In this document: positions 1 through 64,000 of the stretch, in pieces | How the letters are laid out: each line of letters begins with the position of its first letter | Numbering within the stretch: the stretch's first letter is position 1 | Assembly (NCBI RefSeq): GCF_019458805.1 | Contig: NZ_JAIBOA010000005.1 | Location: forward strand, 62,001-126,000 | Length of the DNA stretch: 64,000 nt | Direction of reading: 5' to 3' | Origin: Actinomadura parmotrematis | GTDB taxonomy: Bacteria > Actinomycetota > Actinomycetes > Streptosporangiales > Streptosporangiaceae | Made by a program: the position numbers and the translations under genes | The notes under the pieces: model-generated | Database searches by the model: none | What the model saw: only the letters and a program-made list of their open reading frames with translations | Told to the model about the DNA's origin: nothing

Positions 1-610
1 CGGGGCGCAGCAGCCGGTCGCCCGACGTGGCCGTCGCCCCCTCCGTGAAGATCACGTACAGGACGCTGAGCACGCCGCCCAGCCGCTCCCGGCGCTCGGC
101 GGCCGGCGGCGCCTCGAACGGCACCCCGGCCGCCGCGATCGTCTTCTTGCCCCGGGTGAGGCGGGCCTGCACGGTCGGCACCGGCACCAGGAACGCGCGG
201 GCGATCTCCTCGCTGGACAGGCCGCCGACCACCCGCAGCGTCAGCGCCACCCGGGCCTCCGGGGAGAGCACCGGATGGCAGCTGATGAACATCAGCGCCA
301 GCACGTCGTCGTCGATCCGGTCGGGATCGACGTCCTCCTCGGCCACCGGGCCGGCCGCCAGCAGGGCGTACCGGTCCTGGAGGGCGGTCCGGCGGCGGAT
401 CGCGTCGATCGCCCGCCGCCGGGCCGTCGCCATCAGCCACCCGGCCGGGTTCGCCGGGGCGGCGACCGGCCAGGACACCAGCGCCTCGGCCACCGCCTCC
501 TGGGCGGCGTCCTCGGCCAGCCCGAAATCGCCGGTGAGCCGGGTCAGCGCGGCGACGATCCGCGCCGCCTCGATCCGCCAGACGGCCTCGACGTCGGCCG
601 CGCCGGTCAT
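1..610 (-). CDS. ECF42-type RNA polymerase sigma factor (3' end outside window)
   Basis: The reverse strand reads open from an ATG at 610 to the window edge, about 203 codons. The N-terminal part has the region-2 pattern of ECF sigma factors (GDFGLAEDAAQEA near residue 27, then a WLMATARRRAIDAIRR helix). Region 4 follows (ALTLRVVGGLSSEEIARAF, then VPTVQARLTRGKK). The DVLALMFISCHPVLSP segment between them is typical of the SigJ-like/ECF42 branch, which carries a C-terminal TPR-like extension; that part lies outside the window. Its start overlaps the stop of the upstream DGPF gene by 4 bp (ATGA), so the two are co-translated. The ECF42 assignment rests on this partner, and no anti-sigma gene is visible. 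Confidence 0.88.
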   Translation of the reverse strand, partial: MTGAADVEAVWRIEAARIVAALTRLTGDFGLAEDAAQEAVAEALVSWPVAAPANPAGWLMATARRRAIDAIRRRTALQDRYALLAAGPVAEEDVDPDRIDDDVLALMFISCHPVLSPEARVALTLRVVGGLSSEEIARAFLVPVPTVQARLTRGKKTIAAAGVPFEAPPAAERRERLGGVLSVLYVIFTEGATATSGDRLLRP

Positions 611-978
611 GCGCCGGCCAGGGGCACCTCGTCGCTCCCCGCCACCCGCCGCACCTCGATCTTGGTCCCGCGGGCCGCCGGAACCCGCCTGGCCCACTCG
701 ACCGCCTCCTCCTTGGAGGCGACGTCGAGCAGGAAGAAGCCCCCGAACAGCTCCCTGGTCTCGCCGTACGGCCCGTCGGTGACCACCGGGGCCTCGCCGC
801 CGAAGTCGACCACGGCGCCCTGGCGCGGATCGTCCAGCCCCTCGGCCTCCAGCAGCACGCCGGCCTTGACCATGTCCCCGATGAACCGCTGGGTGGCGGC
901 CATCAGCTCGTCGATGTCGGCCATCATGGCCGCGTTCGACGCGTCGGTGCCCCGCATGATCAGCAGGTACTTCGCCAT
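607..978 (-). CDS. YCII-related DGPF-domain protein
   Basis: This 123-residue protein begins MAKYLLIMRG and contains the family signature as DGPYGETRELFGGFFLL near residues 69-85. DGPF proteins are small dimeric ferredoxin-like-fold proteins that accompany ECF42 sigma factors. Their biochemical role is unsettled; YCII relatives include a chloro-muconolactone dehalogenase. The start has a GGAGAG ribosome site a few bases upstream. It is first in a two-gene operon with the sigma factor. The upstream promoter fits the ECF42 consensus, so the sigma factor probably drives its own operon. Confidence 0.9.
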   Translation of the reverse strand: MAKYLLIMRGTDASNAAMMADIDELMAATQRFIGDMVKAGVLLEAEGLDDPRQGAVVDFGGEAPVVTDGPYGETRELFGGFFLLDVASKEEAVEWARRVPAARGTKIEVRRVAGSDEVPLAGA

Positions 979-1027
979 CGCGCTCTCCTCGTCCGCCGGG
1001 ACCGCCTCTCGGCCCGCGCACCCTTAC

Positions 1028-1054
1028 GTCGAACGAGCGGCCCGCGGATCGACA
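1028..1054 (-). promoter_or_regulatory. candidate ECF42-dependent promoter of the DGPF-sigma operon
   Basis: On the reverse strand TGTCGA (1054-1049) is followed after 17 bp by CGAC (1031-1028), about 50 bp before the DGPF start codon. As I recall it, the ECF42 consensus is TGTCGA at -35 and CG[A/T]C at -10. The match and the spacing support autoregulation. This is a motif match only. Confidence 0.55.
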
Positions 1055-1098
1055 CGACCCTGCGGAAATCTCTCCCCGCGAGCCGACGACGAGCGTGA

Positions 1099-1190
1099 CC
1101 GGACGCTCACAGCCTAGCCACGGGCGTGCAGGCCCCGACGCTCTACCACCACTTCGGGGAGCGGGCCGGACTCGTCCGCGCGCCCGCGTC
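1099..1190 (+). pseudogene. TetR-family regulator remnant (HTH fragment) cut by Tn3 element
   Basis: The frame from 1099 encodes GVQAPTLYHHFGERAGLV, the recognition helix and following turn of a TetR N-terminal domain. There is an in-frame stop upstream and no start codon. The downstream sequence is lost where the transposon's inverted repeat begins at 1191. Only about 30 codons survive, and the rest of the gene is not found at the far side of the transposon. It marks the left edge of the foreign island. With the SDR 3' fragment at 17071-17132 it may be the remains of a TetR/SDR chromosomal pair. Confidence 0.65.
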
Positions 1191-1228
1191 GGGGGTCGAC
1201 GAACATCGGAACGAAAAGTCCCGTTAGC
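1191..1228 (+). repeat. left terminal inverted repeat of transposon 1
   Basis: The sequence starts GGGGGTC and continues with the conserved core GACGAACATCGG followed by AACGAAAAGTCCCG. The reverse complement of 7104-7141 matches it at the GGGG terminus and through the whole core. This is the transposase-binding end of a Tn3 element. Confidence 0.9.
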
Positions 1229-1378
1229 GGCTCTGTCGGCCGAGGCCTCGATTTGGCGCCGGGTTCGTGCTGTTGACCTGCGTATTCGTGTTCCGTCGCG
1301 GGCTTGGTTGCTGGCGGCGCGTAACGGTTGGATCTTCGTGCTGAGGCGGGGGTCTGGCTCGCTCTACTTTCTGGGCTC

Positions 1379-4300
1379 ATGCCAGTTGAGTTCTTGAGTG
1401 ATGGCGAGGCGGCTGCCTATGGCCGGTTCGCAGGAGTTCCGCCTCGGGCGGAGCTGGAGCGGTTCTTCTTCCTGGACGATGCGGATCGAGCGCTGGTCGC
1501 GGGGCGGCGTGGTCCGCACAATCGGCTCGGCTGGGCGTTGCAGGTGACGACGGCTCGGTTCGTGGGCCGGTTCTTGCCCGATCCGCTGGAGGTGCCGGAG
1601 GAGGTCGTGGTCTATCTGGCGGAGCAGCTGGGGATCGAGGACGTCTCGCAGGTGAAGCGGTATGCCGAGCGGCGGGCGACGCCGTTCGAGCATCAGGAGG
1701 AGATCCGGAAGGCCTACGGGCTGCGGGAGTTCGGGGCGGTGGAGGCGGAGTTCACGGCGTGGGTGGACGCGCGGGCGTGGTCGACCGGCGACGGCAAGAA
1801 GACGATCTTCCATGACGGGGTGGTGTGGCTGCGGGAGCGCAAGGTGCTGCTGCCCGGGGTCACCACTTTGGCCCGGCTGGTCGCCCGTGTGCGCGACGAT
1901 GCGACCGAGCGGCTGTATGACGCGCTCTTCTACGTCATGACGCCGCGCCAGAGGGCCGTGATGGAGCTGCTGCTGGAGGTGCCCGACGACCGGCGGGTCT
2001 CAGATCTGGAGCGGTGGCGGCAAGGTCCGTCGGTGCCATCGGGTCGGAGCATGGAGCGGGCGCTGGACCGGGCGGCGGAGATCCTGTCGGTCGGCGCGGG
2101 CGGCCTGACGATTCCGCCCGAGGTGCCCTACCGCAGGTTGGTGGACCTGGCCCGGTACGGGATGCAGGCGACCGCGACGCTGCTGCGCCGACACGGACCG
2201 TCCCGGCAGCTGGCGACGCTGCTGGCCACCGTCATCTACCTGGAGGGCAAGGCCGTCGACGACTGCCTGGACCTCCTCGACGTCCTCATGACCACGGAGC
2301 TGATCGGCAAGGCCGAGACCGCCACGAGCAGGGAACGGGCCCGGCAGCATCCCAAGCTCGCCAAGCATTCGGCGACGCTCGCGACCGCGATCGACACGTT
2401 GCTGGAGACGCTGGAGTACGGCGAGGATCTGCGCCTGGACCAGCTGATGGAGTCGATCGACGCGATCGTGCCGCGCCGGCAACTGCGGGAGGCGGCCGAT
2501 GCGGTGCTCGAGATGGTGCCGCCGCCCGGCGCCGATCCCGATGGCGAGGTCCGGGCGCAGCTCGCCGCGAAGATCTCAACGGTGTCGGGGTTCCTCAAGA
2601 CCCTCACCACGGTGATCGAGTTCGGCGCCACGACCGAGGCGGATCGGGTGCTGGCGGCGATGAAGGAGCTGCCCAGGTTGCTGGACGGCCGCAAGAAGAA
2701 GGTCTTGCAGACCGACGTCGACGCCGCCTTGGTGACCGGGTCGTGGCAGCGGCTGGTGTTCAAGACGATGCCGAACGGCAGCACGGTCGACAAGAACGCC
2801 TACGCGATGTGCGTCCTCACCCAGTTCCACAAGCACCTGCGGCGCCGCGACATCTACTCCCAGGTCTCCGCCCGCTGGAAGGACCCGCGCGGCCAGCTCC
2901 TGGACGGCCACAAGTGGGAAGCGGCCAAGGGGCCGGCACTCACCGACCTGTCCCTGCCCGAAGACCCCGGTCAGCTCTTGGCCGAGCACGCCCTTGTGCT
3001 GCACCAGGCGCTGCGGGATGTCGGCTCACGCCTGTGTGAAGAAGGCGTCGGGGTCAGTGTGGATGAGGACGGGCGGCTGCATGTGGCGGCGCTGGCGGCG
3101 CTGCCCGAACCGCCCTCGCTGGTGGACCTGCGTAAGCGGGTCTCCGACATGCTTCCGCGCGTCGACCTGCCCGAGCTGCTGCTGGAGACCATGGAGCGGT
3201 ACCCGCGGTTCACCGAGGCGTTCTCCTCGGCTGACGGCGGGGAGAGCAAGCTCGCTGACTTCACGACCTCGGTCGCCGCCTGCCTCACCTCCCAGGCGTT
3301 GAACATCGGCTACGCGCCCGTCGTCAAGCCCGGTCCCCCGGCGCTGGAGCGGGCGCGGCTGTCGCACATCGCCCAGAACTACCTGTCGGCCGAGACCTAC
3401 ACCCTGGCCAACGGGCCGCTCATCGACGCCCAGGGGCAGATCGGGTTCGCGAGCGCGCTCGGCGGCGGCTTGGTCGCCGCGATCGACGGGATGCGGTTCG
3501 TCGTCCCTGTCCCGTCCATCTACACGCGACCGAACAAGAAGTACTTCGGCCGCAGGCGCGGCGTCACCTGGCTCAACATGATCAACGACCAGGGTGCCGG
3601 GCTGGGGGCGAAGGTCGTCACCGGCACCGTCCGCGACTCCCTGCACATGATCGACGTGGCGTTCCGGCGCGACGGCGGCGCCCGGCCCGAGGTCCTGGTC
3701 ACCGACACCGGCTCCTACTCCGACATCGTCTTCGGGCTCGTCCACCTGCTCGGCATGCAGTACCGGCCCGCTCTGGCCGACATCCCCGACCAGAAAGGCT
3801 GGCGGATCCAGAACACCGACTACGGGCCGCTGAACAGGTTCGCCCGCGGCAAGGTCGACCTGGACAAGATCGTCCGGCACTGGCCCGACATCCTGCGGGT
3901 CGTCGTGTCGATCTACACCGGCGAGGTCCGCGCTCACGACGTGCTGCGGATGATCCAGCGCGACGGGAACCCCACCCGGCTCGGCGACGCCATCGCCCAC
4001 TACGGCCGGATCTTCAAGACCCTGCACATCCTCACCTACGCCGTCGAGGAGCCCTACCGCCGCGACATCAAGGGCGTCCGCAACCTGCAAGAAGGCCGCC
4101 ACGCCCTCGCCTCGCGGATCTTCCACGGCAAGAAGGGCGAGCTGTACCAGCGCTACCACAAGGGCATGGAGGACCAGCTCGGCGCCCTCGGCCTGGTCCT
4201 CAACTGCGTCACCCTGTGGAACACCTTCTACATCGACGCGGCCCTCGACCAGCTCAAAGCCCAGGGCTACCCCGTTCAGGACGCCGACGTCGCACGGTTG

Positions 4301-4429
4301 TCGCCGTTCGTCCGCAAGCACATCAACGTGACGGGCACCTACTCCTTCACCAGACCCGACCTCGGCCCGACCGGTGTTCGCCCGCTGCGCGATCCCGATC
4401 AGCCCGATGGAAACGAAGATCATTCGTAA
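1379..4429 (+). CDS. tnpA: Tn3-family DDE transposase TnpA (transposon 1)
   Basis: This is a 1,016-residue replicative transposase, the usual length for Tn3 TnpA. It begins MPVEFLSDGEAAAYGRF, the family's typical N-terminus. A longer reading from ATG 1328 is possible but adds 17 residues unlike the family. The N-terminal half is DUF4158-like and the C-terminal half is the Tn3 DDE domain. The catalytic triad is visible as D703 (in IDGMRF), D776 (in VTDTGSYSD) and E905 (in LQEGRH). It binds the terminal repeats and makes the cointegrate that the resolvase at 5560-6288 separates. It reads intact. The short downstream frame up to 4571 is not convincing as a gene. Confidence 0.95.
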   Translation: MPVEFLSDGEAAAYGRFAGVPPRAELERFFFLDDADRALVAGRRGPHNRLGWALQVTTARFVGRFLPDPLEVPEEVVVYLAEQLGIEDVSQVKRYAERRATPFEHQEEIRKAYGLREFGAVEAEFTAWVDARAWSTGDGKKTIFHDGVVWLRERKVLLPGVTTLARLVARVRDDATERLYDALFYVMTPRQRAVMELLLEVPDDRRVSDLERWRQGPSVPSGRSMERALDRAAEILSVGAGGLTIPPEVPYRRLVDLARYGMQATATLLRRHGPSRQLATLLATVIYLEGKAVDDCLDLLDVLMTTELIGKAETATSRERARQHPKLAKHSATLATAIDTLLETLEYGEDLRLDQLMESIDAIVPRRQLREAADAVLEMVPPPGADPDGEVRAQLAAKISTVSGFLKTLTTVIEFGATTEADRVLAAMKELPRLLDGRKKKVLQTDVDAALVTGSWQRLVFKTMPNGSTVDKNAYAMCVLTQFHKHLRRRDIYSQVSARWKDPRGQLLDGHKWEAAKGPALTDLSLPEDPGQLLAEHALVLHQALRDVGSRLCEEGVGVSVDEDGRLHVAALAALPEPPSLVDLRKRVSDMLPRVDLPELLLETMERYPRFTEAFSSADGGESKLADFTTSVAACLTSQALNIGYAPVVKPGPPALERARLSHIAQNYLSAETYTLANGPLIDAQGQIGFASALGGGLVAAIDGMRFVVPVPSIYTRPNKKYFGRRRGVTWLNMINDQGAGLGAKVVTGTVRDSLHMIDVAFRRDGGARPEVLVTDTGSYSDIVFGLVHLLGMQYRPALADIPDQKGWRIQNTDYGPLNRFARGKVDLDKIVRHWPDILRVVVSIYTGEVRAHDVLRMIQRDGNPTRLGDAIAHYGRIFKTLHILTYAVEEPYRRDIKGVRNLQEGRHALASRIFHGKKGELYQRYHKGMEDQLGALGLVLNCVTLWNTFYIDAALDQLKAQGYPVQDADVARLSPFVRKHINVTGTYSFTRPDLGPTGVRPLRDPDQPDGNEDHS

Positions 4430-4669
4430 GGGCCGCGTGCGCGAGGTTCTGTCTCACCGTTGGGTGCGGAGCCGGCTCATCGACCAGGCGCTCTACCACG
4501 TCGAACATGCCCAGATGGGCCTGCCCGACCTCCCTGCCGAAGCCCTCGAACCCGCACCGGCCAAGGCCTGACCTTCGAGAGGTCATCTGCCGGCCCGGCG
4601 TCCTCAGCCACCGAGTGAGTCGATGCGTTCTCGCGTGTTCGACGCCCAGCCGGACCGAGGTCGCCCAGG

Positions 4670-5389
4670 ATGGCGGTCATGAACAACCAGTCCTGGGAGC
4701 TGTCGCCCGAAGAGGTCCTCACCCTTCCCCTCGACGAACTCGCGCTGCACGTCCTGCGGGACGCCAAGATCAACGGAGAGTGGAACTGGGGAAACTGGCT
4801 GATCTCCGCGAAACAGGGATACGGCCGGCGCCCCGACGTCCTCGGGGCGTTGTCGGAAGCATGGGGATGGCTCCAGACCCACGGCCTCATCGCCTGGAAC
4901 CCCGGCCAGAGCGCCCAGCAGGCGTTCGTCATCAGCCGCCGCGGTGAGCAGCTCCTGAACCTCGGTCTGACCTGGCTGCGAGCGGTCCAGCGCCTGGACA
5001 TCGAGATGCTGCCGGTGCTGGAGCAGAAGGTACGCCCGCAGTTCATGCGAGGCGACTTCGAGATCGCCGCGTTCACCGCCATGCGCGAGGTCGAAGTCCA
5101 AGTCCGTCAGCGCGCCGGGTTCGGCAACGACCAGTACGGCGTCCGCCTGATGCAACTCGCCTTCGCCGCTGACCCACCCGGCCCGTTGTCCCACACGGAC
5201 GTGGAGAAAAGCGAGCGGGTCGCCACTATGGAGCTGTTCAAGGGCGCGATCGGCGTCTTCAAGAACCCACCCAGCCACCGCCAGGTCGACTTCGACGACC
5301 CCACCGAAGCAGCCGAGATCATCCTGTTCGCCGACCTCCTGCTGCGACTGCTTGACAAGACCCCAGACCACTCCTCCAACACCCCGTGA
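4670..5389 (+). CDS. TIGR02391 (Ymh) family protein, transposon passenger
   Basis: A 239-residue protein. Residues about 20-105 look like a winged helix (GALSEAWGWLQTHGLI, then FVISRRGEQLL). The C-terminal part (about 125-225) fits the TIGR02391/Hypoth_Ymh domain: a helix with a conserved Phe-Glu, then DVEKSERVATMELFKGAIG and FKNPPSHRQ. In the family this last motif is usually RNPxxH, which resembles the HEPN RNase motif (R-x4-6-H). Here Arg is Lys (K198, N199, H203). Its role is unknown, though relatives occur in mobile and defence regions. It lies between tnpA and the res region, reads with tnpA, and has no clear promoter. Confidence 0.7.
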   Translation: MAVMNNQSWELSPEEVLTLPLDELALHVLRDAKINGEWNWGNWLISAKQGYGRRPDVLGALSEAWGWLQTHGLIAWNPGQSAQQAFVISRRGEQLLNLGLTWLRAVQRLDIEMLPVLEQKVRPQFMRGDFEIAAFTAMREVEVQVRQRAGFGNDQYGVRLMQLAFAADPPGPLSHTDVEKSERVATMELFKGAIGVFKNPPSHRQVDFDDPTEAAEIILFADLLLRLLDKTPDHSSNTP

Positions 5390-5411
5390 TCTCACCCGGC
5401 GAGCCGTCCCC

Positions 5412-5530
5412 GGGTGTTGAGAATCGTTCGATTCACAACACCCCCACCCGAAGGTGCCTGCGCGACCGGCCGGACCCCGAACAACTGTCGAAAAAACGTG
5501 TTGCGAGATCATGCTGTTCAACAAGTCCGG
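5412..5530. other. candidate res (resolution) site of transposon 1
   Basis: Just upstream of the resolvase is an inverted repeat GGGTGTTG (5412-5419) / CAACACCC (5436-5443) around an AT-richer centre (AGAATCGTTCGATT). It is followed by two weaker copies of the GTTG/CAAC half-sites near 5480-5505 and 5512-5530. Tn3 res sites consist of three such resolvase-binding subsites beside the resolvase gene. The subsite boundaries are my estimate. Confidence 0.55.
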
Positions 5531-5559
5531 GTGAGCCCTTTCTCCTACACTTCTCGGCT

Positions 5560-6288
5560 GTGGACTCCCTTCCTGCTCCTGAACAGGCCATCGCGATCAC
5601 CGGTGACCCGCTCGCGGCCGAACCGGCGGTCCTCACCGGCGCGCTCGTCGGCTATGCCCGGGTGTCGACCAAAGACCAGCGGCTCGACCGGCAGACCCTC
5701 GCCCTGGAAGCGGCGGGCTGCATCCGGATCTTCGCCGACAAGAAGTCCGGCAAGAACGTCGAGCGCGAAGAGCTGTGGAAGGCCCTGGACTACCTGCGGC
5801 CCGGCGACACCCTCGTGGTCCCGTCCCTGGACCGGCTCGCCCGCTCGCTCCAAGACCTCATCGCGATCGTCGCCGGCCTGCGCAAGCGCGGCATCGGGTT
5901 CCGGTCGCTGAAGGAAGCCCTCGACACCACCACCGCCGGCGGCCGCCTGGTCTTCCACGTGTTCGCCGCACTCGCCGAGTTCATCCGCGAACTCATCATC
6001 GAAGGCACCCACGAGGGCCTGGCCGCCGCCCGCGCCCGAGGACAGCGGCTCGGCCGCCCGCCCGCGATGACACCCGAGCAGGTCCGGCACGCCCGAGCCC
6101 TGCTCGCCCAGCCCGACGCCACCATCGCCTCGATCGCCCGGCTCCTCGGGGTCAGCCGCTCCACGATCTACAAGTACGTGCCCGAGCTCAAGACCGGCAG
6201 CGACCACCAGAGCATCGACGTCCCCGCCCAGCGACTCGAACTCGCCGCAGAGGCCGACCATGCGAATGGCGGCTCACCGCAGAGGTAG
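5560..6288 (+). CDS. tnpR: serine resolvase TnpR (transposon 1)
   Basis: A resolvase/invertase-family recombinase of 242 residues. The N-terminal catalytic domain begins LVGYARVSTKDQRLDRQ with nucleophile S36. It continues with the SGKNVER and LVVPSLDRLARS blocks and the long E-helix. The C-terminus has a helix-turn-helix (TIASIARLLGVSRSTIYKYV) preceded by LGRPPAMT. I prefer the GTG at 5560: the frame is open from 5386, but those 58 codons cover the inverted repeat of the res region. It resolves cointegrates formed by TnpA. It appears intact. Confidence 0.9.
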   Translation: MDSLPAPEQAIAITGDPLAAEPAVLTGALVGYARVSTKDQRLDRQTLALEAAGCIRIFADKKSGKNVEREELWKALDYLRPGDTLVVPSLDRLARSLQDLIAIVAGLRKRGIGFRSLKEALDTTTAGGRLVFHVFAALAEFIRELIIEGTHEGLAAARARGQRLGRPPAMTPEQVRHARALLAQPDATIASIARLLGVSRSTIYKYVPELKTGSDHQSIDVPAQRLELAAEADHANGGSPQR

Positions 6289-6299
6289 GAGTTCCGGAC

Positions 6300-6965
6300 C
6301 TATTTACGCATCGGCCACAGGCGGCGAAGCGCCCTTCTCCACGCCGGCAACGAGCGGACTGCGACCGGAGTTTCGAAGGTCGTGGGAGGCATCCGGGACC
6401 AGGCGCCGTGCGTGAACGGGGCGCTGACGCCCGTATGCTCCTGAGCCCACCGGAACAGCTTCTCGAAGTCGGCGACCAACCGCTCGGCGAGCTCGGCGTT
6501 CAGCAGGGCGACGATCTGCGGCTCACCATCGCCCTCGTTGATCTCCTCCGTCTGCACCAGTTGGTCTCGCAGCTTGACCCGGCAACCGGGGTCGGTGTGC
6601 ATGAGGTAGTTCCGCCACCTACTGATGTACAGCAGCAGCGCGGCCCGGTCGGGGTCCAGCTCGAAATCACCCGAGCGCCCCAGGGCGCGAGCCGCCTGCG
6701 GAAACTCCTTCCATGCCTGCTGCCACTTGAGGAAACCCGGGTGGCGTTCAGCCCGGAGATGCACCCAGCTGCCGTAGGCCTCAGCGGCCGCCTGCGTCAG
6801 CAGCACCGTGACGATCGCGGCATCCGCCTCGCGGTTCCCTGGTTCGACACCACTGCCGCCCGCCGCACGCTCGGCCTCAGCCTCGCGACGGTAGAGCCGG
6901 GCAAGCCTCGCGGAATCGAGCGCGGCGCGGAAGTGCACCTGGCTGGCGTCGTAGACGAAGTCCAT
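6300..6965 (-). CDS. unknown protein with HEPN-like RNxxxH motif, transposon passenger
   Basis: A 221-residue, mainly helical protein with no signal peptide or membrane segment. Residues 50-75 (IVTVLLTQAAAEAYGSWV) form an amphipathic helix with a conserved-looking Glu. They are followed by SRWRNYLMHTDP at 116-126. R118-N119-x3-H123 fits the HEPN ribonuclease signature (R-x4-6-H, often RNxxxH). The family cannot be named from sequence alone. It converges on the resolvase with an 11-bp gap and ends inside transposon 1. A toxin or abortive-infection RNase is an inference from the motif. No adjacent antitoxin-like nucleotidyltransferase is present. Confidence 0.55.
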   Translation of the reverse strand: MDFVYDASQVHFRAALDSARLARLYRREAEAERAAGGSGVEPGNREADAAIVTVLLTQAAAEAYGSWVHLRAERHPGFLKWQQAWKEFPQAARALGRSGDFELDPDRAALLLYISRWRNYLMHTDPGCRVKLRDQLVQTEEINEGDGEPQIVALLNAELAERLVADFEKLFRWAQEHTGVSAPFTHGAWSRMPPTTFETPVAVRSLPAWRRALRRLWPMRK

Positions 6966-7060
6966 CCCCCGATGATCCTCCTAGAAGCACCAGCAGCGAA
7001 CTCACGCACGGCAAAGACTCGACTGCTACGGGCTGACCAGCACCAACTCACACCCGAGCG

Positions 7061-7086
7061 ACATCGGAACGAAAAGTCACGCTAAC
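7061..7086 (+). repeat. third copy of the transposon 1 terminal repeat
   Basis: ACATCGGAACGAAAAGTCAC plus GCTAAC repeats the core of the transposon ends in the left-end orientation, only about 15 bp before the true right repeat. With 7104-7141 it forms a back-to-back, roughly 80-bp inverted structure. The copy has one change (CAC for CCC) and lacks the outer GGGG/GACGA part. Confidence 0.8.
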
Positions 7087-7103
7087 GAGCTCGGCCAGCC
7101 CCG

Positions 7104-7141
7104 CTTAGCGGGACTTTTCGTTCCGATGTTCGTCATGCCCC
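7104..7141 (-). repeat. right terminal inverted repeat of transposon 1
   Basis: Read on the reverse strand it starts GGGGCATGACGAACATCGG and continues through AACGAAAAGTCCCG, matching the left end at 1191 except for two or three bases near the tip. The region from here to 7357 (about 215 bp) carries no gene I can support and presumably holds the promoter of the next operon. Confidence 0.9.
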
Positions 7142-7357
7142 GGCTCCGCGCCCGGTCGCGCCCGGTCGCGGCGGGGCGGGGAGCCGGGCCGCAGGGAGGT
7201 TCTGTCGGGTCCTGCCCCGGGTGTATCGCCTAGCAAGCTCCTCACCGGCACCCCGATACCCGGACGTTGACGCGTGTGTCTCTTGGCCGTTTGGTCGCCG
7301 AGACTGTTTGCGTTGGTTTGTGTGGCGGGCAGGCGGTGATGCGCCGATGATGGCGGC

Positions 7358-7819
7358 ATGAGAGGGGACGCTGGCAGTACGGGCGGTTCGAGCGGTGCCG
7401 GGGATGCCGGGGGGAGGCGCCGCAGGTGGCAGGTCGGGGCGGGCGCGGGCCTGACGGTGGCGGCGCTGGTGGCGCTGGTGGTGTACTTCGCGGCGGTCGG
7501 GCTGGACAAGGCGGACAAGCTGGGCAGCGTGATCGGGGTGCTGATCGCGGTGGTCGGCCTCGCGCTCGCCGCCTATGGGTTGCTGACCCCGCAGCCCCCG
7601 GATTCGGCTGCAGCGGGGCGCCGGGTCCGGCAGGAGGCCGAGGCCACCAAGGAGGGCGAGATCATGCAGATCGGTGGCAGCCAGGGCAGGCCGTCGGGGC
7701 GACGTCGGGGGCGGGCCGGCGGTGAGGTGGAGCAGCGGGCGCGCGCTCGCAAATCCAAGGTCACCCAGATCGGCGGGGATCAGGAAGGCGAGGGCCGGGA
7801 GCCGCGGGAGACCCCGTGA
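7358..7819 (+). CDS. two-helix membrane protein with two RHIM/PP-like motifs (putative NLR-linked effector)
   Basis: A 153-residue protein. It has a Gly/Ser/Arg-rich N-tail, two membrane helices (about 27-48, LTVAALVALVVYFAAV; about 54-77, LGSVIGVLIAVVGLALAAYG) and a charged cytoplasmic tail. The tail carries two copies of a short motif: IMQIGGSQ (102-109) and VTQIGGDQ (135-142). The second lies in VEQRARARKSKVTQIGGDQ, nearly repeated in the N-terminus of the next gene product (VDQRADARKGGRVTQVAGDQ). Its stop overlaps the GTG of the NB-ARC gene (GTGA), so the pair is co-translated. By analogy with bacterial NLRs that signal through amyloid motifs, I infer a membrane-acting effector engaged by the receptor. 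The protein family is not one I recognise. Confidence 0.75.
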   Translation: MRGDAGSTGGSSGAGDAGGRRRRWQVGAGAGLTVAALVALVVYFAAVGLDKADKLGSVIGVLIAVVGLALAAYGLLTPQPPDSAAAGRRVRQEAEATKEGEIMQIGGSQGRPSGRRRGRAGGEVEQRARARKSKVTQIGGDQEGEGREPRETP

Positions 7820-10674
7820 CCGGGCGGTTCGGCGGTCCGCCGCCCGGCGACCGTGACCCGCGCCAAGTGGATCAGCGGACCCGAGTGGATCAGCGGGCCG
7901 ATGCCCGCAAGGGCGGCCGCGTCACCCAGGTCGCCGGCGACCAGTTTCTGGGTGGTCATCACGTCCACCATCATCTCCGGCTGGCGGCTGCGGCGCCGCG
8001 GGTGGTGTCGCTGCCGGCGGCTCCGCCGCACCTGGTGGGCCGCCAGGACCGTGTCGGGGAGCTGCTGGAGCTGCTGGCGCCCGGCCCTCCACCAGGTAGC
8101 GGGCCGGCCAGGCCGGCAGAAGCCGGTTCGGAGGTGGTCGTGACGGCGGTGCAGGGGCCGGGGGGCATCGGCAAGACCGCACTGGCGTTGGAGGCCGCGC
8201 ATCAGGCCGTCGAGCAGGGCTGGTTCGGCGGTGGTGCGCTGTTCGTGGACATGGCCGGGTACGATCCGGCCGGCCCGGTGTCGGCCGGGCAGGCGGTCGG
8301 GGTGCTGCTGCGCGCGCTCGGCGTCGCCGATGACCACCTGGCGGCGACGCCGGCTGAGCAGGTGGACCAGTATCGGGCCGAGCTGGCCCGCCGCGGGCAG
8401 GATGGGCAGCGGGTGCTGATCCTGGCCGACAGCGCCGCATCGGCGGACCAGGTCGCGGCGCTGGTGCCGGGCGGGCGGCAGCACCGGCTGCTGGTCACCT
8501 CCCGCGACACCCTGGCCGACCCCGCCCTGCCCGGGGCCCGCCTGATCGAGCTGGACGAACTCGCCGCGCCCGCCGCGGCCCAGCTGATCACCACGGCTCT
8601 GCGGCTGGCCCGCGGCGACGACCCGCGCCCGGCTGCCGACCCGCCGGCGGTCGACCGGCTGGCGGAGCTGTGCGGGCGGTTGCCGCTGGCGCTGGGGATC
8701 GTCGCCGCGATCCTGATCGGCGACCCCGGGCAACCGGTCGGCGTCCTGGTGGACCACCTGGCCGACGAACGCACCCGGCTGGACCGGGTACGCCTGCCCG
8801 GCAACGACGGCTCCACGGGGTCGGCGCCGGTCCGGGCGGCGTTCGCCCTGTCCCACCGGCGGTTGACCGCGCCCCAGCAGCAGATGTTCGCGCTGCTGGG
8901 CCTCAATCCCGGCCCGCACGTGAGCACCGAGGCCGCCGTCGCCCTCGCCGATCGGCCCGCCGATCACGTGCGGCCGCTGCTGGCCGCACTGGCCCGCGCG
9001 GGACTGCTGACCGAAGCCCCGGCCGGATCCGGCACCTGGCGGATGCACGATCTGATCAAGCTCTACGCCACCGAACTGCCCCTGCAGATCGGCGGCAGCG
9101 ACGCCGAGCACACCACCACTGCCGACGGTGACGACGACGGTGACGACGGCGGCCGCGACGCCGAGCCCGGCGGCACCGGCCCCCAGAAGCCCGCCGCGGT
9201 GCACAGGCTGCTACGGCACTACCTGAAGCTCGCCGATGCTGCCGACGATCATCTGCGCGCGCTGCCCGGCAGCCCCGTCCCCGACCGATTCACCGGCCGC
9301 CGAGATGCCCTGGCCTGGCTGGACGCCGAACGCCCCAACCTGATCGCCGCCGTCGCCCTGTGCACCACCGCCCACCCCGACCTCACCGCCCCTCTGGCCG
9401 GATGCTTGAACCGGTACCTGCACTGGCGCCGCCACTTCGACGACGCCCTCACCACCGGTCGGCACGCCCTCACCACCACACGCGAGTTGGGCGACCGGCA
9501 CGGCGAAGGGCAGGCGCTAGGCAACCTGGGGATCGCGCTGCGGGAGGTGCGGCGGTTCGATGAGGCGATCACCGCCCACACCGACGCCGCCGCCATCTGC
9601 CGCGAGCTCGGCGACCGGCACGGCGAAGGGCAGGCGCTGAACAACCTGGGGAACGCGCTGCGGGAGGTGCGGCGGTTCGATGGGGCGATCACCGCCCACA
9701 CCGACGCCGCCGCCATCTTCCGCGAGCTCGGCGACCGGCACGGCGAAGGGCAGGCGCTAGGCAACCTGGGGATCGCGCTGCGGGAGGTGCGGCGGTTCGA
9801 TGGGGCGATCACCGCCCACACCGACGCCGCCGCCATCTTCCGCGAGCTCGGCGACCGGCACGGCGAAGGGCAGGCGCTGAACAACCTGGGGATCGCGCTG
9901 AAGGAGGTGCGGCGGTTCGATGAGGCGATCACCGCCCACACCGACGCCGCCGCCATCTTCCGCGAGCTCGGCGACCGGCACGGCGAAGGGCAGGCGCTGA
10001 ACAACCTGGGCAACGCGCTGCGGGAGGTGCGGCGGTTCGATGGGGCGATCACCGCCCACACCGACGCCGCCGCCATCTTCCGCGAGCTCGGCGACCGGCA
10101 CGGCGAAGGGCAGGCGCTAGGCAACCTGGGGATCGCGCTGCGGGAGGTGCGGCGGTTCGATGGGGCGATCACCGCCCACACCGACGCCGCCGCCATCTGC
10201 CGCGAGCTCGGCGACCGGCACGGCGAAGGGCAGGCGCTGAACAACCTGGGGATCGCGCTGCGGGAGGTGCGGCGGTTCGATGAGGCGATCACCGCCCACA
10301 CTCAAGACCTGGACATCTGCCGCGAGCTCGGCGACCGGCACGGCGAAGGGCAGGCGCTGAACAACCTGGGGATCGCGCTGGAGGAGGTGCGGCGGTTCGA
10401 TGAGGCGATCACCGCCCACACCGACGCCGCCGCCATCTTCCGCGAGCTCGGCGACCGGCACGGCGAAGGGGCGGTGCTGAACAACCTGGGGATCGCGCTG
10501 CGGGAGGTGCGGCGGTTCGATGAGGCGATCACCGCCCACACTCAAGACCTGGACATCTGCCGCGAGCTCGGCGACCGGCACGGCGAAAACATCGCGCTGA
10601 ACAATCTGCGCATAGCCAAGCGGTCCAAGCGACGTTCCTGGTGGCGTATCGCCTTCCAACAGCGTCGCCGCTAA
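7816..10674 (+). CDS. NB-ARC/TPR STAND protein (bacterial NLR-like receptor)
   Basis: A 952-residue protein with a GTG start coupled to the upstream gene. N-terminus (about 24-53): the shared VTQVAGDQ motif followed by GGHHVHHH, like the actinobacterial RHIM-like (PP) amyloid motif. NB-ARC: P-loop GPGGIGKT (114-121), Walker-B-like RVLILAD (about 199), LLVTSRD (about 225), GRLPLALG (about 289) and the MHD motif as MHDL (410-413). A TPR region of 40-residue units runs from about 556 to 930. STAND ATPases bind a ligand through the repeats, then oligomerise; a short N-terminal motif can template an effector with the same motif. There is no SARP or kinase domain, so this is probably not an AfsR-type regulator. 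Placement between two transposons suggests horizontal transfer. Anti-phage function is inference. Confidence 0.88.
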   Translation: MTGRFGGPPPGDRDPRQVDQRTRVDQRADARKGGRVTQVAGDQFLGGHHVHHHLRLAAAAPRVVSLPAAPPHLVGRQDRVGELLELLAPGPPPGSGPARPAEAGSEVVVTAVQGPGGIGKTALALEAAHQAVEQGWFGGGALFVDMAGYDPAGPVSAGQAVGVLLRALGVADDHLAATPAEQVDQYRAELARRGQDGQRVLILADSAASADQVAALVPGGRQHRLLVTSRDTLADPALPGARLIELDELAAPAAAQLITTALRLARGDDPRPAADPPAVDRLAELCGRLPLALGIVAAILIGDPGQPVGVLVDHLADERTRLDRVRLPGNDGSTGSAPVRAAFALSHRRLTAPQQQMFALLGLNPGPHVSTEAAVALADRPADHVRPLLAALARAGLLTEAPAGSGTWRMHDLIKLYATELPLQIGGSDAEHTTTADGDDDGDDGGRDAEPGGTGPQKPAAVHRLLRHYLKLADAADDHLRALPGSPVPDRFTGRRDALAWLDAERPNLIAAVALCTTAHPDLTAPLAGCLNRYLHWRRHFDDALTTGRHALTTTRELGDRHGEGQALGNLGIALREVRRFDEAITAHTDAAAICRELGDRHGEGQALNNLGNALREVRRFDGAITAHTDAAAIFRELGDRHGEGQALGNLGIALREVRRFDGAITAHTDAAAIFRELGDRHGEGQALNNLGIALKEVRRFDEAITAHTDAAAIFRELGDRHGEGQALNNLGNALREVRRFDGAITAHTDAAAIFRELGDRHGEGQALGNLGIALREVRRFDGAITAHTDAAAICRELGDRHGEGQALNNLGIALREVRRFDEAITAHTQDLDICRELGDRHGEGQALNNLGIALEEVRRFDEAITAHTDAAAIFRELGDRHGEGAVLNNLGIALREVRRFDEAITAHTQDLDICRELGDRHGENIALNNLRIAKRSKRRSWWRIAFQQRRR
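9481..10600 (+). repeat. near-identical 120-bp tandem repeats encoding TPRs
   Basis: Nine full units begin at 9481, 9601, 9721, 9841, 9961, 10081, 10201, 10321 and 10441, with a partial tenth at 10561. Each encodes about 40 residues of the form ELGDRHGEGQAL / NNLGIALREVRRFDEAITAH. Differences are confined to a few codons: G/N after QAL, I/N in LG-x-AL, R/K/E before EV, E/G in FDxAI, DAAAI/QDLDI, and C/F. The combinations are shuffled among units, as expected from duplication and gene conversion. The last unit degenerates into a basic tail. Confidence 0.97.
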
Positions 10675-10817
10675 CACGGTACGCCTCGCCGCCGTCGGCG
10701 CCCCGCGCGGGCCGCAGGTGGCGCCCGGAATCTGATCACGCAGCGTCACATTTTGCACGCGCTGTAACCGCACTCGGGTTCACGTCGGCGGTGCCCGGAC
10801 GTTTGCACAGGTCAAAA

Positions 10818-10853
10818 GGGGGGGCGACCGGAATACGGGAGAAAGGGGCCGCC
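10818..10853 (+). repeat. left terminal inverted repeat of transposon 2
   Basis: Seven G, then CGACCGGAATACGGGAGAAA and GGGGCC. The reverse complement of 17035-17070 is the same except for A/G in CGA/CGG. The 143 bp between the NB-ARC stop and this repeat show nothing recognisable. Confidence 0.92.
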
Positions 10854-10967
10854 GGGACTTGACCTGGCGTCGCGATCCACCGACGCAGCCGGACTCCCCC
10901 GCGGACGCCCGCGGGGAGCCGAGCCTGGTCGTCTCCGGTGGTGCGGGCGTGCCAACGGCCAATCAAC

Positions 10968-11062
10968 TGTGGGGGCGGAATGGGCCGAATCCGCCCCTGC
11001 GCCCGATCCAATCAGGAACCCGCACGCCACCTGCCGGAACGAGCCGCCGATCCAATCGGATC
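10968..11062. other. candidate res region of transposon 2
   Basis: Between the left repeat and the recombinase gene are dyads suited to recombinase binding. One is GGGGCGGAA (about 10973) mirrored by AATCCGCCCC ending near 10998. A second region around GATCCAATCGGATCCGATC (about 11049-11067) is flanked by GGAACGAGC/GAGTTCC. Subsite limits are estimates. The rest of the interval to 11150 contains no other feature I can support. Confidence 0.45.
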
Positions 11063-11150
11063 CGATCCCGAGTTCCGCCCCTCCTTTTCGCCCCCGCGAT
11101 AGGGTGCTGAAGCCGCCGGGAACTCGCTCGGCCAACCTGGACGGGGCCAC

Positions 11151-12086
11151 ATGACGGACCGGATCTACCTGCGGCACTCCACCGACAAGCAGACCGACGC
11201 CCGCCAGCGGCACGCCCTGGCCGCGCTGATCGCCGCCGGCGCCCCTGCCTACGACGACCCCGCCACCTCCAGCCGCCAGCTGTCTCTGGACCGGGCGGGG
11301 TTCACCCGGCTGCTGGGCGAGGCCGCCGTCGGCGACACCATCCGCATCGCCGACGCCGCCCGCCTGTTCCGCTCAGTCGCCGATATCCTCGCCCTGCGCC
11401 CGGTCCTGATCCGGCGCGGCCTGCACCTGCGGGTGGAATCGGGACTGCTGTCGGGGATCGACCTGGCCGCCGACGACCCCGGCACCAAGATGATGGTCTC
11501 GGTCCTAGCGGCCGTGCTGGAGTTCCAGCGCGACATGATCTCAGAGAACACCCGCCAAGGCGTCGCCGCCGCCGAGGCCTCCGGCAAGACCCTCGGCCGC
11601 CCCACTGCCCTCGACGACGGCACGGCCGCCGACATCGTCACCGCCTACCAGGAGGGCACGGCGGTCAAGGCGCTGGCCCGCCAGCACCACGTCGCGCCCA
11701 AGACCATCCGCCGCATCCTGGACGCCGCCGGAGCCCGCCAGCTCCCCGCCGACCTGGCCACTGAGCTGGACGCGCTGCCTGTTCCCGCCGAGCCGCCCGG
11801 CCCGACCGCAAACACCCCGGTGACGCTCGACCTGCCCGGCCTGCTCGCCGACCACCTGCGGGCCGTCGGTGATGACGCCATCCGCTTCGCGGTCATCGGG
11901 GGGCGGATCATCCGCCGTGGCAAGGGCTACTCCATCCGCCTCACCGTGCCGCTGCACCTCCACCAGGCCGCGCTGCAGCAGAGCGCGGCCCTGGCCGCCG
12001 AGGGCGCCGGATCGGCCGAACGCAAGGCCTACCGGGTGTACGCAACCCGCGTCACCACCGCCCAGCAGCCACGATCAGGACGCTGA
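11151..12086 (+). CDS. serine recombinase/resolvase (transposon 2)
   Basis: A 311-residue resolvase-family recombinase beginning MTDRIYLRHSTDKQTDARQR, with the presumed nucleophile at S10. The catalytic domain runs to about residue 140 (LAAVLEFQRDMISENTRQGV). It is followed by the LGRPTALDDG linker and a helix-turn-helix (AVKALARQHHVAPKTIRRIL). About 100 extra C-terminal residues (GGRIIRRGKGYSIRLTVPL) are unusual for a simple resolvase and unexplained. It lies next to the left repeat and res-like dyads, so cointegrate resolution is the likely job. Confidence 0.85.
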   Translation: MTDRIYLRHSTDKQTDARQRHALAALIAAGAPAYDDPATSSRQLSLDRAGFTRLLGEAAVGDTIRIADAARLFRSVADILALRPVLIRRGLHLRVESGLLSGIDLAADDPGTKMMVSVLAAVLEFQRDMISENTRQGVAAAEASGKTLGRPTALDDGTAADIVTAYQEGTAVKALARQHHVAPKTIRRILDAAGARQLPADLATELDALPVPAEPPGPTANTPVTLDLPGLLADHLRAVGDDAIRFAVIGGRIIRRGKGYSIRLTVPLHLHQAALQQSAALAAEGAGSAERKAYRVYATRVTTAQQPRSGR

Positions 12087-12174
12087 CCCACCCGCATCAG
12101 AATGCTGGACGGCGGCAACCCGCCCTCTCCCGGCCCGCTACCGCCGTTGACCGTTCGGTTGCTGCTCACGACCG

Positions 12175-13167
12175 TCACGTCGAACTACTGCCGGGCGGTT
12201 CGGAGGGCAGCGCTCGGATCAGGGCTTTGACGTCTTCCCTGTCCATGATCAGCTGGATTTCGGACAGGGAAAGGCGGACCTTCTGCAGGTACCGGAAGCT
12301 GTCCAGAACATCCCCTTCGTCGCTGGCGAGGGCGTTCCACGCGCGTGTGCAGCAGGAGCTGGCGTACATCGCCTTGGTCAGGGCGTAGAAGGTGTACTTA
12401 ACGGGATCGTGAAGCATCGTTCCGGTGATGCGTCGCGCGTCGTTTCCCAGCCGCCCGAGCTCGACCCACATCTGACTATCGTTGTTCACCTCCACCCAGA
12501 TATTGATCATCGTTTGGTGTACCGCGTTCACTCTCGCCGGATACCACCCCAGGGCCGAGGACAGGTCGGGGTCCTGCGCGGCCTGGAGATCGTTCATCTC
12601 TTGGGCGAACTGGGCCGTGATCTGCTCGCAGACTCGATGCGCGTGATCGACAAGGTTGCGCATTGCGGCGAACCGGTCGGCATAGCTTTCATTGCTGATC
12701 TCTTCCAGGAACTCGTCCAGGTCCTCGGTCGGCTCCTCCCCTGAGGCCAGCCGAGCACCGAAGCGAGCAGCCAAGGATTCGAAACGGACGTCTTCGGCTC
12801 GTTCTTCGGCGGCTTCCTGATCGCGGCGCCGCTGGCCGTACTTGTTCTGGACAGCGCTTGCTTGCACTCCGCCGAGTACCTGGCCGATGGCCTCCCACGG
12901 CACATGGCGTTCACGGGCCTGCTCAACCAGGTCGCTGATCACGACCTCCAGAGCTTCCCGAAGTTTGTGAGCGGTGTGCAGAGCACCGATCTCCGGACCG
13001 AGAGCCTGAAGCTCCTGCAGGTGAGCCACCGGGGCCACGGTCGTTTTGAAGATCTGCGCCACCGCCTGCCGCACCTCGAAGATCTCCAATGAGTCAGCAA
13101 AAGCCCACTCATCTTGATCGCATTTGGCTTTGGGAGGGGACGTGCTGAACCAGCCTTCTGTGGTCAT
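12175..13167 (-). CDS. uncharacterised protein with HTH-like segment, transposon 2 passenger
   Basis: The gene codes for about 330 residues from the ATG at 13167 (MTTEGWFSTSP). The frame extends to 13227, but that start would add 20 atypical residues. Residues near 75-115 (DLVEQARERHVPWEAIGQVL) resemble the HTH found in many actinobacterial proteins of the 'LVxxARxxGxSWxxIGxALG' type. The rest is acidic, helical and soluble, with no catalytic motif. Codon use is less GC-biased than the neighbours, as expected of a passenger gene. I do not recognise a family for the C-terminal two thirds. The 5' region (13168-13415) holds no other gene. Confidence 0.6.
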   Translation of the reverse strand: MTTEGWFSTSPPKAKCDQDEWAFADSLEIFEVRQAVAQIFKTTVAPVAHLQELQALGPEIGALHTAHKLREALEVVISDLVEQARERHVPWEAIGQVLGGVQASAVQNKYGQRRRDQEAAEERAEDVRFESLAARFGARLASGEEPTEDLDEFLEEISNESYADRFAAMRNLVDHAHRVCEQITAQFAQEMNDLQAAQDPDLSSALGWYPARVNAVHQTMINIWVEVNNDSQMWVELGRLGNDARRITGTMLHDPVKYTFYALTKAMYASSCCTRAWNALASDEGDVLDSFRYLQKVRLSLSEIQLIMDREDVKALIRALPSEPPGSSST

Positions 13168-13415
13168 AGCGCTGATGCTAGGCGGCAGCGCGCGAAGCGG
13201 CATCGAAACCGAGAAGTCTTGAAGCATGCCGAGGTGGCTTTGTCAAGCGCGAGCGCTCCACGTGAAATGGATCCGCTCCACTCTCGAAAGTCGATCCTGT
13301 CTCGGGGTTTCTGCAACATGGGACTGGTCAGGACGGGCGACTCCCCTGCTCCAACAGGGGGCCGCCCCAGGTCCTGTCTTCGCACCGGTGTCGTGAGGCA
13401 GAAGGAGAACCACCC

Positions 13416-13634
13416 ATGAGGCCACGAACCAAGCGGCGCCCACGCCAGGAGGAGGCCCCCCGGCCTGAGACTCCGAGCGCCCCTGGCGGCAGGACGCTGC
13501 TGCCGCTGCGCTCGCTCATCCTGCTGGTGCTGGCGGCCGATTGCGGCGTGCTGGGCTTTCACCACCCCGCAATGACGACCGCGATCGGCGCTTCGGTCGT
13601 CATGCTCGTCGCGCTGAACAACCTCGTCGAGTGA
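13416..13634 (+). CDS. small two-helix membrane protein, transposon 2 passenger
   Basis: A 72-residue protein with a basic, Pro-rich N-terminus (about 30 residues), then two hydrophobic stretches (LRSLILLVLAADCGVLGF; AMTTAIGASVVMLVALNNLV). A good ribosome site (AGAAGGAG, 13398-13405) precedes the ATG. The function is unknown. A perfect palindrome follows 20 bp after the stop. It is short, but the ribosome site and membrane pattern support a real gene. Confidence 0.55.
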   Translation: MRPRTKRRPRQEEAPRPETPSAPGGRTLLPLRSLILLVLAADCGVLGFHHPAMTTAIGASVVMLVALNNLVE

Positions 13635-13653
13635 CACCGCAGACCTAGCCCAC

Positions 13654-13689
13654 AGCGCGCAAGGAAGCAAGCTTGCTTCCTTGCGCGCT
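13654..13689. terminator. perfect 36-bp palindrome between convergent genes
   Basis: AGCGCGCAAGGAAGCAAG (13654-13671) is followed directly by its exact reverse complement, centred on AAGCTT. It sits between the small membrane gene (stop 13634) and the 3' end of the transposase (13860). A two-way terminator is the simplest reading; a protein-binding site is also possible because there is no loop. The remaining 13690-13859 carries nothing I can name. Confidence 0.6.
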
Positions 13690-13859
13690 TCTGCGCCCAG
13701 GGCCCCACTCCCGCCGCGACAACTTCAGACGGATTGGCACCAGGATTGAGGGTGGGCTTTGATCGTGAAGTGCGACCCGGCGCAGGCGTTCGTTACCCGC
13801 GACAGCGTCCCCGGGCAACGCCAGGGGCCTGCGAGCCCGCCGGGATGGAGTGAGGGGCT

Positions 13860-16800
13860 TTAGGTGCTCGGGGCGAACAGGACGCGGGGTTCGAGGTCGA
13901 GTCGGGTGGTGGGGGCCTGGCCGGGTGGGGTGAGGTCGAGGGTCCAGTTGCCGAAGCGGCGGATGGTGTGGGTGATGTAGGGCGAGATGGTGGCCAGGTC
14001 GTCGGTGTCAACGGGGTGGCCTTCGGCGGCGATGGCGTTGGCGGCGTCGGTGATGTCGCAGGCGTTGGAGTAGATGACGCAGTTGGCGATCAGCTCGTTG
14101 AACTTCACCACCTTCTCCTGGTGGTCGGGGTCGTTGTGGCCGATGAGCTTGCCGCCGAACATCAGCCAGCCGGCGAACCCGTGGAATGCCTCGGTGCGGT
14201 TGGTCACGGCGGTGATCTGGTCCCGTAGCTGCGGTTCGGACAGGTAGCGCAGCAGGGTGATGGTGCGGATCGCGCGGCCGAGCTCACGGAAGGCCCGGTA
14301 CAGGCGGTTCTTGCGGGAGTGGTTGCCGAGCCGCCGCAGCAGCGTCACTGACGACAGCTTGTTCTCCCGGATGGAGATCGCGGTGCGCAGCAGGTCGGTC
14401 CAGTGGGTTTCGATCAGGTCCCAGTCGATTGTGTCGTCGCCGAACAGCGAGTCGATGTGCTGATACCGGGTGCCGGCGTCCGGGCGGTAGAAGATTAGGT
14501 CGTGCCAGTTGCGGATGCGGGGCAAAAGGTCGAAGCCCAGCAGCGCGCCGAGGCCGAAGACCGGCAGCGCCTGGCCTTGGGTGTCGGCGTGGATGGTGTC
14601 GGGCTGGATGTCGGAGGTGTTCTTCAGCAGCCCGTCGATGATGTAGACCGCCTCCCACACCCCGCACGGGATGAACCGGGAGAATAACGCGACGTAGGTG
14701 TTGGAGATGTGCCGGTAGGCGATCCCGCCGTATCCGCCGTACCGGATCGAGGTCTCGGCCAGCAGGTTGTTCTCCCAGGTGTCGATCTGCGAGCCGTCGG
14801 CCGCGACCGTCTTCCCGTCGCCCCACACGCTCGCCACATCCAGCTTGTTGAAGGCGTTCACCACGTCCACCGACGCTTTGTCGACCTTGGTGGCGTTGGC
14901 GTGCTTGTTGCCCAAGGACAGCTCGTGCACGCTGACCAGGCCGCGCATGTGTGCGGCGACCTGGGCTGGGCCGAGCAGGGTGCCGTGCGCGAACGCCGTC
15001 AGCACGTACCGGGCCATCGCGTCGCGGATCTTGGGGTCCGAGCCGGACGCGGGCCCGAAATGGCGATGCCATTTCAGCAGGTAGGCGGTGCGGGTGAGGA
15101 TGTCCAGCAGCGCCCGCTGCGGCAGCCGGTCATGGATCGCGGCCTCCAGCGCCAGCGCCGAGGGCCGGCGTTCGGCGCCCTTGCGGCGGCGCAGCACCGG
15201 CCGCCCGCCCTCCAGCAGCAGATCGGTGTTGGCCGGGTACCCGGCGTCGACCGCCGCCGCGATCGCGGCGAGCTTGTCCCGGTAGTGTGCGGTCAGCGCC
15301 GCCGCGGTGGCCGGGATACCGGCCTGAGCGCAGAACGCCGGCACCAGCGGGCGGCACTCCTGCCACGACATCAGCTGGTCGTGCAGGTTGGCATAGGAGT
15401 CCGACCCCACCACGGCCAGGTCGCCTGAGCGCAGCTCGGCCGCCAGGTAGGAGAACACGCACACCTCCAGGTGGCGGCGCACCAGCATCCCGGGACGGCT
15501 GGAGTCGCGCAGGATCTTGCGCCACTGCCCAGAGGCGAACGCCTCCACCTCGATCCGCAGCCGCACCTGGGCCGACTCCCCGGCGGGGCCGGGCCGCTCC
15601 ACCGTGATCTCCTCCGGCACGAACGCGGCCTTGGCACCGCGCAGCTCGCGCAGGAACTCCACCGCCTCCAGCACGCTGCGCTCGGCCGTGGTGGCCTCCA
15701 ACTCGATCGCATCCACCAGGGTGAACAGCGCCGACCGGTGCGAGCGGTAATGCTGGTCCAACAGCGGCAGGTAGTTGTTGCCGTGATGCGCCGACACCGC
15801 CTCGTGCGCGCCGACCAGCGCCTCCAAGCCACCTGCTTGTTCCAGCGTCTTCAACACCATCCGCCCGGCCCGCTCGGCGACTTCCTGTGCCGTCGGCAAC
15901 GCGACCGGCACCGGGTCAGACGCGACGGTGCCATCGCCCAGGCCCGTCGGGGCACCGGCCGGGGATGCGGCCTCCTGCACCACCGACAACACATCGCCGA
16001 ACACCTCCAGCAGCCGCTCGGACTCAGCCCGGTGCGCCTCCCGCAATGCCTCCAGATGGTCACGGCCCCTCTTGTGGATCGCGGCGATTCGCTTGCAGAA
16101 CATCGTCACCACGTCGTCGCGGACCCCGGTCGCGGCCGTGTGCACGAAACAGGCCAGCAACGTCAACCGCTTGTCCTCGCCGACCTTGCGCATGTCGGCG
16201 GCGTCGGTGACGTGCGCCTCCCCGGCGAAATGCCCAACCTTCCCCAGCGGCACGCCCTGCAGCCACACCCCGGTCGGACCGATCGCTTCGATGTCGGCCA
16301 GCAGCGCCAGCCGCTGCTTGAACTTGCTCAGCGACGCCGCCTTCGCCACGTCCTTCAACCGGTCGAACTCACTGCGCCGAGTCACCGGATCCACCACCAG
16401 CAACCGAGCCAGCCGGGAACGCGCACCCGCGTCCAGCCGTTCTGCCACCGTCTGGAAGAACCCGGTGTTGACCTCGGTACGGATCGAGGCGGCCATCGTG
16501 TCCAACGTGCTGTACCCCGGCAGCTCACACCGCTGCCGGACCAACTCCTCCAACGCCACGTTGATCAGATCGGCCGGGTCGTCCTTGGACTGCACCGCCC
16601 GCCGGATCGCCTCCTCGGCGACCTGCCGGACCTGGGGCGCGTCGTACACCACACCCAGCCGCTTGCGGACGAACTCACGATGCCGCTTGGCCGACCTGGC
16701 CGCCGCACGCTCCAACTCGACATCGTCGCCCAGGCCCAGCGCGCCGCGCACGTGCCCAACCACCGCCGCCGGAACATCCTCGACCTTCGGAAAGTACCCA

Positions 16801-16973
16801 AGCCGCTGGTAGGCCTTCAACCACACCATCAGCGCCAGCTGATGGTTCTCATCCTGAGTCCGGCCCCGCGCCCACTCGACCTCGGCCTCAGTCGGTGAGA
16901 ACGCCTCCGCCAACTCCCGCGCCGACACCACCCTGGCAAACCCCGGATACGCCGTCCGATCGACCGAGGTCAC
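13860..16973 (-). CDS. tnpA: Tn3-family DDE transposase TnpA (transposon 2)
   Basis: A 1,037-residue transposase starting MTSVDRTAYPGFARVVSARE. The N-terminal DUF4158-like half is followed by the Tn3 DDE half. The triad is visible as D719 (VWGDGKTVAADG), D797 (IHADTQGQ) and E928 (NRTEAFHGFAG), with the family blocks GGYGGIAYRHISNTYVAL and LGNHSRKNRLYRAF. It reads intact to within about 60 bp of the right inverted repeat. It is distantly related to the transposase of transposon 1. Confidence 0.95.
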   Translation of the reverse strand: MTSVDRTAYPGFARVVSARELAEAFSPTEAEVEWARGRTQDENHQLALMVWLKAYQRLGYFPKVEDVPAAVVGHVRGALGLGDDVELERAAARSAKRHREFVRKRLGVVYDAPQVRQVAEEAIRRAVQSKDDPADLINVALEELVRQRCELPGYSTLDTMAASIRTEVNTGFFQTVAERLDAGARSRLARLLVVDPVTRRSEFDRLKDVAKAASLSKFKQRLALLADIEAIGPTGVWLQGVPLGKVGHFAGEAHVTDAADMRKVGEDKRLTLLACFVHTAATGVRDDVVTMFCKRIAAIHKRGRDHLEALREAHRAESERLLEVFGDVLSVVQEAASPAGAPTGLGDGTVASDPVPVALPTAQEVAERAGRMVLKTLEQAGGLEALVGAHEAVSAHHGNNYLPLLDQHYRSHRSALFTLVDAIELEATTAERSVLEAVEFLRELRGAKAAFVPEEITVERPGPAGESAQVRLRIEVEAFASGQWRKILRDSSRPGMLVRRHLEVCVFSYLAAELRSGDLAVVGSDSYANLHDQLMSWQECRPLVPAFCAQAGIPATAAALTAHYRDKLAAIAAAVDAGYPANTDLLLEGGRPVLRRRKGAERRPSALALEAAIHDRLPQRALLDILTRTAYLLKWHRHFGPASGSDPKIRDAMARYVLTAFAHGTLLGPAQVAAHMRGLVSVHELSLGNKHANATKVDKASVDVVNAFNKLDVASVWGDGKTVAADGSQIDTWENNLLAETSIRYGGYGGIAYRHISNTYVALFSRFIPCGVWEAVYIIDGLLKNTSDIQPDTIHADTQGQALPVFGLGALLGFDLLPRIRNWHDLIFYRPDAGTRYQHIDSLFGDDTIDWDLIETHWTDLLRTAISIRENKLSSVTLLRRLGNHSRKNRLYRAFRELGRAIRTITLLRYLSEPQLRDQITAVTNRTEAFHGFAGWLMFGGKLIGHNDPDHQEKVVKFNELIANCVIYSNACDITDAANAIAAEGHPVDTDDLATISPYITHTIRRFGNWTLDLTPPGQAPTTRLDLEPRVLFAPST

Positions 16974-17034
16974 CCGAAACCCCCAAGACCGCCACCAACA
17001 CCACGACGGTCACCCTAATCAGCGACGCTCAGCC

Positions 17035-17070
17035 CACGGCCCCTTTCTCCCGTATTCCGGCCGCCCCCCC
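17035..17070 (-). repeat. right terminal inverted repeat of transposon 2
   Basis: Reverse-strand reading starts with seven G, then CGGCCGGAATACGGGAGAAA and GGGGCC. It pairs with 10818-10853 and ends directly against the SDR remnant. Confidence 0.92.
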
Positions 17071-17132
17071 TCAGCGACCGCGCGAGCTACGTCACCGGCA
17101 TGGCCCTCGGCGTCGACGGCGGCACGCACTGA
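17071..17132 (+). pseudogene. 3' remnant of a short-chain dehydrogenase gene
   Basis: The frame ending at TGA 17130-17132 reads SDRASYVTGMALGVDGGTH, the characteristic C-terminus of classical SDR enzymes (Y-VTG-x3-VDGG). The upstream 90% of the gene is missing at the transposon 2 repeat and is not seen at the other side of either transposon. It marks the right edge of the foreign island. Confidence 0.75.
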
Positions 17133-17136
17133 ACCC

Positions 17137-18249
17137 TTAGGCCGGCGGCTCCGGAGCCGGAACCGCCGCCTCGGCACGGGCGGCGAGCGCCGCTTCGGCA
17201 CGCGCCGCGCGTTCGCGCTGCGCGTGAGAGTCGGCGCGGGACGCGGCCAGGTCGGCTTCCAGCCGATCGACCAGGGCGCGAGCAGCGGCCACATCGGTGC
17301 GCGAAGAAACGAGCGCCTCCCGAGTGGCGTCATGATCGCGCTGCGCGGACTCCAGACGGGCGGCGAGGTCATGGCCCCGCGCCTCGGCGGCGGCCCCCTG
17401 CTCGCGAGCCGCCGCAAGCGCGGCCTCCGTCGCCTCCGCCCGACTACGAGCCGCACGCGTCTCACCCTGCGAAGCGGCCAGCGCCTCGCGAGCGGCGGCC
17501 AGAGACTCCTGAGCCCGGCCGGCCTTGTCGCGCAGGGCGTCCAGTTGCGCCGCGAACTCCTGCTGAGCGGCCTGCGCGACCTGCCGGGACTCCTCGAGCG
17601 CTTGGCGCAGCTCGCGGGCTTCGGCGGTCTTGGCATCGCGGGCGTCCTCGGCGGTGGCCTGGGCCTGCTGGGCGGCCTCGCGCAGGAGCCGGTGCGCCTC
17701 GACGGCCTCGGCGGCGTCCGCCCGAGCCCGCTCGGCGGCCGCGGCGGCCCGAGCGGCCTGCCCCTCAGCCGCGACCTGGGCGTCCTCGGCGTCGGCCGCG
17801 GCGCGCACGGCCGCCGCGCGCGCCTGCTCGGCCGTGGCCGTCCGGGCGTCGGCGTCGGCGGCGAGCTGGCGTGCGGCGACCGTCTCGGCCTCGGCGTGCT
17901 GCACGCGCGCCAACGCCCCATCCTGCGCGGCGGCCAGGAACTCGCGTAGCTGCGCGAGCTGCTCCGCAAGTCCCTCCAACGGCAGAGCGGCGGCCAGCGC
18001 CTCGGCCCGAGCCAAGGGCTCGTCGACCGTCAGAGCATCGGCGGCACGCCGATCACGGCTCGCCTGATCGGCGTGGGCCTTGCTGCAGTACTTCGGCCGG
18101 CGCCCCCGCCCCTGCACCACCGGAAGCGGCAACACGCACCCCTCCAATGCGCACACACCAGCTCCCCCACCACCTTCATCCCCGCCGCTAGCCCCATCTC
18201 CAGCGCCCACTCCACCCTGCCGCACCGCACCAAGCTCCCCATCGACCAT
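17137..18249 (-). CDS. long coiled-coil protein with N-terminal Cys/His finger (KfrA-like architecture)
   Basis: 370 residues. Residues 33-59 hold a probable zinc site (C33, C38, C55, H59) in the context GRGRRPKYCSKAHADQASRDRRA, reminiscent of DNA-binding fingers in actinobacterial plasmid and transposon proteins. From about 75 to 355 it is an almost unbroken Ala/Glu/Arg-rich coiled coil. A small DNA-binding head plus long coiled coil resembles KfrA, a plasmid partition regulator, but homology is not shown. Repeats at 18266-18310 just upstream could be its operator. Its stop is 4 bp from the SDR remnant. Confidence 0.6.
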   Translation of the reverse strand: MVDGELGAVRQGGVGAGDGASGGDEGGGGAGVCALEGCVLPLPVVQGRGRRPKYCSKAHADQASRDRRAADALTVDEPLARAEALAAALPLEGLAEQLAQLREFLAAAQDGALARVQHAEAETVAARQLAADADARTATAEQARAAAVRAAADAEDAQVAAEGQAARAAAAAERARADAAEAVEAHRLLREAAQQAQATAEDARDAKTAEARELRQALEESRQVAQAAQQEFAAQLDALRDKAGRAQESLAAAREALAASQGETRAARSRAEATEAALAAAREQGAAAEARGHDLAARLESAQRDHDATREALVSSRTDVAAARALVDRLEADLAASRADSHAQRERAARAEAALAARAEAAVPAPEPPA

Positions 18250-18265
18250 GCCCTCATCCTATCTT

Positions 18266-18310
18266 TCAACGCGTAGTAGCACGCGAAACTATCAACGCGC
18301 CACGCGAAAA
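18266..18310 (-). promoter_or_regulatory. paired repeats upstream of the coiled-coil gene
   Basis: TCAACGCG...CACGCGAAA occurs twice in direct order: 18266-18288 with a 6-bp spacer, and 18292-18309 with a 1-bp spacer. The copies lie 17-60 bp upstream of the start at 18249, in AT-richer DNA than the surroundings. This fits an autoregulatory operator or a few iteron-like sites. Confidence 0.5.
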
Positions 18311-18749
18311 GGTTAAATATCACTCCTCCGCGACACCGTGATAATGACCCTTATCCCGGTGTTAGCTCGAGCGAAGCCGTACGCGGTCGCAGCCGGTGTC
18401 CCCACTGCCGGTAGTGCCCCTTCCGGAGGTACGACCGCACCCTGCGGCTATGGGCAGGGCATCCGTGGCTTAGTAGGAGCCGGGCAGGTAGAAAAGTGGC
18501 CAGAGCGACGGTGGGGCCCGGGCGCAGCCTCGCCGAGGGCTGCCGAGGTCCTGGGCACGACGCCTGGTTCCGTCAGCTCGGCGCCGGCTGCCGAGCTGAC
18601 GCTTGCCGACACCGCCACCACCGTGCGGCTCGCCATGCCGATGGTGCCTGACGTCTTCACCAGGTGCCCGCCGGACCTGGACGGGAAAGTACTTGGGCCG
18701 CACCCGCGTCGTCGCCACCTGCTGACACAGCCTGCGGCACATCATCCGC

Positions 18750-18784
18750 CGAAGGCGCCCGGACCTCCCGTCCGGGCGCCTTCG
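18750..18784. terminator. strong stem-loop (15-bp stem, 5-nt loop)
   Basis: CGAAGGCGCCCGGAC / CTCCC / GTCCGGGCGCCTTCG is a perfect hairpin. It lies in the roughly 580-bp stretch 18250-18836, where I see no credible gene. It probably ends transcription from a gene lost upstream. No U-tract follows, as is usual in actinomycetes. Confidence 0.6.
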
Positions 18785-18836
18785 CGCCGGCCCCGGCGAA
18801 GCGTATGCCGCGCCCGAGAGGCCCCATTGAGCGGTA

Positions 18837-20029
18837 GTGCCTCAAGCATTCCCCTGTTTGAATGCCGGCGTGGCGTTGGACAAGGGGTGGCTCCTCGCGG
18901 AGCACGACCGCGGACTGCGAGGTCGCGTTCGGACGCCTCCGCTGTTCGGCACGGTCGTAGAACGGATCGGCTCGCTGAATCTCACGCACTACGGCACCCA
19001 CTGCGTCGCCGACCACCGCCCGCTGACGGACCCGGCTTCGGTCGTACGAGGTGCAGGCGTCCGCAGCCGCGCATGTGGAGCCCGTGGAGTGGCGTGTGCT
19101 CCACCACGACGCGGCCGCGCCGCACCTTGACCGCCGCGCTCGACACCGTCGGCTTCGCGGCGGGTTGGGAGCGCAGCGTCCTGGTCGGGGAAGCCGCCGA
19201 ACTCAGCCTCCCCGAGCCGGAGCTCGGTCCGGTGGGACGAATCGCAAGCGCAGCCGGCACTCGAACTCGCGGCCCGGACCGGCCCGCACCGGGTCCCCTT
19301 GGCGGCCCGGCGCGCCGTGCGCGCCGACTCGTACCGGGACGTCGAAATCCGTGCGTTGACCCATCGTGGAAGGGCCGTCGCGGCCTGCCCCGGCCATCGC
19401 TGCGGCGGTTCTGTCCGTCCAAGCCGTTCCTGGTCGCCGACGCCGACGGGAAGGTCCGCGACGCGCTGCTCGCGATTGAATTCCGTGAAGTCACGACCGC
19501 GCGATCCCACTTCTGGACTCCGCCGGGCGAACCCGCGGTGACTCCGCCTGCAAGGCACTCGCTCTATAGCGGCGAGAGCGAGCGGATCGGACGCCGCTGC
19601 GAAGCCCGTGTCGGCTTCGACTATGACAGCGGCAGAGGCCGCTATCGTGCGCCGGCCGACTCGCGCAGCTGGTTCCACGGCCTGCTCGGCGGTCACGACG
19701 ACCCGACGATCGCGGCCGCCGAAGGCGTCATCGAACGCGGTCTGCGCGCCTGCGTCCGGCCTGGCGAATGGGTGTACGAGTACCGGCCCTACCTCGACGG
19801 ATGGGAGTTCGACCCGCACCGCGTCGGCGGCCCCGGGCAGCCGTCCTGGCCGGGAAGCGCCATCGCCGGCGGCGAGTTCCAGTTCCTCGCCACGGCGGAC
19901 GCACGCGTGGGCACGTTCGGCCACTATGTGGAACGAACTCTCGTCGTGTTCGGGGAAGACCTCGTCGTGCAGGTCGCGGACGACCTGGAGCGGCTGCTCG
20001 GCGACGGGACCTGGACCTTCGGCGCGTAG
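18837..20029 (+). pseudogene. frameshifted DUF2716-family gene
   Basis: One protein is recognisable only by switching frames. It begins GVALDKGWLLAEHDRGL and SLNLTHYGTHCVADHRPLTD (frame of 18837). VEPVEWRVLHHDAAAPHL follows (near 19075), then LTAALDTVGFAAGWERSVL (near 19125), then SYRDVEIRALTHRGRAVAA (near 19340). The C-terminal DUF2716-like domain ends in EFQFLATADARVGTFGHYVE. The N-terminal part resembles a GNAT-like module. At least four frame changes show the gene is broken, unless they are assembly errors. The long open frame beginning at 18338 is therefore composite. Confidence 0.65.
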
Positions 20030-20065
20030 ACCTCCGGCGGTCGGGCGCGGGGACGGGCCGCGGGT

Positions 20066-20518
20066 TCAGGTGGTCTTTCGGACGTGGGATGTCGTTGCGG
20101 AGAGGGGGCGGCCGTCCTGCCCGCGGGGGACCAGCTCGGGCACCGCTCCCCCGTTGTCGTCGAGCAGGACCGAGTGCGGCTCGTCGTCGGCGAAGGCGTG
20201 CCGCTCGCCCCACTGGCGCAGCGCCACGACGGTGGTGAACAGGTCCTGGCCGGCGTCGGTCAGCCGGTACACGTGCCGCTTGCCGCCGGGCGGGGTGCTC
20301 GTGGCGAGGACGCCGTGGTCCACGAGCCGGCGGAGCCTGTCGGTGAGGATGTTGCGGGCGATCCCGAGCCGCTCGCGGAAGTCGGTGAACGAGGACGCGC
20401 CGTCCATGGCGTCGCGGATGATCAGCAGGCTCCACCGGTCGCCCACCAGGTCGACGGTGCGCGCGACGGGGCACCTCGGGTCGGTCCATCCGCCCGCGGG
20501 TCCGGACACCACGTCCAC
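20066..20518 (-). CDS. HxlR-family transcriptional regulator
   Basis: 150 residues from the GTG at 20518, chosen because GGAGG lies 7 bp upstream; an ATG at 20581 is also in frame but sits inside the operator. The winged-helix signature is clear: CPVARTVDLVGDRWSLLIIRD, then FTDFRERLGIARNILTDRL and GKRHVYRLTDAG. HxlR proteins carry a conserved N-terminal Cys and often sense reactive or aromatic compounds. It is divergent from an MFS transporter with a dyad between them, so it probably represses the transporter. Confidence 0.9.
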   Translation of the reverse strand: MDVVSGPAGGWTDPRCPVARTVDLVGDRWSLLIIRDAMDGASSFTDFRERLGIARNILTDRLRRLVDHGVLATSTPPGGKRHVYRLTDAGQDLFTTVVALRQWGERHAFADDEPHSVLLDDNGGAVPELVPRGQDGRPLSATTSHVRKTT

Positions 20519-20546
20519 CTGGACACCTCCATCAACGGTTGCGAAG

Positions 20547-20580
20547 TGAAACCAGTATGCCCTACGGTCGAATGGTTTCA
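20547..20580. promoter_or_regulatory. HxlR operator candidate between divergent genes
   Basis: TGAAACCA (20547-20554) and its exact reverse complement TGGTTTCA (20573-20580) are 18 bp apart, between the two chosen starts (20518 reverse, 20605 forward). An 8-bp perfect dyad centred between divergent genes is the usual HxlR arrangement. Confidence 0.6.
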
Positions 20581-20604
20581 TATTGCTACCAATGGAGGTG
20601 GGCG

Positions 20605-21813
20605 GTGGCGACCGTCTCGGGACCGCAGCGGTGGGTGCCGGCAGTGGTGTGCGCGGTGGCGGTGTCCACGATCTACGCGATCCAGCCAGTGCTGGAGACC
20701 GCGGGCGCCGACCTGGGGCTCCGGCCGGAGTCCCTCGGCTGGCTGGTCGCGGCGGGGCAGGTCGGTTACTGCGCCGGCCTGGTGCTGCTGGTGCCGCTCG
20801 GCGACCTGCTCGACCGCCGCCGGCTCATCATCGGGCACCTGCTGCTGACCGGTGCGGGGGCCGGCGCGGCCGCCGCCGCGCCGAACGGGGCCTTCGCCAT
20901 CGCCGGGCTGGCGGTCGCGGGGCTGTTCGCGGTGGTCGTGCAGGTCACGGTCGCCTACGTCGCCGCCGTCTCGCCGGCGGGCGAGCGGGGCCGCAGCATC
21001 GGGGCGGTCACGTCGGGCGTGGTGATCGGCATCCTCGGGGTGCGCGTCCTCGCCGGCGTGCTCGGCGACACGCTCGGCTGGCGCGCCGTCTACGTCGTCC
21101 TCGCGCTGCTCTGCGCCGCGGCCGCCGTCGCGGTGCGGCTGGCCCTGCCGGCCGACGCGCGGCGGGCGGACGAGCGCTACATCCGGGTGCTCGCCTCGAT
21201 GGCGAGGCTCGCGGTCGCCGACCGGCTGTTCCTGAGCCGCGGGCTGATCGCCTTCTTCCTCTTCGCGTCGTTCGGGACGCTGTGGAGCGGGCTCGCGCTC
21301 GTGCTCGGCGCCCGGCCCTGGGAACTGGGCGGGACCGAGACCGGCCTCTTCGGGCTGGTCGGCCTCGCCGGGGCACTCGGCGCCGCCCGCGCGGGCCGGT
21401 GGGCCGACGCCGGCCGCGCGCAGGCGGTCAGCGGCTGGTCGCTCGCGCTGCTCGCCGCGTCCTGGCCGCTCATCTCCCGGACCGGGACGACGCTGTGGCC
21501 GCTGATCGTCGGGATCGTCCTGCTCGACTTCGCCGTCCAGGCCGTCCACGTCAGCAGCCAGCACCTTCTCACCACGGCCCATCCGGACAGGGCCGGCGCG
21601 GTCATCGGCGCCTACATGGCCTTCTACTCCCTGGGCTCCGCCACCGGCGCGATCACCACGGCCTGGGCCTACGCCGCCCGGGGCTGGACGGCGTCGAGCC
21701 TGCTCGGCGCCCTCTACGCCCTGGCGGGGCTGGCGGTGTGGGCGCTCGGCCGAACGGCCGGCGGCCGTCGGGAGCAAAGGCGGCGGACGCGTGAACTCGA
21801 GCGCGCCGGGTGA
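20605..21813 (+). CDS. MFS efflux transporter
   Basis: 402 residues with about 12 membrane helices. Start GTG 20605 is preceded by GGAGGTGG; an upstream ATG at 20539 would overlap the operator. The loop after helix 2 reads VLLVPLGDLLDRRRLI, a form of the MFS motif A (G-x-L-x-D-x2-G-R-R). The C-terminal half contains FASFGTLWSGLALVL and AYMAFYSLGSATGA. It resembles drug/H+ antiporters of the AraJ/NepI type. Substrate unknown; expression presumably follows the HxlR regulator. Confidence 0.88.
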   Translation: MATVSGPQRWVPAVVCAVAVSTIYAIQPVLETAGADLGLRPESLGWLVAAGQVGYCAGLVLLVPLGDLLDRRRLIIGHLLLTGAGAGAAAAAPNGAFAIAGLAVAGLFAVVVQVTVAYVAAVSPAGERGRSIGAVTSGVVIGILGVRVLAGVLGDTLGWRAVYVVLALLCAAAAVAVRLALPADARRADERYIRVLASMARLAVADRLFLSRGLIAFFLFASFGTLWSGLALVLGARPWELGGTETGLFGLVGLAGALGAARAGRWADAGRAQAVSGWSLALLAASWPLISRTGTTLWPLIVGIVLLDFAVQAVHVSSQHLLTTAHPDRAGAVIGAYMAFYSLGSATGAITTAWAYAARGWTASSLLGALYALAGLAVWALGRTAGGRREQRRRTRELERAG

Positions 21814-21828
21814 GGGCGTTCCCCCGGG

Positions 21829-23064
21829 ATGCGCCACTATGAAAGCGACCGCCCGTCATCGATCGCCGCCGGAGGCACCGTCCTGAACCCGCCCGATGAC
21901 CCCGTGCTCCACGGAGCGGTGGTCGCCTCGGCGTCCGCGCCGCCGGCGGCCCCGGTTCCCGCGCCCTCGGCCCTTCCCGGCATCGGGCGGAACCCTGCCG
22001 GCGACGCGTTCGCCGAGGCCGTCGCGCTCCTTCCGGCGCTGCCCGCCGACGCCCCCGGCGACCGGTACGGGCTGCGGACGGTGACGGCCGCGTGGCTGCG
22101 CAGCCAGAACAGCGAGGCGACCCGCCGCGCCTACTACGGCGACCTGGCCGGATGGCTGGACTTCTGCGCGCGGACCCGGCTGGAGCCGCTGGCCGCCCGC
22201 CGCTCCGACCTCGACGACTGGACGGTCACGATGACCTCGCTGATCCGTTCCGGCGGGTCCCGCCCGGCGAGCGCGGCGACCAAGGCCCGCCGGCTGGCGG
22301 CCGTGTCGTCCTGGTACACCTACCTGCAGTCCAACGAGGTCACCGACCGCAATCCCGCCCTGCTGGTCAAACGACCGTCGGCGGCGGAGGTCCGCGCGTC
22401 CGCGCGCCGGGCGCCCACCCTGAGCGTCACCGAGACCGCGGCCCTGCTGGACGCCGCCGAGCGCAGGGCCCGTGAGCGGGACACCGAGGCGGCGTGGCGG
22501 GACGCCGCGACGATCGCGCTGCTGTTCTACACGGCGCTGCGCGTGTCGGCGATCACCGGCGCCGACATCGCCGACCTGACCGTCGAGGCCGGGTACCGGA
22601 TCCTGTGGTACCGGGCCAAGGGCAAGGGCCCCGACGGGCGCGACTACGTGCGGCTGGACGGCGAGCTCACCCGCGTCCTGGACCTGTACCTCCAGGTCCG
22701 TGCGCGGCGTTCGGCCGGCGGCGCGTGCCCGCCGGGCCCGCTGCTGGTCACCACCCCGCATCCGCGCGACCCGTCCCGGCCCGGCGGCAAACGCCTCACC
22801 CAGCGCGACGTCACCAACGTCCTGCGCCGGCAGGCCGCGGCGATCGGACTGCCCGCGGCCGACACCCTCAGCCCGCACAGCGGGCGCCGCACCGTGATCA
22901 CCACCCTGCTGGGCAACGACGTCCCCCTGGCCAAGGTCCAGGACCTGGCCGGGCACGCCGACCCTCGCACCACGCGCCGCTACGACGACACCAACCACAA
23001 GCTCGCGACCTCGCCCGTCACCGACCTCACCCGCATCCTGGCCCGCCACCGCACCCAGCAGTGA
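21829..23064 (+). CDS. tyrosine recombinase/integrase
   Basis: 411 residues. After a Pro/Ala-rich N-terminus comes a SAM-like core-binding domain (TAAWLRSQNSEATRRAYYGD). The catalytic domain carries Arg in YTALRVSAIT, Lys in RAKGKGPDGR, HSGR, GHADPRTTR and the nucleophile Tyr in RYDDTNHK. All RKHRHY residues are present, so it should be active. It is 15 bp after the MFS gene. No tRNA, att repeat or excisionase was found nearby, so its element is not defined. XerC-like domestic recombinases are an alternative. Confidence 0.88.
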   Translation: MRHYESDRPSSIAAGGTVLNPPDDPVLHGAVVASASAPPAAPVPAPSALPGIGRNPAGDAFAEAVALLPALPADAPGDRYGLRTVTAAWLRSQNSEATRRAYYGDLAGWLDFCARTRLEPLAARRSDLDDWTVTMTSLIRSGGSRPASAATKARRLAAVSSWYTYLQSNEVTDRNPALLVKRPSAAEVRASARRAPTLSVTETAALLDAAERRARERDTEAAWRDAATIALLFYTALRVSAITGADIADLTVEAGYRILWYRAKGKGPDGRDYVRLDGELTRVLDLYLQVRARRSAGGACPPGPLLVTTPHPRDPSRPGGKRLTQRDVTNVLRRQAAAIGLPAADTLSPHSGRRTVITTLLGNDVPLAKVQDLAGHADPRTTRRYDDTNHKLATSPVTDLTRILARHRTQQ

Positions 23065-23243
23065 CCACGACCCCGCAGCGCGGCCGCTGCTCGTCATGGT
23101 CGCCGCCGCCTGCGCGCCGTATCGTGGTGAGCGTGACGCCGGGCGGAGCCCGTTGCGCGCGCCGCCCGCGACAGAGGGAGACCCTGGGCCGCGTGCGTGC
23201 CGCCGTCCGGCGGAACCCCGAGGTTGGAAAGGGGGTGAGCCGT

Positions 23244-23447
23244 ATGACCGGAACCCTCCTGAACGCCGCTGACGAGATCGACGTCGTCGTCGTGTCCGTC
23301 ACGCCGTTCGCGCTTCTCGTCGAGACCGAGTCCGGTGTGCCAGGGCTCGTCCGCGGCGGCGGCGCCACGGCCGGCGCGACGGTCCGCGTGCGCGTGGTCG
23401 AGTACGACGCGACCGCGATGCGTTTCAGCGCGACGCTCATCGCCTGA
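23244..23447 (+). CDS. small S1-like (OB-fold) protein
   Basis: 67 residues from ATG 23244 after a G-rich ribosome site (GGAAAGGGGG). The pattern IDVVVVSVTPFALLVETESG, VPGLVRGGG, VRVRVVEYD and FSATL follows the strands of an S1 RNA-binding motif. It consists of that domain only. A role in RNA binding is inferred. It is followed directly by a strong hairpin, so it is a single-gene unit. Confidence 0.7.
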   Translation: MTGTLLNAADEIDVVVVSVTPFALLVETESGVPGLVRGGGATAGATVRVRVVEYDATAMRFSATLIA

Positions 23448-23456
23448 TCGGCGGCC

Positions 23457-23496
23457 GGAGCCGTCCTGCGCACGATCCCGTGCGGAGGACGGCTCC
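23457..23496. terminator. hairpin terminator after the S1-like gene
   Basis: GGAGCCGTCCTGCGCACG (23457-23474), loop ATCC, then a complementary arm with one mismatch to 23496. The 18-bp stem begins 9 bp after the stop codon. Confidence 0.75.
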
Positions 23497-23568
23497 TCCG
23501 CTTCGCGCTGACGGATCCGTCGGCACGGTGAACCGCTCCTGCCCGAGAGGACCGGCCGGCGGGATGCT

Positions 23569-24039
23569 CTAGCGGGCTCGGGCGGCGGCGCGGTCCGCCG
23601 CGCGGGCACGGATGCCGGCTTCGGAGCAGAAGCCGAGGCCGGTGCGTTTCAGGCAGAGCAGCCCGAGGAGCCGGCCGTCCGGGTCGGTCACGGCGAGGCG
23701 GCGGCGACGCGCCGCGGTCATGGCCTGGCGGATGATGTCGAGGTCGGCGCCGGGCGGGACGGTGCGGCCGTGCAGGGTGCCCGCGCGGCGGGCCGCGTCG
23801 TGCGGCGGGCGGGCGTCGAGGTCGGGGCGCTCGACGACCGCGACCAGGGTGGCCGCCGGGGCGGCGCCGTCCACGATGAGGACGGCGTGGACGTGCTCGT
23901 TGGCGAGCGCCGCGCGGGCCTCGGCGACGGTCGTCGCCGGGCCGTGCACCTTGGGCGAGCGGATCATGGCGTCGGCCACGGTCGCCGCGGGCGGTGCGGG
24001 CCGGTGCGCGTCGCTCGTGCCGTCCGTCATGCCGTCCAT
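23569..24039 (-). CDS. CBS-domain protein
   Basis: 156 residues from ATG 24039 (a second ATG at 24030 is equally likely). The first CBS motif is TVADAMIRSPKVHGPATTVAEARAAL, followed by HAVLIVDGAAPAATLVAVVERPDL. The second is recognisable from DIIRQAMTAARRRRLAVTDPDGRLLGLLCL. Such Bateman pairs bind adenosyl ligands and usually sense energy state. Its partner is unknown. It is divergent from the acyl-CoA dehydrogenase at 24142, with the palindromic operator in between. Confidence 0.85.
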   Translation of the reverse strand: MDGMTDGTSDAHRPAPPAATVADAMIRSPKVHGPATTVAEARAALANEHVHAVLIVDGAAPAATLVAVVERPDLDARPPHDAARRAGTLHGRTVPPGADLDIIRQAMTAARRRRLAVTDPDGRLLGLLCLKRTGLGFCSEAGIRARAADRAAARAR

Positions 24040-24088
24040 CGTCGCAGGCGTCCGGGGCACGGGCCGATAGGGCCTCGCACATAGCCGC

Positions 24089-24125
24089 GAGAATGGCATT
24101 CTGTTATCGTGAGACGTGCATTCTC
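24089..24125. promoter_or_regulatory. GAGAAT-N3-ATTCTC operator, two tandem sites
   Basis: GAGAATGGCATTCTG (24089-24103) matches the region-wide palindrome except at the last base. GAGACGTGCATTCTC (24111-24125) is a weaker second copy 22 bp along. The sites lie just upstream of the acyl-CoA dehydrogenase start (24142). The proposed binder is the TetR protein encoded at 49163-49846. Confidence 0.65.
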
Positions 24126-24141
24126 ATCTGTGGGAGGCCGT

Positions 24142-25467
24142 GTGTGGGACTTCAGTACCGACCCTGATTTCCAGGGGAAACTCGACTGGGCCGACCGGTT
24201 CGTGCGGGCGGAGATCGAGCCGATCGACCTGCTCTCCCCCGGCACCGCCGACCCTTACCGGCGGGACGGCGCGGTGTACCGCGAGATCGTGCGGCCGCTG
24301 CAGGAGCAGGTCAGGGAGCAGGGGCTGTGGGCCGCGCACCTGCCGCCGTCGCTCGGCGGCATGGGGATGGGGCAGGTCCGGCTGGCGCTGCTGAACGAGA
24401 TCCTCGGCCGGTCGATGTGGGCGCCCATGGTGTTCGGGACGCAGGCCCCCGACTCGGGCAACGCCGAGATCTTGGCGCACTACGGCACCGAGGCGCAGCG
24501 CCGCGAGTTCCTGGAGCCGCTGCTCGACGGCCGGATCGTCTCGACGTTCGCGATGACCGAGCCGACCGGCGGCGCCGACCCCGGCGGGTTCACCTGCCGG
24601 GCCGTCCAGGAGGACGGCGGGTGGGTGCTCGACGGGGAGAAGTGGTTCGCCTCCAACTACCCGCACGCCGCCTTCGTCATCGCGATGGCGATCACCGACC
24701 CGGACGTGCCGGTCCACCGCGGCTCGTCGATGTTCATCGTGCCGAAGGGCACCCCCGGCATGGAGATGATGCGCGCCACCGGCCTCGCCGGCGAGCCGGT
24801 CGGCGAGGGCGTGCACGGCTACCTGCGGTTCACCGGCTGCCGCGTGCCCGCCGAGAACCTGCTCGGCGAGCCGGGCACCGGCTTCGTCATCGCGCAGACG
24901 CGCCTCGGCGGCGGGCGCCTGCACCACGCGATGCGCGCCGTCGGGCAGTGCCGGCGGGCGCTGGAGATGATGACCGAGCGCATCGCCTCGCGCCGGACGC
25001 GGGGCGGCCCGCTCGCCGACCAGCAGGCGGTACGGCAGTCGCTCGCCGACGTCTGGATCCGCCTCGAGCAGTTCCGGCTGCAGGTGCTGCACGCCGCGTG
25101 GCAGGCCGACCGGGCCGCCGAGACCGGCGGGCGCGACGAGGCGCGGGCGGCGCGGCTGCACATCTCGGCGGTGAAGGCCGCCACCCCGGCGACGCTGGTG
25201 GACGTCGTCTACCGGGCGGTGCACGCGCACGGCGCGCTCGGGGTGTCGAACGAGCTGCCGCTCGCGCGGATGTGGCAGGCCGGTCCCGTCCTCGGCATCG
25301 CCGACGGGCCGACCGAGTCCCACAAGGACGTCGTCGCCCGCATCCTGCTCCAGGACGCGGTGCCTGCCGACGACCGGCTGTTCGGTTCCGAGCACGTCCC
25401 CACCCGGCTGGAGGCCGCCCGCAAGAAGTACGCCGGGATCCTGCCCGCGCTGGAGGGGGACCGATGA
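24142..25467 (+). CDS. acyl-CoA dehydrogenase
   Basis: 441 residues from GTG 24142 (VWDFSTDPDFQGKLDWADRF), preceded by GGGAGG; the frame is open from 24109 but that part overlaps the operator. FAD/substrate-binding blocks are FAMTEPTGGADPGGF and GWVLDGEKWFASN, and the helical C-domain contains FVIAQTRLGGGRLHH. It resembles long FadE-type enzymes often paired with a phosphotransferase-like protein, as here (ATGA overlap with the next gene). It would oxidise an acyl-CoA at C2-C3 using FAD. Substrate unknown. Confidence 0.9.
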   Translation: MWDFSTDPDFQGKLDWADRFVRAEIEPIDLLSPGTADPYRRDGAVYREIVRPLQEQVREQGLWAAHLPPSLGGMGMGQVRLALLNEILGRSMWAPMVFGTQAPDSGNAEILAHYGTEAQRREFLEPLLDGRIVSTFAMTEPTGGADPGGFTCRAVQEDGGWVLDGEKWFASNYPHAAFVIAMAITDPDVPVHRGSSMFIVPKGTPGMEMMRATGLAGEPVGEGVHGYLRFTGCRVPAENLLGEPGTGFVIAQTRLGGGRLHHAMRAVGQCRRALEMMTERIASRRTRGGPLADQQAVRQSLADVWIRLEQFRLQVLHAAWQADRAAETGGRDEARAARLHISAVKAATPATLVDVVYRAVHAHGALGVSNELPLARMWQAGPVLGIADGPTESHKDVVARILLQDAVPADDRLFGSEHVPTRLEAARKKYAGILPALEGDR

Positions 25468-26510
25468 ACGCGCACGACCCGCTCGTCGACGTGGACCGGC
25501 TGAACGCCTGGATCCGGTCCGCCGGCGTCCCCGGCGACGGCGACGTCGTCGCGGTGGACGACCTGCCCGGCGGCGCGCAGAACCTGCTGTACGTCCTGCG
25601 CCGCGCCGACGGCACCGAGCTGGTGCTGCGCCGGCCCGGCCGGCACGCCGGACCGGAGGCCGCCACGTCTTTCCAGCGTGAGAGCCGCGCTCTCGCCGCT
25701 CTCGCCGGCACCGCCGTCCCGCACCCCCGCCTGCACGCGAGCTGCGCGGACCCCGAGGTGATCGGCGCGCCGTTCTCCGTCCTGGAGAAGATCGAGGGCT
25801 TCACCCCGAAAGGGCGGCTGCCGGGCACCTACGCGACCGACCCGCAGTGGCGGCGGTCGATGGCGCTGGAGCTGGTCGACGGCGCGGCGACGCTGGCGTC
25901 GGTCGACCCGGTGAAGGCCGGGCTCGGCGACCCGTCCCGGCTGGAGGGCTGGCCGGAGCGGCAGGTCTCCCGTTACCGGGCGATGCTGGAGGGGTACCGG
26001 GAGTCCGCCGAGTACCGCGCGGCCGAGGCGCCGGGTGTGGACGGCGTCGCCGCCTGGCTGGGCGAGCACCGGCCCGCCGCCGCCACCGCCGGCATCGTGC
26101 ACGGCGACCTGCAGTTCGCCAACGTGATGTTCGAGCACGGCGCGCCGCGCCTGGCCGCGATCGTGGACTGGGAGATGGCGTCCCTCGGCGACCCGCTGCT
26201 CGACCTGGCCTGGATCCTCACCGCCTGGCGCGAGGACGGCGACCCGCCCGGCAGCGAGCCCTACCTGCGGCCCTGGGACGGCATCCCGGGCCGCGCCGAG
26301 CTCGTCGCCCGCTACGCCGAGCGGACCGGCCGGGACGTGTCGGGGTTCCGCTGGTTCCAGGTCCTGGCCTGCTTCCGGCTCGCGGCCCTGCTGGAGGGCA
26401 CCTACGTCCGCGCGCTGAACGGCCGGATGGACCGCGCGACCGGCGAGGGCCTGCACGCCTACGCCCGCTGGCTGTGGGCCAAGGCGGCCCAGGAGATCGC
26501 CGGGGGCTGA
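25464..26510 (+). CDS. APH-family phosphotransferase (acyl-CoA metabolism type)
   Basis: 348 residues, start overlapping the dehydrogenase stop (ATGA). It has a kinase-like fold with the catalytic loop VHGDLQFANVMF and metal-binding IVDWEMASLGDPLLDLAW. An ATP-site segment is LVLRRPGRH. Proteins of this subgroup (related to eukaryotic ACAD10/11 N-domains) sit beside acyl-CoA dehydrogenases. Recent work on ACAD10/11 implies phosphorylation of 4-hydroxyacyl-CoAs, so a hydroxyacyl-CoA kinase is more likely than antibiotic resistance. Confidence 0.85.
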   Translation: MNAHDPLVDVDRLNAWIRSAGVPGDGDVVAVDDLPGGAQNLLYVLRRADGTELVLRRPGRHAGPEAATSFQRESRALAALAGTAVPHPRLHASCADPEVIGAPFSVLEKIEGFTPKGRLPGTYATDPQWRRSMALELVDGAATLASVDPVKAGLGDPSRLEGWPERQVSRYRAMLEGYRESAEYRAAEAPGVDGVAAWLGEHRPAAATAGIVHGDLQFANVMFEHGAPRLAAIVDWEMASLGDPLLDLAWILTAWREDGDPPGSEPYLRPWDGIPGRAELVARYAERTGRDVSGFRWFQVLACFRLAALLEGTYVRALNGRMDRATGEGLHAYARWLWAKAAQEIAGG

Positions 26511-26541
26511 CGCCGCCCCCGGCGATCCCGCGGAGCGGCGC

Positions 26542-27021
26542 TCAGACGAGCCGCGGCGGGCGGAACGGCGCGCCCGCCCGGAACGTCTCGACGGCCTCGT
26601 CGCGGCGCCCGGACGCCGACGCCGCCTGCAGCGCCTCGGCCTTGAAGGCGCGGGCCGCGACGCTCAGCCGGTGCCGGAGCGCACCGTCGCGGTCCTCCGC
26701 ACCGTCCGCGCCGCCGGGGGCGGGCCCGCCCCACATCCGCACTTCGGCGCGCCCGTCGCCGGCGGCCCGGTCCACCAGCTCCCGGACCCGGGCGTCGGTC
26801 TCGTACAGCGCCGCGCCGAGCGCGACGGCGTCCGGCCAGGGCGAGCGGACGGGCGCGTCCAGCGCGGCGTCGAGATCGACGGTGCGGGCGCCGAGGATGC
26901 GCAGCGGCCGCGGGTCGGCGCCGCCGGCGACGAGGACGGTGACGTCCCAGCCCGCCATCACGCGGTCGAACAGGTAGCCGCCCGCGGCGTGCACCGCGTC
27001 GGCCGGGTCGGGGGCGAGCAC
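26542..27021 (-). CDS. uncharacterised actinobacterial protein
   Basis: About 159 residues from GTG 27021; the frame extends upstream into the TetR gene, so I take the first start after its stop. The core VLAPDPADAVHAAGGYLFDRVMAGWDVTVLV is hydrophobic and well ordered, followed by LGARTVDLDAAL and a charged helical tail ending FRAGAPFRPPRLV. No known catalytic motif is visible. It probably forms an operon with the upstream TetR regulator (14-bp gap). Confidence 0.5.
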   Translation of the reverse strand: MLAPDPADAVHAAGGYLFDRVMAGWDVTVLVAGGADPRPLRILGARTVDLDAALDAPVRSPWPDAVALGAALYETDARVRELVDRAAGDGRAEVRMWGGPAPGGADGAEDRDGALRHRLSVAARAFKAEALQAASASGRRDEAVETFRAGAPFRPPRLV

Positions 27022-27035
27022 CAGCAGGCGGTGCC

Positions 27036-27644
27036 TCAGGGCGTGTCGGAGGGCGGAGCCAGCTGCCGCGTGAGGGACGCGGTGTACTCCGTGAACACCT
27101 CGGTCAGCGGAATCGAAGGATCGAGCAGCCATGATGTCTGTATCCCGGTGATGAAGGCGACGATCTCGACGGACTTGACGGTGGGATCCAGGTCGGTGCG
27201 GTACCGTCCGGCGCGCTGACCGCGCCGGATGCCCTCGGCGAGGGTCTCCACGGCGACCCAGTACCTGGTGCGGAAGCGGTCGTGCAGCGGTGCGCCCGGC
27301 TCGATGTTCTCCATCTGCAGCACGGAGAACAGCCCGACGAGCTCGGGCGCCTCGCGGTAACGCTCGGCCACCCTCTCCAGCTCCTCGACGATGTCGCCCA
27401 TCCGGTCGGCGCGGGCCTCGTCGAACGCGTCGCGGGCGTCGAGCACCGCGTGCAGGAGCTGTTCCTTGGACTCGAAGTGGTGGAGCAGGCCGGCGGGGGT
27501 GACACCGGCCTCCCGTGCGATCTGCACGATCGTCGTGCCGCGCGACCCCTGACGGCTGAGCAGGCGCTGCGCCACGGCGAGGATCCGCTGCCTGCGGTCC
27601 TCGCCCTTGGCGAGCAGCGCCGCGTAGGGCCGTTGATCGGTCAC
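27036..27644 (-). CDS. TetR-family regulator
   Basis: 202 residues from GTG 27644 (GGAGG just upstream; the frame is open to 27674). N-terminal HTH: TTIVQIAREAGVTPAGLLHHFESKEQLL. The C-terminal ligand domain is hydrophobic (VEIVAFITGIQTSWLLDPSI). It is divergent from nothing; upstream is a dyad region (27688-27717) that may be its operator. Which genes it controls is open; the enoyl-CoA hydratase cluster behind it on the same strand is a candidate. Confidence 0.88.
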   Translation of the reverse strand: MTDQRPYAALLAKGEDRRQRILAVAQRLLSRQGSRGTTIVQIAREAGVTPAGLLHHFESKEQLLHAVLDARDAFDEARADRMGDIVEELERVAERYREAPELVGLFSVLQMENIEPGAPLHDRFRTRYWVAVETLAEGIRRGQRAGRYRTDLDPTVKSVEIVAFITGIQTSWLLDPSIPLTEVFTEYTASLTRQLAPPSDTP

Positions 27645-27687
27645 CGGACTCCCTCCAACCAACCTACCGAACACACGCTAGGTCGGT

Positions 27688-27717
27688 TTCCGATATGTGA
27701 CAAGGGTCACTTCCGAT
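27688..27717. promoter_or_regulatory. dyad upstream of TetR gene
   Basis: GTGAC-AAGG-GTCAC (27697-27710) is bracketed by two direct copies of TTCCGAT (27688-27694, 27711-27717). It lies about 45 bp upstream of the TetR start and just upstream of the region leading to the 27756-30513 genes' 3' side. It differs from the GAGAAT palindrome. Confidence 0.5.
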
Positions 27718-27755
27718 TAGGAAAGGGGCGTTCTCAGGTCAGGTGCGGCCGTGGG

Positions 27756-28481
27756 TCACGTGCCGGTCCAGACGGGCGGGCGGCGCTCGGCGAACGCGCG
27801 GGCGCCCTCGCGCGCGTCGGCGCTGGTGAACACCTCGTCGACCTCGGCGCGGCTCCCCCACCGGCGTTCGCGCATCAGCCGCTTGGTCATGGCGACGCCG
27901 AGCGGCCCGTTGGCGGCGATGCGCGCCGCCAGCGCGCACGCCTCCCCCAGCACCTCGCCGGGCGGGACGACGCGGTTGACCAGGCCCATGTCCAGGGCCC
28001 GCGCGGCGGTGACCCGGTCGCCCGTCAGCCCCATCTCCAGGGCGAGCGCCATCGGGATGCGCGCCGGCAGCGTCGTCCCTCCTCCGCTGGCGAACAGCCC
28101 GCGCCGCACCTCGGTCATCGCCAGCTCGGCGCCCTCGGCGGCGACGGCGAGGTCGCAGGCGAGGGCGAGCTCGAAGCCGCCGCCGAGGGCGTGGCCGTTG
28201 AGGGCGGCGACCACCGGCGTCGCGGTCCCCCGGTGGTAGAACCAGACCAGTCCCCTGATGTCGCCGCCGGCGGCGAACGCCTTCAGGTCCAGGCCGGCGC
28301 AGAACACCGTTCCGGCGCCGGTGAGGACGATCGCGCGGACGCCGGGGTCGGCGTCGGCGGCGCGCAGCGCCTCCGACAGCCCGCCCATGAGGGCGGGGTC
28401 GAGGGCGTTGCGCGCGGCGGGCCGGTCGAGGGTCAGCACCAGGACCGCGCCGTCCCGCTCGGCGCGGACGGGTCCGCTCAC
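27756..28481 (-). CDS. enoyl-CoA hydratase/isomerase family protein
   Basis: 241 residues from GTG 28481, overlapping the amidohydrolase stop (GTGA). Crotonase-fold blocks are visible: GAGTVFCAGLDLKAF (first oxyanion-hole loop), NGHALGGGFELALACDLAVA (second) and LTGDRVTAARALDMGLVNRVV. The catalytic Glu positions are present in the TEVRRGLF region. It hydrates or isomerises an enoyl-CoA. It is the last gene of the reverse-strand liv/amidohydrolase block. Confidence 0.9.
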   Translation of the reverse strand: MSGPVRAERDGAVLVLTLDRPAARNALDPALMGGLSEALRAADADPGVRAIVLTGAGTVFCAGLDLKAFAAGGDIRGLVWFYHRGTATPVVAALNGHALGGGFELALACDLAVAAEGAELAMTEVRRGLFASGGGTTLPARIPMALALEMGLTGDRVTAARALDMGLVNRVVPPGEVLGEACALAARIAANGPLGVAMTKRLMRERRWGSRAEVDEVFTSADAREGARAFAERRPPVWTGT

Positions 28482-29773
28482 GAGGACGCTTTCACCGCGG
28501 CGAGCGCCCGGGAGCGGTAGGCGGCGAGCTTCTCCGAGGGCGCGATGACGCGGTGGCTGCGCGACTGGACCGACACGTCGTGCCCGGCGGCCCTGGCGCG
28601 CAGCGCGCCGACCGTCGCCTCCTCGCGCGGGACGTGCGCGAACGGGTCGAAGGAGTACCAGCGCATGGCGTTCTCGTGGGTCATCTTGCGGACGTCGTCG
28701 TCGGGGACGTCGTTGGCGTCCAGGACGGCGCTCAGCTCCTCGGGCGCGCCCGGCCACATCGAGTCGCTGTGGGGGTAGTCGGCCTCCCAGCAGATGTTGT
28801 CGATGCCGATGTCGTGGCGCAGCCGCACGCCGAGCGGGTCGCTGATGAAGCAGGTGAGGAAGTGCTCGCGGAACACCTCGCTCGGCAGCCGCCCGCCGAA
28901 GTCCTGCAGCGTCCAGGTGGCGTGCATCTCGAAGGTGCGGTCGACGCGCTCCAGGAAGTAGGGGATCCAGCCGGTGCCGCCCTCCGACAGGGCGATGCGG
29001 ATCGCCGGGAACTCCTTGAGGACGCGCGACCAGAGCAGGTCGGCGGCCGCCGAGACGATGTTCATCGGCTGCAGGGTGATCATGACGTCGGGCGGGGAGT
29101 CCACGGCCGGCACCGCGAGCCGCCCCGACGACCCGATGTGGACGTTGAGGACGGTGCCGGTGTCGCAGAGGGCGCGCCACAGCGGGTCCCAGTGGTCGCT
29201 GTGGAAGCTCGGGTAGCCGAGCACGGCCGGATTCTCGGTGAAGGTCAGCGAGTGGCAGCCCTTGCCGGCGACGCGGCGGACCTCGTCGGCGCACAGCCGC
29301 GGGTCCCAGATGGCGGGCAGCGCCATCGGGATGAACCGGCCCGGGTGGGCGGCGCACCACTCGTCGATGTGCCAGTCGTTGTAGGCGCGGACGAGGGCGA
29401 GCGAGAAGTCGGGGTCCTCGGTGGCGAACAGCCGGGCCGAGAAGCCGGGGAACGACGGGAAGTTCATCGAGGCGAGGATGCCGCCGGCGTCCATGTCCTT
29501 GACGCGCTCGTGCACGTCGTAGCAGCCGGGGCGGATCTCGTCGAGGCCCTGCGGCTCCAGGCCGTACTCCTCCTTGGGGCGGCCCGCCACGGCGTTGAGG
29601 GCGGCGTTGGGGATGACGGTGTCGCGGAACTTCCACACGTCGCTGCCGTCGTCGCGGTGGACGAGCTGCGGCGCGTCGGCGCGGTACCGCTCCGGCAGGT
29701 GGTTCACGAACATGTCGGGCGGCTCGATGATGTGGTCGTCGACGCTGATGAGGATGAGGTCGTCGCGGTGCAT
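28478..29773 (-). CDS. amidohydrolase-2 (ACMSD-like) family protein
   Basis: 431 residues starting MHRDDLILISVDDHIIEPPDMF; DDHIIEP carries the N-terminal metal region as D-x-H. Later metal and catalytic regions are HIGSSG, and DNICWEADYPHSDSMWP with the conserved Asp. Family members decarboxylate or hydrolyse aromatic or other carboxylates, as gamma-resorcylate decarboxylase and ACMSD do. In actinobacterial catabolic clusters they often accompany Rieske oxygenases, as here. Substrate unknown. Confidence 0.85.
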   Translation of the reverse strand: MHRDDLILISVDDHIIEPPDMFVNHLPERYRADAPQLVHRDDGSDVWKFRDTVIPNAALNAVAGRPKEEYGLEPQGLDEIRPGCYDVHERVKDMDAGGILASMNFPSFPGFSARLFATEDPDFSLALVRAYNDWHIDEWCAAHPGRFIPMALPAIWDPRLCADEVRRVAGKGCHSLTFTENPAVLGYPSFHSDHWDPLWRALCDTGTVLNVHIGSSGRLAVPAVDSPPDVMITLQPMNIVSAAADLLWSRVLKEFPAIRIALSEGGTGWIPYFLERVDRTFEMHATWTLQDFGGRLPSEVFREHFLTCFISDPLGVRLRHDIGIDNICWEADYPHSDSMWPGAPEELSAVLDANDVPDDDVRKMTHENAMRWYSFDPFAHVPREEATVGALRARAAGHDVSVQSRSHRVIAPSEKLAAYRSRALAAVKASS

Positions 29774-29804
29774 GACGGGTGCCCTTCGGATGGGGGGGCG
29801 GGTG

Positions 29805-30128
29805 TCAGTCGGAGGCGGGCAGCGGCTTGGCCGCCTTGACGGTCAGGGGGACGCCGTCGCTGGTGAGCTCGCCCGCCCCGGAGGCGGTACAGAGCAGTTC
29901 GAGCGTCCCGGCGCCGTCCACGTAGCGCTTGCCGATGAGCGTGGCGGCGCCCGCGTCCCCGTCCTGGCCGGGCGCGGGGCGCACGGCGGGGGCGGGGACC
30001 ATCGGGCTGCCGCCGCAGGCGATCTCCGGTGCGGTCCCGGCGGGGACGCGCACGACGACCACCCTGGTCGTGCAGACGGCGCTGGCGAGCTGGTCACCCG
30101 GCCGCGGTGTCGTTGCCGGTGGGGTCAT
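29805..30128 (-). CDS. small uncharacterised protein
   Basis: 107 residues with ASAVCTTRVVVVRVP, EIACGGSPMVP and GKRYVDGAGTLELLCT. The Cys-containing beta-rich pattern suggests a compact domain, and similar small proteins occur in acyl-CoA clusters, but I cannot name a function. It overlaps the upstream membrane-protein gene by 35 bp, so it is translationally linked. Confidence 0.6.
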   Translation of the reverse strand: MTPPATTPRPGDQLASAVCTTRVVVVRVPAGTAPEIACGGSPMVPAPAVRPAPGQDGDAGAATLIGKRYVDGAGTLELLCTASGAGELTSDGVPLTVKAAKPLPASD

Positions 30129-30513
30129 GGCCGGCGTCTCCTTCCCTGATGCGGTCGGCGAACTGGGCGAGGTCGTAGGAGCGGCGGGCCATCCAGAAGC
30201 GCAGGAACCCCGTCAGCGAGTAGCGCAGGAACAGCGCGGACCCGACGACGCTCGCGGTGACGCCGCCGAGGCCGAGCGCGAGGGCGTCGCGCTGCACGAG
30301 CGCGTCGCGGGTGCCGTGCGAGACCAGGTAGGCGGCGACCGCGAGGACCGGCCCGAGCGCCATGAGCGCCCCGCCGAGGCGGAGCCAGAGCGCCGACCGG
30401 GCGGCCGCCGGGTCGGGGATCTTCAGGTCGGCGAGCTCGCGGGCGAACCGCTCGGCGCGCGTCTCGGCGCGCGGCTCGGCGGCCCGCTCCGGCGCCGCGT
30501 CGGTCTGTGTCAT
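30094..30513 (-). CDS. small membrane protein
   Basis: 139 residues: an acidic/basic helix (about 15-35), then two membrane helices (LWLRLGGALMALGPVLAVAAYLV; ALALGLGGVTASVVGSALFL) and an amphipathic tail FLRFWMARRSYDLAQFADRI. The start overlaps the livF stop (ATGA), so it belongs to the transporter operon. Function unknown. Confidence 0.65.
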   Translation of the reverse strand: MTQTDAAPERAAEPRAETRAERFARELADLKIPDPAAARSALWLRLGGALMALGPVLAVAAYLVSHGTRDALVQRDALALGLGGVTASVVGSALFLRYSLTGFLRFWMARRSYDLAQFADRIREGDAGHDPTGNDTAAG

Positions 30514-31214
30514 CGGGGACTCCCCAGGTAGAGGGCGGACAGCTCGGCGCGCAGGCCGTCGTCGGGGCGGCCCCGCCAGGCGACCCGGCCGCGGACGAGG
30601 ACGGCGGCGCGGTCGGCGACGCCGAGGACGGCGGCGGCGAACTGCTCGACCACGAGCACCGCCACCCCCTGCCGGGCGATCTCGGCGACCTGCTCGTAGA
30701 GCCGCGCGACGACGAGCGGGGCGAGCCCCATGGACAGCTCGTCGAGCAGCAGGACGGCGGGGTCGGTGGCGAGGCCGCGGGCGAGCGCGAGCATCTGCTG
30801 CTCGCCGCCCGACAGCGTCCCGGCGTGCCGGGCGGCGCAGCGGGCGAGGACGGGGAAGCGGGCGAACGCCGCCTCCTCGATCTCCTCGCGGGTGCGGCCG
30901 GTGCGCGTCATCATCAGCAGGTTGTCGCGCACCGTCAGGTTGGGGAACACGCCGCGGCCCTCGGGGATCAGGCGGACGCCCGCGCGGGCGAGAGCGCGCG
31001 GGTCGGCGCCCGTCGCGTCGCGGCCGCCGAGCAGGACACGTCCCCCCGAGGCGGGGTGGACGCCCGCGGCGACCCGCAGCGTCGTCGTCTTGCCCGCTCC
31101 GTTCGGGCCGAGCAGGGCGGTGACGCGCCCGGCGGCGGCGGTGAGGTCCACGCCGTGCAGGACGGTGATCCCGTCGTGGGCGGCGCGCACCCCGCGCAGT
31201 TCGAGCACGTTCAC
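30510..31214 (-). CDS. livF: branched-chain amino acid-type ABC transporter ATP-binding protein (LivF)
   Basis: 234 residues from GTG 31214. Walker A GPNGAGKTT, signature LSGGEQQMLALARGLA, Walker B VLLLDELSMGLAP and an H-loop region in VLVVEQF. The short C-terminus and PEGRGVFPNLTVRDNL are typical of LivF. It overlaps livG by 4 bp. Together with livG, the fused permease and the binding protein it forms a complete importer. In catabolic clusters such importers often carry aromatic or other organic acids rather than amino acids. Confidence 0.92.
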   Translation of the reverse strand: MNVLELRGVRAAHDGITVLHGVDLTAAAGRVTALLGPNGAGKTTTLRVAAGVHPASGGRVLLGGRDATGADPRALARAGVRLIPEGRGVFPNLTVRDNLLMMTRTGRTREEIEEAAFARFPVLARCAARHAGTLSGGEQQMLALARGLATDPAVLLLDELSMGLAPLVVARLYEQVAEIARQGVAVLVVEQFAAAVLGVADRAAVLVRGRVAWRGRPDDGLRAELSALYLGSPR

Positions 31215-31921
31215 GCGTCCCCCAGATAGGCGGCGAGGACGGCGGCGTCCCGCGAGACCTGCGCGGGCGTGCCGGCGGCGATGACCTTGCCGAGGTCGAG
31301 GACGTGGACCTCGTCGCACACGTCCATGACCAGGCCGGTGTCGTGCTCGACGAGCACGACCGCCGTGCCGTCGGCGGCGACCGAGCGGAGCAGCGCCGCG
31401 AACCGCTCGGTCTCGGGGCCGTCCTGCCCGGCGGCCGGCTCGTCCAGGAGCAGCAGGCGGGGCCGGACGGCGAGCGCCCGGCCCACCTCGACCAGCCGGG
31501 CCGCCCCCGTCGAGAGGGCGCCCGCCGGGCTGTCGGCGAGGTGCTCCAGGCCGAGCCTGTCGAGCAGCGCGGTGACGGCGCGGGCCGCGTGCCGGCGGTC
31601 GGGGCCGAGCTCGGCGGCGACGAGCAGGTTGTCGCGGACGCTGAGGCGGCCGAACAGCTCCAGCCGCTGGAAGGTGCGGGCCAGCCCGTGCCGGGCGCGG
31701 CGCGCGGGCCCGAGACGGGTGACGTCGCGCCCGTCCAGGGAGACGCGCCCCGCGGCGGGGCGGCGCAGGCCCGACACGACGTCGAACAGGGTGCTCTTGC
31801 CCGCGCCGTTCGGGCCGATCAGGCCGGTGATCCGGCCGGGGCCGGCTGTCAGGTCCACACCGTCGAGAACCCGGTTCCCGCCGTAGGAGACGGTGACTCC
31901 GCTAACTTCCAGCGATGCCAC
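31211..31921 (-). CDS. livG: branched-chain amino acid-type ABC transporter ATP-binding protein (LivG)
   Basis: 236 residues from GTG 31921 (VASLEVSGVTVSYGG); the frame is open further but enters the permease gene. Walker A GPNGAGKST, LivG-specific ARTFQRLELFGRLSVRDNLL, and Walker B LLLLDEPAAGQD. The ABC signature is weakened: the expected LSxGxxR reads LSTGAARLVEVGRALA. It overlaps the permease 3' end by 20 bp. Confidence 0.92.
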   Translation of the reverse strand: MASLEVSGVTVSYGGNRVLDGVDLTAGPGRITGLIGPNGAGKSTLFDVVSGLRRPAAGRVSLDGRDVTRLGPARRARHGLARTFQRLELFGRLSVRDNLLVAAELGPDRRHAARAVTALLDRLGLEHLADSPAGALSTGAARLVEVGRALAVRPRLLLLDEPAAGQDGPETERFAALLRSVAADGTAVVLVEHDTGLVMDVCDEVHVLDLGKVIAAGTPAQVSRDAAVLAAYLGDA

Positions 31922-33881
31922 GGGCGAGCACCTCCCCGTCCTCGGGCCGCCAGGGGCGCCGCACGCCCCACCATTCGACGGGCACCTCCGATTCGCCACG
32001 CCGTGCCGTGAGACCCTGCGCGAGACGGCGCACGCCCGCGCGCATGGCGGGGATGAGGCCGTCGGGGTTGCGGGCGAGGCCCAGCCCGGCGAGGCCGGGC
32101 AGGAGCGCGACGAGGTTCTGCGACCCCGGCGCGAGGGCGACCAGCAGGTTCACCGGGCCGATGTAGGCGGTCCCGGTGAACAGCCCGCAGCCGATGGCGC
32201 CGAGGCCGCCGATCACCGCGACCAGGAACACCGGCAGGCCCGCGACCAGGCTGAACTGGTCGGCGGTGACCGACCGAAGCTGCATCCCGTACAGGGCGCC
32301 GCCGAGCCCGGCGATGCCCGCCGACAGGGCGAACACCGCCACCTTGGCGACCAGCAGGCCGCCGCCGAGCGTGGCGTAGGCGGCCTCGCTGTCGCGCAGC
32401 GCGACGAGCCGCCGCCCGTAGCGGCTGCGCCGGAGCGCGGCCACCGCGACCGTGGCGAGGGCGAGGCAGACCGCGGCGAGCACCATCAGCTCCGCGCCGC
32501 CGTCCAGCCGGTGCCCGAACAGCCGGGGCCCGGCGAGCTCCACCGAGCCCTGGTCGAACAGCGCGATCCGCACCCCGAGCACCTCGAACGAGGGCAGCGT
32601 GAAGATCCACCGGTCGAGGACGACGGCGAACGCGGCCGTGCCGAGCGCCAGGTAGACGCCCGACAGGCGGAGCGCGGGGAGGGCGACGAGCGCGCCCGCG
32701 AGCGCGGCGACCGCGACGGCGGCCCCGAGCGCCCACCACGCGCCGTCCGCGCCGAGATGCGCCCACACCACCGCGCCGACGCCCGCCATGCTGAGCTGGC
32801 AGAGCGAGATCTGCCCGGCGTACCCGGCGAGCGGCACGTACGACAGCGCCACCAGGCCGAGCGAGAAGACCGGCCCGTAGGTGACCAGGTCGCCCTCGCC
32901 GAGGACGGCCGCGAGGACCGTGCCGGCCGCGACGATGGCGGCCGCGAGCAGCGCCGTCCCGCGCCACGCCGGCACCGGCGCCCGTCCCGCCCGCTCGTCG
33001 CTCCCGCGCAGCCGCCGGTGCGGGAACGCCAGCAGCGCGAGGAACAGCAGCAGCGCGGGCGCGGCCAACCGGAGGCCCGGCAGGTAGGCGTTCTGCGGCA
33101 GGTAGCCGGTCAGGTAGCTCTCGGTGCAGCCGACGACGGCGGCGCCGAGGAAGGTGAGCGGCAGGCTGCGCAGCCGCCCGAACACCGCCGCGGTGTAGGC
33201 GCTGACGATGAGCAGCGACAGCTGCGCGGCGTCCAGCGTCACCGTCGGCGCGATGAGGATGCCGCCGAGGGCGGCGAGCTGGGTGCCGAGGATCCACGCC
33301 GCCCGGCTCGCTCGGACGGGATCGCCGCCCGCGAGCACCACCAGCGTCCGGTCGTCGACCGTCGCGCGCATCTCCGCGCCCGTCCGCGTCCGGTGCAGCA
33401 GCACCCACAGCCCGGCCGCGACCGCCACCGCGACCACCATGGTGAGCCCCTGATGCCAGGTGACGGTCGCGGGCCCGAGGCGGAGCGGCGCGCGGCCGGC
33501 GAAGAACGTCGGCAGCGGCCGCGGCACGTTCGGATCCCACACCCAGCGGGCCAGCGCGATGAGGCCGCTCAGCAGCGCCACCGTCATCACCAGCCGCTCG
33601 GCCTGCCCGAGCCGCTGCGCCGGGCCGAACAGGGCGCGCTCGGCCAGCAGCCCGAACGCCGGAGCGAGGACGAGCAGCACCACGGCGAGCGCGACCGGCA
33701 CCGGCCAGCCCCAACCGGCGCTGAGCTGCCAGTAGGCGAACGCCGCCATCATCCCGGCCGCCCCGTGCGCGAAGTTGAACACGCCAGTGGTGACGTAGGT
33801 GAGCACGAGCCCGCTGCCGATGACGGCGTAGACCGCGGCCGTGGTGAGGCCGACGATCCCGAAGGCGGCGAACCCGTCCAT
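31902..33881 (-). CDS. fused LivH-LivM ABC permease
   Basis: 659 residues starting MDGFAAFGIVGLTTAAVYA, with the LivH hallmark VLTYVTTGVFNFAHGAAGMMAA near residue 30 and a full LivH unit to about 295. After a short polar linker (RRLRGSDERAGRAPVPAWRG) comes a LivM unit to about 620 (LAGYAGQISLCQLSMAGVGA, LRLSGVYLALGTAAFAVV, LRDSEAAYATLGG). E. coli and most species have separate livH and livM. Its ATG uses the last base of the binding-protein stop (TAATG). A long open frame continues upstream but is the shadow of the binding-protein gene. Confidence 0.92.
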   Translation of the reverse strand: MDGFAAFGIVGLTTAAVYAVIGSGLVLTYVTTGVFNFAHGAAGMMAAFAYWQLSAGWGWPVPVALAVVLLVLAPAFGLLAERALFGPAQRLGQAERLVMTVALLSGLIALARWVWDPNVPRPLPTFFAGRAPLRLGPATVTWHQGLTMVVAVAVAAGLWVLLHRTRTGAEMRATVDDRTLVVLAGGDPVRASRAAWILGTQLAALGGILIAPTVTLDAAQLSLLIVSAYTAAVFGRLRSLPLTFLGAAVVGCTESYLTGYLPQNAYLPGLRLAAPALLLFLALLAFPHRRLRGSDERAGRAPVPAWRGTALLAAAIVAAGTVLAAVLGEGDLVTYGPVFSLGLVALSYVPLAGYAGQISLCQLSMAGVGAVVWAHLGADGAWWALGAAVAVAALAGALVALPALRLSGVYLALGTAAFAVVLDRWIFTLPSFEVLGVRIALFDQGSVELAGPRLFGHRLDGGAELMVLAAVCLALATVAVAALRRSRYGRRLVALRDSEAAYATLGGGLLVAKVAVFALSAGIAGLGGALYGMQLRSVTADQFSLVAGLPVFLVAVIGGLGAIGCGLFTGTAYIGPVNLLVALAPGSQNLVALLPGLAGLGLARNPDGLIPAMRAGVRRLAQGLTARRGESEVPVEWWGVRRPWRPEDGEVLARGIAGS

Positions 33882-35260
33882 TACTTCACGTCGCTCATGC
33901 TCTTGCCGACGTCGGCGAGGGTGAGGGGACGCCCGTAGTTCCCGGTGTAGCGGTAGGCGGGCGCGTCGCAGCGGTAGGCGCCCTTGTCGGGCTTGAAGTC
34001 GGCGGGCTGCCAGCCCGCCGGCGTCGCCTTCTCGATGTTGTAGCACTTCAGCGGGGTGTCGCCCTTGGACAGGTCGACCGGCGCCTGCAGCCCGCCGCCC
34101 GTCCAGGCGGTCTCCTTGCGGGCCGCCTCGTAGACGCACGTGCGGGTCACGTTGTTCCCGCAGGTGGAGGCGGCCTTGGCGAACAGCAGCCAGGCCGAGA
34201 AGGCGCGCACGGCCGGCATGGTGACCTGCGCCTTGGGCGCGTACCGGGAGAACAGGTCGACGACCTGCTTGGTGGCGGGGTTGTCGGCGGCCTTCTCCAG
34301 CGGGTACACGCCGGACAGGTCGAGCAGGTTGTTCTGGGCCGACAGCGAGCCGGCGGCGAGCTTGATGAAGGCCGGGCCGTAGGCGTTGCTGTTGGCGTCG
34401 ATCCAGTCGGGCTTGTAGCCGATGTTGGTGAGGACCTGCTCCAGCTTCGACAGGCTGAGGAAGTCGCCGTAGAAGACCAGGCCCTTCACCTTCTTGCTCT
34501 TGATGGCCTGCGCGTACGGCGTCCAGTCCGTGACGCCCTGCACGGGGTAGACGTCCTTGTAGGCGATGGTGGCGCCCGCCGCCTTCAGCGCCTCCTCGGT
34601 CTGCGCGCCGAGCACCTTGGTCACCGGCGAGTCGCCGCCGATGAGCCCGACGGCGCCCGCCGACGCCGGGTACGCCTCCTTGACCAGCCACTTGTGGTAC
34701 CCGGCGTAGCGGTTGTAGGAGACGCCCGCGCCGAGCTGGTAGACCTGCAGCCCCGAGCCGTTGGCCTGGATCTGGCTCGTCTGCGCGGGGAAGTCGGGCA
34801 GCAGGCACGAGAGGCGGTCCTTGACGCCCGCGGCGTCGAGCCCGGAGCCGCCGCCGACGAGCGCGAAGTCCTCGCGGCACGCCTCCAGGACGCGCTGGCG
34901 GACCTCCATGAAGCGCGCGTCGCGGACCTTGGCGACGAGCTTGCGGCCGTTCACGCCGCCCGCGGCGTTGCACCAGGACGTGAACACCTTGGTGGTGTCC
35001 CCGAACTCGGAGTTCTTGGTGAAGCCGACGTCGCTGAGAACGCCGAGGTCGATCGCGTCCGCGGTGACGCCCTGCGCGGGCGTCCCGCTCGGCGAGCCGG
35101 TGCGGCAGACGCTCTTCAGGTCGCCGAAGTCGCCCGTCACGGCCGGCCCGGCGGGCGCGGACGCGGTCGGGTCGGCGTCGTCGCCCGATCCGCTCCGGCC
35201 GCAGCCGGCGGCGAGCAGGGCGACCGCGACCAGGGCGGCGGCGGTGGTCTGCGGTCTCAC
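33881..35260 (-). CDS. ABC transporter substrate-binding lipoprotein
   Basis: 459 residues from GTG 35260, with GGAGG upstream. The signal peptide ends in a lipobox LAAGC (Cys20), so the protein is a membrane-anchored lipoprotein. It is a type-1 periplasmic binding fold (Peripla_BP_6): AIDLGVLSDVGF, KVFTSWCNAAGGVNGRKL, ALVGGGSGL, GVSYNRYAGYHKW. It is longer than typical LivJ, with extra Cys pairs in the C-terminal part (CGNNVTRTC). First gene of the liv operon, downstream of the operators at 35361 and 35466. Ligand unknown. Confidence 0.9.
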   Translation of the reverse strand: MRPQTTAAALVAVALLAAGCGRSGSGDDADPTASAPAGPAVTGDFGDLKSVCRTGSPSGTPAQGVTADAIDLGVLSDVGFTKNSEFGDTTKVFTSWCNAAGGVNGRKLVAKVRDARFMEVRQRVLEACREDFALVGGGSGLDAAGVKDRLSCLLPDFPAQTSQIQANGSGLQVYQLGAGVSYNRYAGYHKWLVKEAYPASAGAVGLIGGDSPVTKVLGAQTEEALKAAGATIAYKDVYPVQGVTDWTPYAQAIKSKKVKGLVFYGDFLSLSKLEQVLTNIGYKPDWIDANSNAYGPAFIKLAAGSLSAQNNLLDLSGVYPLEKAADNPATKQVVDLFSRYAPKAQVTMPAVRAFSAWLLFAKAASTCGNNVTRTCVYEAARKETAWTGGGLQAPVDLSKGDTPLKCYNIEKATPAGWQPADFKPDKGAYRCDAPAYRYTGNYGRPLTLADVGKSMSDVK

Positions 35261-35360
35261 AGGGGTCCTCCTCGCAGGAGCGTCTCGGTCCGGGCAGGGG
35301 GTGGGGCGGGTCGAGCCGGCCCGGCCGCCTGGCACCGTCCTCTCGTTGCGTGGAAACTAG

Positions 35361-35379
35361 CTTCTCATTTTAGGAGAAG
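35361..35379. promoter_or_regulatory. inverted repeat upstream of the liv operon
   Basis: CTTCTC-ATTTTAG-GAGAAG is a perfect 6-bp dyad 100 bp upstream of the binding-protein start. It uses the same half-site letters as the GAGAAT palindrome but in the opposite order. It may be a secondary site or a different regulator's. Confidence 0.4.
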
Positions 35380-35465
35380 CAACAGTACGCCTCAAGGTCG
35401 GGACAGCGCGGACGGGGCGGCATTGACGCCGGATCGAGGTCCGTGAAAATCTGCCACTCGGTCGC

Positions 35466-35480
35466 GAGAATGCTATTCTC
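35466..35480. promoter_or_regulatory. GAGAAT-N3-ATTCTC operator (liv / CMD-Rieske divergent promoters)
   Basis: GAGAATGCTATTCTC, a perfect copy, lies between the liv operon (reverse) and the CMD-Rieske operon (forward, start 35535). It is identical to the copy at 54207. Confidence 0.75.
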
Positions 35481-35534
35481 AAGATTGAGAACGGATGGGC
35501 GGCACGGTGCCCCCGTCCGGGAAGGAGCCGGTCG

Positions 35535-36227
35535 ATGCGCCTGCCGCCCCTGCCCGACGACCAGTGGGACGACCGGGCGCGCGCCGCGCTCGCCGCCCTG
35601 CTCCCCGAAGGCCGCCGCGACGCCGCGTCCGCCGGCAACGCCCTGGCGACGCTCGTCCGCCACCCCGACCTCACCCGGGCCTTCCTGCCGTTCAACGCGC
35701 ACCTGCTGATGGGCACCACGCTGCCCTCGCGCCTGCGCGAGCTGGCGATCCTGCGCGTCGCGCACCGCCGCGCCTGCGCCTACGAGTGGGCGCACCACTC
35801 CCGGTATGCGCCCAAGACCGGGCTGACGGATGCCGAGATCGCCGCCGCCGGGAGCGGCCCCAGGAGCCACGCCGGGAACGGCACCGGGAGCGATGCCAGG
35901 AGCGATGCCGGCGGTGATGCCGGGAACGGCATCGGCAGCGATGCCGGCGGTCATTCCGGGAGCGGCACCGTCGTCGACGGCGGCAGCGGCGGCAGCGGCG
36001 ACGGTGACGGCGGCGAGGCCGTCGCGCTGCCCGGCCTGGAGGGCGCCGTGCTGCGCGCCGTCGACGAACTCGATGGCGGCGCGGCCCTGTCGGACCGCAC
36101 GTGGGCCGAGCTGTCCGCCGAGCTGTCGGAGCGCCAGCTCATGGACCTGGTCTTCACGATCGGCGCCTACGGCCTGCTGGCGATGGCCTTCACCACCTTC
36201 GGCGTCGAGCCCGAGAACGAGAGGTAG
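35535..36227 (+). CDS. carboxymuconolactone decarboxylase-family protein with Gly/Ser/Asp-rich insert
   Basis: 230 residues. The CMD/AhpD-like core is HLLMGTTLPSRLRELAILRVA and CAYEWAHHSRYAPKTGLTDAEI (E84-x2-H87). It resumes after the insert with VLRAVDELDGGAALSDRTW and the end of the domain. Residues about 106-160 (35850-36017) are a repetitive Gly/Ser/Asp/Asn stretch absent from normal family members. The family includes gamma-carboxymuconolactone decarboxylase and peroxiredoxin-like AhpD; function here unassigned. RBS GAAGGAG lies 6 bp upstream. First gene of the operon to 41349. Confidence 0.85.
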   Translation: MRLPPLPDDQWDDRARAALAALLPEGRRDAASAGNALATLVRHPDLTRAFLPFNAHLLMGTTLPSRLRELAILRVAHRRACAYEWAHHSRYAPKTGLTDAEIAAAGSGPRSHAGNGTGSDARSDAGGDAGNGIGSDAGGHSGSGTVVDGGSGGSGDGDGGEAVALPGLEGAVLRAVDELDGGAALSDRTWAELSAELSERQLMDLVFTIGAYGLLAMAFTTFGVEPENER

Positions 36228-36233
36228 ACCGCT

Positions 36234-37502
36234 GTGTCCCACTTCGCCAAACCCGACCAGGGCAGCTGGACCGAGCAGTACCCCGAGCTCGGCACCGGCC
36301 CGGTCGACTACACCGACTCGATCGACCCGGACTACTACGCCGACGAGCGGGCGGCCATCTTCAAGCGGACCTGGCTGAACGTCGGCCGGGTCGAGCTCGT
36401 GCCGCGGACCGGGAGCTACTTCACCAAGGAGCTCGCCGTCGCCGACACCTCACTGATCATCGTGCGGGGCCGCGACAAGCGGGTCCGCGCCTTCCACAAC
36501 CTGTGCCGCCACCGCGGCAACAAGCTCGTGTGGAACGACTTCCCCGGCGAGGAGGTCAAGGGCACCTGCCGGCAGTTCACCTGCAAGTACCACGCCTGGC
36601 GGTACGGCTTGGACGGCGCGCTCACCTTCGTCCAGCAGGAGTCGGAGTTCTTCGACCTGGACAAGGCCGACTACGGGCTGAAGGAGGTGCGCTGCGAGAC
36701 CTGGGAGGGGTTCGTCTTCGTCAACCTCGATCCCGACGCCGCGCCCCTCGCCGACTACCTCGGCAAGATGGCCGAGGGCCTGGAGGGCTACCCCTTCCAC
36801 GAGATGACCGAGGTCTACACCTACAAGGCCGAGGTCGGCAGCAACTGGAAGCTGTTCATCGACGCGTTCGCCGAGTTCTACCACGCGCCCGTCCTGCACC
36901 AGAAGCAGGCGGTCAAGGACGAGGCCGACAAGCTCCTCGGGTACGGCTTCGAGGCGCTGCACTACGAGCTGCACAGCCCGCACGCGATGATCTCCTCGTG
37001 GGGCGGGATGGCGCCGCCGAAGGACCCCTCGATGGTCAAGCCGATCGAGCGGGCGGTGCGCAGCGGGCTGTTCGGCCCCTGGGACCGGCCCGACATCGAG
37101 GGCCTGGACCCGCTGCCGGCCGGCATCAACCCGGCCAGGCACCGGGCGTGGGGCACCGACTCCTTCGAGTTCTTCCCCAACTTCACGCTGCTGTTCTGGG
37201 CGCCCGGCTGGTACCTCACCTACCACTACTGGCCGACGGCGGTCGACCGGCACGTGTTCGAGGCCAACCTGTACTTCGTGCCGCCCAAGAACGCCCGCGA
37301 GCGCCTCGCCCAGGAGCTCGCCGCGGTGACGTTCAAGGAGTACGCCCTCCAGGACGCCAACACCCTGGAGGCCACCCAGACGATGCTGAAGAGCCGCGCC
37401 GTCACCGAATTCCCGCTGAACGACCAGGAGATCCTCCTCCGCCACCTGCACAAGGTCGTCGGCGACCACGTGAAGGAGTACCGCGATGCCGCTGCCCGCT
37501 GA
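36234..37502 (+). CDS. Rieske non-heme iron ring-hydroxylating oxygenase, alpha subunit
   Basis: 422 residues. The Rieske [2Fe-2S] ligands are C91, H93 (CRHRGN) and C117, H120 (CKYHAW). The mononuclear iron site is in FAEFYHAPVLH (H217, H222), with the bridging carboxylate in the preceding acidic residues. It hydroxylates or O-demethylates a ring or activated carbon and needs a reductase, not seen nearby. It is followed by an overlapping small gene instead of a classical beta subunit. The context suggests it opens catabolism of the imported compound. Confidence 0.92.
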   Translation: MSHFAKPDQGSWTEQYPELGTGPVDYTDSIDPDYYADERAAIFKRTWLNVGRVELVPRTGSYFTKELAVADTSLIIVRGRDKRVRAFHNLCRHRGNKLVWNDFPGEEVKGTCRQFTCKYHAWRYGLDGALTFVQQESEFFDLDKADYGLKEVRCETWEGFVFVNLDPDAAPLADYLGKMAEGLEGYPFHEMTEVYTYKAEVGSNWKLFIDAFAEFYHAPVLHQKQAVKDEADKLLGYGFEALHYELHSPHAMISSWGGMAPPKDPSMVKPIERAVRSGLFGPWDRPDIEGLDPLPAGINPARHRAWGTDSFEFFPNFTLLFWAPGWYLTYHYWPTAVDRHVFEANLYFVPPKNARERLAQELAAVTFKEYALQDANTLEATQTMLKSRAVTEFPLNDQEILLRHLHKVVGDHVKEYRDAAAR

Positions 37503-37806
37503 GTTCGCCGACCTGGAACCGTTCACCGGCTGGGCGCTCGCGACCGAGCCCGAGCGCTACGCCCGCCGCCTCGCCTCGTCCATGGACGAGATGCAGGCGC
37601 TCTACGACGCGGTGTTCCCCCGCCTGGAGGACGCCATCGCCTACTGCGACGCGTCCTGGGGCGACCTCACCGAGGAGGCCCGCACGCTGATGCATCTGCT
37701 GCAGTCGCTCGTCATGGTGTCGTTCCCGGTCGAGGTGTGGAAGCAGGCGCGGGTGCCCGACAGCGGCGCCGCCTACCTCGACCTCGTCACCGAGCCCGTC
37801 GTCTGA
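37486..37806 (+). CDS. small helical protein linked to the Rieske oxygenase
   Basis: 106 residues, all-helical, starting MPLPAEFADLEPFTGWALA and containing AIAYCDASWGDLTEEARTLMHLLQSLVMVSFPVEVW. It overlaps the oxygenase 3' end by 17 bp. Such a tight link suggests an accessory or subunit role, but I do not recognise the family. Confidence 0.65.
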   Translation: MPLPAEFADLEPFTGWALATEPERYARRLASSMDEMQALYDAVFPRLEDAIAYCDASWGDLTEEARTLMHLLQSLVMVSFPVEVWKQARVPDSGAAYLDLVTEPVV

Positions 37807-37807
37807 G

Positions 37808-39037
37808 ATGCCGACGCTGAAAGCGGCCGGGCTGCTGGACGTGGACGCCGGCGAGATCGTCCGGCCCGGGATCCTGCACGTCGACGGCGACCGCATCGCC
37901 GGCGTCGGCGGGCCCCCGGGCGCGGACGTCATCGATCTCGGCGACACGGTCCTGCTGCCCGGCCTCATGGACATGGAGGTCAACCTGCTGATGGGCGGGC
38001 GCGGCGAGACCGCCGCGTACTCGCCCGTGCAGGACGACCCGCCGCTCCGCGTGCTGCGCGCCGTCGGCAACGCCCGCCGGACGCTGCGGGCGGGCTTCAC
38101 CACCGTCCGCAACCTGGGCCTGTTCGTGAAGACCGGCGGCTACCTGCTGGACGTCGCGCTCGCCAAGGCCATCGACGCGGGCTGGATCGACGGCCCGCGC
38201 GTCGTCCCCGCCGGGCACGCCATCACCCCGACCGGCGGGCACCTGGACCCGACGATGTTCGCCGCGATGATGCCGGGCGTGCTGCCGCTGACGGTGGAGG
38301 AGGGCATCGCCGACGGCGTCGCCGAGGTCCGCCACGCCGTCCGCTACCAGATCAAGCACGGCGCCCGGCTCATCAAGGTGTGCGCGTCGGGCGGCGTCAT
38401 GTCGCACACCGGCCTGCCCGGCGCGCAGCACTACTCCGACGAGGAACTGCGCGCGATCGTGGACGAGGCGCACCGCCGCGGCCTGCGCGTCGCCGCGCAC
38501 ACCCACGGCGCCGACGCGGTCCGCGCCGCCGTCGAGGCGGGCATCGACTGCATCGAGCACGGCTTCCTCATCGACGACGACGCGATCGCGCTGATGGTCG
38601 AGCGCGGCACCTTCCTCGTCCCGACCACCTACCTGGCCGACGGCATGGACGTGTCCAAGGCGGCGCCCGAGCTGCGGGCCAAGGCCGCCGAGATGTTCCC
38701 GCGCGCCCGCGCGTCGGTCGCGGCGGCCGCCAAGGCCGGCGTGAAGATCGCCGTCGGGACGGACGCGCCGGCGATCCCGCACGGCCGCAACGCCAGCGAG
38801 CTCGTCGCGCTGGTGGAGCGCGGCCTGGACCCGCTGCACGTGCTGCGCGCCGCGACCGTCAACGCCGCCGAGCTCATCGACGTCACCGACCGCGGGCGGC
38901 TCGCCGCGGGCCTGCTCGCCGACGTGATCGCCGTCGACGGCGACCCGCTGGCCGACATCACCGCCACCCAGCGGGTCCGGTTCGTGATGAAGGGCGGCGA
39001 GGTCTACATGGAGGGAGGCCGCTACCGTGGCCGATGA
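37808..39037 (+). CDS. imidazolonepropionase-like amidohydrolase with altered HxH motif
   Basis: 409 residues of the subtype-I amidohydrolase fold. The usual first metal motif PGLIDMHxH reads PGLMDMEVN here (E57, N59). The other ligands look intact: K in RLIKVCASGG, H in VAAHTHG and CIEHGF, and D in VGTDAPAIPHG. The loss of both N-terminal His would remove the alpha-metal site, so it may use one metal or have another role. It sits in the Rieske operon, 2 bp after the small gene. Confidence 0.85.
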   Translation: MPTLKAAGLLDVDAGEIVRPGILHVDGDRIAGVGGPPGADVIDLGDTVLLPGLMDMEVNLLMGGRGETAAYSPVQDDPPLRVLRAVGNARRTLRAGFTTVRNLGLFVKTGGYLLDVALAKAIDAGWIDGPRVVPAGHAITPTGGHLDPTMFAAMMPGVLPLTVEEGIADGVAEVRHAVRYQIKHGARLIKVCASGGVMSHTGLPGAQHYSDEELRAIVDEAHRRGLRVAAHTHGADAVRAAVEAGIDCIEHGFLIDDDAIALMVERGTFLVPTTYLADGMDVSKAAPELRAKAAEMFPRARASVAAAAKAGVKIAVGTDAPAIPHGRNASELVALVERGLDPLHVLRAATVNAAELIDVTDRGRLAAGLLADVIAVDGDPLADITATQRVRFVMKGGEVYMEGGRYRGR

Positions 39038-39455
39038 CACCGGCGGCACCGACGACCTGGTGGAGATCCAGCAGCTGCTGGCCCGCTACGCGGTCACCAT
39101 CACCCGCGGCGACATCGACGGGCTGCTCGCCGTCTTCACCCCCGACGGCACCTACAGCGCCTTCGGCGACACCTACGCGCTCGGCGAGTTCCCCGAGCTG
39201 GTGGAGGCCGCGCCGAAGGGGCTGTTCCTCACCGGCACCGCGGCCGTCGAGCTGGACGGCGACGCCGCGACCGGCACGCAGCCGCTCTGCTTCGTCGACC
39301 ACGCCACCCACGAGATGCGGATCGGCTACTACAGCGACACCTACCGGCGGACCGGCGACGGGTGGCGGCTCGCGACCCGGTCCATGACGTTCATCCGCCG
39401 CAGCGGCGCCCACGACTCGGGACGCCCCCACGCGCACCGCGGCGCCGGGGCGTGA
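39027..39455 (+). CDS. SnoaL/NTF2-like protein
   Basis: 142 residues: DLVEIQQLLARYAVTITRGDIDGLLAVFTPDGTYSAFGD is the characteristic start of NTF2-like folds, ending GWRLATRSMTFIRRSG. Members are isomerases, hydratases, dehydratases or oxygenase beta subunits; here it could be the small partner of the Rieske enzyme, or a dehydratase. It overlaps the amidohydrolase by 11 bp and the next dehydrogenase by 4 bp. Confidence 0.85.
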   Translation: MADDTGGTDDLVEIQQLLARYAVTITRGDIDGLLAVFTPDGTYSAFGDTYALGEFPELVEAAPKGLFLTGTAAVELDGDAATGTQPLCFVDHATHEMRIGYYSDTYRRTGDGWRLATRSMTFIRRSGAHDSGRPHAHRGAGA

Positions 39456-40546
39456 CCGGCGTCGCGGGGTTCCGGTCGGGCCTCCGCGCCTGGCTCGACC
39501 GGAACGACCTGTCCCCCGGCGACGACGGCACCCTGGACGGGCAGGTCGCCCAGCTCGCCCGGGTCCGCCGCGCCCTGTACGAAGCCGGGTGGATGCGGCA
39601 CGGCTGGCCCGCCGAGGTCGGGGGACTCGGCGGGCCGGCGGTGCTGCGCGCCGTCCTCGGCGAGGAGGTCGCCGCCCGCGGCCTCGCCGAGCCGGGCATC
39701 TACTCGATGGTCGAGGTGCTCGTCCCGACGCTGATCTCCTACGCGCGGCCCGAGCTCGCCGCGCACGCGGTGCCGCTGCTGCTGAGCGGCCGCGAGCAGT
39801 GGTGCCAGGGGTTCTCCGAGCCCGGCTCGGGCAGCGACCTGGCGTCCCTGACCACCCGCGCCGTCCCCCGCGACGACGGGACGTGGGCCGTCACCGGCCA
39901 GAAGGTCTGGACGAGCCTCGCCCAGTACGCCGCGCGCTGCGTCCTGCTCACCCGCACCGCGCCCGGCCACGGCGGCATCACCGCCTTCTTCGTGGACATG
40001 GACGCGCCCGGCGTCACCGTCCGGCCGCTCCGCACCATGCACGGCGTGGACGAGTTCGCCGAGGTGTTCCTCGACGACGTGCGGGTGCCCGCCGACCGGA
40101 TGCTGGGCCGTCCCGGCGACGGCTGGCGGCTCGCGATGGACCTGCTCCCGCACGAGCGCTCGACCTGCTTCTGGCACCGCATCGCGCACCTGTACACCCG
40201 GCTCGACCGGCTCGCGGACGAGACGCCGGTCCCCGACGACGCCGCGCTCGGCGCGGCGTACCTGGCGCTGCACACCGTCCGCTGCCGCTCGCACGCGACG
40301 CAGCGGCGGCTGGACGCGGGCGCGCGCCTCGGCGCCGAGACCTCGGTCGACAAGGTGCTTCTCGCGGGCGCCGAGCAGCTGCTCTTCGACACCGCCCGCG
40401 ACCTGCTGCCCGGCGTCCTGGAGCTGTCCGGCGGCCCGTGGCGGCCCGAGTACCTGTACTCGCGGGCCGCCACCATCTACGGCGGCACCGCCGAGATCCA
40501 GCGCAACATCATCGCCCGCCGCCTGCTCGATCTCGGACAGGAGTGA
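39452..40546 (+). CDS. acyl-CoA dehydrogenase, FadE-type (pair 1, larger subunit)
   Basis: 364 residues from GTG 39452 (GTGA overlap). Blocks: CQGFSEPGSGSDLASL, VTGQKVWTSLAQYA, FLDDVRVPADRMLG and IYGGTAEIQRNIIARRLL. The YGGT motif in place of MCAD's YEGT is typical of actinobacterial FadE subunits in heteromeric enzymes. With the shorter next gene it resembles the alpha2beta2 acyl-CoA dehydrogenases of steroid side-chain degradation. Confidence 0.9.
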   Translation: MTGVAGFRSGLRAWLDRNDLSPGDDGTLDGQVAQLARVRRALYEAGWMRHGWPAEVGGLGGPAVLRAVLGEEVAARGLAEPGIYSMVEVLVPTLISYARPELAAHAVPLLLSGREQWCQGFSEPGSGSDLASLTTRAVPRDDGTWAVTGQKVWTSLAQYAARCVLLTRTAPGHGGITAFFVDMDAPGVTVRPLRTMHGVDEFAEVFLDDVRVPADRMLGRPGDGWRLAMDLLPHERSTCFWHRIAHLYTRLDRLADETPVPDDAALGAAYLALHTVRCRSHATQRRLDAGARLGAETSVDKVLLAGAEQLLFDTARDLLPGVLELSGGPWRPEYLYSRAATIYGGTAEIQRNIIARRLLDLGQE

Positions 40547-40548
40547 CC

Positions 40549-41349
40549 GTGGACGCCGCCGACCGCGACCTGCTCGCCGGGACGCTCCGCAAGACGATGG
40601 ACTCGTGCACCGGCCCGCGCCTGGACGCCGCGCTCACCGAGATCGGCTGGCCCGAGCTGCTCGCCGCCGAGCCCCGGGACGCCGTCGCGGCGGTCTTCGG
40701 GCTGCTCGGCGAGACGGGCGCGCAGGCGCCGCTGCTGAACGACGTCGTGCTCGCCGAGGCCGGGCGGGCGATCGGCGGGACGCTCCCCCTGCCCTACGCC
40801 GGCGGTTCCTGGGTGGTGTGGGAGCGGACGGGGGAAGGCGGGGGCCTGGACGCCGAGCTGCCGATCAGGAGGGTCGATCCCGGCGACGCCGTCCCGCTCG
40901 CGGACGGCCGCCGCGCGCTCGGCTGGTGGCTGGTCGGCTCCGGGCGGGCGATGCTGGCCCTCGCGCGGGCGCACGCGCTGGACCGCGTCCAGTTCGGCCG
41001 CCCGATCGCCTCCTTCCAGGCCGTCCGGCACCGGCTCGCCGAGACGCTCGTCGCGCTCGACGGAGCCGAGGCGACGCTCACCGCCGACACCGGCGACCCC
41101 GGCTCGCCCGGCCACGAGCTCGGCGCACTGCTGGCCAAGGCCGCCGCCGGGCGCGCGGCGCTCACCGCCGCGCGCCACTGCCAGCAGGTGCTCGGCGGCA
41201 TCGGGTTCACCGCCGAGCACGACCTGCACCGGCACGTGCGGCGCGTCCTGGTGCTGGACGGACTGCTCGGCTCCGCGCGGGACCTGACCCGCGAGGCGGG
41301 GGCGCTGCTGCGGCCGGGACGCCCCGCGCCGCGGCTCACCCAGCTCTGA
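40549..41349 (+). CDS. acyl-CoA dehydrogenase-like partner subunit (pair 1)
   Basis: 266 residues from GTG 40549 (AGGAG upstream; another GTG at 40543 is possible). It lacks most of the N-terminal and middle domains. It keeps the C-terminal helical bundle with LDRVQFGRPIASFQAVRHRL and QQVLGGIGFTAEHDLHRHV. Short size and adjacency indicate the second subunit of an alpha2beta2 enzyme. It is the last gene of the Rieske operon. Confidence 0.85.
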   Translation: MDAADRDLLAGTLRKTMDSCTGPRLDAALTEIGWPELLAAEPRDAVAAVFGLLGETGAQAPLLNDVVLAEAGRAIGGTLPLPYAGGSWVVWERTGEGGGLDAELPIRRVDPGDAVPLADGRRALGWWLVGSGRAMLALARAHALDRVQFGRPIASFQAVRHRLAETLVALDGAEATLTADTGDPGSPGHELGALLAKAAAGRAALTAARHCQQVLGGIGFTAEHDLHRHVRRVLVLDGLLGSARDLTREAGALLRPGRPAPRLTQL

Positions 41350-41377
41350 GACATCCTTGTTCTTTTGGGGCTTCACA

Positions 41378-41422
41378 ACGACGACGTGTAGTACTACAAA
41401 TAGTCGTACTACACGTCGTCGT
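41378..41422. promoter_or_regulatory. 17-bp-arm inverted repeat before the FAD monooxygenase
   Basis: ACGACGACGTGTAGTAC (41378-41394) and its exact reverse complement (41406-41422) are separated by 11 bp. The inner GTAGTACTAC (41389-41398) is itself a palindrome. The element ends 11 bp before the start codon at 41434, covering the promoter/leader. It is most simply a repressor operator; a hairpin after the upstream operon could also act as terminator. Confidence 0.65.
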
Positions 41423-41433
41423 GGAGGTGCCGG

Positions 41434-42612
41434 ATGCGGGTGCTGGTCGTGGGAGCGGGGATCACCGGGCTGGCCGCGGCGCGGGGCCTGCTGCGGGCGG
41501 GCCACGAGGTGACCGTCCTCGAACGCGCCGGCGCCCTGCGGACCGGCGGCGGCGCGATCAGCCTGCTCGGCGGCGGCACGCGCGTCCTCGCCGCCCTCGG
41601 CGCCGACGTGCGCGGCGACGGCATGCGGCTCGGGAGCCTGGAGGCGGTGAGCGCCGCCGGACGCCGGGCGGTGCGCATCGACGCCCACCGGCTGGAGCGC
41701 GTCCTCGGCGGACCGGCGCTGATGATCCTCCGGCGCGCGATCCTGGAACGCCTCGCCGCGACCCTGCCGCCCGGCACCGTCCGGTACGGCGCGGAGTTCC
41801 ACGTGCTGCGCTCCGGACACCTCGACGGCGACGAGCAGGTGGAGATCGGGACGCGGGACGGCGAGCGCCACACCGCCGACCTGCTCATCGGCTCCGACGG
41901 CGCCCACTCCCGCGTGCGGGCGGCGCTCTTCGGCCCCGTCCGGCAGCCCCGCGCCGCGGCCGCCAGCTATCTGGGGACCGCCCGCCTGCCCGTCGACCTC
42001 GGCGACCGGTCGCTGATGTACCTCGGCCGGCGGGGCATCGTCGGCCTCGCGCCGCTCGGCGGCGGCCTCACCCAGTGGTTCCTCGACGTCCCGTGGCGGC
42101 CGGGGCCGCGACCGGCCGACCCCGTCGCCGTCCTGCGGGAACGGTACGGCCGCTGGGCGGCGCCGGTCCCCGACGTCCTGGACGCGGCCGCCGAGCTGCA
42201 CGCCGCCGGGACCGGCGAGTTGCGCGCCTACCCGCACTACCGGCTGCCCACCCTGCGCCGCTGGACGCGGGGCCGCTGCGTGTTGATGGGCGACGCGGCG
42301 CACGCCATGTCGCCGGTCCTCGGCTTCGGCGCGAACCAGGGCCTTGAGGACGTCGCCGAGCTGCTGCGCGACCTCGACGCCGCGGCGCCCGGCGTGGAGG
42401 GCCTGCCCGAGGCGCTCGATCGCTACGGACGCCGCCGCAGATGGCGGGCCGCCACCGCAGCGGCGGTCGGCGGCAGCGCCATCGCGCTCACCGGACCGCG
42501 GAGCCTGGCGCAGACCGAACCGGGCCTGCGCCTCGCCTCCCTCGTCCCCGACGGGGTGGCGACCGGGGCCTTCGGGCTGATCACCACGGTCATCAGCGCC
42601 GGACGCGGGTGA
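41434..42612 (+). CDS. FAD-dependent monooxygenase (PHBH-like)
   Basis: 392 residues with GGAGG before the ATG. The dinucleotide-binding start is MRVLVVGAGITGLAAARGLL with ERAG after it. The DG motif is LLIGSDGAHSRVRAALFG, and the second FAD motif is GRCVLMGDAAHAMSPVLGFGANQGLEDVAEL. These define group A flavoprotein monooxygenases acting on aromatic or polycyclic substrates with NAD(P)H. It is a single gene controlled by the preceding repeat; regulator not identified. Confidence 0.9.
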   Translation: MRVLVVGAGITGLAAARGLLRAGHEVTVLERAGALRTGGGAISLLGGGTRVLAALGADVRGDGMRLGSLEAVSAAGRRAVRIDAHRLERVLGGPALMILRRAILERLAATLPPGTVRYGAEFHVLRSGHLDGDEQVEIGTRDGERHTADLLIGSDGAHSRVRAALFGPVRQPRAAAASYLGTARLPVDLGDRSLMYLGRRGIVGLAPLGGGLTQWFLDVPWRPGPRPADPVAVLRERYGRWAAPVPDVLDAAAELHAAGTGELRAYPHYRLPTLRRWTRGRCVLMGDAAHAMSPVLGFGANQGLEDVAELLRDLDAAAPGVEGLPEALDRYGRRRRWRAATAAAVGGSAIALTGPRSLAQTEPGLRLASLVPDGVATGAFGLITTVISAGRG

Positions 42613-42671
42613 GACGGCGGCCGCGGACCCTGCTAGCTTTCGGAGACGTGCGCTGAGGGGAAGGGGCCTGC

Positions 42672-43433
42672 GTGAGCGGGATCCGCCGTGGGACCGTCCA
42701 GGAGGTGGCGTCCGGCGTGTTCGCCGCGGGCGGCACCGACGTCAACTGGTTCCTCGTGCGCGAGGGCGGCGAGCTGACCGTCATCGACGGCGGCTGGGCC
42801 GGGGACGCCGAGCTGCTGGAGGCGTCCGTCCGCGCCATCGGGCACCGTCCCGAGGACGTGCGGGCCGTTCTCCTCACCCACGCCCACATCGACCACATGG
42901 GCGGGCCTCTCCTTCTCCAGCGGCGCTACGGCACGCCGGTGCTCATGCACGCGGACGAGATCGCCCAGACCTCCGACGGCCCGCTGGAACAGGCGGGCGC
43001 CCGGGACGTCGTGGTGCGCGCCTGGCGGCCGAGCGTCCTGGCGTGGTCGCTGCGCATCGCCCGGGCCGGCGCGCTCCGCAAGCCCGAGGTCCCGCCCGCC
43101 GGCCCGCTGCCCGCCGCCGGACCGCTGGACCTGCCCGGCGGGCCCGTCCCGGTGCCCTGCCCCGGCCACACCTCAGGCCATACCGCCTACCACCTGCCGG
43201 CCGCCGGAGCGCTCGCCACCGGCGACGCCCTCGTCACCGGCCACCCCCTCTCCAGGACCACCGGCCCGCAGCTCCTTCCGTCGATGTTCTCCCACGACCA
43301 GCCCGGATCCGTCGCCGCCCTGGAGACCCTCGGCGCCGTCGACGCGGGCGTCCTCCTTCCCGGCCACGGCGCCCCCTGGGAGGGCCAGATGGCCGACGCG
43401 GCGCGCGGCGCGGACCCGCGCCGAGGATTATGA
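42672..43433 (+). CDS. MBL-fold metallo-hydrolase
   Basis: 253 residues from GTG 42672. Metal motif THAHIDHMGG (HxHxDH), then CPGHTSGHTAYHLP and the Asp region TGDALVTGHPLS, and a final His in LLPGHGAPWEG. Glyoxalase-II or lactonase-like activity is possible; substrate unknown. It ends 7 bp before the sigma factor gene, with which it may be transcribed. Confidence 0.88.
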   Translation: MSGIRRGTVQEVASGVFAAGGTDVNWFLVREGGELTVIDGGWAGDAELLEASVRAIGHRPEDVRAVLLTHAHIDHMGGPLLLQRRYGTPVLMHADEIAQTSDGPLEQAGARDVVVRAWRPSVLAWSLRIARAGALRKPEVPPAGPLPAAGPLDLPGGPVPVPCPGHTSGHTAYHLPAAGALATGDALVTGHPLSRTTGPQLLPSMFSHDQPGSVAALETLGAVDAGVLLPGHGAPWEGQMADAARGADPRRGL

Positions 43434-43440
43434 TCACTCC

Positions 43441-44382
43441 ATGTCGCTGACCATGGACGACGTCGACCGGTTCGAGCGGTCGCGGCCCCGCCTGGCGGCG
43501 ATCGCCTACCGCCTCCTCGGCTCCGCGGACGAGGCGGAGGACGCCGTGCAGGAGACGTTCCTGCGCTGGCAGGCCGCCGACACCGGCCGCGTCGAGGTCC
43601 CCGAGGCATGGCTGACGAAGGTGCTCACCAACCTGTGCCTCAACCAGCTCGCCTCCGCGCGGGCGCGCCGCGAGACCTACGTGGGCCCGTGGCTGCCCGA
43701 GCCGCTGCTCGCCGGGGATCCGCTGCTCGGCCCGGCCGACACCGCCGAGCAGCGCGAGTCGGTGTCGTACGCGGTCCTCACGCTGCTGGAGCGCCTGACC
43801 CCCAACGAACGGGCCGTGTACGTGCTGCGGGAGGCGTTCGCCTGCCCGCACCGGGAGATCGCCGACATCCTCGGCATCACCGAGGCCGCCAGCCAGCAGA
43901 TCCTGCACCGGGCCAAGGACCACGTCGCGCGCGGCAAGGCCCGCGCCGAGATCGACGCGGCCGCGGCCCGGCGGGTCGTCGAGGAGTTCCTGGCGGCCGC
44001 CGCCAGCGGCCGGACCGACGAGCTCGTCCGCCTGCTCACCGCGGACGCCGTGGCCATCGGCGACGGCGGCGGGAAGGTCCCCGCGCGCACCAAGGGGTTC
44101 GAGGGCGCCGCCGCGGTCGCGCGGTTCCTGCGCGGCCTGTTCAAGCCCGCCGAGGCCAAGCGCGCCATCGTCGGCGGCACGCCCGAGATCTACGCCTGGA
44201 CCGCCAACGGCGAACCCGCCGTCGTCGCCGTCACGGAGGGCCGGGTCGTCGCCGTCATGTGCCTGGAGGTCACCGGCGACGGCGTCACCGCCTTCCGCAC
44301 CCAGGCCAACCCCGACAAGCTCGCCCGCGCGACCGCGCGGTGGGCGGCGGCCGACCACGGGGAGCCCCTGCTCGTCCTGTGA
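43441..44382 (+). CDS. ECF41-type RNA polymerase sigma factor with SnoaL-like C-domain
   Basis: 313 residues. Region 2 is AAIAYRLLGSADEAEDAVQETFLRW; region 4 is LTPNERAVYVLREAFACPHREIADILG and TEAASQQILHRAKDHV. The ECF41 hallmarks are all present: WLPEP in the linker, DGGGKV and NPDKL in the SnoaL-like C-terminal extension that regulates activity in place of an anti-sigma factor. ECF41 factors are usually next to an oxidoreductase, epimerase or CMD gene; here an FAD oxidoreductase follows. Confidence 0.93.
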   Translation: MSLTMDDVDRFERSRPRLAAIAYRLLGSADEAEDAVQETFLRWQAADTGRVEVPEAWLTKVLTNLCLNQLASARARRETYVGPWLPEPLLAGDPLLGPADTAEQRESVSYAVLTLLERLTPNERAVYVLREAFACPHREIADILGITEAASQQILHRAKDHVARGKARAEIDAAAARRVVEEFLAAAASGRTDELVRLLTADAVAIGDGGGKVPARTKGFEGAAAVARFLRGLFKPAEAKRAIVGGTPEIYAWTANGEPAVVAVTEGRVVAVMCLEVTGDGVTAFRTQANPDKLARATARWAAADHGEPLLVL

Positions 44383-44406
44383 CGTGCATCACCAACGGAT
44401 CCCGTC
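44378..44406 (+). promoter_or_regulatory. possible ECF41-dependent promoter
   Basis: TGTGACG (44378-44384) and CGTC (44403-44406) are 18 bp apart upstream of the oxidoreductase start (44463). I recall the ECF41 consensus as TGTCACA with CGTC, so the -35 part differs at two positions. Weak evidence. Confidence 0.3.
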
Positions 44407-44462
44407 AGGGAACGGCCCGCCATCCGGTTCAAGGGGCGGAACCGAACCGATGGGAGCCCGAA

Positions 44463-45647
44463 ATGCAGCACCGCATCCTCGTCCTCGGCGCCGGATACAC
44501 CGGGGCGTCCGCCGCCGGCCGCCTCGCCAGGCGGCTGCGGCGCGACGACGTCGCCATCACCCTCGTCAACGCCGAACCCGACTTCGTCGAGCGCGTCCGC
44601 AACCACCAGCTGGCGACCGGGCAGGAACTCAAGCGCCGGCCGCTCGCCGCGATGCTCGCCGGCACCGGCGTCGAGCTGAAGCTCGCGACGGTCACCGGCG
44701 TCGACGCCGACCGCCGGACCGTCGCCGTCGACGGGGCGGACGGCGCCGAGGAACTGGCGTACGACACCCTCGTGTACGCCCTCGGCAGCCGGTGGAACGG
44801 CCAGGGCGTCCCCGGCGTCGCCGAGCACGCCGACGAGATCGCCGGACGCGCCGGAGCGCTCCGGCTCCGCGAGCGCCTGGCGGGTCTGGACGCCGGGCGG
44901 GCCGTGGTGGTCGTCGGCGGCGGCCTCACCGGGGTGGAGGCCGCCACCGAGATCGCCGAGGCCCGCCCGGACCTGGACGTCGCCCTCGCCGTCCGGGGCG
45001 GCCTGGGCGACTGGCTCTCCCCCAAGGGCCGCGCGCACCTGGTGAAGGTCCTCGGCAAGCTCGGCGTCACCGTCCACGAGCACGCCGACGTCAGCGCCGT
45101 CGCCGCCGACCACGTCACCACCGCCGACGGCACCGTCATCCCCGCCGACATCACCGTGTGGAACGCCGGCTTCGCGACCCACCCGATCGCGGCCGCGACG
45201 ACGCTGGAGGTCGCCGCCACCGGGCAGATCGTCGTCGACCGGACCATGCGCTCGGTCTCCCACCCCGACGTGTACGCCGTCGGCGACGCGGCCCTGGCGC
45301 CGGGCGCCGGGGACAGGCCGTTGCGCATGTCGTGCGCCTCGGGGGTCCCCGCCGCCTGGCTGGCCGCCGACGCGATCGCGGCGCGCCTCACCGGCGGGAA
45401 GGTCCCCGACAAGACGATCGGCTACTTCAACCAGTGCATCTCGCTGGGCCGCAAGGAAGGGCTGATCCAGTACGTCACGGCCGACGACAGCGCCAAGAAG
45501 GCGGCCCTGACCGGAAGGACGGCCGCCGTCTACAAGGAGCTGATCTGCCGGAGCGCCGCGTGGGGCGTCGCCCACCCGACGATGGGGATGCCCGCACGGC
45601 GCCGCCACGTCACGTATGAGCGTCCCCTCGCACCGGCGAGCGCGTGA
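44463..45647 (+). CDS. NDH-2-like FAD/NAD(P)-dependent oxidoreductase (ECF41 partner)
   Basis: 394 residues with MQHRILVLGAGYTGASAAGRL (FAD Rossmann motif), a second nucleotide motif AVVVVGGGLTGVEAATEIAE, and the FAD C-terminal motif HPDVYAVGDAALAPG. It belongs to the pyridine nucleotide-disulfide oxidoreductase superfamily near Ndh/AIF types. The position directly after an ECF41 sigma gene suggests it is the conserved target of that sigma factor. It ends facing the convergent enoyl-CoA hydratase. Confidence 0.9.
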   Translation: MQHRILVLGAGYTGASAAGRLARRLRRDDVAITLVNAEPDFVERVRNHQLATGQELKRRPLAAMLAGTGVELKLATVTGVDADRRTVAVDGADGAEELAYDTLVYALGSRWNGQGVPGVAEHADEIAGRAGALRLRERLAGLDAGRAVVVVGGGLTGVEAATEIAEARPDLDVALAVRGGLGDWLSPKGRAHLVKVLGKLGVTVHEHADVSAVAADHVTTADGTVIPADITVWNAGFATHPIAAATTLEVAATGQIVVDRTMRSVSHPDVYAVGDAALAPGAGDRPLRMSCASGVPAAWLAADAIAARLTGGKVPDKTIGYFNQCISLGRKEGLIQYVTADDSAKKAALTGRTAAVYKELICRSAAWGVAHPTMGMPARRRHVTYERPLAPASA

Positions 45648-45678
45648 GGAACGCCGCCGCCGGGCACGGCGACGCGCG

Positions 45679-46461
45679 CTACTTCAGCTTCTCCTTCATC
45701 TCGTCGAGCTTGACGAGGATGGGGTAGCCGCTGACGCTGAGCGCGTTGCCGTGCCCGGTCTGGTGGATGTCGAAGACCGACTGGACGGCGGCGTGGAAGC
45801 CCTGCACGTCCAGGGTCTGGTTGACGGCGCGCTTGGCCTGGCGGAGCGCGAACGGCGGCATCTTGGCGATCTGCTCGGCGAGGTCGCGCGCCTCGGCGTC
45901 GAGCCGGTCGCGGGGCACGACGCGGTTCACCATGCCGGCCCGCTCGGCCTCCTCGGCGGTCACCGGGCGGCCGGTGAACAGGATCTCCTTGGCCTTGCGG
46001 GCGCCGAGCTCCCAGGTGTGGCCGTGGTACTCCACGCCGCCGATGCCCATGGTCGCGACCGGGTCGGAGAACAGCGCGTCCTCGGCCGCCACGATCAGGT
46101 CGCACGGCCAGCAGAGCATCAGGCCGCCCGCGATGCACCGGCCCTGCACCGCCGCGATCGACGGCTTCGGCACGTTGCGCCAGCGCAGCGTGTACTCCAG
46201 GTACCGGCGGCTCTCCGCACTGTAGATCCACTCCAGGGTGATGGCGTCGGGCGAGGGCCAGCGGTCCTTCAGGTCGTGCCCGGCGGAGAAGTGGCGGCCC
46301 TCGGCGCGCAGCACGATCACCGACACGTCGGCGTCGTCGGCCGCCCGCGTCCAGGCGGCGTCCAGCTCGTCGAGCAGCGCGGCGTTCTGGGCGTTGGCGA
46401 CCTCGGGCCGGTTCAGCGTGATCGTGGCGATCCGGTCGGCGGCCTCGTAGAGCACGTGCAC
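45679..46461 (-). CDS. enoyl-CoA hydratase family protein
   Basis: 260 residues. EGRHFSAGHDLKDRW supplies the first oxyanion loop and QGRCIAGGLMLCWPCDLIVAA the second; FTGRPVTAEEAERAGMVNRVV follows. The usual crotonase acidic pair is not obvious (SDPVATMGIGGVEYHGH), so hydration is uncertain. Operon with two dehydrogenase genes upstream (9-bp gap). Confidence 0.88.
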   Translation of the reverse strand: MHVLYEAADRIATITLNRPEVANAQNAALLDELDAAWTRAADDADVSVIVLRAEGRHFSAGHDLKDRWPSPDAITLEWIYSAESRRYLEYTLRWRNVPKPSIAAVQGRCIAGGLMLCWPCDLIVAAEDALFSDPVATMGIGGVEYHGHTWELGARKAKEILFTGRPVTAEEAERAGMVNRVVPRDRLDAEARDLAEQIAKMPPFALRQAKRAVNQTLDVQGFHAAVQSVFDIHQTGHGNALSVSGYPILVKLDEMKEKLK

Positions 46462-46470
46462 GGTGGCGCC

Positions 46471-47646
46471 TCACTTCCTGGGGAGTCCGAGCAGCCGCTC
46501 GGCGATGATCGTTCGCTGGATCTCGGAGGTGCCGCCCGCGATGGTGCCGGCGAAGCTGCGCGCGTAGCGCTCGAACCAGCCGGCGGCGAACGCCTCCAGG
46601 TGCAGGTGGGCGTGCGGCGCGGTCGTCGCCGGGTGCGCGAGCGCGCCCGGCCCGGCCGCCTCCAGGGCGCGCTCGGAGGCGGCCTGCACCGCCTCGGAGC
46701 CGAGCAGCTTCAGCACCGACAGGGCCGCGACGTCCTGCTCGCCGCGGTCGGCGCGGGCGAGCGCCTCCGAGCCGAGCAGGCGGAGGGCCTGCGCGTCCAT
46801 GAGGAGGGTCGCGTAGGCGTCGCGGTCCAGCGGGGTGACCGGCCGGAAGTCCTCGGCCAGCTCCTCCAGCCGGGCCGCGAAGCTCAGCCAGAGGAGGGTG
46901 CGCTCGTGGCCGAGCGAGCCGGTCGCGACCCGCCAGCCGTCGTTCAGGTCGCCGAGGAGGTTGGCGGCGGGCACGCGGGCGTCCTCGAAGAACACCTCGT
47001 TGAAGTCCAGGTCGTCGGCGCCGGCGATGGAACCGAAGGGGCGGCGCGTGACGCCGGGGGTGGCGGTCGGGACGAGCAGGACGCTGATGCCCTTGTGCTT
47101 GGGTGCGTCGGGGTCGGTGCGGACGAAGGTGAGCAGGACGTCGGCGTCGTGGGCGCCGGAGGTCCAGACCTTCTGGCCGTTGACGACGAAGTGGTCGCCG
47201 TCCAGGACGGCGCGGGTGCGGAGGCCGGCGAGGTCCGAGCCGGCGCCGGGCTCGCTCATGCCGAGCGCGGCGGTGATCTCGGCGCGCAGGATCGGAACGG
47301 CCCAGCGGCGCTTCTGCTCCTCGGTGCCGAACGACAGCAGCGAGGCGGCGACGATGCCGAGGCCCTGCGGGTTGTAACTGTGGTAGATCCGGCGGCGGGC
47401 CAGCTCCTCCAGATGGACGTACTGCTGGAGGAGGGTGGCGTTGCGGCCGCCGTACTCGGGCGGGTTGCCGGGCAGCAGCCAGCCGGTGTCGAACAGCAGG
47501 CGCTGCCAGCGGCGCGCCCACTCGGGAACGTGGGCACTGGAGCGCGAGCGCTCGGCGGCCTCGGCGCCGTCCGGGGCGTGCTCGGCGAGGAAGGCGGCGA
47601 ACTCGGCGCGGAAGGACTCGACGTCGCCGTCAAAGGTGAGCCGCAT
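46471..47646 (-). CDS. acyl-CoA dehydrogenase (pair 2, larger subunit)
   Basis: 391 residues. Blocks: ALGMSEPGAGSDLAGLRTRA, VNGQKVWTSGAHDADVLL, FEDARVPAANLLGDLNDGW and IAGGTSEIQRTIIAERLLGL. The domain order is complete. The 17-bp overlap with the following (upstream) dehydrogenase indicates co-translation of a heteromeric enzyme. Confidence 0.92.
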   Translation of the reverse strand: MRLTFDGDVESFRAEFAAFLAEHAPDGAEAAERSRSSAHVPEWARRWQRLLFDTGWLLPGNPPEYGGRNATLLQQYVHLEELARRRIYHSYNPQGLGIVAASLLSFGTEEQKRRWAVPILRAEITAALGMSEPGAGSDLAGLRTRAVLDGDHFVVNGQKVWTSGAHDADVLLTFVRTDPDAPKHKGISVLLVPTATPGVTRRPFGSIAGADDLDFNEVFFEDARVPAANLLGDLNDGWRVATGSLGHERTLLWLSFAARLEELAEDFRPVTPLDRDAYATLLMDAQALRLLGSEALARADRGEQDVAALSVLKLLGSEAVQAASERALEAAGPGALAHPATTAPHAHLHLEAFAAGWFERYARSFAGTIAGGTSEIQRTIIAERLLGLPRK

Positions 47647-49015
47647 GCCGCTCCCCGCCGTCGGTGACCGGCGGACGTCCCGCCCCGGGACGCCCGCCGG
47701 CGAGAGGGTCGCCGGTGGGACGGCCGCCGGCGAGGTGCTCGGCGGCGAGGCGCGCGCGGTGCTCGGCCGCGCCGCCGAGCATCAGCTCGCCGGCCTTGGC
47801 CCGCTTCAACGCGAACTGCACGTCGTTCTCCCAGGTGAAGCCCATCGCGCCGAAGAGCTGCAGGCCGTTGCGGAACACCACGGACTGGCACTCGCCCGCC
47901 GCGGCCTTGGCCATCGTCGCGGCCGTGCCGCGGCGCGGGTCGCCGGCGGCGATCGTGAGCGCGGCGTAGTAGGCCAGCGCGCGGGCGCGCCGCACCGCGA
48001 CGTGCATGTCGGCGGCCTTGTGCTTGACGGCCTGGTAGGAGCCGATGGGAGCGCCGAACTGGTGGCGGGAACGGACGTGCTCCAGCGTCAGGTCGAGGAC
48101 GCGGCGACACGCCCCGACCATCGTCACGGCCATCCCCGTGAGAGCGAGGTCGCGAGCATAGGAAGAGCCCGCACTGACACCCCCGCCAATGCCCGCGCCG
48201 ATGCATACGTCAACACCCGCGCTGGTACCCGTACCGATGCCCGCGGCAGTGCGTACGTCTGCGGCGGTGCGTACGTCGGTGCCCCCACCGGTGCCTGTGA
48301 TGGTGCCTGCGTCGGTGCCTGCACTGAAGTTTGCGCCGGTGCGTACGTCGGCGCCCACGCTGGTACCGGCGCGGGAGTTCGCGTTGATGCCTGCGCTGGT
48401 GCGTGTGTCCGCGCGTTCGTCGGTGCGTTCGTCGGTCCGTTCGGCGGTGTCGGTGTCCGGACCGGTGTCGGCTCCGGTCGCGTCGGCGGTGGTGACGAGC
48501 ACGCCGTCGAAGGTGACCTCGGCGACGTGCAGGAGGGGGTCGAAGGCGGGGACGCGGGTGGCGGTGACCGCCTCGGCGGGGACGGTGAACACGCCCGCGC
48601 CGGTGACGACGGCGAGCCGGTCGGCGCGGTCGCCGTCCAGGACGTGGGGGGCGGTGCCGTCCAGCAGCCAGCCGCCGCCGTCGGGGCGGGCGGTGACGCC
48701 GTCGAGGACGGCGGCGCCGGCCACGCCGGGCCGGTGGTCGCCGGGCGCGAGCGGCGCGAACTGCGTCATCGTGGCGAGGTAGGGCGTCGGGTCGGCGGCG
48801 CGCCCGAGCTCCTCCAGCACGATCGCCAGCTCGACGGCCTCGCCCGGCGCGGTCAGCTCGGTCCAGCCGAGCCGGTTCCAGGCCCGCCAGAGGGGGCCGG
48901 GATCGGCCGCCTCGTCGGCGACGGCGCGCACGAGCGCGGGCGGGCACTCCTTGGCGACGGCGCGGCGCACCGAGTCCTGCCAGAGACGCTGGTCGGCGTC
49001 GAACTCGAACAGCAT
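47630..49015 (-). CDS. acyl-CoA dehydrogenase-like partner subunit (pair 2) with long low-complexity insert
   Basis: 461 residues from ATG 49015 (MLFEFDADQRLWQDSVRRAV, GGAGG upstream); the frame extends to 49120 but crosses the operator. The normal parts are residues 1-176 and 287-461 (RSRHQFGAPIGSYQAVKHKA, LQLFGAMGFTWENDVQFAL). Residues about 177-285 are a Thr/Ala/Gly/Asp-rich repeat stretch with units like ADVRTxA and GTxAG that falls where the middle and C-terminal domains join. The family usually has about 350 residues here, so the insert explains the excess. Confidence 0.88.
   Translation of the reverse strand: MLFEFDADQRLWQDSVRRAVAKECPPALVRAVADEAADPGPLWRAWNRLGWTELTAPGEAVELAIVLEELGRAADPTPYLATMTQFAPLAPGDHRPGVAGAAVLDGVTARPDGGGWLLDGTAPHVLDGDRADRLAVVTGAGVFTVPAEAVTATRVPAFDPLLHVAEVTFDGVLVTTADATGADTGPDTDTAERTDERTDERADTRTSAGINANSRAGTSVGADVRTGANFSAGTDAGTITGTGGGTDVRTAADVRTAAGIGTGTSAGVDVCIGAGIGGGVSAGSSYARDLALTGMAVTMVGACRRVLDLTLEHVRSRHQFGAPIGSYQAVKHKAADMHVAVRRARALAYYAALTIAAGDPRRGTAATMAKAAAGECQSVVFRNGLQLFGAMGFTWENDVQFALKRAKAGELMLGGAAEHRARLAAEHLAGGRPTGDPLAGGRPGAGRPPVTDGGERHAAHL
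48161..48487. repeat. low-complexity coding repeats inside the dehydrogenase
   Basis: Short units such as GTGCGTACGTC and GGTGCCTGCG recur imperfectly on the forward strand. They give repeated ADVRTGA/ADVRTAA-like residues in the protein. The tract is in frame and has no stop, about 109 codons. Confidence 0.8.
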
Positions 49016-49057
49016 CGGCCTCCTTCCGGAGCACGTCCTTCCGGTGCACAACAGCGT

Positions 49058-49072
49058 GAGAATATCATTCTC
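49058..49072. promoter_or_regulatory. GAGAAT-N3-ATTCTC operator (dehydrogenase / TetR divergent promoters)
   Basis: GAGAATATCATTCTC, a perfect copy, 43 bp upstream of the dehydrogenase start (49015, reverse) and 91 bp upstream of the TetR start (49163, forward). It supports autoregulation of TetR. Confidence 0.78.
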
Positions 49073-49162
49073 GTGAGATGAAAGTAAGAGTCTCGACATT
49101 GCGACCGGAAAGGGCGGCAAGACGCAGGCGGCCTCCCGGTACGGTGCAGTAATGTTCTACGT

Positions 49163-49846
49163 ATGGCACAGAGTACGGATCGGTCCGTGAGCCTTCCGAG
49201 TGACGAGCCGGCCTGGAAACAGCGTGCGGTGGAGCGGTCCACCAAGGCCGCCAAGCTGCGCGCCGAGCAGCGCGTGGAGCGGTTCCTCGACGCGGCCCAG
49301 GCGATCATCACCGAGAAGAACACGACGGACTTCACCGTCCAGGAGGTCGTCGACCGGTCGCGGCAGTCGCTGCGCAGCTTCTACCAGCACTTCGACGGCA
49401 AGCACGAGCTGCTGCTCGCGCTGTTCGAGGACGCGCTGCGCCAGGCCGCCGAGCAGATCCGCGCCGCCGCCGCCGGCCACCCCGACCCCCTCGACCGCAT
49501 CCGGGTCGCGGTGCAGCTGCTGTTCGAGCTGTCGCGCCCCGACCCCGACGCGCAGCGCCCGCTGTTCACCGACTTCGCGCCGCAGCTGCTGATCACGCAT
49601 CCGGCCGAGGTGAAGGTCGCGCACGCCCCGCTGCTCAACCTGTTCACCGAGCTGATGGGGCAGGCCGAGGCCGCCGGCCGCCTGCACGAGGGCCTGTACC
49701 CGCGCCGCGTCGCGGCGCTGGTGATGCAGACCGTCATGTTCGTGGCGCAGTCCAACGGCGTCGGTGACGACGAGAACGCGCACCCGCTGACCGGCGAGGA
49801 GGTCTGGGAGTTCTGCTCGACCGGCTTCGTCGCCGTCGACGAGTGA
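49163..49846 (+). CDS. TetR-family regulator, probable master regulator of the catabolic region
   Basis: 227 residues. The N-terminal tail is polar; the HTH is FTVQEVVDRSRQSLRSFYQHFDGKHELLLALF. The C-terminal domain is helical (IRVAVQLLFELSRPDPDAQ, RVAALVMQTVMFVAQS). Perfect 15-bp palindromes lie on both sides of the gene (49058, 49845), and copies precede three other operons. That pattern fits an autoregulating TetR that responds to an acyl-CoA intermediate, like KstR or FadR-type TetRs. The link between this protein and the palindrome is inference from position. Confidence 0.88.
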   Translation: MAQSTDRSVSLPSDEPAWKQRAVERSTKAAKLRAEQRVERFLDAAQAIITEKNTTDFTVQEVVDRSRQSLRSFYQHFDGKHELLLALFEDALRQAAEQIRAAAAGHPDPLDRIRVAVQLLFELSRPDPDAQRPLFTDFAPQLLITHPAEVKVAHAPLLNLFTELMGQAEAAGRLHEGLYPRRVAALVMQTVMFVAQSNGVGDDENAHPLTGEEVWEFCSTGFVAVDE

Positions 49847-49859
49847 GAATGTCATTCTC
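49845..49859. promoter_or_regulatory. GAGAAT-N3-ATTCTC operator (thioesterase promoter)
   Basis: GAGAATGTCATTCTC overlaps the last two bases of the TetR stop codon and lies 30 bp before the thioesterase start. A nearby TGAAATTTCA palindrome (49866-49875) may include the -10 region. Confidence 0.75.
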
Positions 49860-49889
49860 CTAGACTGAAATTTCATTTACGATCGTGGC

Positions 49890-50729
49890 ATGAGCACTCC
49901 CGCCACGACGTCCGCCGGCCTCTGGGACGACCTGCTCGGCTGCCTCGACCTGCGCGCGCTACCGGACGGCGACGGCGCCCCCGCCGCCGCCGTCTTCGAG
50001 GGCTCCAACCAGCGGCTCGGCTACCACCGCCTGTTCGGCGGCCAGCTGCTGGCCCAGTTCGTGCAGGCCGCGGCCCGCTCCTGCCCCGGCAAGTCCGTCA
50101 AGTCCCTGCACGCGCTGTTCCCCCGTGCGGGGCGCACCGACGAGCCGGTCCGCTACGAGGTGGCGCGCCAGCACGACGGCGGCACCTTCGCGACCCTGGC
50201 GGTCACCGCCCGGCAGGAGCGCGGCGTCATCGCGACCGCCGCCGTCTCCCTGCACGTCCACGAGGACGGCCCCGAGCACCAGGACGCGGCGCCCGTCGGG
50301 CAGGTGCCCGGACCCGAGCACCGGACGCCGCTGCACCTGCTGCCCTGGGAGGTCCGCACCACCGCGGACCTGGACGCCGCGGCCGCCGCCCCGCCGGAGT
50401 TCGAACTGTGGTCGCGCACGCCGAAGGTCGAGGCCGGGCTCGTCCCGGCGATCACCGCTTACGCTACCGACCTGACCCTGATCGGCACCGCGCTGCGCCC
50501 CCTCGACGGCGTCGGGCAGCGCGACGCCGGCACCGCCTTCACCTCGGCGGTCACCTCGCACTCGCTGTGGTTCCACCGGCCCTTCCCCGAGGGCGGGTGG
50601 CTGCTGCTGCGCCAGCACAGCCCGGTCGCGGCCCACGGCCGCTGCTTCGGGCGCGGCGACGTCCTCTCCGAGGACGGAACGCTCCTCGCCTCCTACGCGC
50701 AGGAGGCTCTACTCCGCTTCACGGCCTGA
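49890..50729 (+). CDS. tesB: acyl-CoA thioesterase II (TesB family)
   Basis: 279 residues with two hot-dog modules: FEGSNQRLGYHRLFGGQLLAQFVQAA in the first, SHSLWFHRPFPEGGWLLLRQHSPVAAHGRCFGRG in the second (HSLWFHRPF is diagnostic of TesB). Asp, Ser/Thr and Gln catalytic residues of the type-II family are present in the second half. It releases free acids from acyl-CoA, perhaps a safety valve for stalled intermediates. It overlaps the 3' end of the convergent MeaB gene by 21 bp. Confidence 0.9.
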   Translation: MSTPATTSAGLWDDLLGCLDLRALPDGDGAPAAAVFEGSNQRLGYHRLFGGQLLAQFVQAAARSCPGKSVKSLHALFPRAGRTDEPVRYEVARQHDGGTFATLAVTARQERGVIATAAVSLHVHEDGPEHQDAAPVGQVPGPEHRTPLHLLPWEVRTTADLDAAAAAPPEFELWSRTPKVEAGLVPAITAYATDLTLIGTALRPLDGVGQRDAGTAFTSAVTSHSLWFHRPFPEGGWLLLRQHSPVAAHGRCFGRGDVLSEDGTLLASYAQEALLRFTA

Positions 50730-51590
50730 CTCCCCGAAGAGCCGCTCGACCGCCGCGTAGGGATCGAGGCGGCCGGCGGCGACTCCGGCGGCGAGCCCGG
50801 CGAGGTCCGGGTGCGCGCGCAAGCGGGTCTGGGCCAGCGCGAGGATCTGCGCGCCGGCCCGCTCCGCGCGGCGCTCCGGGGTGTCGGCGCGCTCGTGCCC
50901 GTCGATCGCCTCCACCAGTTCGGGCAGCCCCTCCCCCGCGGTCGCGACGAGGGTGAGGACCGGGGCGCCCGTCTCGGCGCGCAGGTCGCGGACGGTCTGC
51001 GCGGCGCCGTCCCGGTCGGCCTTGTTGACCACGATGAGGTCGGCGACCTCCAGCAGGCCGGCCTTGGCCGCCTGGACGGCGTCGCCCGCGCCGGGCGCGA
51101 GGAGGACCACGGCGGGGTCGGCGACGGCGGCGATCTCGATCTCCGACTGCCCGACGCCGACCGTCTCCACCAGCACGAGGTCGTGGCCGAGCGCGGCGAG
51201 GACGCGGACGGCGGCCGGCACGGCGGCGGCCAGCCCGCCGAGGTGGCCGCGCGTCGCCAGGGAGCGGATGAGGACGCCGGGGTCGGTCGCGTGCGCCGCC
51301 ATCCGGATGCGGTCGCCGAGCAGCGCGCCGCCGCTGTAGGGCGACGACGGGTCGACGGCGAGCACCGCGACGCGCAGGCCGCGGGCCCGGTAGGCGCCGA
51401 CGAGCGCGCCGACCGTCGTGGACTTGCCCGCGCCCGGAGGCCCCGTCACGCCGACGACGCGGACGCCGCGCGCCGGGCCGAGGGCGGCGAGCACCTCGTC
51501 CCGGCGCGGTCCCTCGATCAGCGTCAGCAGCCGCCCGGCCGCGCGGAGGGAGCCGCCGCACGCGGCGGCGACCAGCTCCCCGACGGTCAC
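50709..51590 (-). CDS. meaB: MeaB-family G-protein chaperone of acyl-CoA mutase
   Basis: 293 residues from GTG 51590, overlapping the thiolase stop (GTGA). P-loop VTGPPGAGKST, then VAVLAVDPSSPYSGGALLGDRIRM (family signature), ETVGVGQSEIE and the base-specificity NKAD. MeaB/ArgK GTPases load and protect B12-dependent methylmalonyl- or isobutyryl-type CoA mutases. A B12-binding protein is encoded at 63612-64000; the catalytic subunit is not in the window. Confidence 0.92.
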   Translation of the reverse strand: MTVGELVAAACGGSLRAAGRLLTLIEGPRRDEVLAALGPARGVRVVGVTGPPGAGKSTTVGALVGAYRARGLRVAVLAVDPSSPYSGGALLGDRIRMAAHATDPGVLIRSLATRGHLGGLAAAVPAAVRVLAALGHDLVLVETVGVGQSEIEIAAVADPAVVLLAPGAGDAVQAAKAGLLEVADLIVVNKADRDGAAQTVRDLRAETGAPVLTLVATAGEGLPELVEAIDGHERADTPERRAERAGAQILALAQTRLRAHPDLAGLAAGVAAGRLDPYAAVERLFGESGREAE

Positions 51591-52741
51591 GGGGCGGCGA
51601 CCTCGATCACCATCGCCGAGCCCATGCCGCCGCCCGCGCACATCGCCGCGACGCCGACGCCGCCGCCGCGCCGCCGCAGCTCGTGCACGAGCGTGACGAG
51701 CATCCGGGCGCCGGTCGCGGCCACCGGGTGGCCGATCGAGCAGCCGCTGCCGTTGACGTTCACCCGCTCGGGGTCCAGGCCGAGCCGGCCGACGGTGGCG
51801 ACGCACATCGAGGCGAACGCCTCGTTGATCTCGAACAGGTCCACGTCGCCGGCGGCGAGCCCGGCGCGGGCGAGCGCCTTCGGGATCGCCTTCACCGGGG
51901 CGAACCCCGTCTCGGCCGGGTCGACGCCGACCGACGCCCACGACCGGACGGTGCCGAGGGCGGCGAGGCCCTCGCGCTCGGCCAGCCGGCCGCTCGCCAC
52001 GGTCAGCACGGCCGCGCCGTCGTTGGCGCCGCAGGAGTTGCCCGCGGTGATGCTGAACCCCTCGATCTCGGGATGCAGCGGCTTGAGCTTGGCGAGCTTC
52101 TCCATGCTGGTGTCGCGGCGCGGGTGCTCGTCCACGGAGAACAGGCCGTGCGGGGTCTTCACCGGGACGATCTCGTCGGTGAAGCGCCCCTCGTCGATGG
52201 CGCGGATCGCGTTGCGGTGGGAGCGGAGCGCCCAGGCGTCCATCTCCTCGCGGGACACGTCCGCGCGGACGGCGGTGTTCCAGCCGATCGCGATGGACAT
52301 GTCGAGGTTCGGCGCGTCGGGTCGGTCGGGATGGGTCGGCGGGTGCCACGGCTCCACCCACTCCCCGTCCACGCGGAACCGCGACCGCGGGGAGGTGGAG
52401 GCGGAGTTGACGCCGCCCGCCACGACGAGCTCGTCCATGCCCGCGCGGATGCTCGCGGCGGCCTCCTGCACGGCGGCGAGGCCCGCCGCGCAGTGCCGGT
52501 TGCAGGCGAGCCCGGCGACGTGGGTGAGGCCGGTCGTGACGGCGGCGTGGCGGGCGAGCACGCCGCCGCCGTAGAGGCCCTCGCCGAGGACCACGTCGTC
52601 GATCAGGGCGGGGTCCAGGCGCTCGGCCGCGGCCGCGACGACGTGGTGGGCGAGGTCGTAGGCGTTGGTGTCGCGCAGCGTCCCCTTGAACGCGGTGCCG
52701 ACGGGCGTGCGCAGGGCCGACAGCAGAACGGCTTCAGGCAT
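51587..52741 (-). CDS. acetyl-CoA acyltransferase (thiolase)
   Basis: 384 residues. Nucleophile C84 in CNRHCAAGLAAV, NEAFASMCVATV, GHPVAATGARML (His) and the C-terminal CAGGGMGSAMVIE (second Cys). All active-site residues of thiolase are present. Degradative FadA-like enzymes cleave 3-ketoacyl-CoA; the family assignment to a particular FadA is not possible. It overlaps the acyl-CoA ligase gene by 8 bp. Confidence 0.92.
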   Translation of the reverse strand: MPEAVLLSALRTPVGTAFKGTLRDTNAYDLAHHVVAAAAERLDPALIDDVVLGEGLYGGGVLARHAAVTTGLTHVAGLACNRHCAAGLAAVQEAAASIRAGMDELVVAGGVNSASTSPRSRFRVDGEWVEPWHPPTHPDRPDAPNLDMSIAIGWNTAVRADVSREEMDAWALRSHRNAIRAIDEGRFTDEIVPVKTPHGLFSVDEHPRRDTSMEKLAKLKPLHPEIEGFSITAGNSCGANDGAAVLTVASGRLAEREGLAALGTVRSWASVGVDPAETGFAPVKAIPKALARAGLAAGDVDLFEINEAFASMCVATVGRLGLDPERVNVNGSGCSIGHPVAATGARMLVTLVHELRRRGGGVGVAAMCAGGGMGSAMVIEVAAP

Positions 52742-54206
52742 GGGCGGACTCCATCTCTGCGAGCAGGACGCGGCGCAGCAGCTTGCCGGTCTCGGTCTTC
52801 GGCAGCGCGTCGCGGAACACGACGGCGTCGGGCGTCTTGGACGAGCGGAGCCGCTCGCGCGCCCACGCCCGGATCTCCTCGGGGTCGCCCCGGCCGACCA
52901 GGACCGCGACGATCCGCTGCCCCCACTCGGGATCGGGGACGCCGATGACGGCGGCCTCGGTGACGCCGGGGTGGTCGAGCAGGACGTCCTCGATCTCGGC
53001 GGGCGCGATGTTCTCGCCGCCGCGGATGATGGTGTCGTCGGCGCGGCCCTCGATGAACAGGTAGCCGCCGGCGTCGAGGCGCCCCCGGTCGCGGGTGGCG
53101 AACCAGCCGCCGGCGTCGAGGACGGTGCGCTCCCCGTACTCGCCGGAGATCTGGTCGCCGCGCACCCACACCAGGCCCGTCTCGCCGGCGGGCACCAGCT
53201 CGCCCTTCTCCGTGCGGATCTGGAACTCCACGCCCGGCAGCGCCCGCCCCACCGACCCGAGCCGTGCCCGCACCTGCGGATCGTCGGAGGCGAGGGCCTT
53301 GCGGTGGTCGTTCGGGCCGAGGACGGCCACCGAGGACGCGGTCTCGGTGAGCCCGTAGGCGTTGACGAAGCCGGTGCCGGGGAAGACGCGCAGCGCCTTC
53401 TCCAGGACGGGCCGGGGCGTGCGCGCGCCGCCGTAGGCGAGGGTGGCCAGGGTCGGGGTGCGGGCGTCGTCGCCGTCCACGGCCGCCACGATGCGCGCCA
53501 GCATCGTCGGGACCAGCAGCGCGTGGGTGATGCCCTCGCGCCGGACGGTCTCCAGCCAGCCCGCGGCGTCGAAGGACTCCATGTAGACCACGCGGCGGCC
53601 GGTGTAGATGTTCGTCAGCAGGTTGGCCAGACCGGCGATGTGGTACGGCGGGACCGCCACCAGAGCGGCGTCGGTCTCGGCGGCCGACGCGAACTCCAGC
53701 GTGTTCAGCACGTAAGCCAGCAGGTGACGGTGACGCAGCACGGCCGACTTCGGCGCGGCCGTCGTTCCGCTGGTGTAGAGGAGCACCGCGACGTCGTCGG
53801 GATCGGGAGGCGGCGGCAGCTCGCCCGCAACGGACACGTCCCCGGACGCGCCCGCCCCCGCCGCACTCGCCGCGTCGTCCGGCGGATCCAGCAGGGCGTC
53901 CAGGTCGCCGGGATCGAGGACGAGCGCGCCGGGGTGGCGGGCCTTCAGCTCGGTCAGCTGCCGCTCGCCGAGCCGGTAGTTGAGCGGGACGAAGGGCACG
54001 CCCGCGATGGCCGCGCCGAACAGCGCCACCGGGTAGGCGAGGTGGTTGGCCCCCGTGTACAGCACGGCCGGGCGGCCTCGGAAGCGCAGCGCCGCGGCAC
54101 CGGCCAGTTCCAGGAGCCGCGCGGCCGTCAGGGACCGGCCGCCCGACGTCACCGCCGTCCGGTCGCCGGCCGAGACCGCCATCTCAAGGATCATGGTGAT
54201 AGTCAT
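52734..54206 (-). CDS. AMP-dependent acyl-CoA ligase
   Basis: 490 residues from ATG 54206 (an ATG at 54194 is also possible). P-loop YTSGTTAAPKSAVLRH, YGLTETASSVAVLG, FATRDRGRLDAGGYLF (hinge Asp/Arg region) and the catalytic Lys in PKTETGKLLRRVLL. It activates a carboxylic acid with ATP and CoA. The operator at 54207 abuts the start, so the transcript is probably leaderless or nearly so. First gene of the ligase-thiolase-MeaB operon. Confidence 0.9.
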   Translation of the reverse strand: MTITMILEMAVSAGDRTAVTSGGRSLTAARLLELAGAAALRFRGRPAVLYTGANHLAYPVALFGAAIAGVPFVPLNYRLGERQLTELKARHPGALVLDPGDLDALLDPPDDAASAAGAGASGDVSVAGELPPPPDPDDVAVLLYTSGTTAAPKSAVLRHRHLLAYVLNTLEFASAAETDAALVAVPPYHIAGLANLLTNIYTGRRVVYMESFDAAGWLETVRREGITHALLVPTMLARIVAAVDGDDARTPTLATLAYGGARTPRPVLEKALRVFPGTGFVNAYGLTETASSVAVLGPNDHRKALASDDPQVRARLGSVGRALPGVEFQIRTEKGELVPAGETGLVWVRGDQISGEYGERTVLDAGGWFATRDRGRLDAGGYLFIEGRADDTIIRGGENIAPAEIEDVLLDHPGVTEAAVIGVPDPEWGQRIVAVLVGRGDPEEIRAWARERLRSSKTPDAVVFRDALPKTETGKLLRRVLLAEMESAHA

Positions 54207-54221
54207 GAGAATGCTATTCTC
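54207..54221. promoter_or_regulatory. GAGAAT-N3-ATTCTC operator (ligase / SDR divergent promoters)
   Basis: GAGAATGCTATTCTC between the acyl-CoA ligase (reverse) and SDR (forward, 54260) starts. It touches the ligase start codon and overlaps the likely core promoters of both genes. Confidence 0.78.
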
Positions 54222-54259
54222 ATTCAAGTAGATTGTTGTTCGCAAGAGAGGACAATCAC

Positions 54260-55021
54260 ATGCAGATCAGTGGCGGCTCCGCGCTCGTCGTCGGCGGTGC
54301 GGGCGGGCTGGGCGAGGCCACCGTCCGCCGGCTGCACGAGGCCGGCGCCCGGGTGGTCGTGGCCGATCTCGCCGACGACAAGGGCAAGGCCCTCGAGGAC
54401 GAGCTCGGCGTCCGCTACGTCCGCACCGACGCGACCGACGAGGCGTCGGTGCGCGCGGCGATCGGCGAGGCGCTCGCGGCCGGGCCGCTGCGGGTCTCGG
54501 TGGACGTGCACGGCGGCCCCGCGACCGGCGGCCGCCTGGTCGGCCGCGACGGCGAGCCGCTCGACCTGGACGGGTTCCGCCGGACCCTGGAGGTCTACCT
54601 CGTCGGGGTCTTCAACGTCATGCGCCTCGCCGCGGCCGCCATGGCCGGCCAGGAGCCGTCCGGCGAGAGCCGTGGCGTCATCGTCAACACCGCCTCCATC
54701 GCCGCCTACGAGGGCCAGATCGGCCAGCTGCCCTACGCCGCCGCCAAGGGCGGGGTCGCCGCGATGACGCTGGTCGCCGCCCGCGACCTGTCGCCGAGCG
54801 GCGTCCGCGTCGTCACGATCGCGCCCGGCACCTTCCTCACCCCCGCCTACGGCAAGGCGGGCGACCAGCTGGAGGGCTATTGGGGCCCTCAGGTGCCGCA
54901 CCCGAAGCGGATGGGGCGCTCGCCCGAGTACGCCGCGCTGGTCCAGCACATCTGCGAGAACGACTATCTCAACGGCGAGGTGATCCGGCTCGACGGCGCC
55001 CTGCGCTTCCCGCCGAAGTGA
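54260..55021 (+). CDS. short-chain dehydrogenase/reductase (3-hydroxyacyl-CoA dehydrogenase type 2-like)
   Basis: 253 residues from ATG 54260 (AGAGGA upstream). Cofactor motif VVGGAGGLGEATV, followed by VVADLADD, whose Asp favours NAD. Catalytic Ser in NTASIAAYEGQIGQ and YAAAK. The N-A-A-G motif is altered to HGGPAT. The overall form resembles HSD10/FabG-like 3-hydroxyacyl-CoA dehydrogenases. First gene of a forward operon to 57366. Confidence 0.9.
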   Translation: MQISGGSALVVGGAGGLGEATVRRLHEAGARVVVADLADDKGKALEDELGVRYVRTDATDEASVRAAIGEALAAGPLRVSVDVHGGPATGGRLVGRDGEPLDLDGFRRTLEVYLVGVFNVMRLAAAAMAGQEPSGESRGVIVNTASIAAYEGQIGQLPYAAAKGGVAAMTLVAARDLSPSGVRVVTIAPGTFLTPAYGKAGDQLEGYWGPQVPHPKRMGRSPEYAALVQHICENDYLNGEVIRLDGALRFPPK

Positions 55022-55764
55022 CGCGGCCCGCCGAGATGGCCCGGCCCGCAGGGACGCCCCGGCCGGTACCGGTCACCGCGCAGTGGACCGCCCTCTGGCT
55101 GGCCGGGGTCTTCGGGCTCGTGCTGCTCGGCGCCTTCGTGGCGTTCCCCGGCTTCCTGCCGCCCATGTCGCCCCGGATGAGCGCCGCGCAGGTGGCGGCG
55201 TTCTACCGGGACGACACCGCGATGATCCGGTTCAGCATGATCCTGTTCGACATCTGCGGCGTCATGCTCGTCCCCTTCGCGATGGTGATCGCGGTGCAGA
55301 TGAAGCGGATGGCGACGCCGACGACGGTGCTCGCCTACTGCTACCTGAGCGCGGCGGCGTCCGGCGCGACGCTGTTCGCGCTCGCCGACCTGCTGTGGCT
55401 CGCCGCCGCGTTCCGGCCCGCGCGCGACCCGCAACTGATCCTGCTGGTGAACGACCTGGCCTGGATGGTCTTCACCGCCCCGGTCGGCACGGTCGTCGTG
55501 CAGAACCTCTGCCTGGCGCTCGCCGTCCGCCTCGACGCCGGCCCGCGGCCGGTGTTCCCTCGCTGGGTCGCGCCGTTCAGCGTCGTCACCGGGCTGGCGA
55601 TGGTCCCGGCGGCGGGCGGCGCGGTCGTCACGTCGGGGCCGCTGGCCTGGGACGGCGCCGTCTCGTTCTGGCTGCGGATCGCCGCCTACGGCGTGTTCTT
55701 CGCCGGGATGTTCTGCGTGCTGCCGGGGGCGATCCGGCGGCAGGCCGCGGAGGAGGCCGCGTGA
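55018..55764 (+). CDS. multi-pass membrane protein, paralogue A
   Basis: 248 residues with about six membrane helices, GTG start overlapping the SDR stop. Shared features with the next gene: AAFYRDDTAMIRF, VQMKRMATPTTVLAYCYL, FRPARDP and GPLAWDGAVSFW. The family is unknown to me. A role at the membrane linked to the SDR and oxidase-like subunits downstream is likely from co-translation only. Confidence 0.7.
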   Translation: MTRPAEMARPAGTPRPVPVTAQWTALWLAGVFGLVLLGAFVAFPGFLPPMSPRMSAAQVAAFYRDDTAMIRFSMILFDICGVMLVPFAMVIAVQMKRMATPTTVLAYCYLSAAASGATLFALADLLWLAAAFRPARDPQLILLVNDLAWMVFTAPVGTVVVQNLCLALAVRLDAGPRPVFPRWVAPFSVVTGLAMVPAAGGAVVTSGPLAWDGAVSFWLRIAAYGVFFAGMFCVLPGAIRRQAAEEAA

Positions 55765-56516
55765 GCGGCGCGGCGGCCGCCCGCACCGCCGCGGACGCGT
55801 CCGGCGGGCGCCGGCGGGGCGGCGCGGTCGACCTGTGGATCTGCTGGTGGGTGCTGCCGGTCTTCTACGTCCTGTTCGGCTTGATCTTCGTGCTTCTCGC
55901 GCGGGTGATCCCGCCGCCTCGGCCGGACCGCTCCCCCGAGGAGGTCGCGGCGTTCTTCCACGACCACGCCGCGACGATCCGGATCGGGTTCGCGGCGCTG
56001 ATGGTCGTCATCGGCTTCACCGGCGTCGCCAACGGCCTGGTCGCGCACCAGATGAAGCGGATGGCGGTGAGCCCGGTGTTCGCCTACGCCTACATCGCCG
56101 CGCTCGCCGTCGGCGCGCTGCCGGGCTGCCTCATGGCGGCGTTCTGCTTCCTCGCCGCGGTGTTCCGGCCGGGCCGCGACCCGCACGTCCTCGCCCTGCT
56201 CTACGACATCGGGCTGCTCACCTTCGTCGGGTCGCTCGGCTGCTTCACGACCCAGTACCTGGTGCTCGCGCTGGCGATCCTGCTGGACCGCCGCCGGATC
56301 TTCCCGACGTGGATGGCCTACGTCTGCGTCTGGCAGATCGTCACCGAGCTGCTCGCCGCGCCGGTCTTCGTGTTCAAGGACGGGCCGCTCGCCTGGGACG
56401 GCTCCATCAGCTTCTACATGGGCACGGTCATCTTCGGGATCTACGAGGTGTGCATCATCGTCCTGCTGTTCAAGGCGGTCCGGGACCAGCCGCCCGGCGA
56501 GCCGGTCCAGGACTGA
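55761..56516 (+). CDS. multi-pass membrane protein, paralogue B
   Basis: 251 residues, about six helices, GTG start in a GTGA overlap, GGAGG upstream. It parallels paralogue A segment by segment: AAFFHDHAATIRI, HQMKRMAVSPVFAYAYI, FRPGRDPHVL, GPLAWDGSISFYMG. The conserved QMKRMA and GPLAWDG motifs suggest functional sites. A tandem duplication that probably forms a heteromer. Confidence 0.7.
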   Translation: MSGAAAARTAADASGGRRRGGAVDLWICWWVLPVFYVLFGLIFVLLARVIPPPRPDRSPEEVAAFFHDHAATIRIGFAALMVVIGFTGVANGLVAHQMKRMAVSPVFAYAYIAALAVGALPGCLMAAFCFLAAVFRPGRDPHVLALLYDIGLLTFVGSLGCFTTQYLVLALAILLDRRRIFPTWMAYVCVWQIVTELLAAPVFVFKDGPLAWDGSISFYMGTVIFGIYEVCIIVLLFKAVRDQPPGEPVQD

Positions 56517-56532
56517 AAGGGGGCCGGGGACG

Positions 56533-57102
56533 GTGACCGCCGAGCGCGAGACGGCCGCGCGCCTGCCGGGGGACCCGGGGATGTGGGTGTTCGTCCTCGG
56601 GGACCTGGCCTTCTTCTCCGCCTACTTCGTCATCTTCATGGTCCACCGCGGCCGGGAGCCGGAGCTGTTCGCCGCCGCGCAGCGCCACCTCAGCCCGGCG
56701 GTGGCCGTCGCCACCACGCTGCTGCTGCTCACCGGGTCGTGGCTCATCGCCCTCGCCGTCCAGGCGTCGCGGGCGGGCGAGCACCGCCGCGCCCTGCGGC
56801 TCACCGCCGGCACCCTGCTCACCGGCGTGCTGTTCATGCTGGTCAAAGCGGGCGAGTGGGCGTGGGAGGCGAGCCACGGGCGGACGTTCGCGAGCGGCGA
56901 CTTCTTCATGTTCTATTACCTGCTGACCGGCGTGCACCTGTTCCACATGCTGCTCGGCCTCGTCGTCCTCGGGGTCGTGCTGCGCGAGCTCCGCGCCCCC
57001 GGCCTCCGCAGGACGGCGGTGGTCGAGACGGGCGCCACCTACTGGCACATGGTCGACCTGCTGTGGATCGTCATCTTCGTGCTGGTCTACCTGATGAGGT
57101 GA
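56533..57102 (+). CDS. cytochrome c oxidase subunit III-like protein (NorE type)
   Basis: 189 residues, five helices: PGMWVFVLGDLAFFSAYFVIFM, then FFMFYYLLTGVHLFHMLLGLVVLG and TYWHMVDLLWIVIFVLVYL. The GVHLFHMLLG and YWHMVDLLW blocks are diagnostic of the COX3/NorE family. No catalytic subunit I or II is nearby. NorE proteins accompany nitric-oxide reductases or act alone; here it is paired with a COX4-like gene, 3 bp downstream. Confidence 0.88.
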   Translation: MTAERETAARLPGDPGMWVFVLGDLAFFSAYFVIFMVHRGREPELFAAAQRHLSPAVAVATTLLLLTGSWLIALAVQASRAGEHRRALRLTAGTLLTGVLFMLVKAGEWAWEASHGRTFASGDFFMFYYLLTGVHLFHMLLGLVVLGVVLRELRAPGLRRTAVVETGATYWHMVDLLWIVIFVLVYLMR

Positions 57103-57105
57103 GCG

Positions 57106-57366
57106 GTGAACGGAACGCCGGGCGCCCGGACGACCCGCGTGTGGGCCGCCCTCTGCGCCGTCACGGTGCTGTCCTGGCGGCTCGGCACCGAACGGACCGC
57201 CGGCGCGGCGGTCACCGTCGCCGTGCTGGCGATCGCCCTGGTCAAGGCGCGGTTCGTCGTCCGCTGCTTCATGGAGGTCCAGGACGCGCCGGCCTGGCTC
57301 CGCCGCCTCACCGACGTCTGGCTCGCCGCGCTCTGGACCGCGCTCGTCGTCCTCTACCTGGTCTGA
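57106..57366 (+). CDS. cytochrome c oxidase subunit IV-like protein (NorF/COX4_pro type)
   Basis: 86 residues with three short hydrophobic helices; VKARFVVRCFMEVQDAPAWLRRLTDVW is typical of the prokaryotic COX4 family (K-x-R-F...F-M-E). It ends 1 bp before the convergent enoyl-CoA hydratase stop. Confidence 0.8.
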   Translation: MNGTPGARTTRVWAALCAVTVLSWRLGTERTAGAAVTVAVLAIALVKARFVVRCFMEVQDAPAWLRRLTDVWLAALWTALVVLYLV

Positions 57367-57367
57367 C

Positions 57368-58144
57368 TCAGAACTTCCCGGCGTTGAGCTTGGCGATGGT
57401 GGTGCGGAAGTCCTCGGTCTGGAACGTCTGGTCCTCGGCGGTGATGGCGAAGTCGAGCGTGGCGAGGACGGCGCGCTCCAGGTGCAGGTTCAGCAGCCGC
57501 TTGGTGCTCTCGACGGCCTGCCGGGGCAGCTCGGCGATGCGCCCGGCGCAGGCGAGCGCCTCGGCGAGCGGGTCGGCGACGACGTGGTTGGCGAGGCCCA
57601 TGGCGACGGCCCGCTCGGCGGTGATGCGCGCGCCGGTGAGCGCGTACTCCTTGGCGAGCAGCAGGCTGGTGTGCAGCGGCCAGGTGAGCGGGCCGCCGTC
57701 GGCGGCGACGAGCCCGACGCGGACGTGCGGGTCGGCGAGGTAGGCGTCCTCGGCCATGTAGACGATGTCGCTGAGTGCGACCAGCGAGCAGCCGAGCCCG
57801 ACGGCGGGCCCGTTCACCGCGGCGACGACCGGGACGCGGCAGCGCGCCATGCCGAGCACCAGGTCGCGGCCGTGCGCGATGGTGCGGGCGCGCAGCGCGT
57901 CGTCGCGGCTCAGCTCTTCGAGGTAGGCGAAGTCGCCGCCCGCCGAGAACGCCTTTCCGCCGCCGGTGAGGACGGCCGCCCGCGCGTCGCGGTCCTCGGC
58001 GAGCTGCGGCCAGAGGCGGGCGAGGCCGGTGTGCAGGGCGTCGTTGACGGCGTTGAGGGCCGCCGGCCGGTTCAGGGTGATGATCCGCAGCGGGCCGTCG
58101 GCCCGGACGTCGATCTCCTCCGGCACGTCGTACACGTCGGCCAT
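57368..58144 (-). CDS. enoyl-CoA hydratase family protein
   Basis: 258 residues. GGGKAFSAGGDFAYLEEL and NGPAVGLGCSLVALSDIVYMAEDA form the oxyanion hole; LTGARITAERAVAMGLANHVV follows. DPHVRVGLVAADGG replaces the usual Glu-containing segment, so the reaction is uncertain. Last gene of a reverse operon (57368-63542). Confidence 0.9.
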   Translation of the reverse strand: MADVYDVPEEIDVRADGPLRIITLNRPAALNAVNDALHTGLARLWPQLAEDRDARAAVLTGGGKAFSAGGDFAYLEELSRDDALRARTIAHGRDLVLGMARCRVPVVAAVNGPAVGLGCSLVALSDIVYMAEDAYLADPHVRVGLVAADGGPLTWPLHTSLLLAKEYALTGARITAERAVAMGLANHVVADPLAEALACAGRIAELPRQAVESTKRLLNLHLERAVLATLDFAITAEDQTFQTEDFRTTIAKLNAGKF

Positions 58145-58145
58145 G

Positions 58146-59234
58146 TCAGGCTCCCAATCCGAGGATGCGCGCGGCGATGATGTTCTTCTGGATCTGCGAG
58201 GTCCCGCCCATGACGCTCTGGGCCCGGCTGTAGAGGTAGGTGGCGAGCAGGTCGGGGTCGGCGGCGCCGCCCACGGCGAGCGCGGCGTGCCCGACGGCCT
58301 GCTCGGCCCAGGTCATCAGCAGCTTGTCCAGCGACCCGTCGGGGCCGTGGACGACGCCGTCGAGCTGCTCGGACAGCCGCCGCCGCACGTGCAGGCGGAG
58401 CATCTCGGTCTGCACGGCCGCCCAGGCGAGCTCGCGCGGCGGCGCGTCGCCGGTCCGCGCGGCGAGCTCGCGGACGACCTTGCCGTAGCGGGCCGCGTAG
58501 CCGAGCGTGGACGGCTCGCGCTCGTGCCCGACGACGGTCATCGCGAGCGCCCAGCCCTCGCCGGGCGCGCCGACCATCCGGTCGGCGGGGACGCGGGCCC
58601 CGTCGAACAGCACCTGGCCGAACTCGGTGGTCACCCCGTTGATCATGCGGAGCGGGCGCTGCTCGACGCCGGGCTGGTCCATCGCGATGACGAAGGCGGA
58701 GATGCCTTTGTGGCGGGGCGCGTCCGGGTCGGTGCGGGCGAGCAGCAGGCAGTGGTCGGCGACGTCGGAGTAGCTCGTCCAGATCTTGTGGCCGTGCACG
58801 ACGTAGGCGTCGCCGTCGCGGGCGGCGGTGGTGGTGAGGGAGGCGAGGTCGGAGCCCGCGCCGGGCTCGCTGAAGCCCTGGCACCAGCGCTCGGTCCCGG
58901 CGATCATCCCGGGGAGAAAGCGGCGCCGCAGCTCCGCCGAGCCGTGCCGGCCGAGCCCCTGCACGAGGTAGCCGAGGCTCGGGCGGGGCGGCGCGCCCGC
59001 GCGGGCCAGCTCCTCGTCGAGGATGACGTCGTAGACGGGCGGCAGCTCCTGGCCGCCGTGCTCGCGCGGCCAGGACAGGCCGAAGAACCCGGCCCCGTAG
59101 AGGGCGCGGTGCCAGTCGCCCTGGCGGGTCCAGTAGTCGTCGCCCGAGGTGGGGAAGTCCGCGGCGCGCTCGGCGAGCCAGGCGCGCAGCCGCTCGCGGA
59201 AGGCGGCCTCGGCGGGCGCGTCACGATAGTCCAA
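58146..59234 (-). CDS. acyl-CoA dehydrogenase (pair 3, larger subunit)
   Basis: 362 residues: CQGFSEPGAGSDLASLTTTA, VHGHKIWTSYSDVADHCLL, LFDGARVPADRMVGAPGEGW and VMGGTSQIQKNIIAARILGL. Complete FadE domain order. Its start overlaps the partner gene's stop by 14 bp. Confidence 0.92.
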   Translation of the reverse strand: MDYRDAPAEAAFRERLRAWLAERAADFPTSGDDYWTRQGDWHRALYGAGFFGLSWPREHGGQELPPVYDVILDEELARAGAPPRPSLGYLVQGLGRHGSAELRRRFLPGMIAGTERWCQGFSEPGAGSDLASLTTTAARDGDAYVVHGHKIWTSYSDVADHCLLLARTDPDAPRHKGISAFVIAMDQPGVEQRPLRMINGVTTEFGQVLFDGARVPADRMVGAPGEGWALAMTVVGHEREPSTLGYAARYGKVVRELAARTGDAPPRELAWAAVQTEMLRLHVRRRLSEQLDGVVHGPDGSLDKLLMTWAEQAVGHAALAVGGAADPDLLATYLYSRAQSVMGGTSQIQKNIIAARILGLGA

Positions 59235-60114
59235 GGTCGATCTCCTCCAGGCGGACCGGGAACAGGTGGGCGGAGGCGAGCGCCCGCCGCAGGAACACGT
59301 GGGCCAGGCAGTCCCAGGTGTTGCCGATGCCGCCGTGCACCTGCACCGCCGTCTCGCAGACGGTCCGGGCGGCGTCCGCGCAGTAGACCTTGGCGATGCG
59401 AGCGGCCCGCAGGGCGTCGGCGGCGGGCAGCTCGTCCACCGCCCACGCCGCGTGCCGCAGCACGCTCACCGAGCCCTCGATGAGCGCGAGGCCCTCGGCC
59501 AGCGGGTGCGCGACGGCCTGGTTCGCGCCGATCGCCCGCCCGTACTGCTCGCGGACCTTGGCGTAATCGCAGGCCAGCGCGTGCGCGCCGCGCGCCGCGC
59601 CGACCAGGTCGGCGCAGGTGACGACGATCGCCAGCGCGGGCCAGCGGGCGGCGTGCTCGGGCGGCGGCTCGGCGACGGCGCGCAGCGGGCCGGTGATCGC
59701 GGCGTTCACCCGGGTCAGGTCGGCGCCGGGGACGGGCGCGCCGACGTCGCCCGCGCGGACCTCGGCACCGTCCAAGACCACGGCCTCGGTGCAGCCTTTG
59801 GCGTCGACGGCCGTGCCGCCGGCGGCGATCGTGGTGCCCGGCGCGCCGGGGCGCAGGTCGTCGGCGAGGGACGGGCCGAGGAACGGCGCGTCGACGAGGC
59901 CGCGGCCGAACTCCTCGGCGACGAGCGCGACCTCGACGCCGGACGCGCCGTCCGAGCGGAGCGTACGCCAGCCGGTCGCCGCGACGGCCTTCTCCAGGCG
60001 GGCGGCGCGTTCGGCGTCGGCCAGGTCGAGGACCGACTTCGGGCCGAGGTCGGCGGCGAGCCGCGCCGCGGCGTCGCGCAGCTCGCGCTGCTCAGCGGTC
60101 AACCGGGCGTCCAT
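59221..60114 (-). CDS. acyl-CoA dehydrogenase-like partner subunit (pair 3)
   Basis: 297 residues, shorter than a full dehydrogenase. The N-terminus is MDARLTAEQRELRDAAARLA; the C-terminal bundle has VREQYGRAIGANQAVAHPLAEGLA and VQVHGGIGNTWDCLAHVFLRRA. It probably forms an alpha2beta2 enzyme with the previous gene. The overlap with the ligase 3' end is 23 bp. Confidence 0.9.
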   Translation of the reverse strand: MDARLTAEQRELRDAAARLAADLGPKSVLDLADAERAARLEKAVAATGWRTLRSDGASGVEVALVAEEFGRGLVDAPFLGPSLADDLRPGAPGTTIAAGGTAVDAKGCTEAVVLDGAEVRAGDVGAPVPGADLTRVNAAITGPLRAVAEPPPEHAARWPALAIVVTCADLVGAARGAHALACDYAKVREQYGRAIGANQAVAHPLAEGLALIEGSVSVLRHAAWAVDELPAADALRAARIAKVYCADAARTVCETAVQVHGGIGNTWDCLAHVFLRRALASAHLFPVRLEEIDLGLS

Positions 60115-61495
60115 GGCTCTCCTTGAGGACCCGCCGCAGCACCTTGCCCGACGGCAGCCGGGGGATCTCGGGCACCAGCACCACCCGGCGCGGCCGCTTG
60201 TAGGAGGCGAGCCGGTCGCCGACGAGCGCGACCAGCTCGGCGGGGTCGACGTCGCCGGCCGGGGCGACGGCCGCGACGACGGCCTCGCCGTCGGCGGCGT
60301 CGGGCACGCCGAACACCGCGCAGTCGGCGACGGCGGGGTGGCCGTGCAGGACGGCCTCGACCTCGGCGGGCGCGACCTGGAACCCCCGCACCTTGATCAT
60401 CTCTTTGGACCGGTCGGTGAGCCGGAGCCGCCCGCCGGCGTCCAGGCTCCCGACGTCGCCGGTGCGGTACCAGCCGTCGTGCAGGGCCTCGGCGGTCGCC
60501 TCCGCCGGCAGGTAGCCGGCCATCAGCGACTCCGCGCGCGCCTCGATCTCGCCGACGCCGCCGGGCCCGACCGGCTCGCCGGTGTCCAGCGACACGACGC
60601 GCAGCAGGACGCCCGGGACGGGGCGCCCGACCGAGTCCAGCCGGGCGTCGCCGATCGGGTTGCAGGCGATGACGGGCAGCTCGCTCGTCCCGTAGGCGGG
60701 CACCCAGCCGACGCCGGTGCGGCGCGTGACGGTCTCGGCGATCTCCGGGGCGACCGGCGTCGCGCCCCACATGATGTAGCGCAGCGAGGACAGGTCGTGC
60801 TCCTCCAGCTTCGGGTGGGAGGCGAGCGCGAGCGCGATCGGCGCGACGGCCATCTCCACGGTGATGCGGTCGGCCTCGATGTGGTGCAGCATGCGCTCCA
60901 GGTCGAAGCGGCGGTGCAGGCGCGTCCAGGCGCCGGCCTCCAGCGCGGTGACGATGTTGAGCAGCCCGAGGATGTGCGAGGGCGGCGTGGTGATCTGGAT
61001 GCGGTCGGCGGCGGTGAGGCCGAGCGCGTCCCGCCAGTGCCGGACGGCCGCCGCCAGCGAGCCGTGCGTGTGGCGGACCGCCTTCGGCATCCCGGTCGTC
61101 CCGGAGCTGAACACCAGCACCGCGTCGGCACGCCGGTCGGGAACGGGCGCGTCCGCCGGGGCCGCCGCGAACGGCGCGTCCAGGTGCAGCATGGGCATGA
61201 GCCCGGCGAGGACGGGATGGTCGCCGGCGGCGTGCGCCGGGCGGGTGACGGCGAGGGCGTGCTCGACCTCGGCCCGCTTCCACGCGGGGCTGAGCAGCAC
61301 GACCGCCGCGCCGAGCCGCCAGATCGCGTGGACGGCGACGACGAACTCGGGCCGGTTGGACGACATGAGCGCCACCCGGTCGCCCGGCCCGACGCCGCGG
61401 GCGGCGAGGACGGCGGCGAGCCCGCCGGCCAGCGCGTCCAGCCGCTCCCTGGTGTACTCCTGCTCGTCGAAGGCGAGGACGGTCGGCGCGCTCAC
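60092..61495 (-). CDS. AMP-dependent acyl-CoA ligase
   Basis: 467 residues from GTG 61495, overlapping the CoA-transferase stop. P-loop VFSSGTTGMPKAVRHTHGS, GTSELPVIACNP, YRTGDVGSLDAGGRLRLTDR and PSGKVLRRVLK with the catalytic Lys. Together with the CoA-transferase it gives two ways to make the acyl-CoA. Confidence 0.92.
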   Translation of the reverse strand: MSAPTVLAFDEQEYTRERLDALAGGLAAVLAARGVGPGDRVALMSSNRPEFVVAVHAIWRLGAAVVLLSPAWKRAEVEHALAVTRPAHAAGDHPVLAGLMPMLHLDAPFAAAPADAPVPDRRADAVLVFSSGTTGMPKAVRHTHGSLAAAVRHWRDALGLTAADRIQITTPPSHILGLLNIVTALEAGAWTRLHRRFDLERMLHHIEADRITVEMAVAPIALALASHPKLEEHDLSSLRYIMWGATPVAPEIAETVTRRTGVGWVPAYGTSELPVIACNPIGDARLDSVGRPVPGVLLRVVSLDTGEPVGPGGVGEIEARAESLMAGYLPAEATAEALHDGWYRTGDVGSLDAGGRLRLTDRSKEMIKVRGFQVAPAEVEAVLHGHPAVADCAVFGVPDAADGEAVVAAVAPAGDVDPAELVALVGDRLASYKRPRRVVLVPEIPRLPSGKVLRRVLKESHGRPVDR

Positions 61496-62586
61496 GGCGC
61501 GCCGCCTGCGGATGGCGCCATCGGGGGCTCCCGTCTGTCGTGTTCGCCGAGGTGGGGCGGGGGGCCGTAGGCGGGTGCGTGCCCGGCGGCGCGGATCGGG
61601 CTGCCGACCAGCCGGAACCCGCCCGCCGACACGACGGCCTCGGGGGTCGCGGCGAGCGCTTCGGGGAGCGTCCGCACCGCTGCGACGGGGACGCCGCGCG
61701 CCCGCAGCCGCGTCTCCCAGCCGTCGGCGGTGTCGGCGGCGAGCGCGCGGGTCACCAGGGCCAGCACCTCGTCGCGGTGGGCGGCGCGCTCGGCCATCGT
61801 CGTGAAGCCCGAGACGCCCGCTTCGGCGCAGAAGCTCTTCCAGAACGCGTCGTGGGTGACGAACAGGGCCAGGTGGCCGTCCGCGGTCGGGAAGAGCTGG
61901 GCGGGGACGTAGTAGGAGTGCGCGCCCATCGCCAGCCGGCGCGGCTCGGCGCCGTCGTTGAGGTAGGCTGACGCCCGGTAGTTCAGCTGGGACAGCATCA
62001 CGTCCCGCAGCGACACCTCGACCTGTCCGCCGCGCCCGGAGACGATCTGCGCGAGCAGGCCGAGGGCGGCGGCGAGGCCCGCGCTGTTGTCGGCCGAGGA
62101 GTAGCCGGGCAGCGTCGGCGGGCCGTCCGGATCGCCGGTGAGGGCGGCCACGCCGGTGGCGGCCTGGACGATGTAGTCGAACGCCGGGACGTCGCCGGCG
62201 TCCATGCCGAAGCCGGTGAGCGCGACGCAGACGAGCCGCTCGTTCCAGCGGCGCAGCGCGTCGTAGGTGAGGCCGAGGCGGCGGATCGCCGACGGCTTCA
62301 GGTTGGCCAGCAGGGCGTGCGCGCCGGCGGCCAGCTCGCCGAGGCGCTCCTGCCCGGCGGGCGTCCCGAGGTCCAGGCGGACGCTCCGCTTGCCGCGGTT
62401 CAGGCTGGCGAAGTAGGCGTCGCCGACCTGCCGGGAGATGTCCCCGCCGGCCGGCTCGATCTTGGTGACCTCGGCGCCGAGGTCGGCGAGCAGCATCGTC
62501 GCGTAGGGGCCCGCCAGCATGTGGCCGACCTCCAGGACGCGGACGCCGGCGAGCGGCCCGGCCGTCACGGGCGGGCTCCCGCTCAC
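61492..62586 (-). CDS. CaiB/BaiF-family (type III) CoA-transferase
   Basis: 364 residues from GTG 62586 (or GTG 62568). LAGVRVLEVGHMLAGPYATMLLADLGAEVTKIE is the family start; the catalytic Asp is in PAFDYIVQAATGVAALTG; GQVEVSLRDVMLSQ follows. It moves CoA between carboxylates, as in racemase and oxalate/formyl-CoA types; bile-acid and steroid catabolism also use such enzymes. GTGA overlap with the LLM oxidoreductase. Confidence 0.92.
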   Translation of the reverse strand: MSGSPPVTAGPLAGVRVLEVGHMLAGPYATMLLADLGAEVTKIEPAGGDISRQVGDAYFASLNRGKRSVRLDLGTPAGQERLGELAAGAHALLANLKPSAIRRLGLTYDALRRWNERLVCVALTGFGMDAGDVPAFDYIVQAATGVAALTGDPDGPPTLPGYSSADNSAGLAAALGLLAQIVSGRGGQVEVSLRDVMLSQLNYRASAYLNDGAEPRRLAMGAHSYYVPAQLFPTADGHLALFVTHDAFWKSFCAEAGVSGFTTMAERAAHRDEVLALVTRALAADTADGWETRLRARGVPVAAVRTLPEALAATPEAVVSAGGFRLVGSPIRAAGHAPAYGPPPHLGEHDRREPPMAPSAGGAP

Positions 62587-63542
62587 GGCAGGTCCGCGGC
62601 GAGCGCGGCGAGCATCTCGCGGGTGCGGCGCTTGGAGGCGACCAGCTCGTCGCGGGTCTCGCCGATCGGCAGCAGCCGTACCGACAGGTCGGTGACTCCG
62701 GCGTCGGCGAACCGGCGGAGCCGGGCGGCGATCGCCGCCTCGTCGCCCGCCGCGCAGAGACCGCCGATGTCGGTGGCGTCGCCGTGCTCCAGCAGGCGCT
62801 GGTAGTTGGGGGAGATCTCGGCCTCGCCGAGGATGCGGTTGGCGCGCTCGCGCGCCGCCGCGACCTCCCCCGGCCGGCACAGGCAGACCGGGACGCCCGC
62901 GACGACGCGCGGCGCGGGCCGGCCGGCGTTCTCGGCGGCCTTGGTGATGCGGGGCACGACGTGCTCGCCGACGGCGCGCTCGTCGGCCATCCACAGCACC
63001 GTCCCGTCGGCCCGCTCCCCCGCGATCGTCAGCATGACGGGGCCGAGCGCCGCCACCAGCACCGGCAGCGGGCCGCCGACGGGGGCGAGGTCCAGAGGGT
63101 TGTGCACGGTGAACGTCGCGTTCTCCACGTTCACCGGGCCGGGGCCCGCCAGCGCGGCGGCGAGGACCTCCAGGTAGTCACGGGTGTAGGCGGCGGGCCG
63201 CTCGTAGGGCAGGCCGAGCATGTCGCGCACGATCCAGTGGTGGGAGGGCCCGACGCCGAGCGCGACCCGCCCGGGGGCGGCGGCCTGCGCCGCGATCGCC
63301 TGCCGGGCCAGCGCGACCGGGTGCTGGGCCTGCAGCGGGACGACGGCGGTGCCGATCTCGATGCGGGACGTGCGGGCCCCGAGCAGCGCGACCGTGACGA
63401 GGGCGTCGAGGTCGGTCGGGAGCTGCGGCACCCAGACGGTCGCGAGGCCCGCCTCCTCGGCCCACCGCACGTCCTCGACCATCCGGCCGATCTTCCGGGC
63501 CGGGTCGCCCCGGTCCGGGCCGGTCATCACACCGATCCGCAC
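62583..63542 (-). CDS. LLM-class flavin/F420-dependent oxidoreductase
   Basis: 319 residues with a GTG start. MRIGVMTGPDRGDPARKIGRMVEDVRWAEEAGLATVWVPQL and GRVALGVGPSHHWIVRDMLGLPYERP are typical of F420-dependent luciferase-like enzymes in actinomycetes (TIGR03564-like). It would reduce or oxidise a C-O or C=C bond. First gene of the operon down to 57368, or downstream of the B12 protein by 69 bp. Confidence 0.88.
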   Translation of the reverse strand: MRIGVMTGPDRGDPARKIGRMVEDVRWAEEAGLATVWVPQLPTDLDALVTVALLGARTSRIEIGTAVVPLQAQHPVALARQAIAAQAAAPGRVALGVGPSHHWIVRDMLGLPYERPAAYTRDYLEVLAAALAGPGPVNVENATFTVHNPLDLAPVGGPLPVLVAALGPVMLTIAGERADGTVLWMADERAVGEHVVPRITKAAENAGRPAPRVVAGVPVCLCRPGEVAAARERANRILGEAEISPNYQRLLEHGDATDIGGLCAAGDEAAIAARLRRFADAGVTDLSVRLLPIGETRDELVASKRRTREMLAALAADLP

Positions 63543-63611
63543 GCTTCCTCCAGGTCTCCACGGTTCGGCCCGCCCGGTGGCGGGGCGGGGCAGGGCGAGG
63601 GTGGGGCGGGA

Positions 63612-64000
63612 TCAGGGCGAGGCGGCCGCGGCGGCGAGCGCGCGGACCTCGGCCACCAGCTCGTCCAGCGGCGTGCCGGTCGGGAAGACCGCCGCGGCGC
63701 CCGCCTCCTTCAGGAGCGGGACGTCGGCGGCGGGGATGGTGCCGCCGACGACGACGGTCACGTCCCCGGCGCCCGCCTCGCGCAGCGCCGCGGTGACGCG
63801 GGCGGTCAGCGCGACGTGGGCGCCGGACAGGATGCTGAGGCCGACGACGGCGACGTCCTCCTGCAGCGCGATCGCCACGATCTCCTCGACCCGCCGCCGG
63901 ATCCCGGTGTAGATCACTTCCAGGCCGGCGTCGCGCAGCGCCCGCGCGACGATCTTGGCGCCGCGGTCGTGGCCGTCCAGGCCGGGCTTGGCGACGAGCA
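63612..64000 (-). CDS. B12-binding domain protein (acyl-CoA mutase small subunit-like), 5' end outside window
   Basis: The reverse frame is open from the window edge to TGA at 63612, about 129 codons. It contains [20 protein letters not shown], whose DGHDRG gives the D-x-H-x2-G cobalamin-binding motif. It continues [11 protein letters not shown] and [28 protein letters not shown], matching the C-terminal domain of methylmalonyl- and isobutyryl-CoA mutases. Length suggests a stand-alone small subunit. MeaB at 50709 would be its chaperone. Confidence 0.9.

Follow-up and report, generated by a model that had tools for sequence, protein, structure and literature searches.

The window, a stretch of 64,000 nucleotides from Actinomadura parmotrematis, carries on its minus strand a gene (47630-49015, ATG at 49015 and stop at 47630) for a protein of 461 residues that is preceded by the Shine-Dalgarno-like sequence AAGGAGG just upstream of the start codon. 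The protein matches PF00441 (1.5e-24, 87.3 bits, cut-off 22.4) and PF02771 (8.2e-6, 26.6 bits, cut-off 22.9), and no match to the middle-domain model PF02770 was found in it at E 0.001. The product of the gene that follows (46471-47646) matches all three, PF00441, PF02771 and the middle-domain model. We read the two genes as encoding the small and the large subunit, respectively, of a heteromeric acyl-CoA dehydrogenase type that appears to form a subfamily of its own. The large-subunit gene starts directly behind the small-subunit gene in 71 of 80 homologous loci (the best 80 among the matches listed), which stem from named genomes of Actinocorallia, Amycolatopsis, Frankia, Nocardia, Mycobacterium and others. 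A frame on the opposite (plus) strand is open from 47435 to 49081 but lacks a coding GC pattern (0.84/0.62/0.77 by codon position), and a plus-strand gene was rejected on this basis.

Within NCBIfam, the small subunit is best matched by two models, IpdE2 (NF050027) and PimD (TIGR03203), and the large subunit by PimC. However, the window protein stays far below the curated equivalog cut-offs (114.3 versus 450 bits for IpdE2, 94.6 versus 652.7 bits for PimD), as does the large subunit for PimC (186.7 versus 623.85). A further difference is a long repeat tract in the window protein that is present in none of 91 homologues, 80 of them the best among the matches listed and 11 from the genus of the window. 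The features of the locus, and those of a second expanded gene discussed below, are collected in Table 1.

Table 1. Genes and repeat features in the window
Feature	Position	Strand	Characteristics
Degenerate in-frame tandem tract, 12-base period	48161-48487	-	109 codons, residues 177-285; about 100 codons beyond homologues
18-base direct duplication within the tract	48243-48277	-	1.9 copies, 94% matches
12-base-unit run ERTD ERTD ERAD	48398-48449	-	4.3 copies, 77% matches
15-base repeat in the C-terminal extension of the dehydrogenase small subunit	47695-47749	-	3.7 copies, 72% matches (TRF)
Large-subunit CDS with middle domain	46471-47646	-	391 aa; 17-base overlap with the small-subunit CDS
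Enoyl-CoA hydratase CDS, next gene downstream of the large subunit	45679-46461	-	NF006140, 389.7 bits, cut-off 280
Carboxymuconolactone-decarboxylase-family CDS with second expanded loop	35535-36227	+	PF02627, 4.2e-10; frame chosen by GC3
Second 12-base-periodic in-frame tract, loop core	35846-35969	+	lag-12 identity 0.61, lag-24 identity 0.66

The initial annotation had pointed out a 109-residue in-frame tract, and the segment in question indeed comprises exactly 109 in-frame codons on the minus strand within the 461-residue frame. Between the anchors FDPLLH and ALTGMAV the window protein has 133 residues, versus 22-37 in all of the 91 homologues aligned, i.e. the 80 named-genome loci ranking best among the matches listed and the 11 best matches from the genus of the window. 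In 77 of these 91 sequences the distance between the anchors is exactly 33 residues; the shortest loops of the set (22-27 residues) belong to the 11 proteins from the genus. Since four genus proteins compared are just 63-65% identical to the window small subunit and two proteins from Actinocorallia populi reach 77 and 76%, the 11 may represent a related type rather than direct orthologues. When 341 family genomes were searched with the whole protein and four candidates were scored per genome, 13 matched at E <= 1e-60, the window's own included. Four loci, all from one other genus (g4), align in two segments, the alignment jumping from query residue 179-183 to 281-286. Relatives with a tract of partial or intermediate length were found neither among the 91 homologues (the 80 best among the matches listed plus the 11 from the genus) nor in the 341 family genomes, and stepwise growth is therefore not seen. 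The statement that such tracts are unusual in metabolic enzymes thus holds for this enzyme, none of the 91 homologues, with the same 80 best among the matches listed, carrying one. No insertion is seen in the large subunit, whose alignment with the five loci compared spans 390-391 columns. Without its 100-residue insertion the small subunit would still measure 361 residues; the 29 homologues that make up alignment A2 together with it, taken from among the matches listed, have 328-337.

Structure prediction places the additional residues at a domain boundary. In the AlphaFold2 model of the window protein (mean pLDDT 57.8, pTM 0.44), the beta domain (residues 101-180) has block means of 81-97, the first 80 residues have 33-61, and the C-terminal helices, which start at residue 280, have block means of 55-73 up to residue 410. 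Residues 186-280 fall below 50, with blocks over 201-280 at 26-35. The predicted structure of a tract-free homologue from Actinocorallia populi (mean pLDDT 72.5, pTM 0.71) leads from a strand (164-175) via eight residues to a helix from 184. This model matches acyl-CoA dehydrogenases in the PDB, including 4x28_C (query TM 0.79) and 6wy8 (0.78); the window protein's own model finds the same entries at E about 1e-11 with TM 0.35-0.40 and an rmsd of about 11, the TM being low because most of the model is of low confidence. Taken together, the two models locate the insertion at the junction of the beta domain with the C-terminal helices, and neither gives a sign that it folds. The inserted loop is probably exposed and is predicted to be disordered. 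The initial annotation was correct in placing the tract before the C-terminal helical domain, as borne out by the domain matches and the AlphaFold2 model, and its proposal of a flexible spacer agrees with the predicted low confidence of residues 186-280. In the comparison of folds with and without the tract that it suggested, the tract-free partner is a natural homologue and not an edited protein.

The tract has the composition G22 A19 T19 D12 R8 S8 V7 I5 and is repetitive at the level of the DNA. Compared with itself, its DNA reaches an identity of 0.56 at lag 12 and of 0.53 at lag 24; all remaining lags below 24 give 0.19-0.44. Shuffling of its codons gives a lag-12 identity of 0.383 +/- 0.024 with a maximum of 0.476 in 5000 shuffles, and the periodicity is thus far beyond chance. 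The unit comprises 12 bases or four residues and is degenerate, residue identity at lag 4 being just 0.31, and because of this degeneracy Tandem Repeats Finder reports just three short pieces with scores of 51-63. The initial annotation had described units of the type ADVRTxA/GTxAG; the ADVRTxA pair reflects one local 18-base duplication (48243-48277), and DVRT is present at one further site of the tract. This duplication is probably one of the tract's younger events. Lag-12 identity amounts to 0.54 for first, 0.53 for second and 0.60 for third codon positions; third positions are thus copied no less faithfully than the other two, which argues for repetition at the DNA level. Each of the eight strong self-matches within the tract has a lag divisible by 6 (12, 18, 36, 72, 84, 90, 138 and 156). 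The GC content by codon position is flattened to 0.66/0.72/0.74 in the tract compared with 0.79/0.55/0.95 in the rest of the gene, and GC3 is 0.99 and 0.92 in the two flanks. RNA structure in the tract is not significant (z -1.54, 5 of 100 shuffles folding equally well). We also considered a dispersed element. At E <= 0.001 the tract DNA finds only itself in its own genome (40 of 103 candidates scored), and it has no match in a plasmid collection searched by BLAST with the low-complexity filter on, leaving this idea unsupported.

Compared unit to unit, the tract has a pN/pS of 0.93 for units 12 bases apart and 1.11 for units 24 bases apart; a phase shift divides it into two parts, for which the values are 1.36 and 0.64. 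Units with shuffled codons likewise yield about 1 (1.06 +/- 0.08) and dS is about 0.7, so that pN/pS is weak at separating weak selection from none. Repetition at the DNA level, the pN/pS of the units and lags in multiples of 6 make up the pattern expected from in-frame duplication followed by near-neutral divergence. The tract is therefore probably a tolerated, near-neutral expansion of an exposed loop by tandem duplication. A unit of roughly 12 bases would have been duplicated in frame, presumably by replication slippage or unequal recombination, and the small subunit's loop between beta domain and C-terminal helices would have gained about 100 residues in this way. The copies would then have diverged by point mutation under little or no selection on the encoded amino acids, with selection keeping the frame open and the surrounding enzyme intact. 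The result would be an enzyme with a long Gly/Ala/Thr/Asp-rich loop, which is presumably expressed at full length and whose fold probably tolerates the addition.

A second expanded loop resides 12 kb away in the window, in the gene for a carboxymuconolactone-decarboxylase-family protein. The loop comprises 84 residues versus 25-33 in all of 29 homologous loci from the genus; the six closest homologues have 30 residues each, 54 fewer than the window protein. Matches to both proteins share a contig in nine genus genomes: in six of them (G006, G016, G022, G037, G057 and G062) the two genes lie within 3 kb of each other and in three (G015, G039 and G046) they are 24-31 kb apart. As the homologues are neighbours elsewhere, the dehydrogenase and the decarboxylase-family protein may serve one pathway. 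The initial annotation had mentioned neither this second expanded gene nor the 12-base DNA period nor the period-12 tracts elsewhere in this and related genomes. Two more repeats occur in the window, a short 12-base repeat of 4.7 copies with 73% matches at 30448-30503, the start of a predicted minus-strand gene (30094-30513), and a 120-base unit at 9481-10587 on the plus strand (9.2 copies, 93% matches), whose 40-residue units may be TPR-like and which suggests recent expansion or homogenisation.

We surveyed period-12 tracts in a sample of 1.64 Mb from the genome at a threshold of 0.22. Sampling was uneven, with contig C16 covered completely, C45 almost completely and others in part. The sample contains 14 period-12 peaks, and three control copies whose triplets had been shuffled inside blocks of 300 bases contain 0, 0 and 0. 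Four genomes of the genus gave five peaks in 0.80 Mb; with the threshold raised to 0.25, six peaks in 0.86 Mb of the window's genome stand against two in 0.80 Mb of the genus. Of the 80 homologous loci (the best 80 among the matches listed; 0.55 Mb), three have a period-12 peak. Peaks are thus somewhat more frequent than in relatives, but with sampling this uneven we do not claim a genome-specific enrichment. By eye, many of the 14 peaks reside in tails or linkers. One of them (L253:6870-7046) resembles a histone-like lysine-alanine tail that may well be functional. The top period-12 score of the sample (0.41) belongs to a TPDA-type tract in an open frame of 604 residues (L267:6892-7163), and a dehydratase-domain protein (PF13452; L046:18864-19393) features a long N-terminal low-complexity region with four copies of a unit like APANALTVAPPDGPVGGSAG.

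Could the tract instead be a disordered segment under selection, serving as a tether, a solubility bristle or a docking site and conferring a new property on the dehydrogenase and likewise on the decarboxylase-family protein? Two genes 12 kb apart with like G/A/T/S/D-rich tracts, both at loop positions, and the presence of their homologues on one contig in nine genus genomes would fit, as would the fact that the reading frame has been kept, though the latter is weakly shown as a frame free of stops through the tract is expected at 15% from base composition alone. On the other hand, purifying selection on the encoded units was not detected by pN/pS, a measure of low power here, and the tract lacks the codon-position GC bias. 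A tract occurs in 0 of the 91 dehydrogenase homologues (80 of them the best among the matches listed) and in 0 of the 29 decarboxylase-family homologues, neighbouring pairs included, and two tracts in 64 kb do not greatly exceed the 0.5 that a rate of 14 peaks per 1.64 Mb would predict. We therefore regard a selected segment as unlikely. A more far-reaching variant, in which both loops have been co-opted as low-complexity tethers that gather enzymes of one pathway, so that a mutational process would seed enzyme clustering in this lineage, strikes us as very unlikely.

The initial annotation had alternatively viewed the tract as a sign of relaxed selection. Such relaxation is consistent with the tract itself (unit pN/pS 0.93 and 1.11, flattened codon-position GC) but does not extend to the whole gene. 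The flanks have pN/pS values of 0.34, 0.35 and 0.32 against three homologues (L052, L053 and L054, respectively). Alignment A2, which combines the window protein with 29 of the 80 named homologues (the best 80 among the matches listed), has 96 columns invariant in these 29 homologues (among the matches listed), and the window protein keeps all 96. A gene that is decaying as a whole, with the tract as a symptom, would be in keeping with the repeat-bearing C-terminal extension, with a second copy of the family in the genome (C16:51461-51883, 67% identical over query residues 289-429) and with the retention of 170 of the 178 columns of at least 90% conservation, the seventh lowest fraction of the 30 sequences in A2 (homologues among the matches listed). 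Against this stand the low flank pN/pS of 0.32-0.35 and the high flank GC3 of 0.99 and 0.92, the open frame, the Shine-Dalgarno-like sequence and the overlap with the large-subunit gene. Because all 96 invariant residues are kept, the dehydrogenase small-subunit gene does not look decayed, and we consider decay highly improbable. An artefact of assembly or sequencing is just as improbable: the genome is a draft of 60 contigs and repeats misassemble easily, but the degenerate units can mostly be told apart and no break interrupts the frame, which makes a false expansion unlikely, even if the 18-base copies could be miscounted by a unit or two.

Returning to tandem duplication as the probable origin of the tract, the repair equipment of the organism deserves a comment. 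A review (PMC8228993) describes NucS as unable to correct indels and polymerase proofreading as the proposed means by which almost all short indels are removed. NucS was found in the genome, and the MutS N-terminal domain had no match there. Loops of 12 bases exceed the usual size range of mismatch repair. Given this and the proposed role of proofreading, we treat the repair genes as background and not as proof.

Among the closest parallels known to us are tandem repeats within open reading frames (aaTRs) of Borgs, archaeal elements, which are described (PMC9879509) as perfect or nearly so, recent, A-rich and pervasive. Like the tract, with its period of 12, they have unit lengths divisible by three and lie inside an ORF, they introduce a new disordered region with disorder-promoting residues (disorder being predicted here from pLDDT), and they are almost never present in homologues elsewhere. 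In contrast to these perfect or near-perfect repeats, the tract is degenerate and GC-rich (lag-4 residue identity 0.31), and the protein that carries it is a predicted metabolic enzyme encoded on a bacterial contig. According to a study by Persi, Wolf and Koonin (2016, PMC5120217), which also proposes a role for positive selection in repeat evolution, the copies of a repeat inside one protein diverge fast under strongly relaxed purifying selection. The copies in the tract would behave alike, although that study deals with highly periodic repeats of significant similarity identified by its own method and our tract was assessed by other measures. Structural variants in mycobacterial pe/ppe genes are mostly in frame (17 of 25; PMC12817950) and thus also represent mostly in-frame changes of coding length in a high-GC actinobacterium; pe/ppe is, however, a repeat-rich family, whereas the present case concerns the expanded loop of a conserved enzyme. 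A literature search of limited coverage returned no report of repeat-expanded loops in actinomycete enzymes. In-frame repeats that create disorder and relaxed selection between copies are thus known already, and what is added is an example inside a conserved metabolic enzyme.

The dehydrogenase presents a clean natural experiment in which a loop of nearly fixed length has taken up about 100 residues born from repeats and the rest of the gene looks constrained. For the acyl-CoA dehydrogenase fold, it marks a site where a large insertion may be tolerated, and it offers a test case for how new disordered protein arises from in-frame minisatellites in high-GC bacteria that lack MutS.
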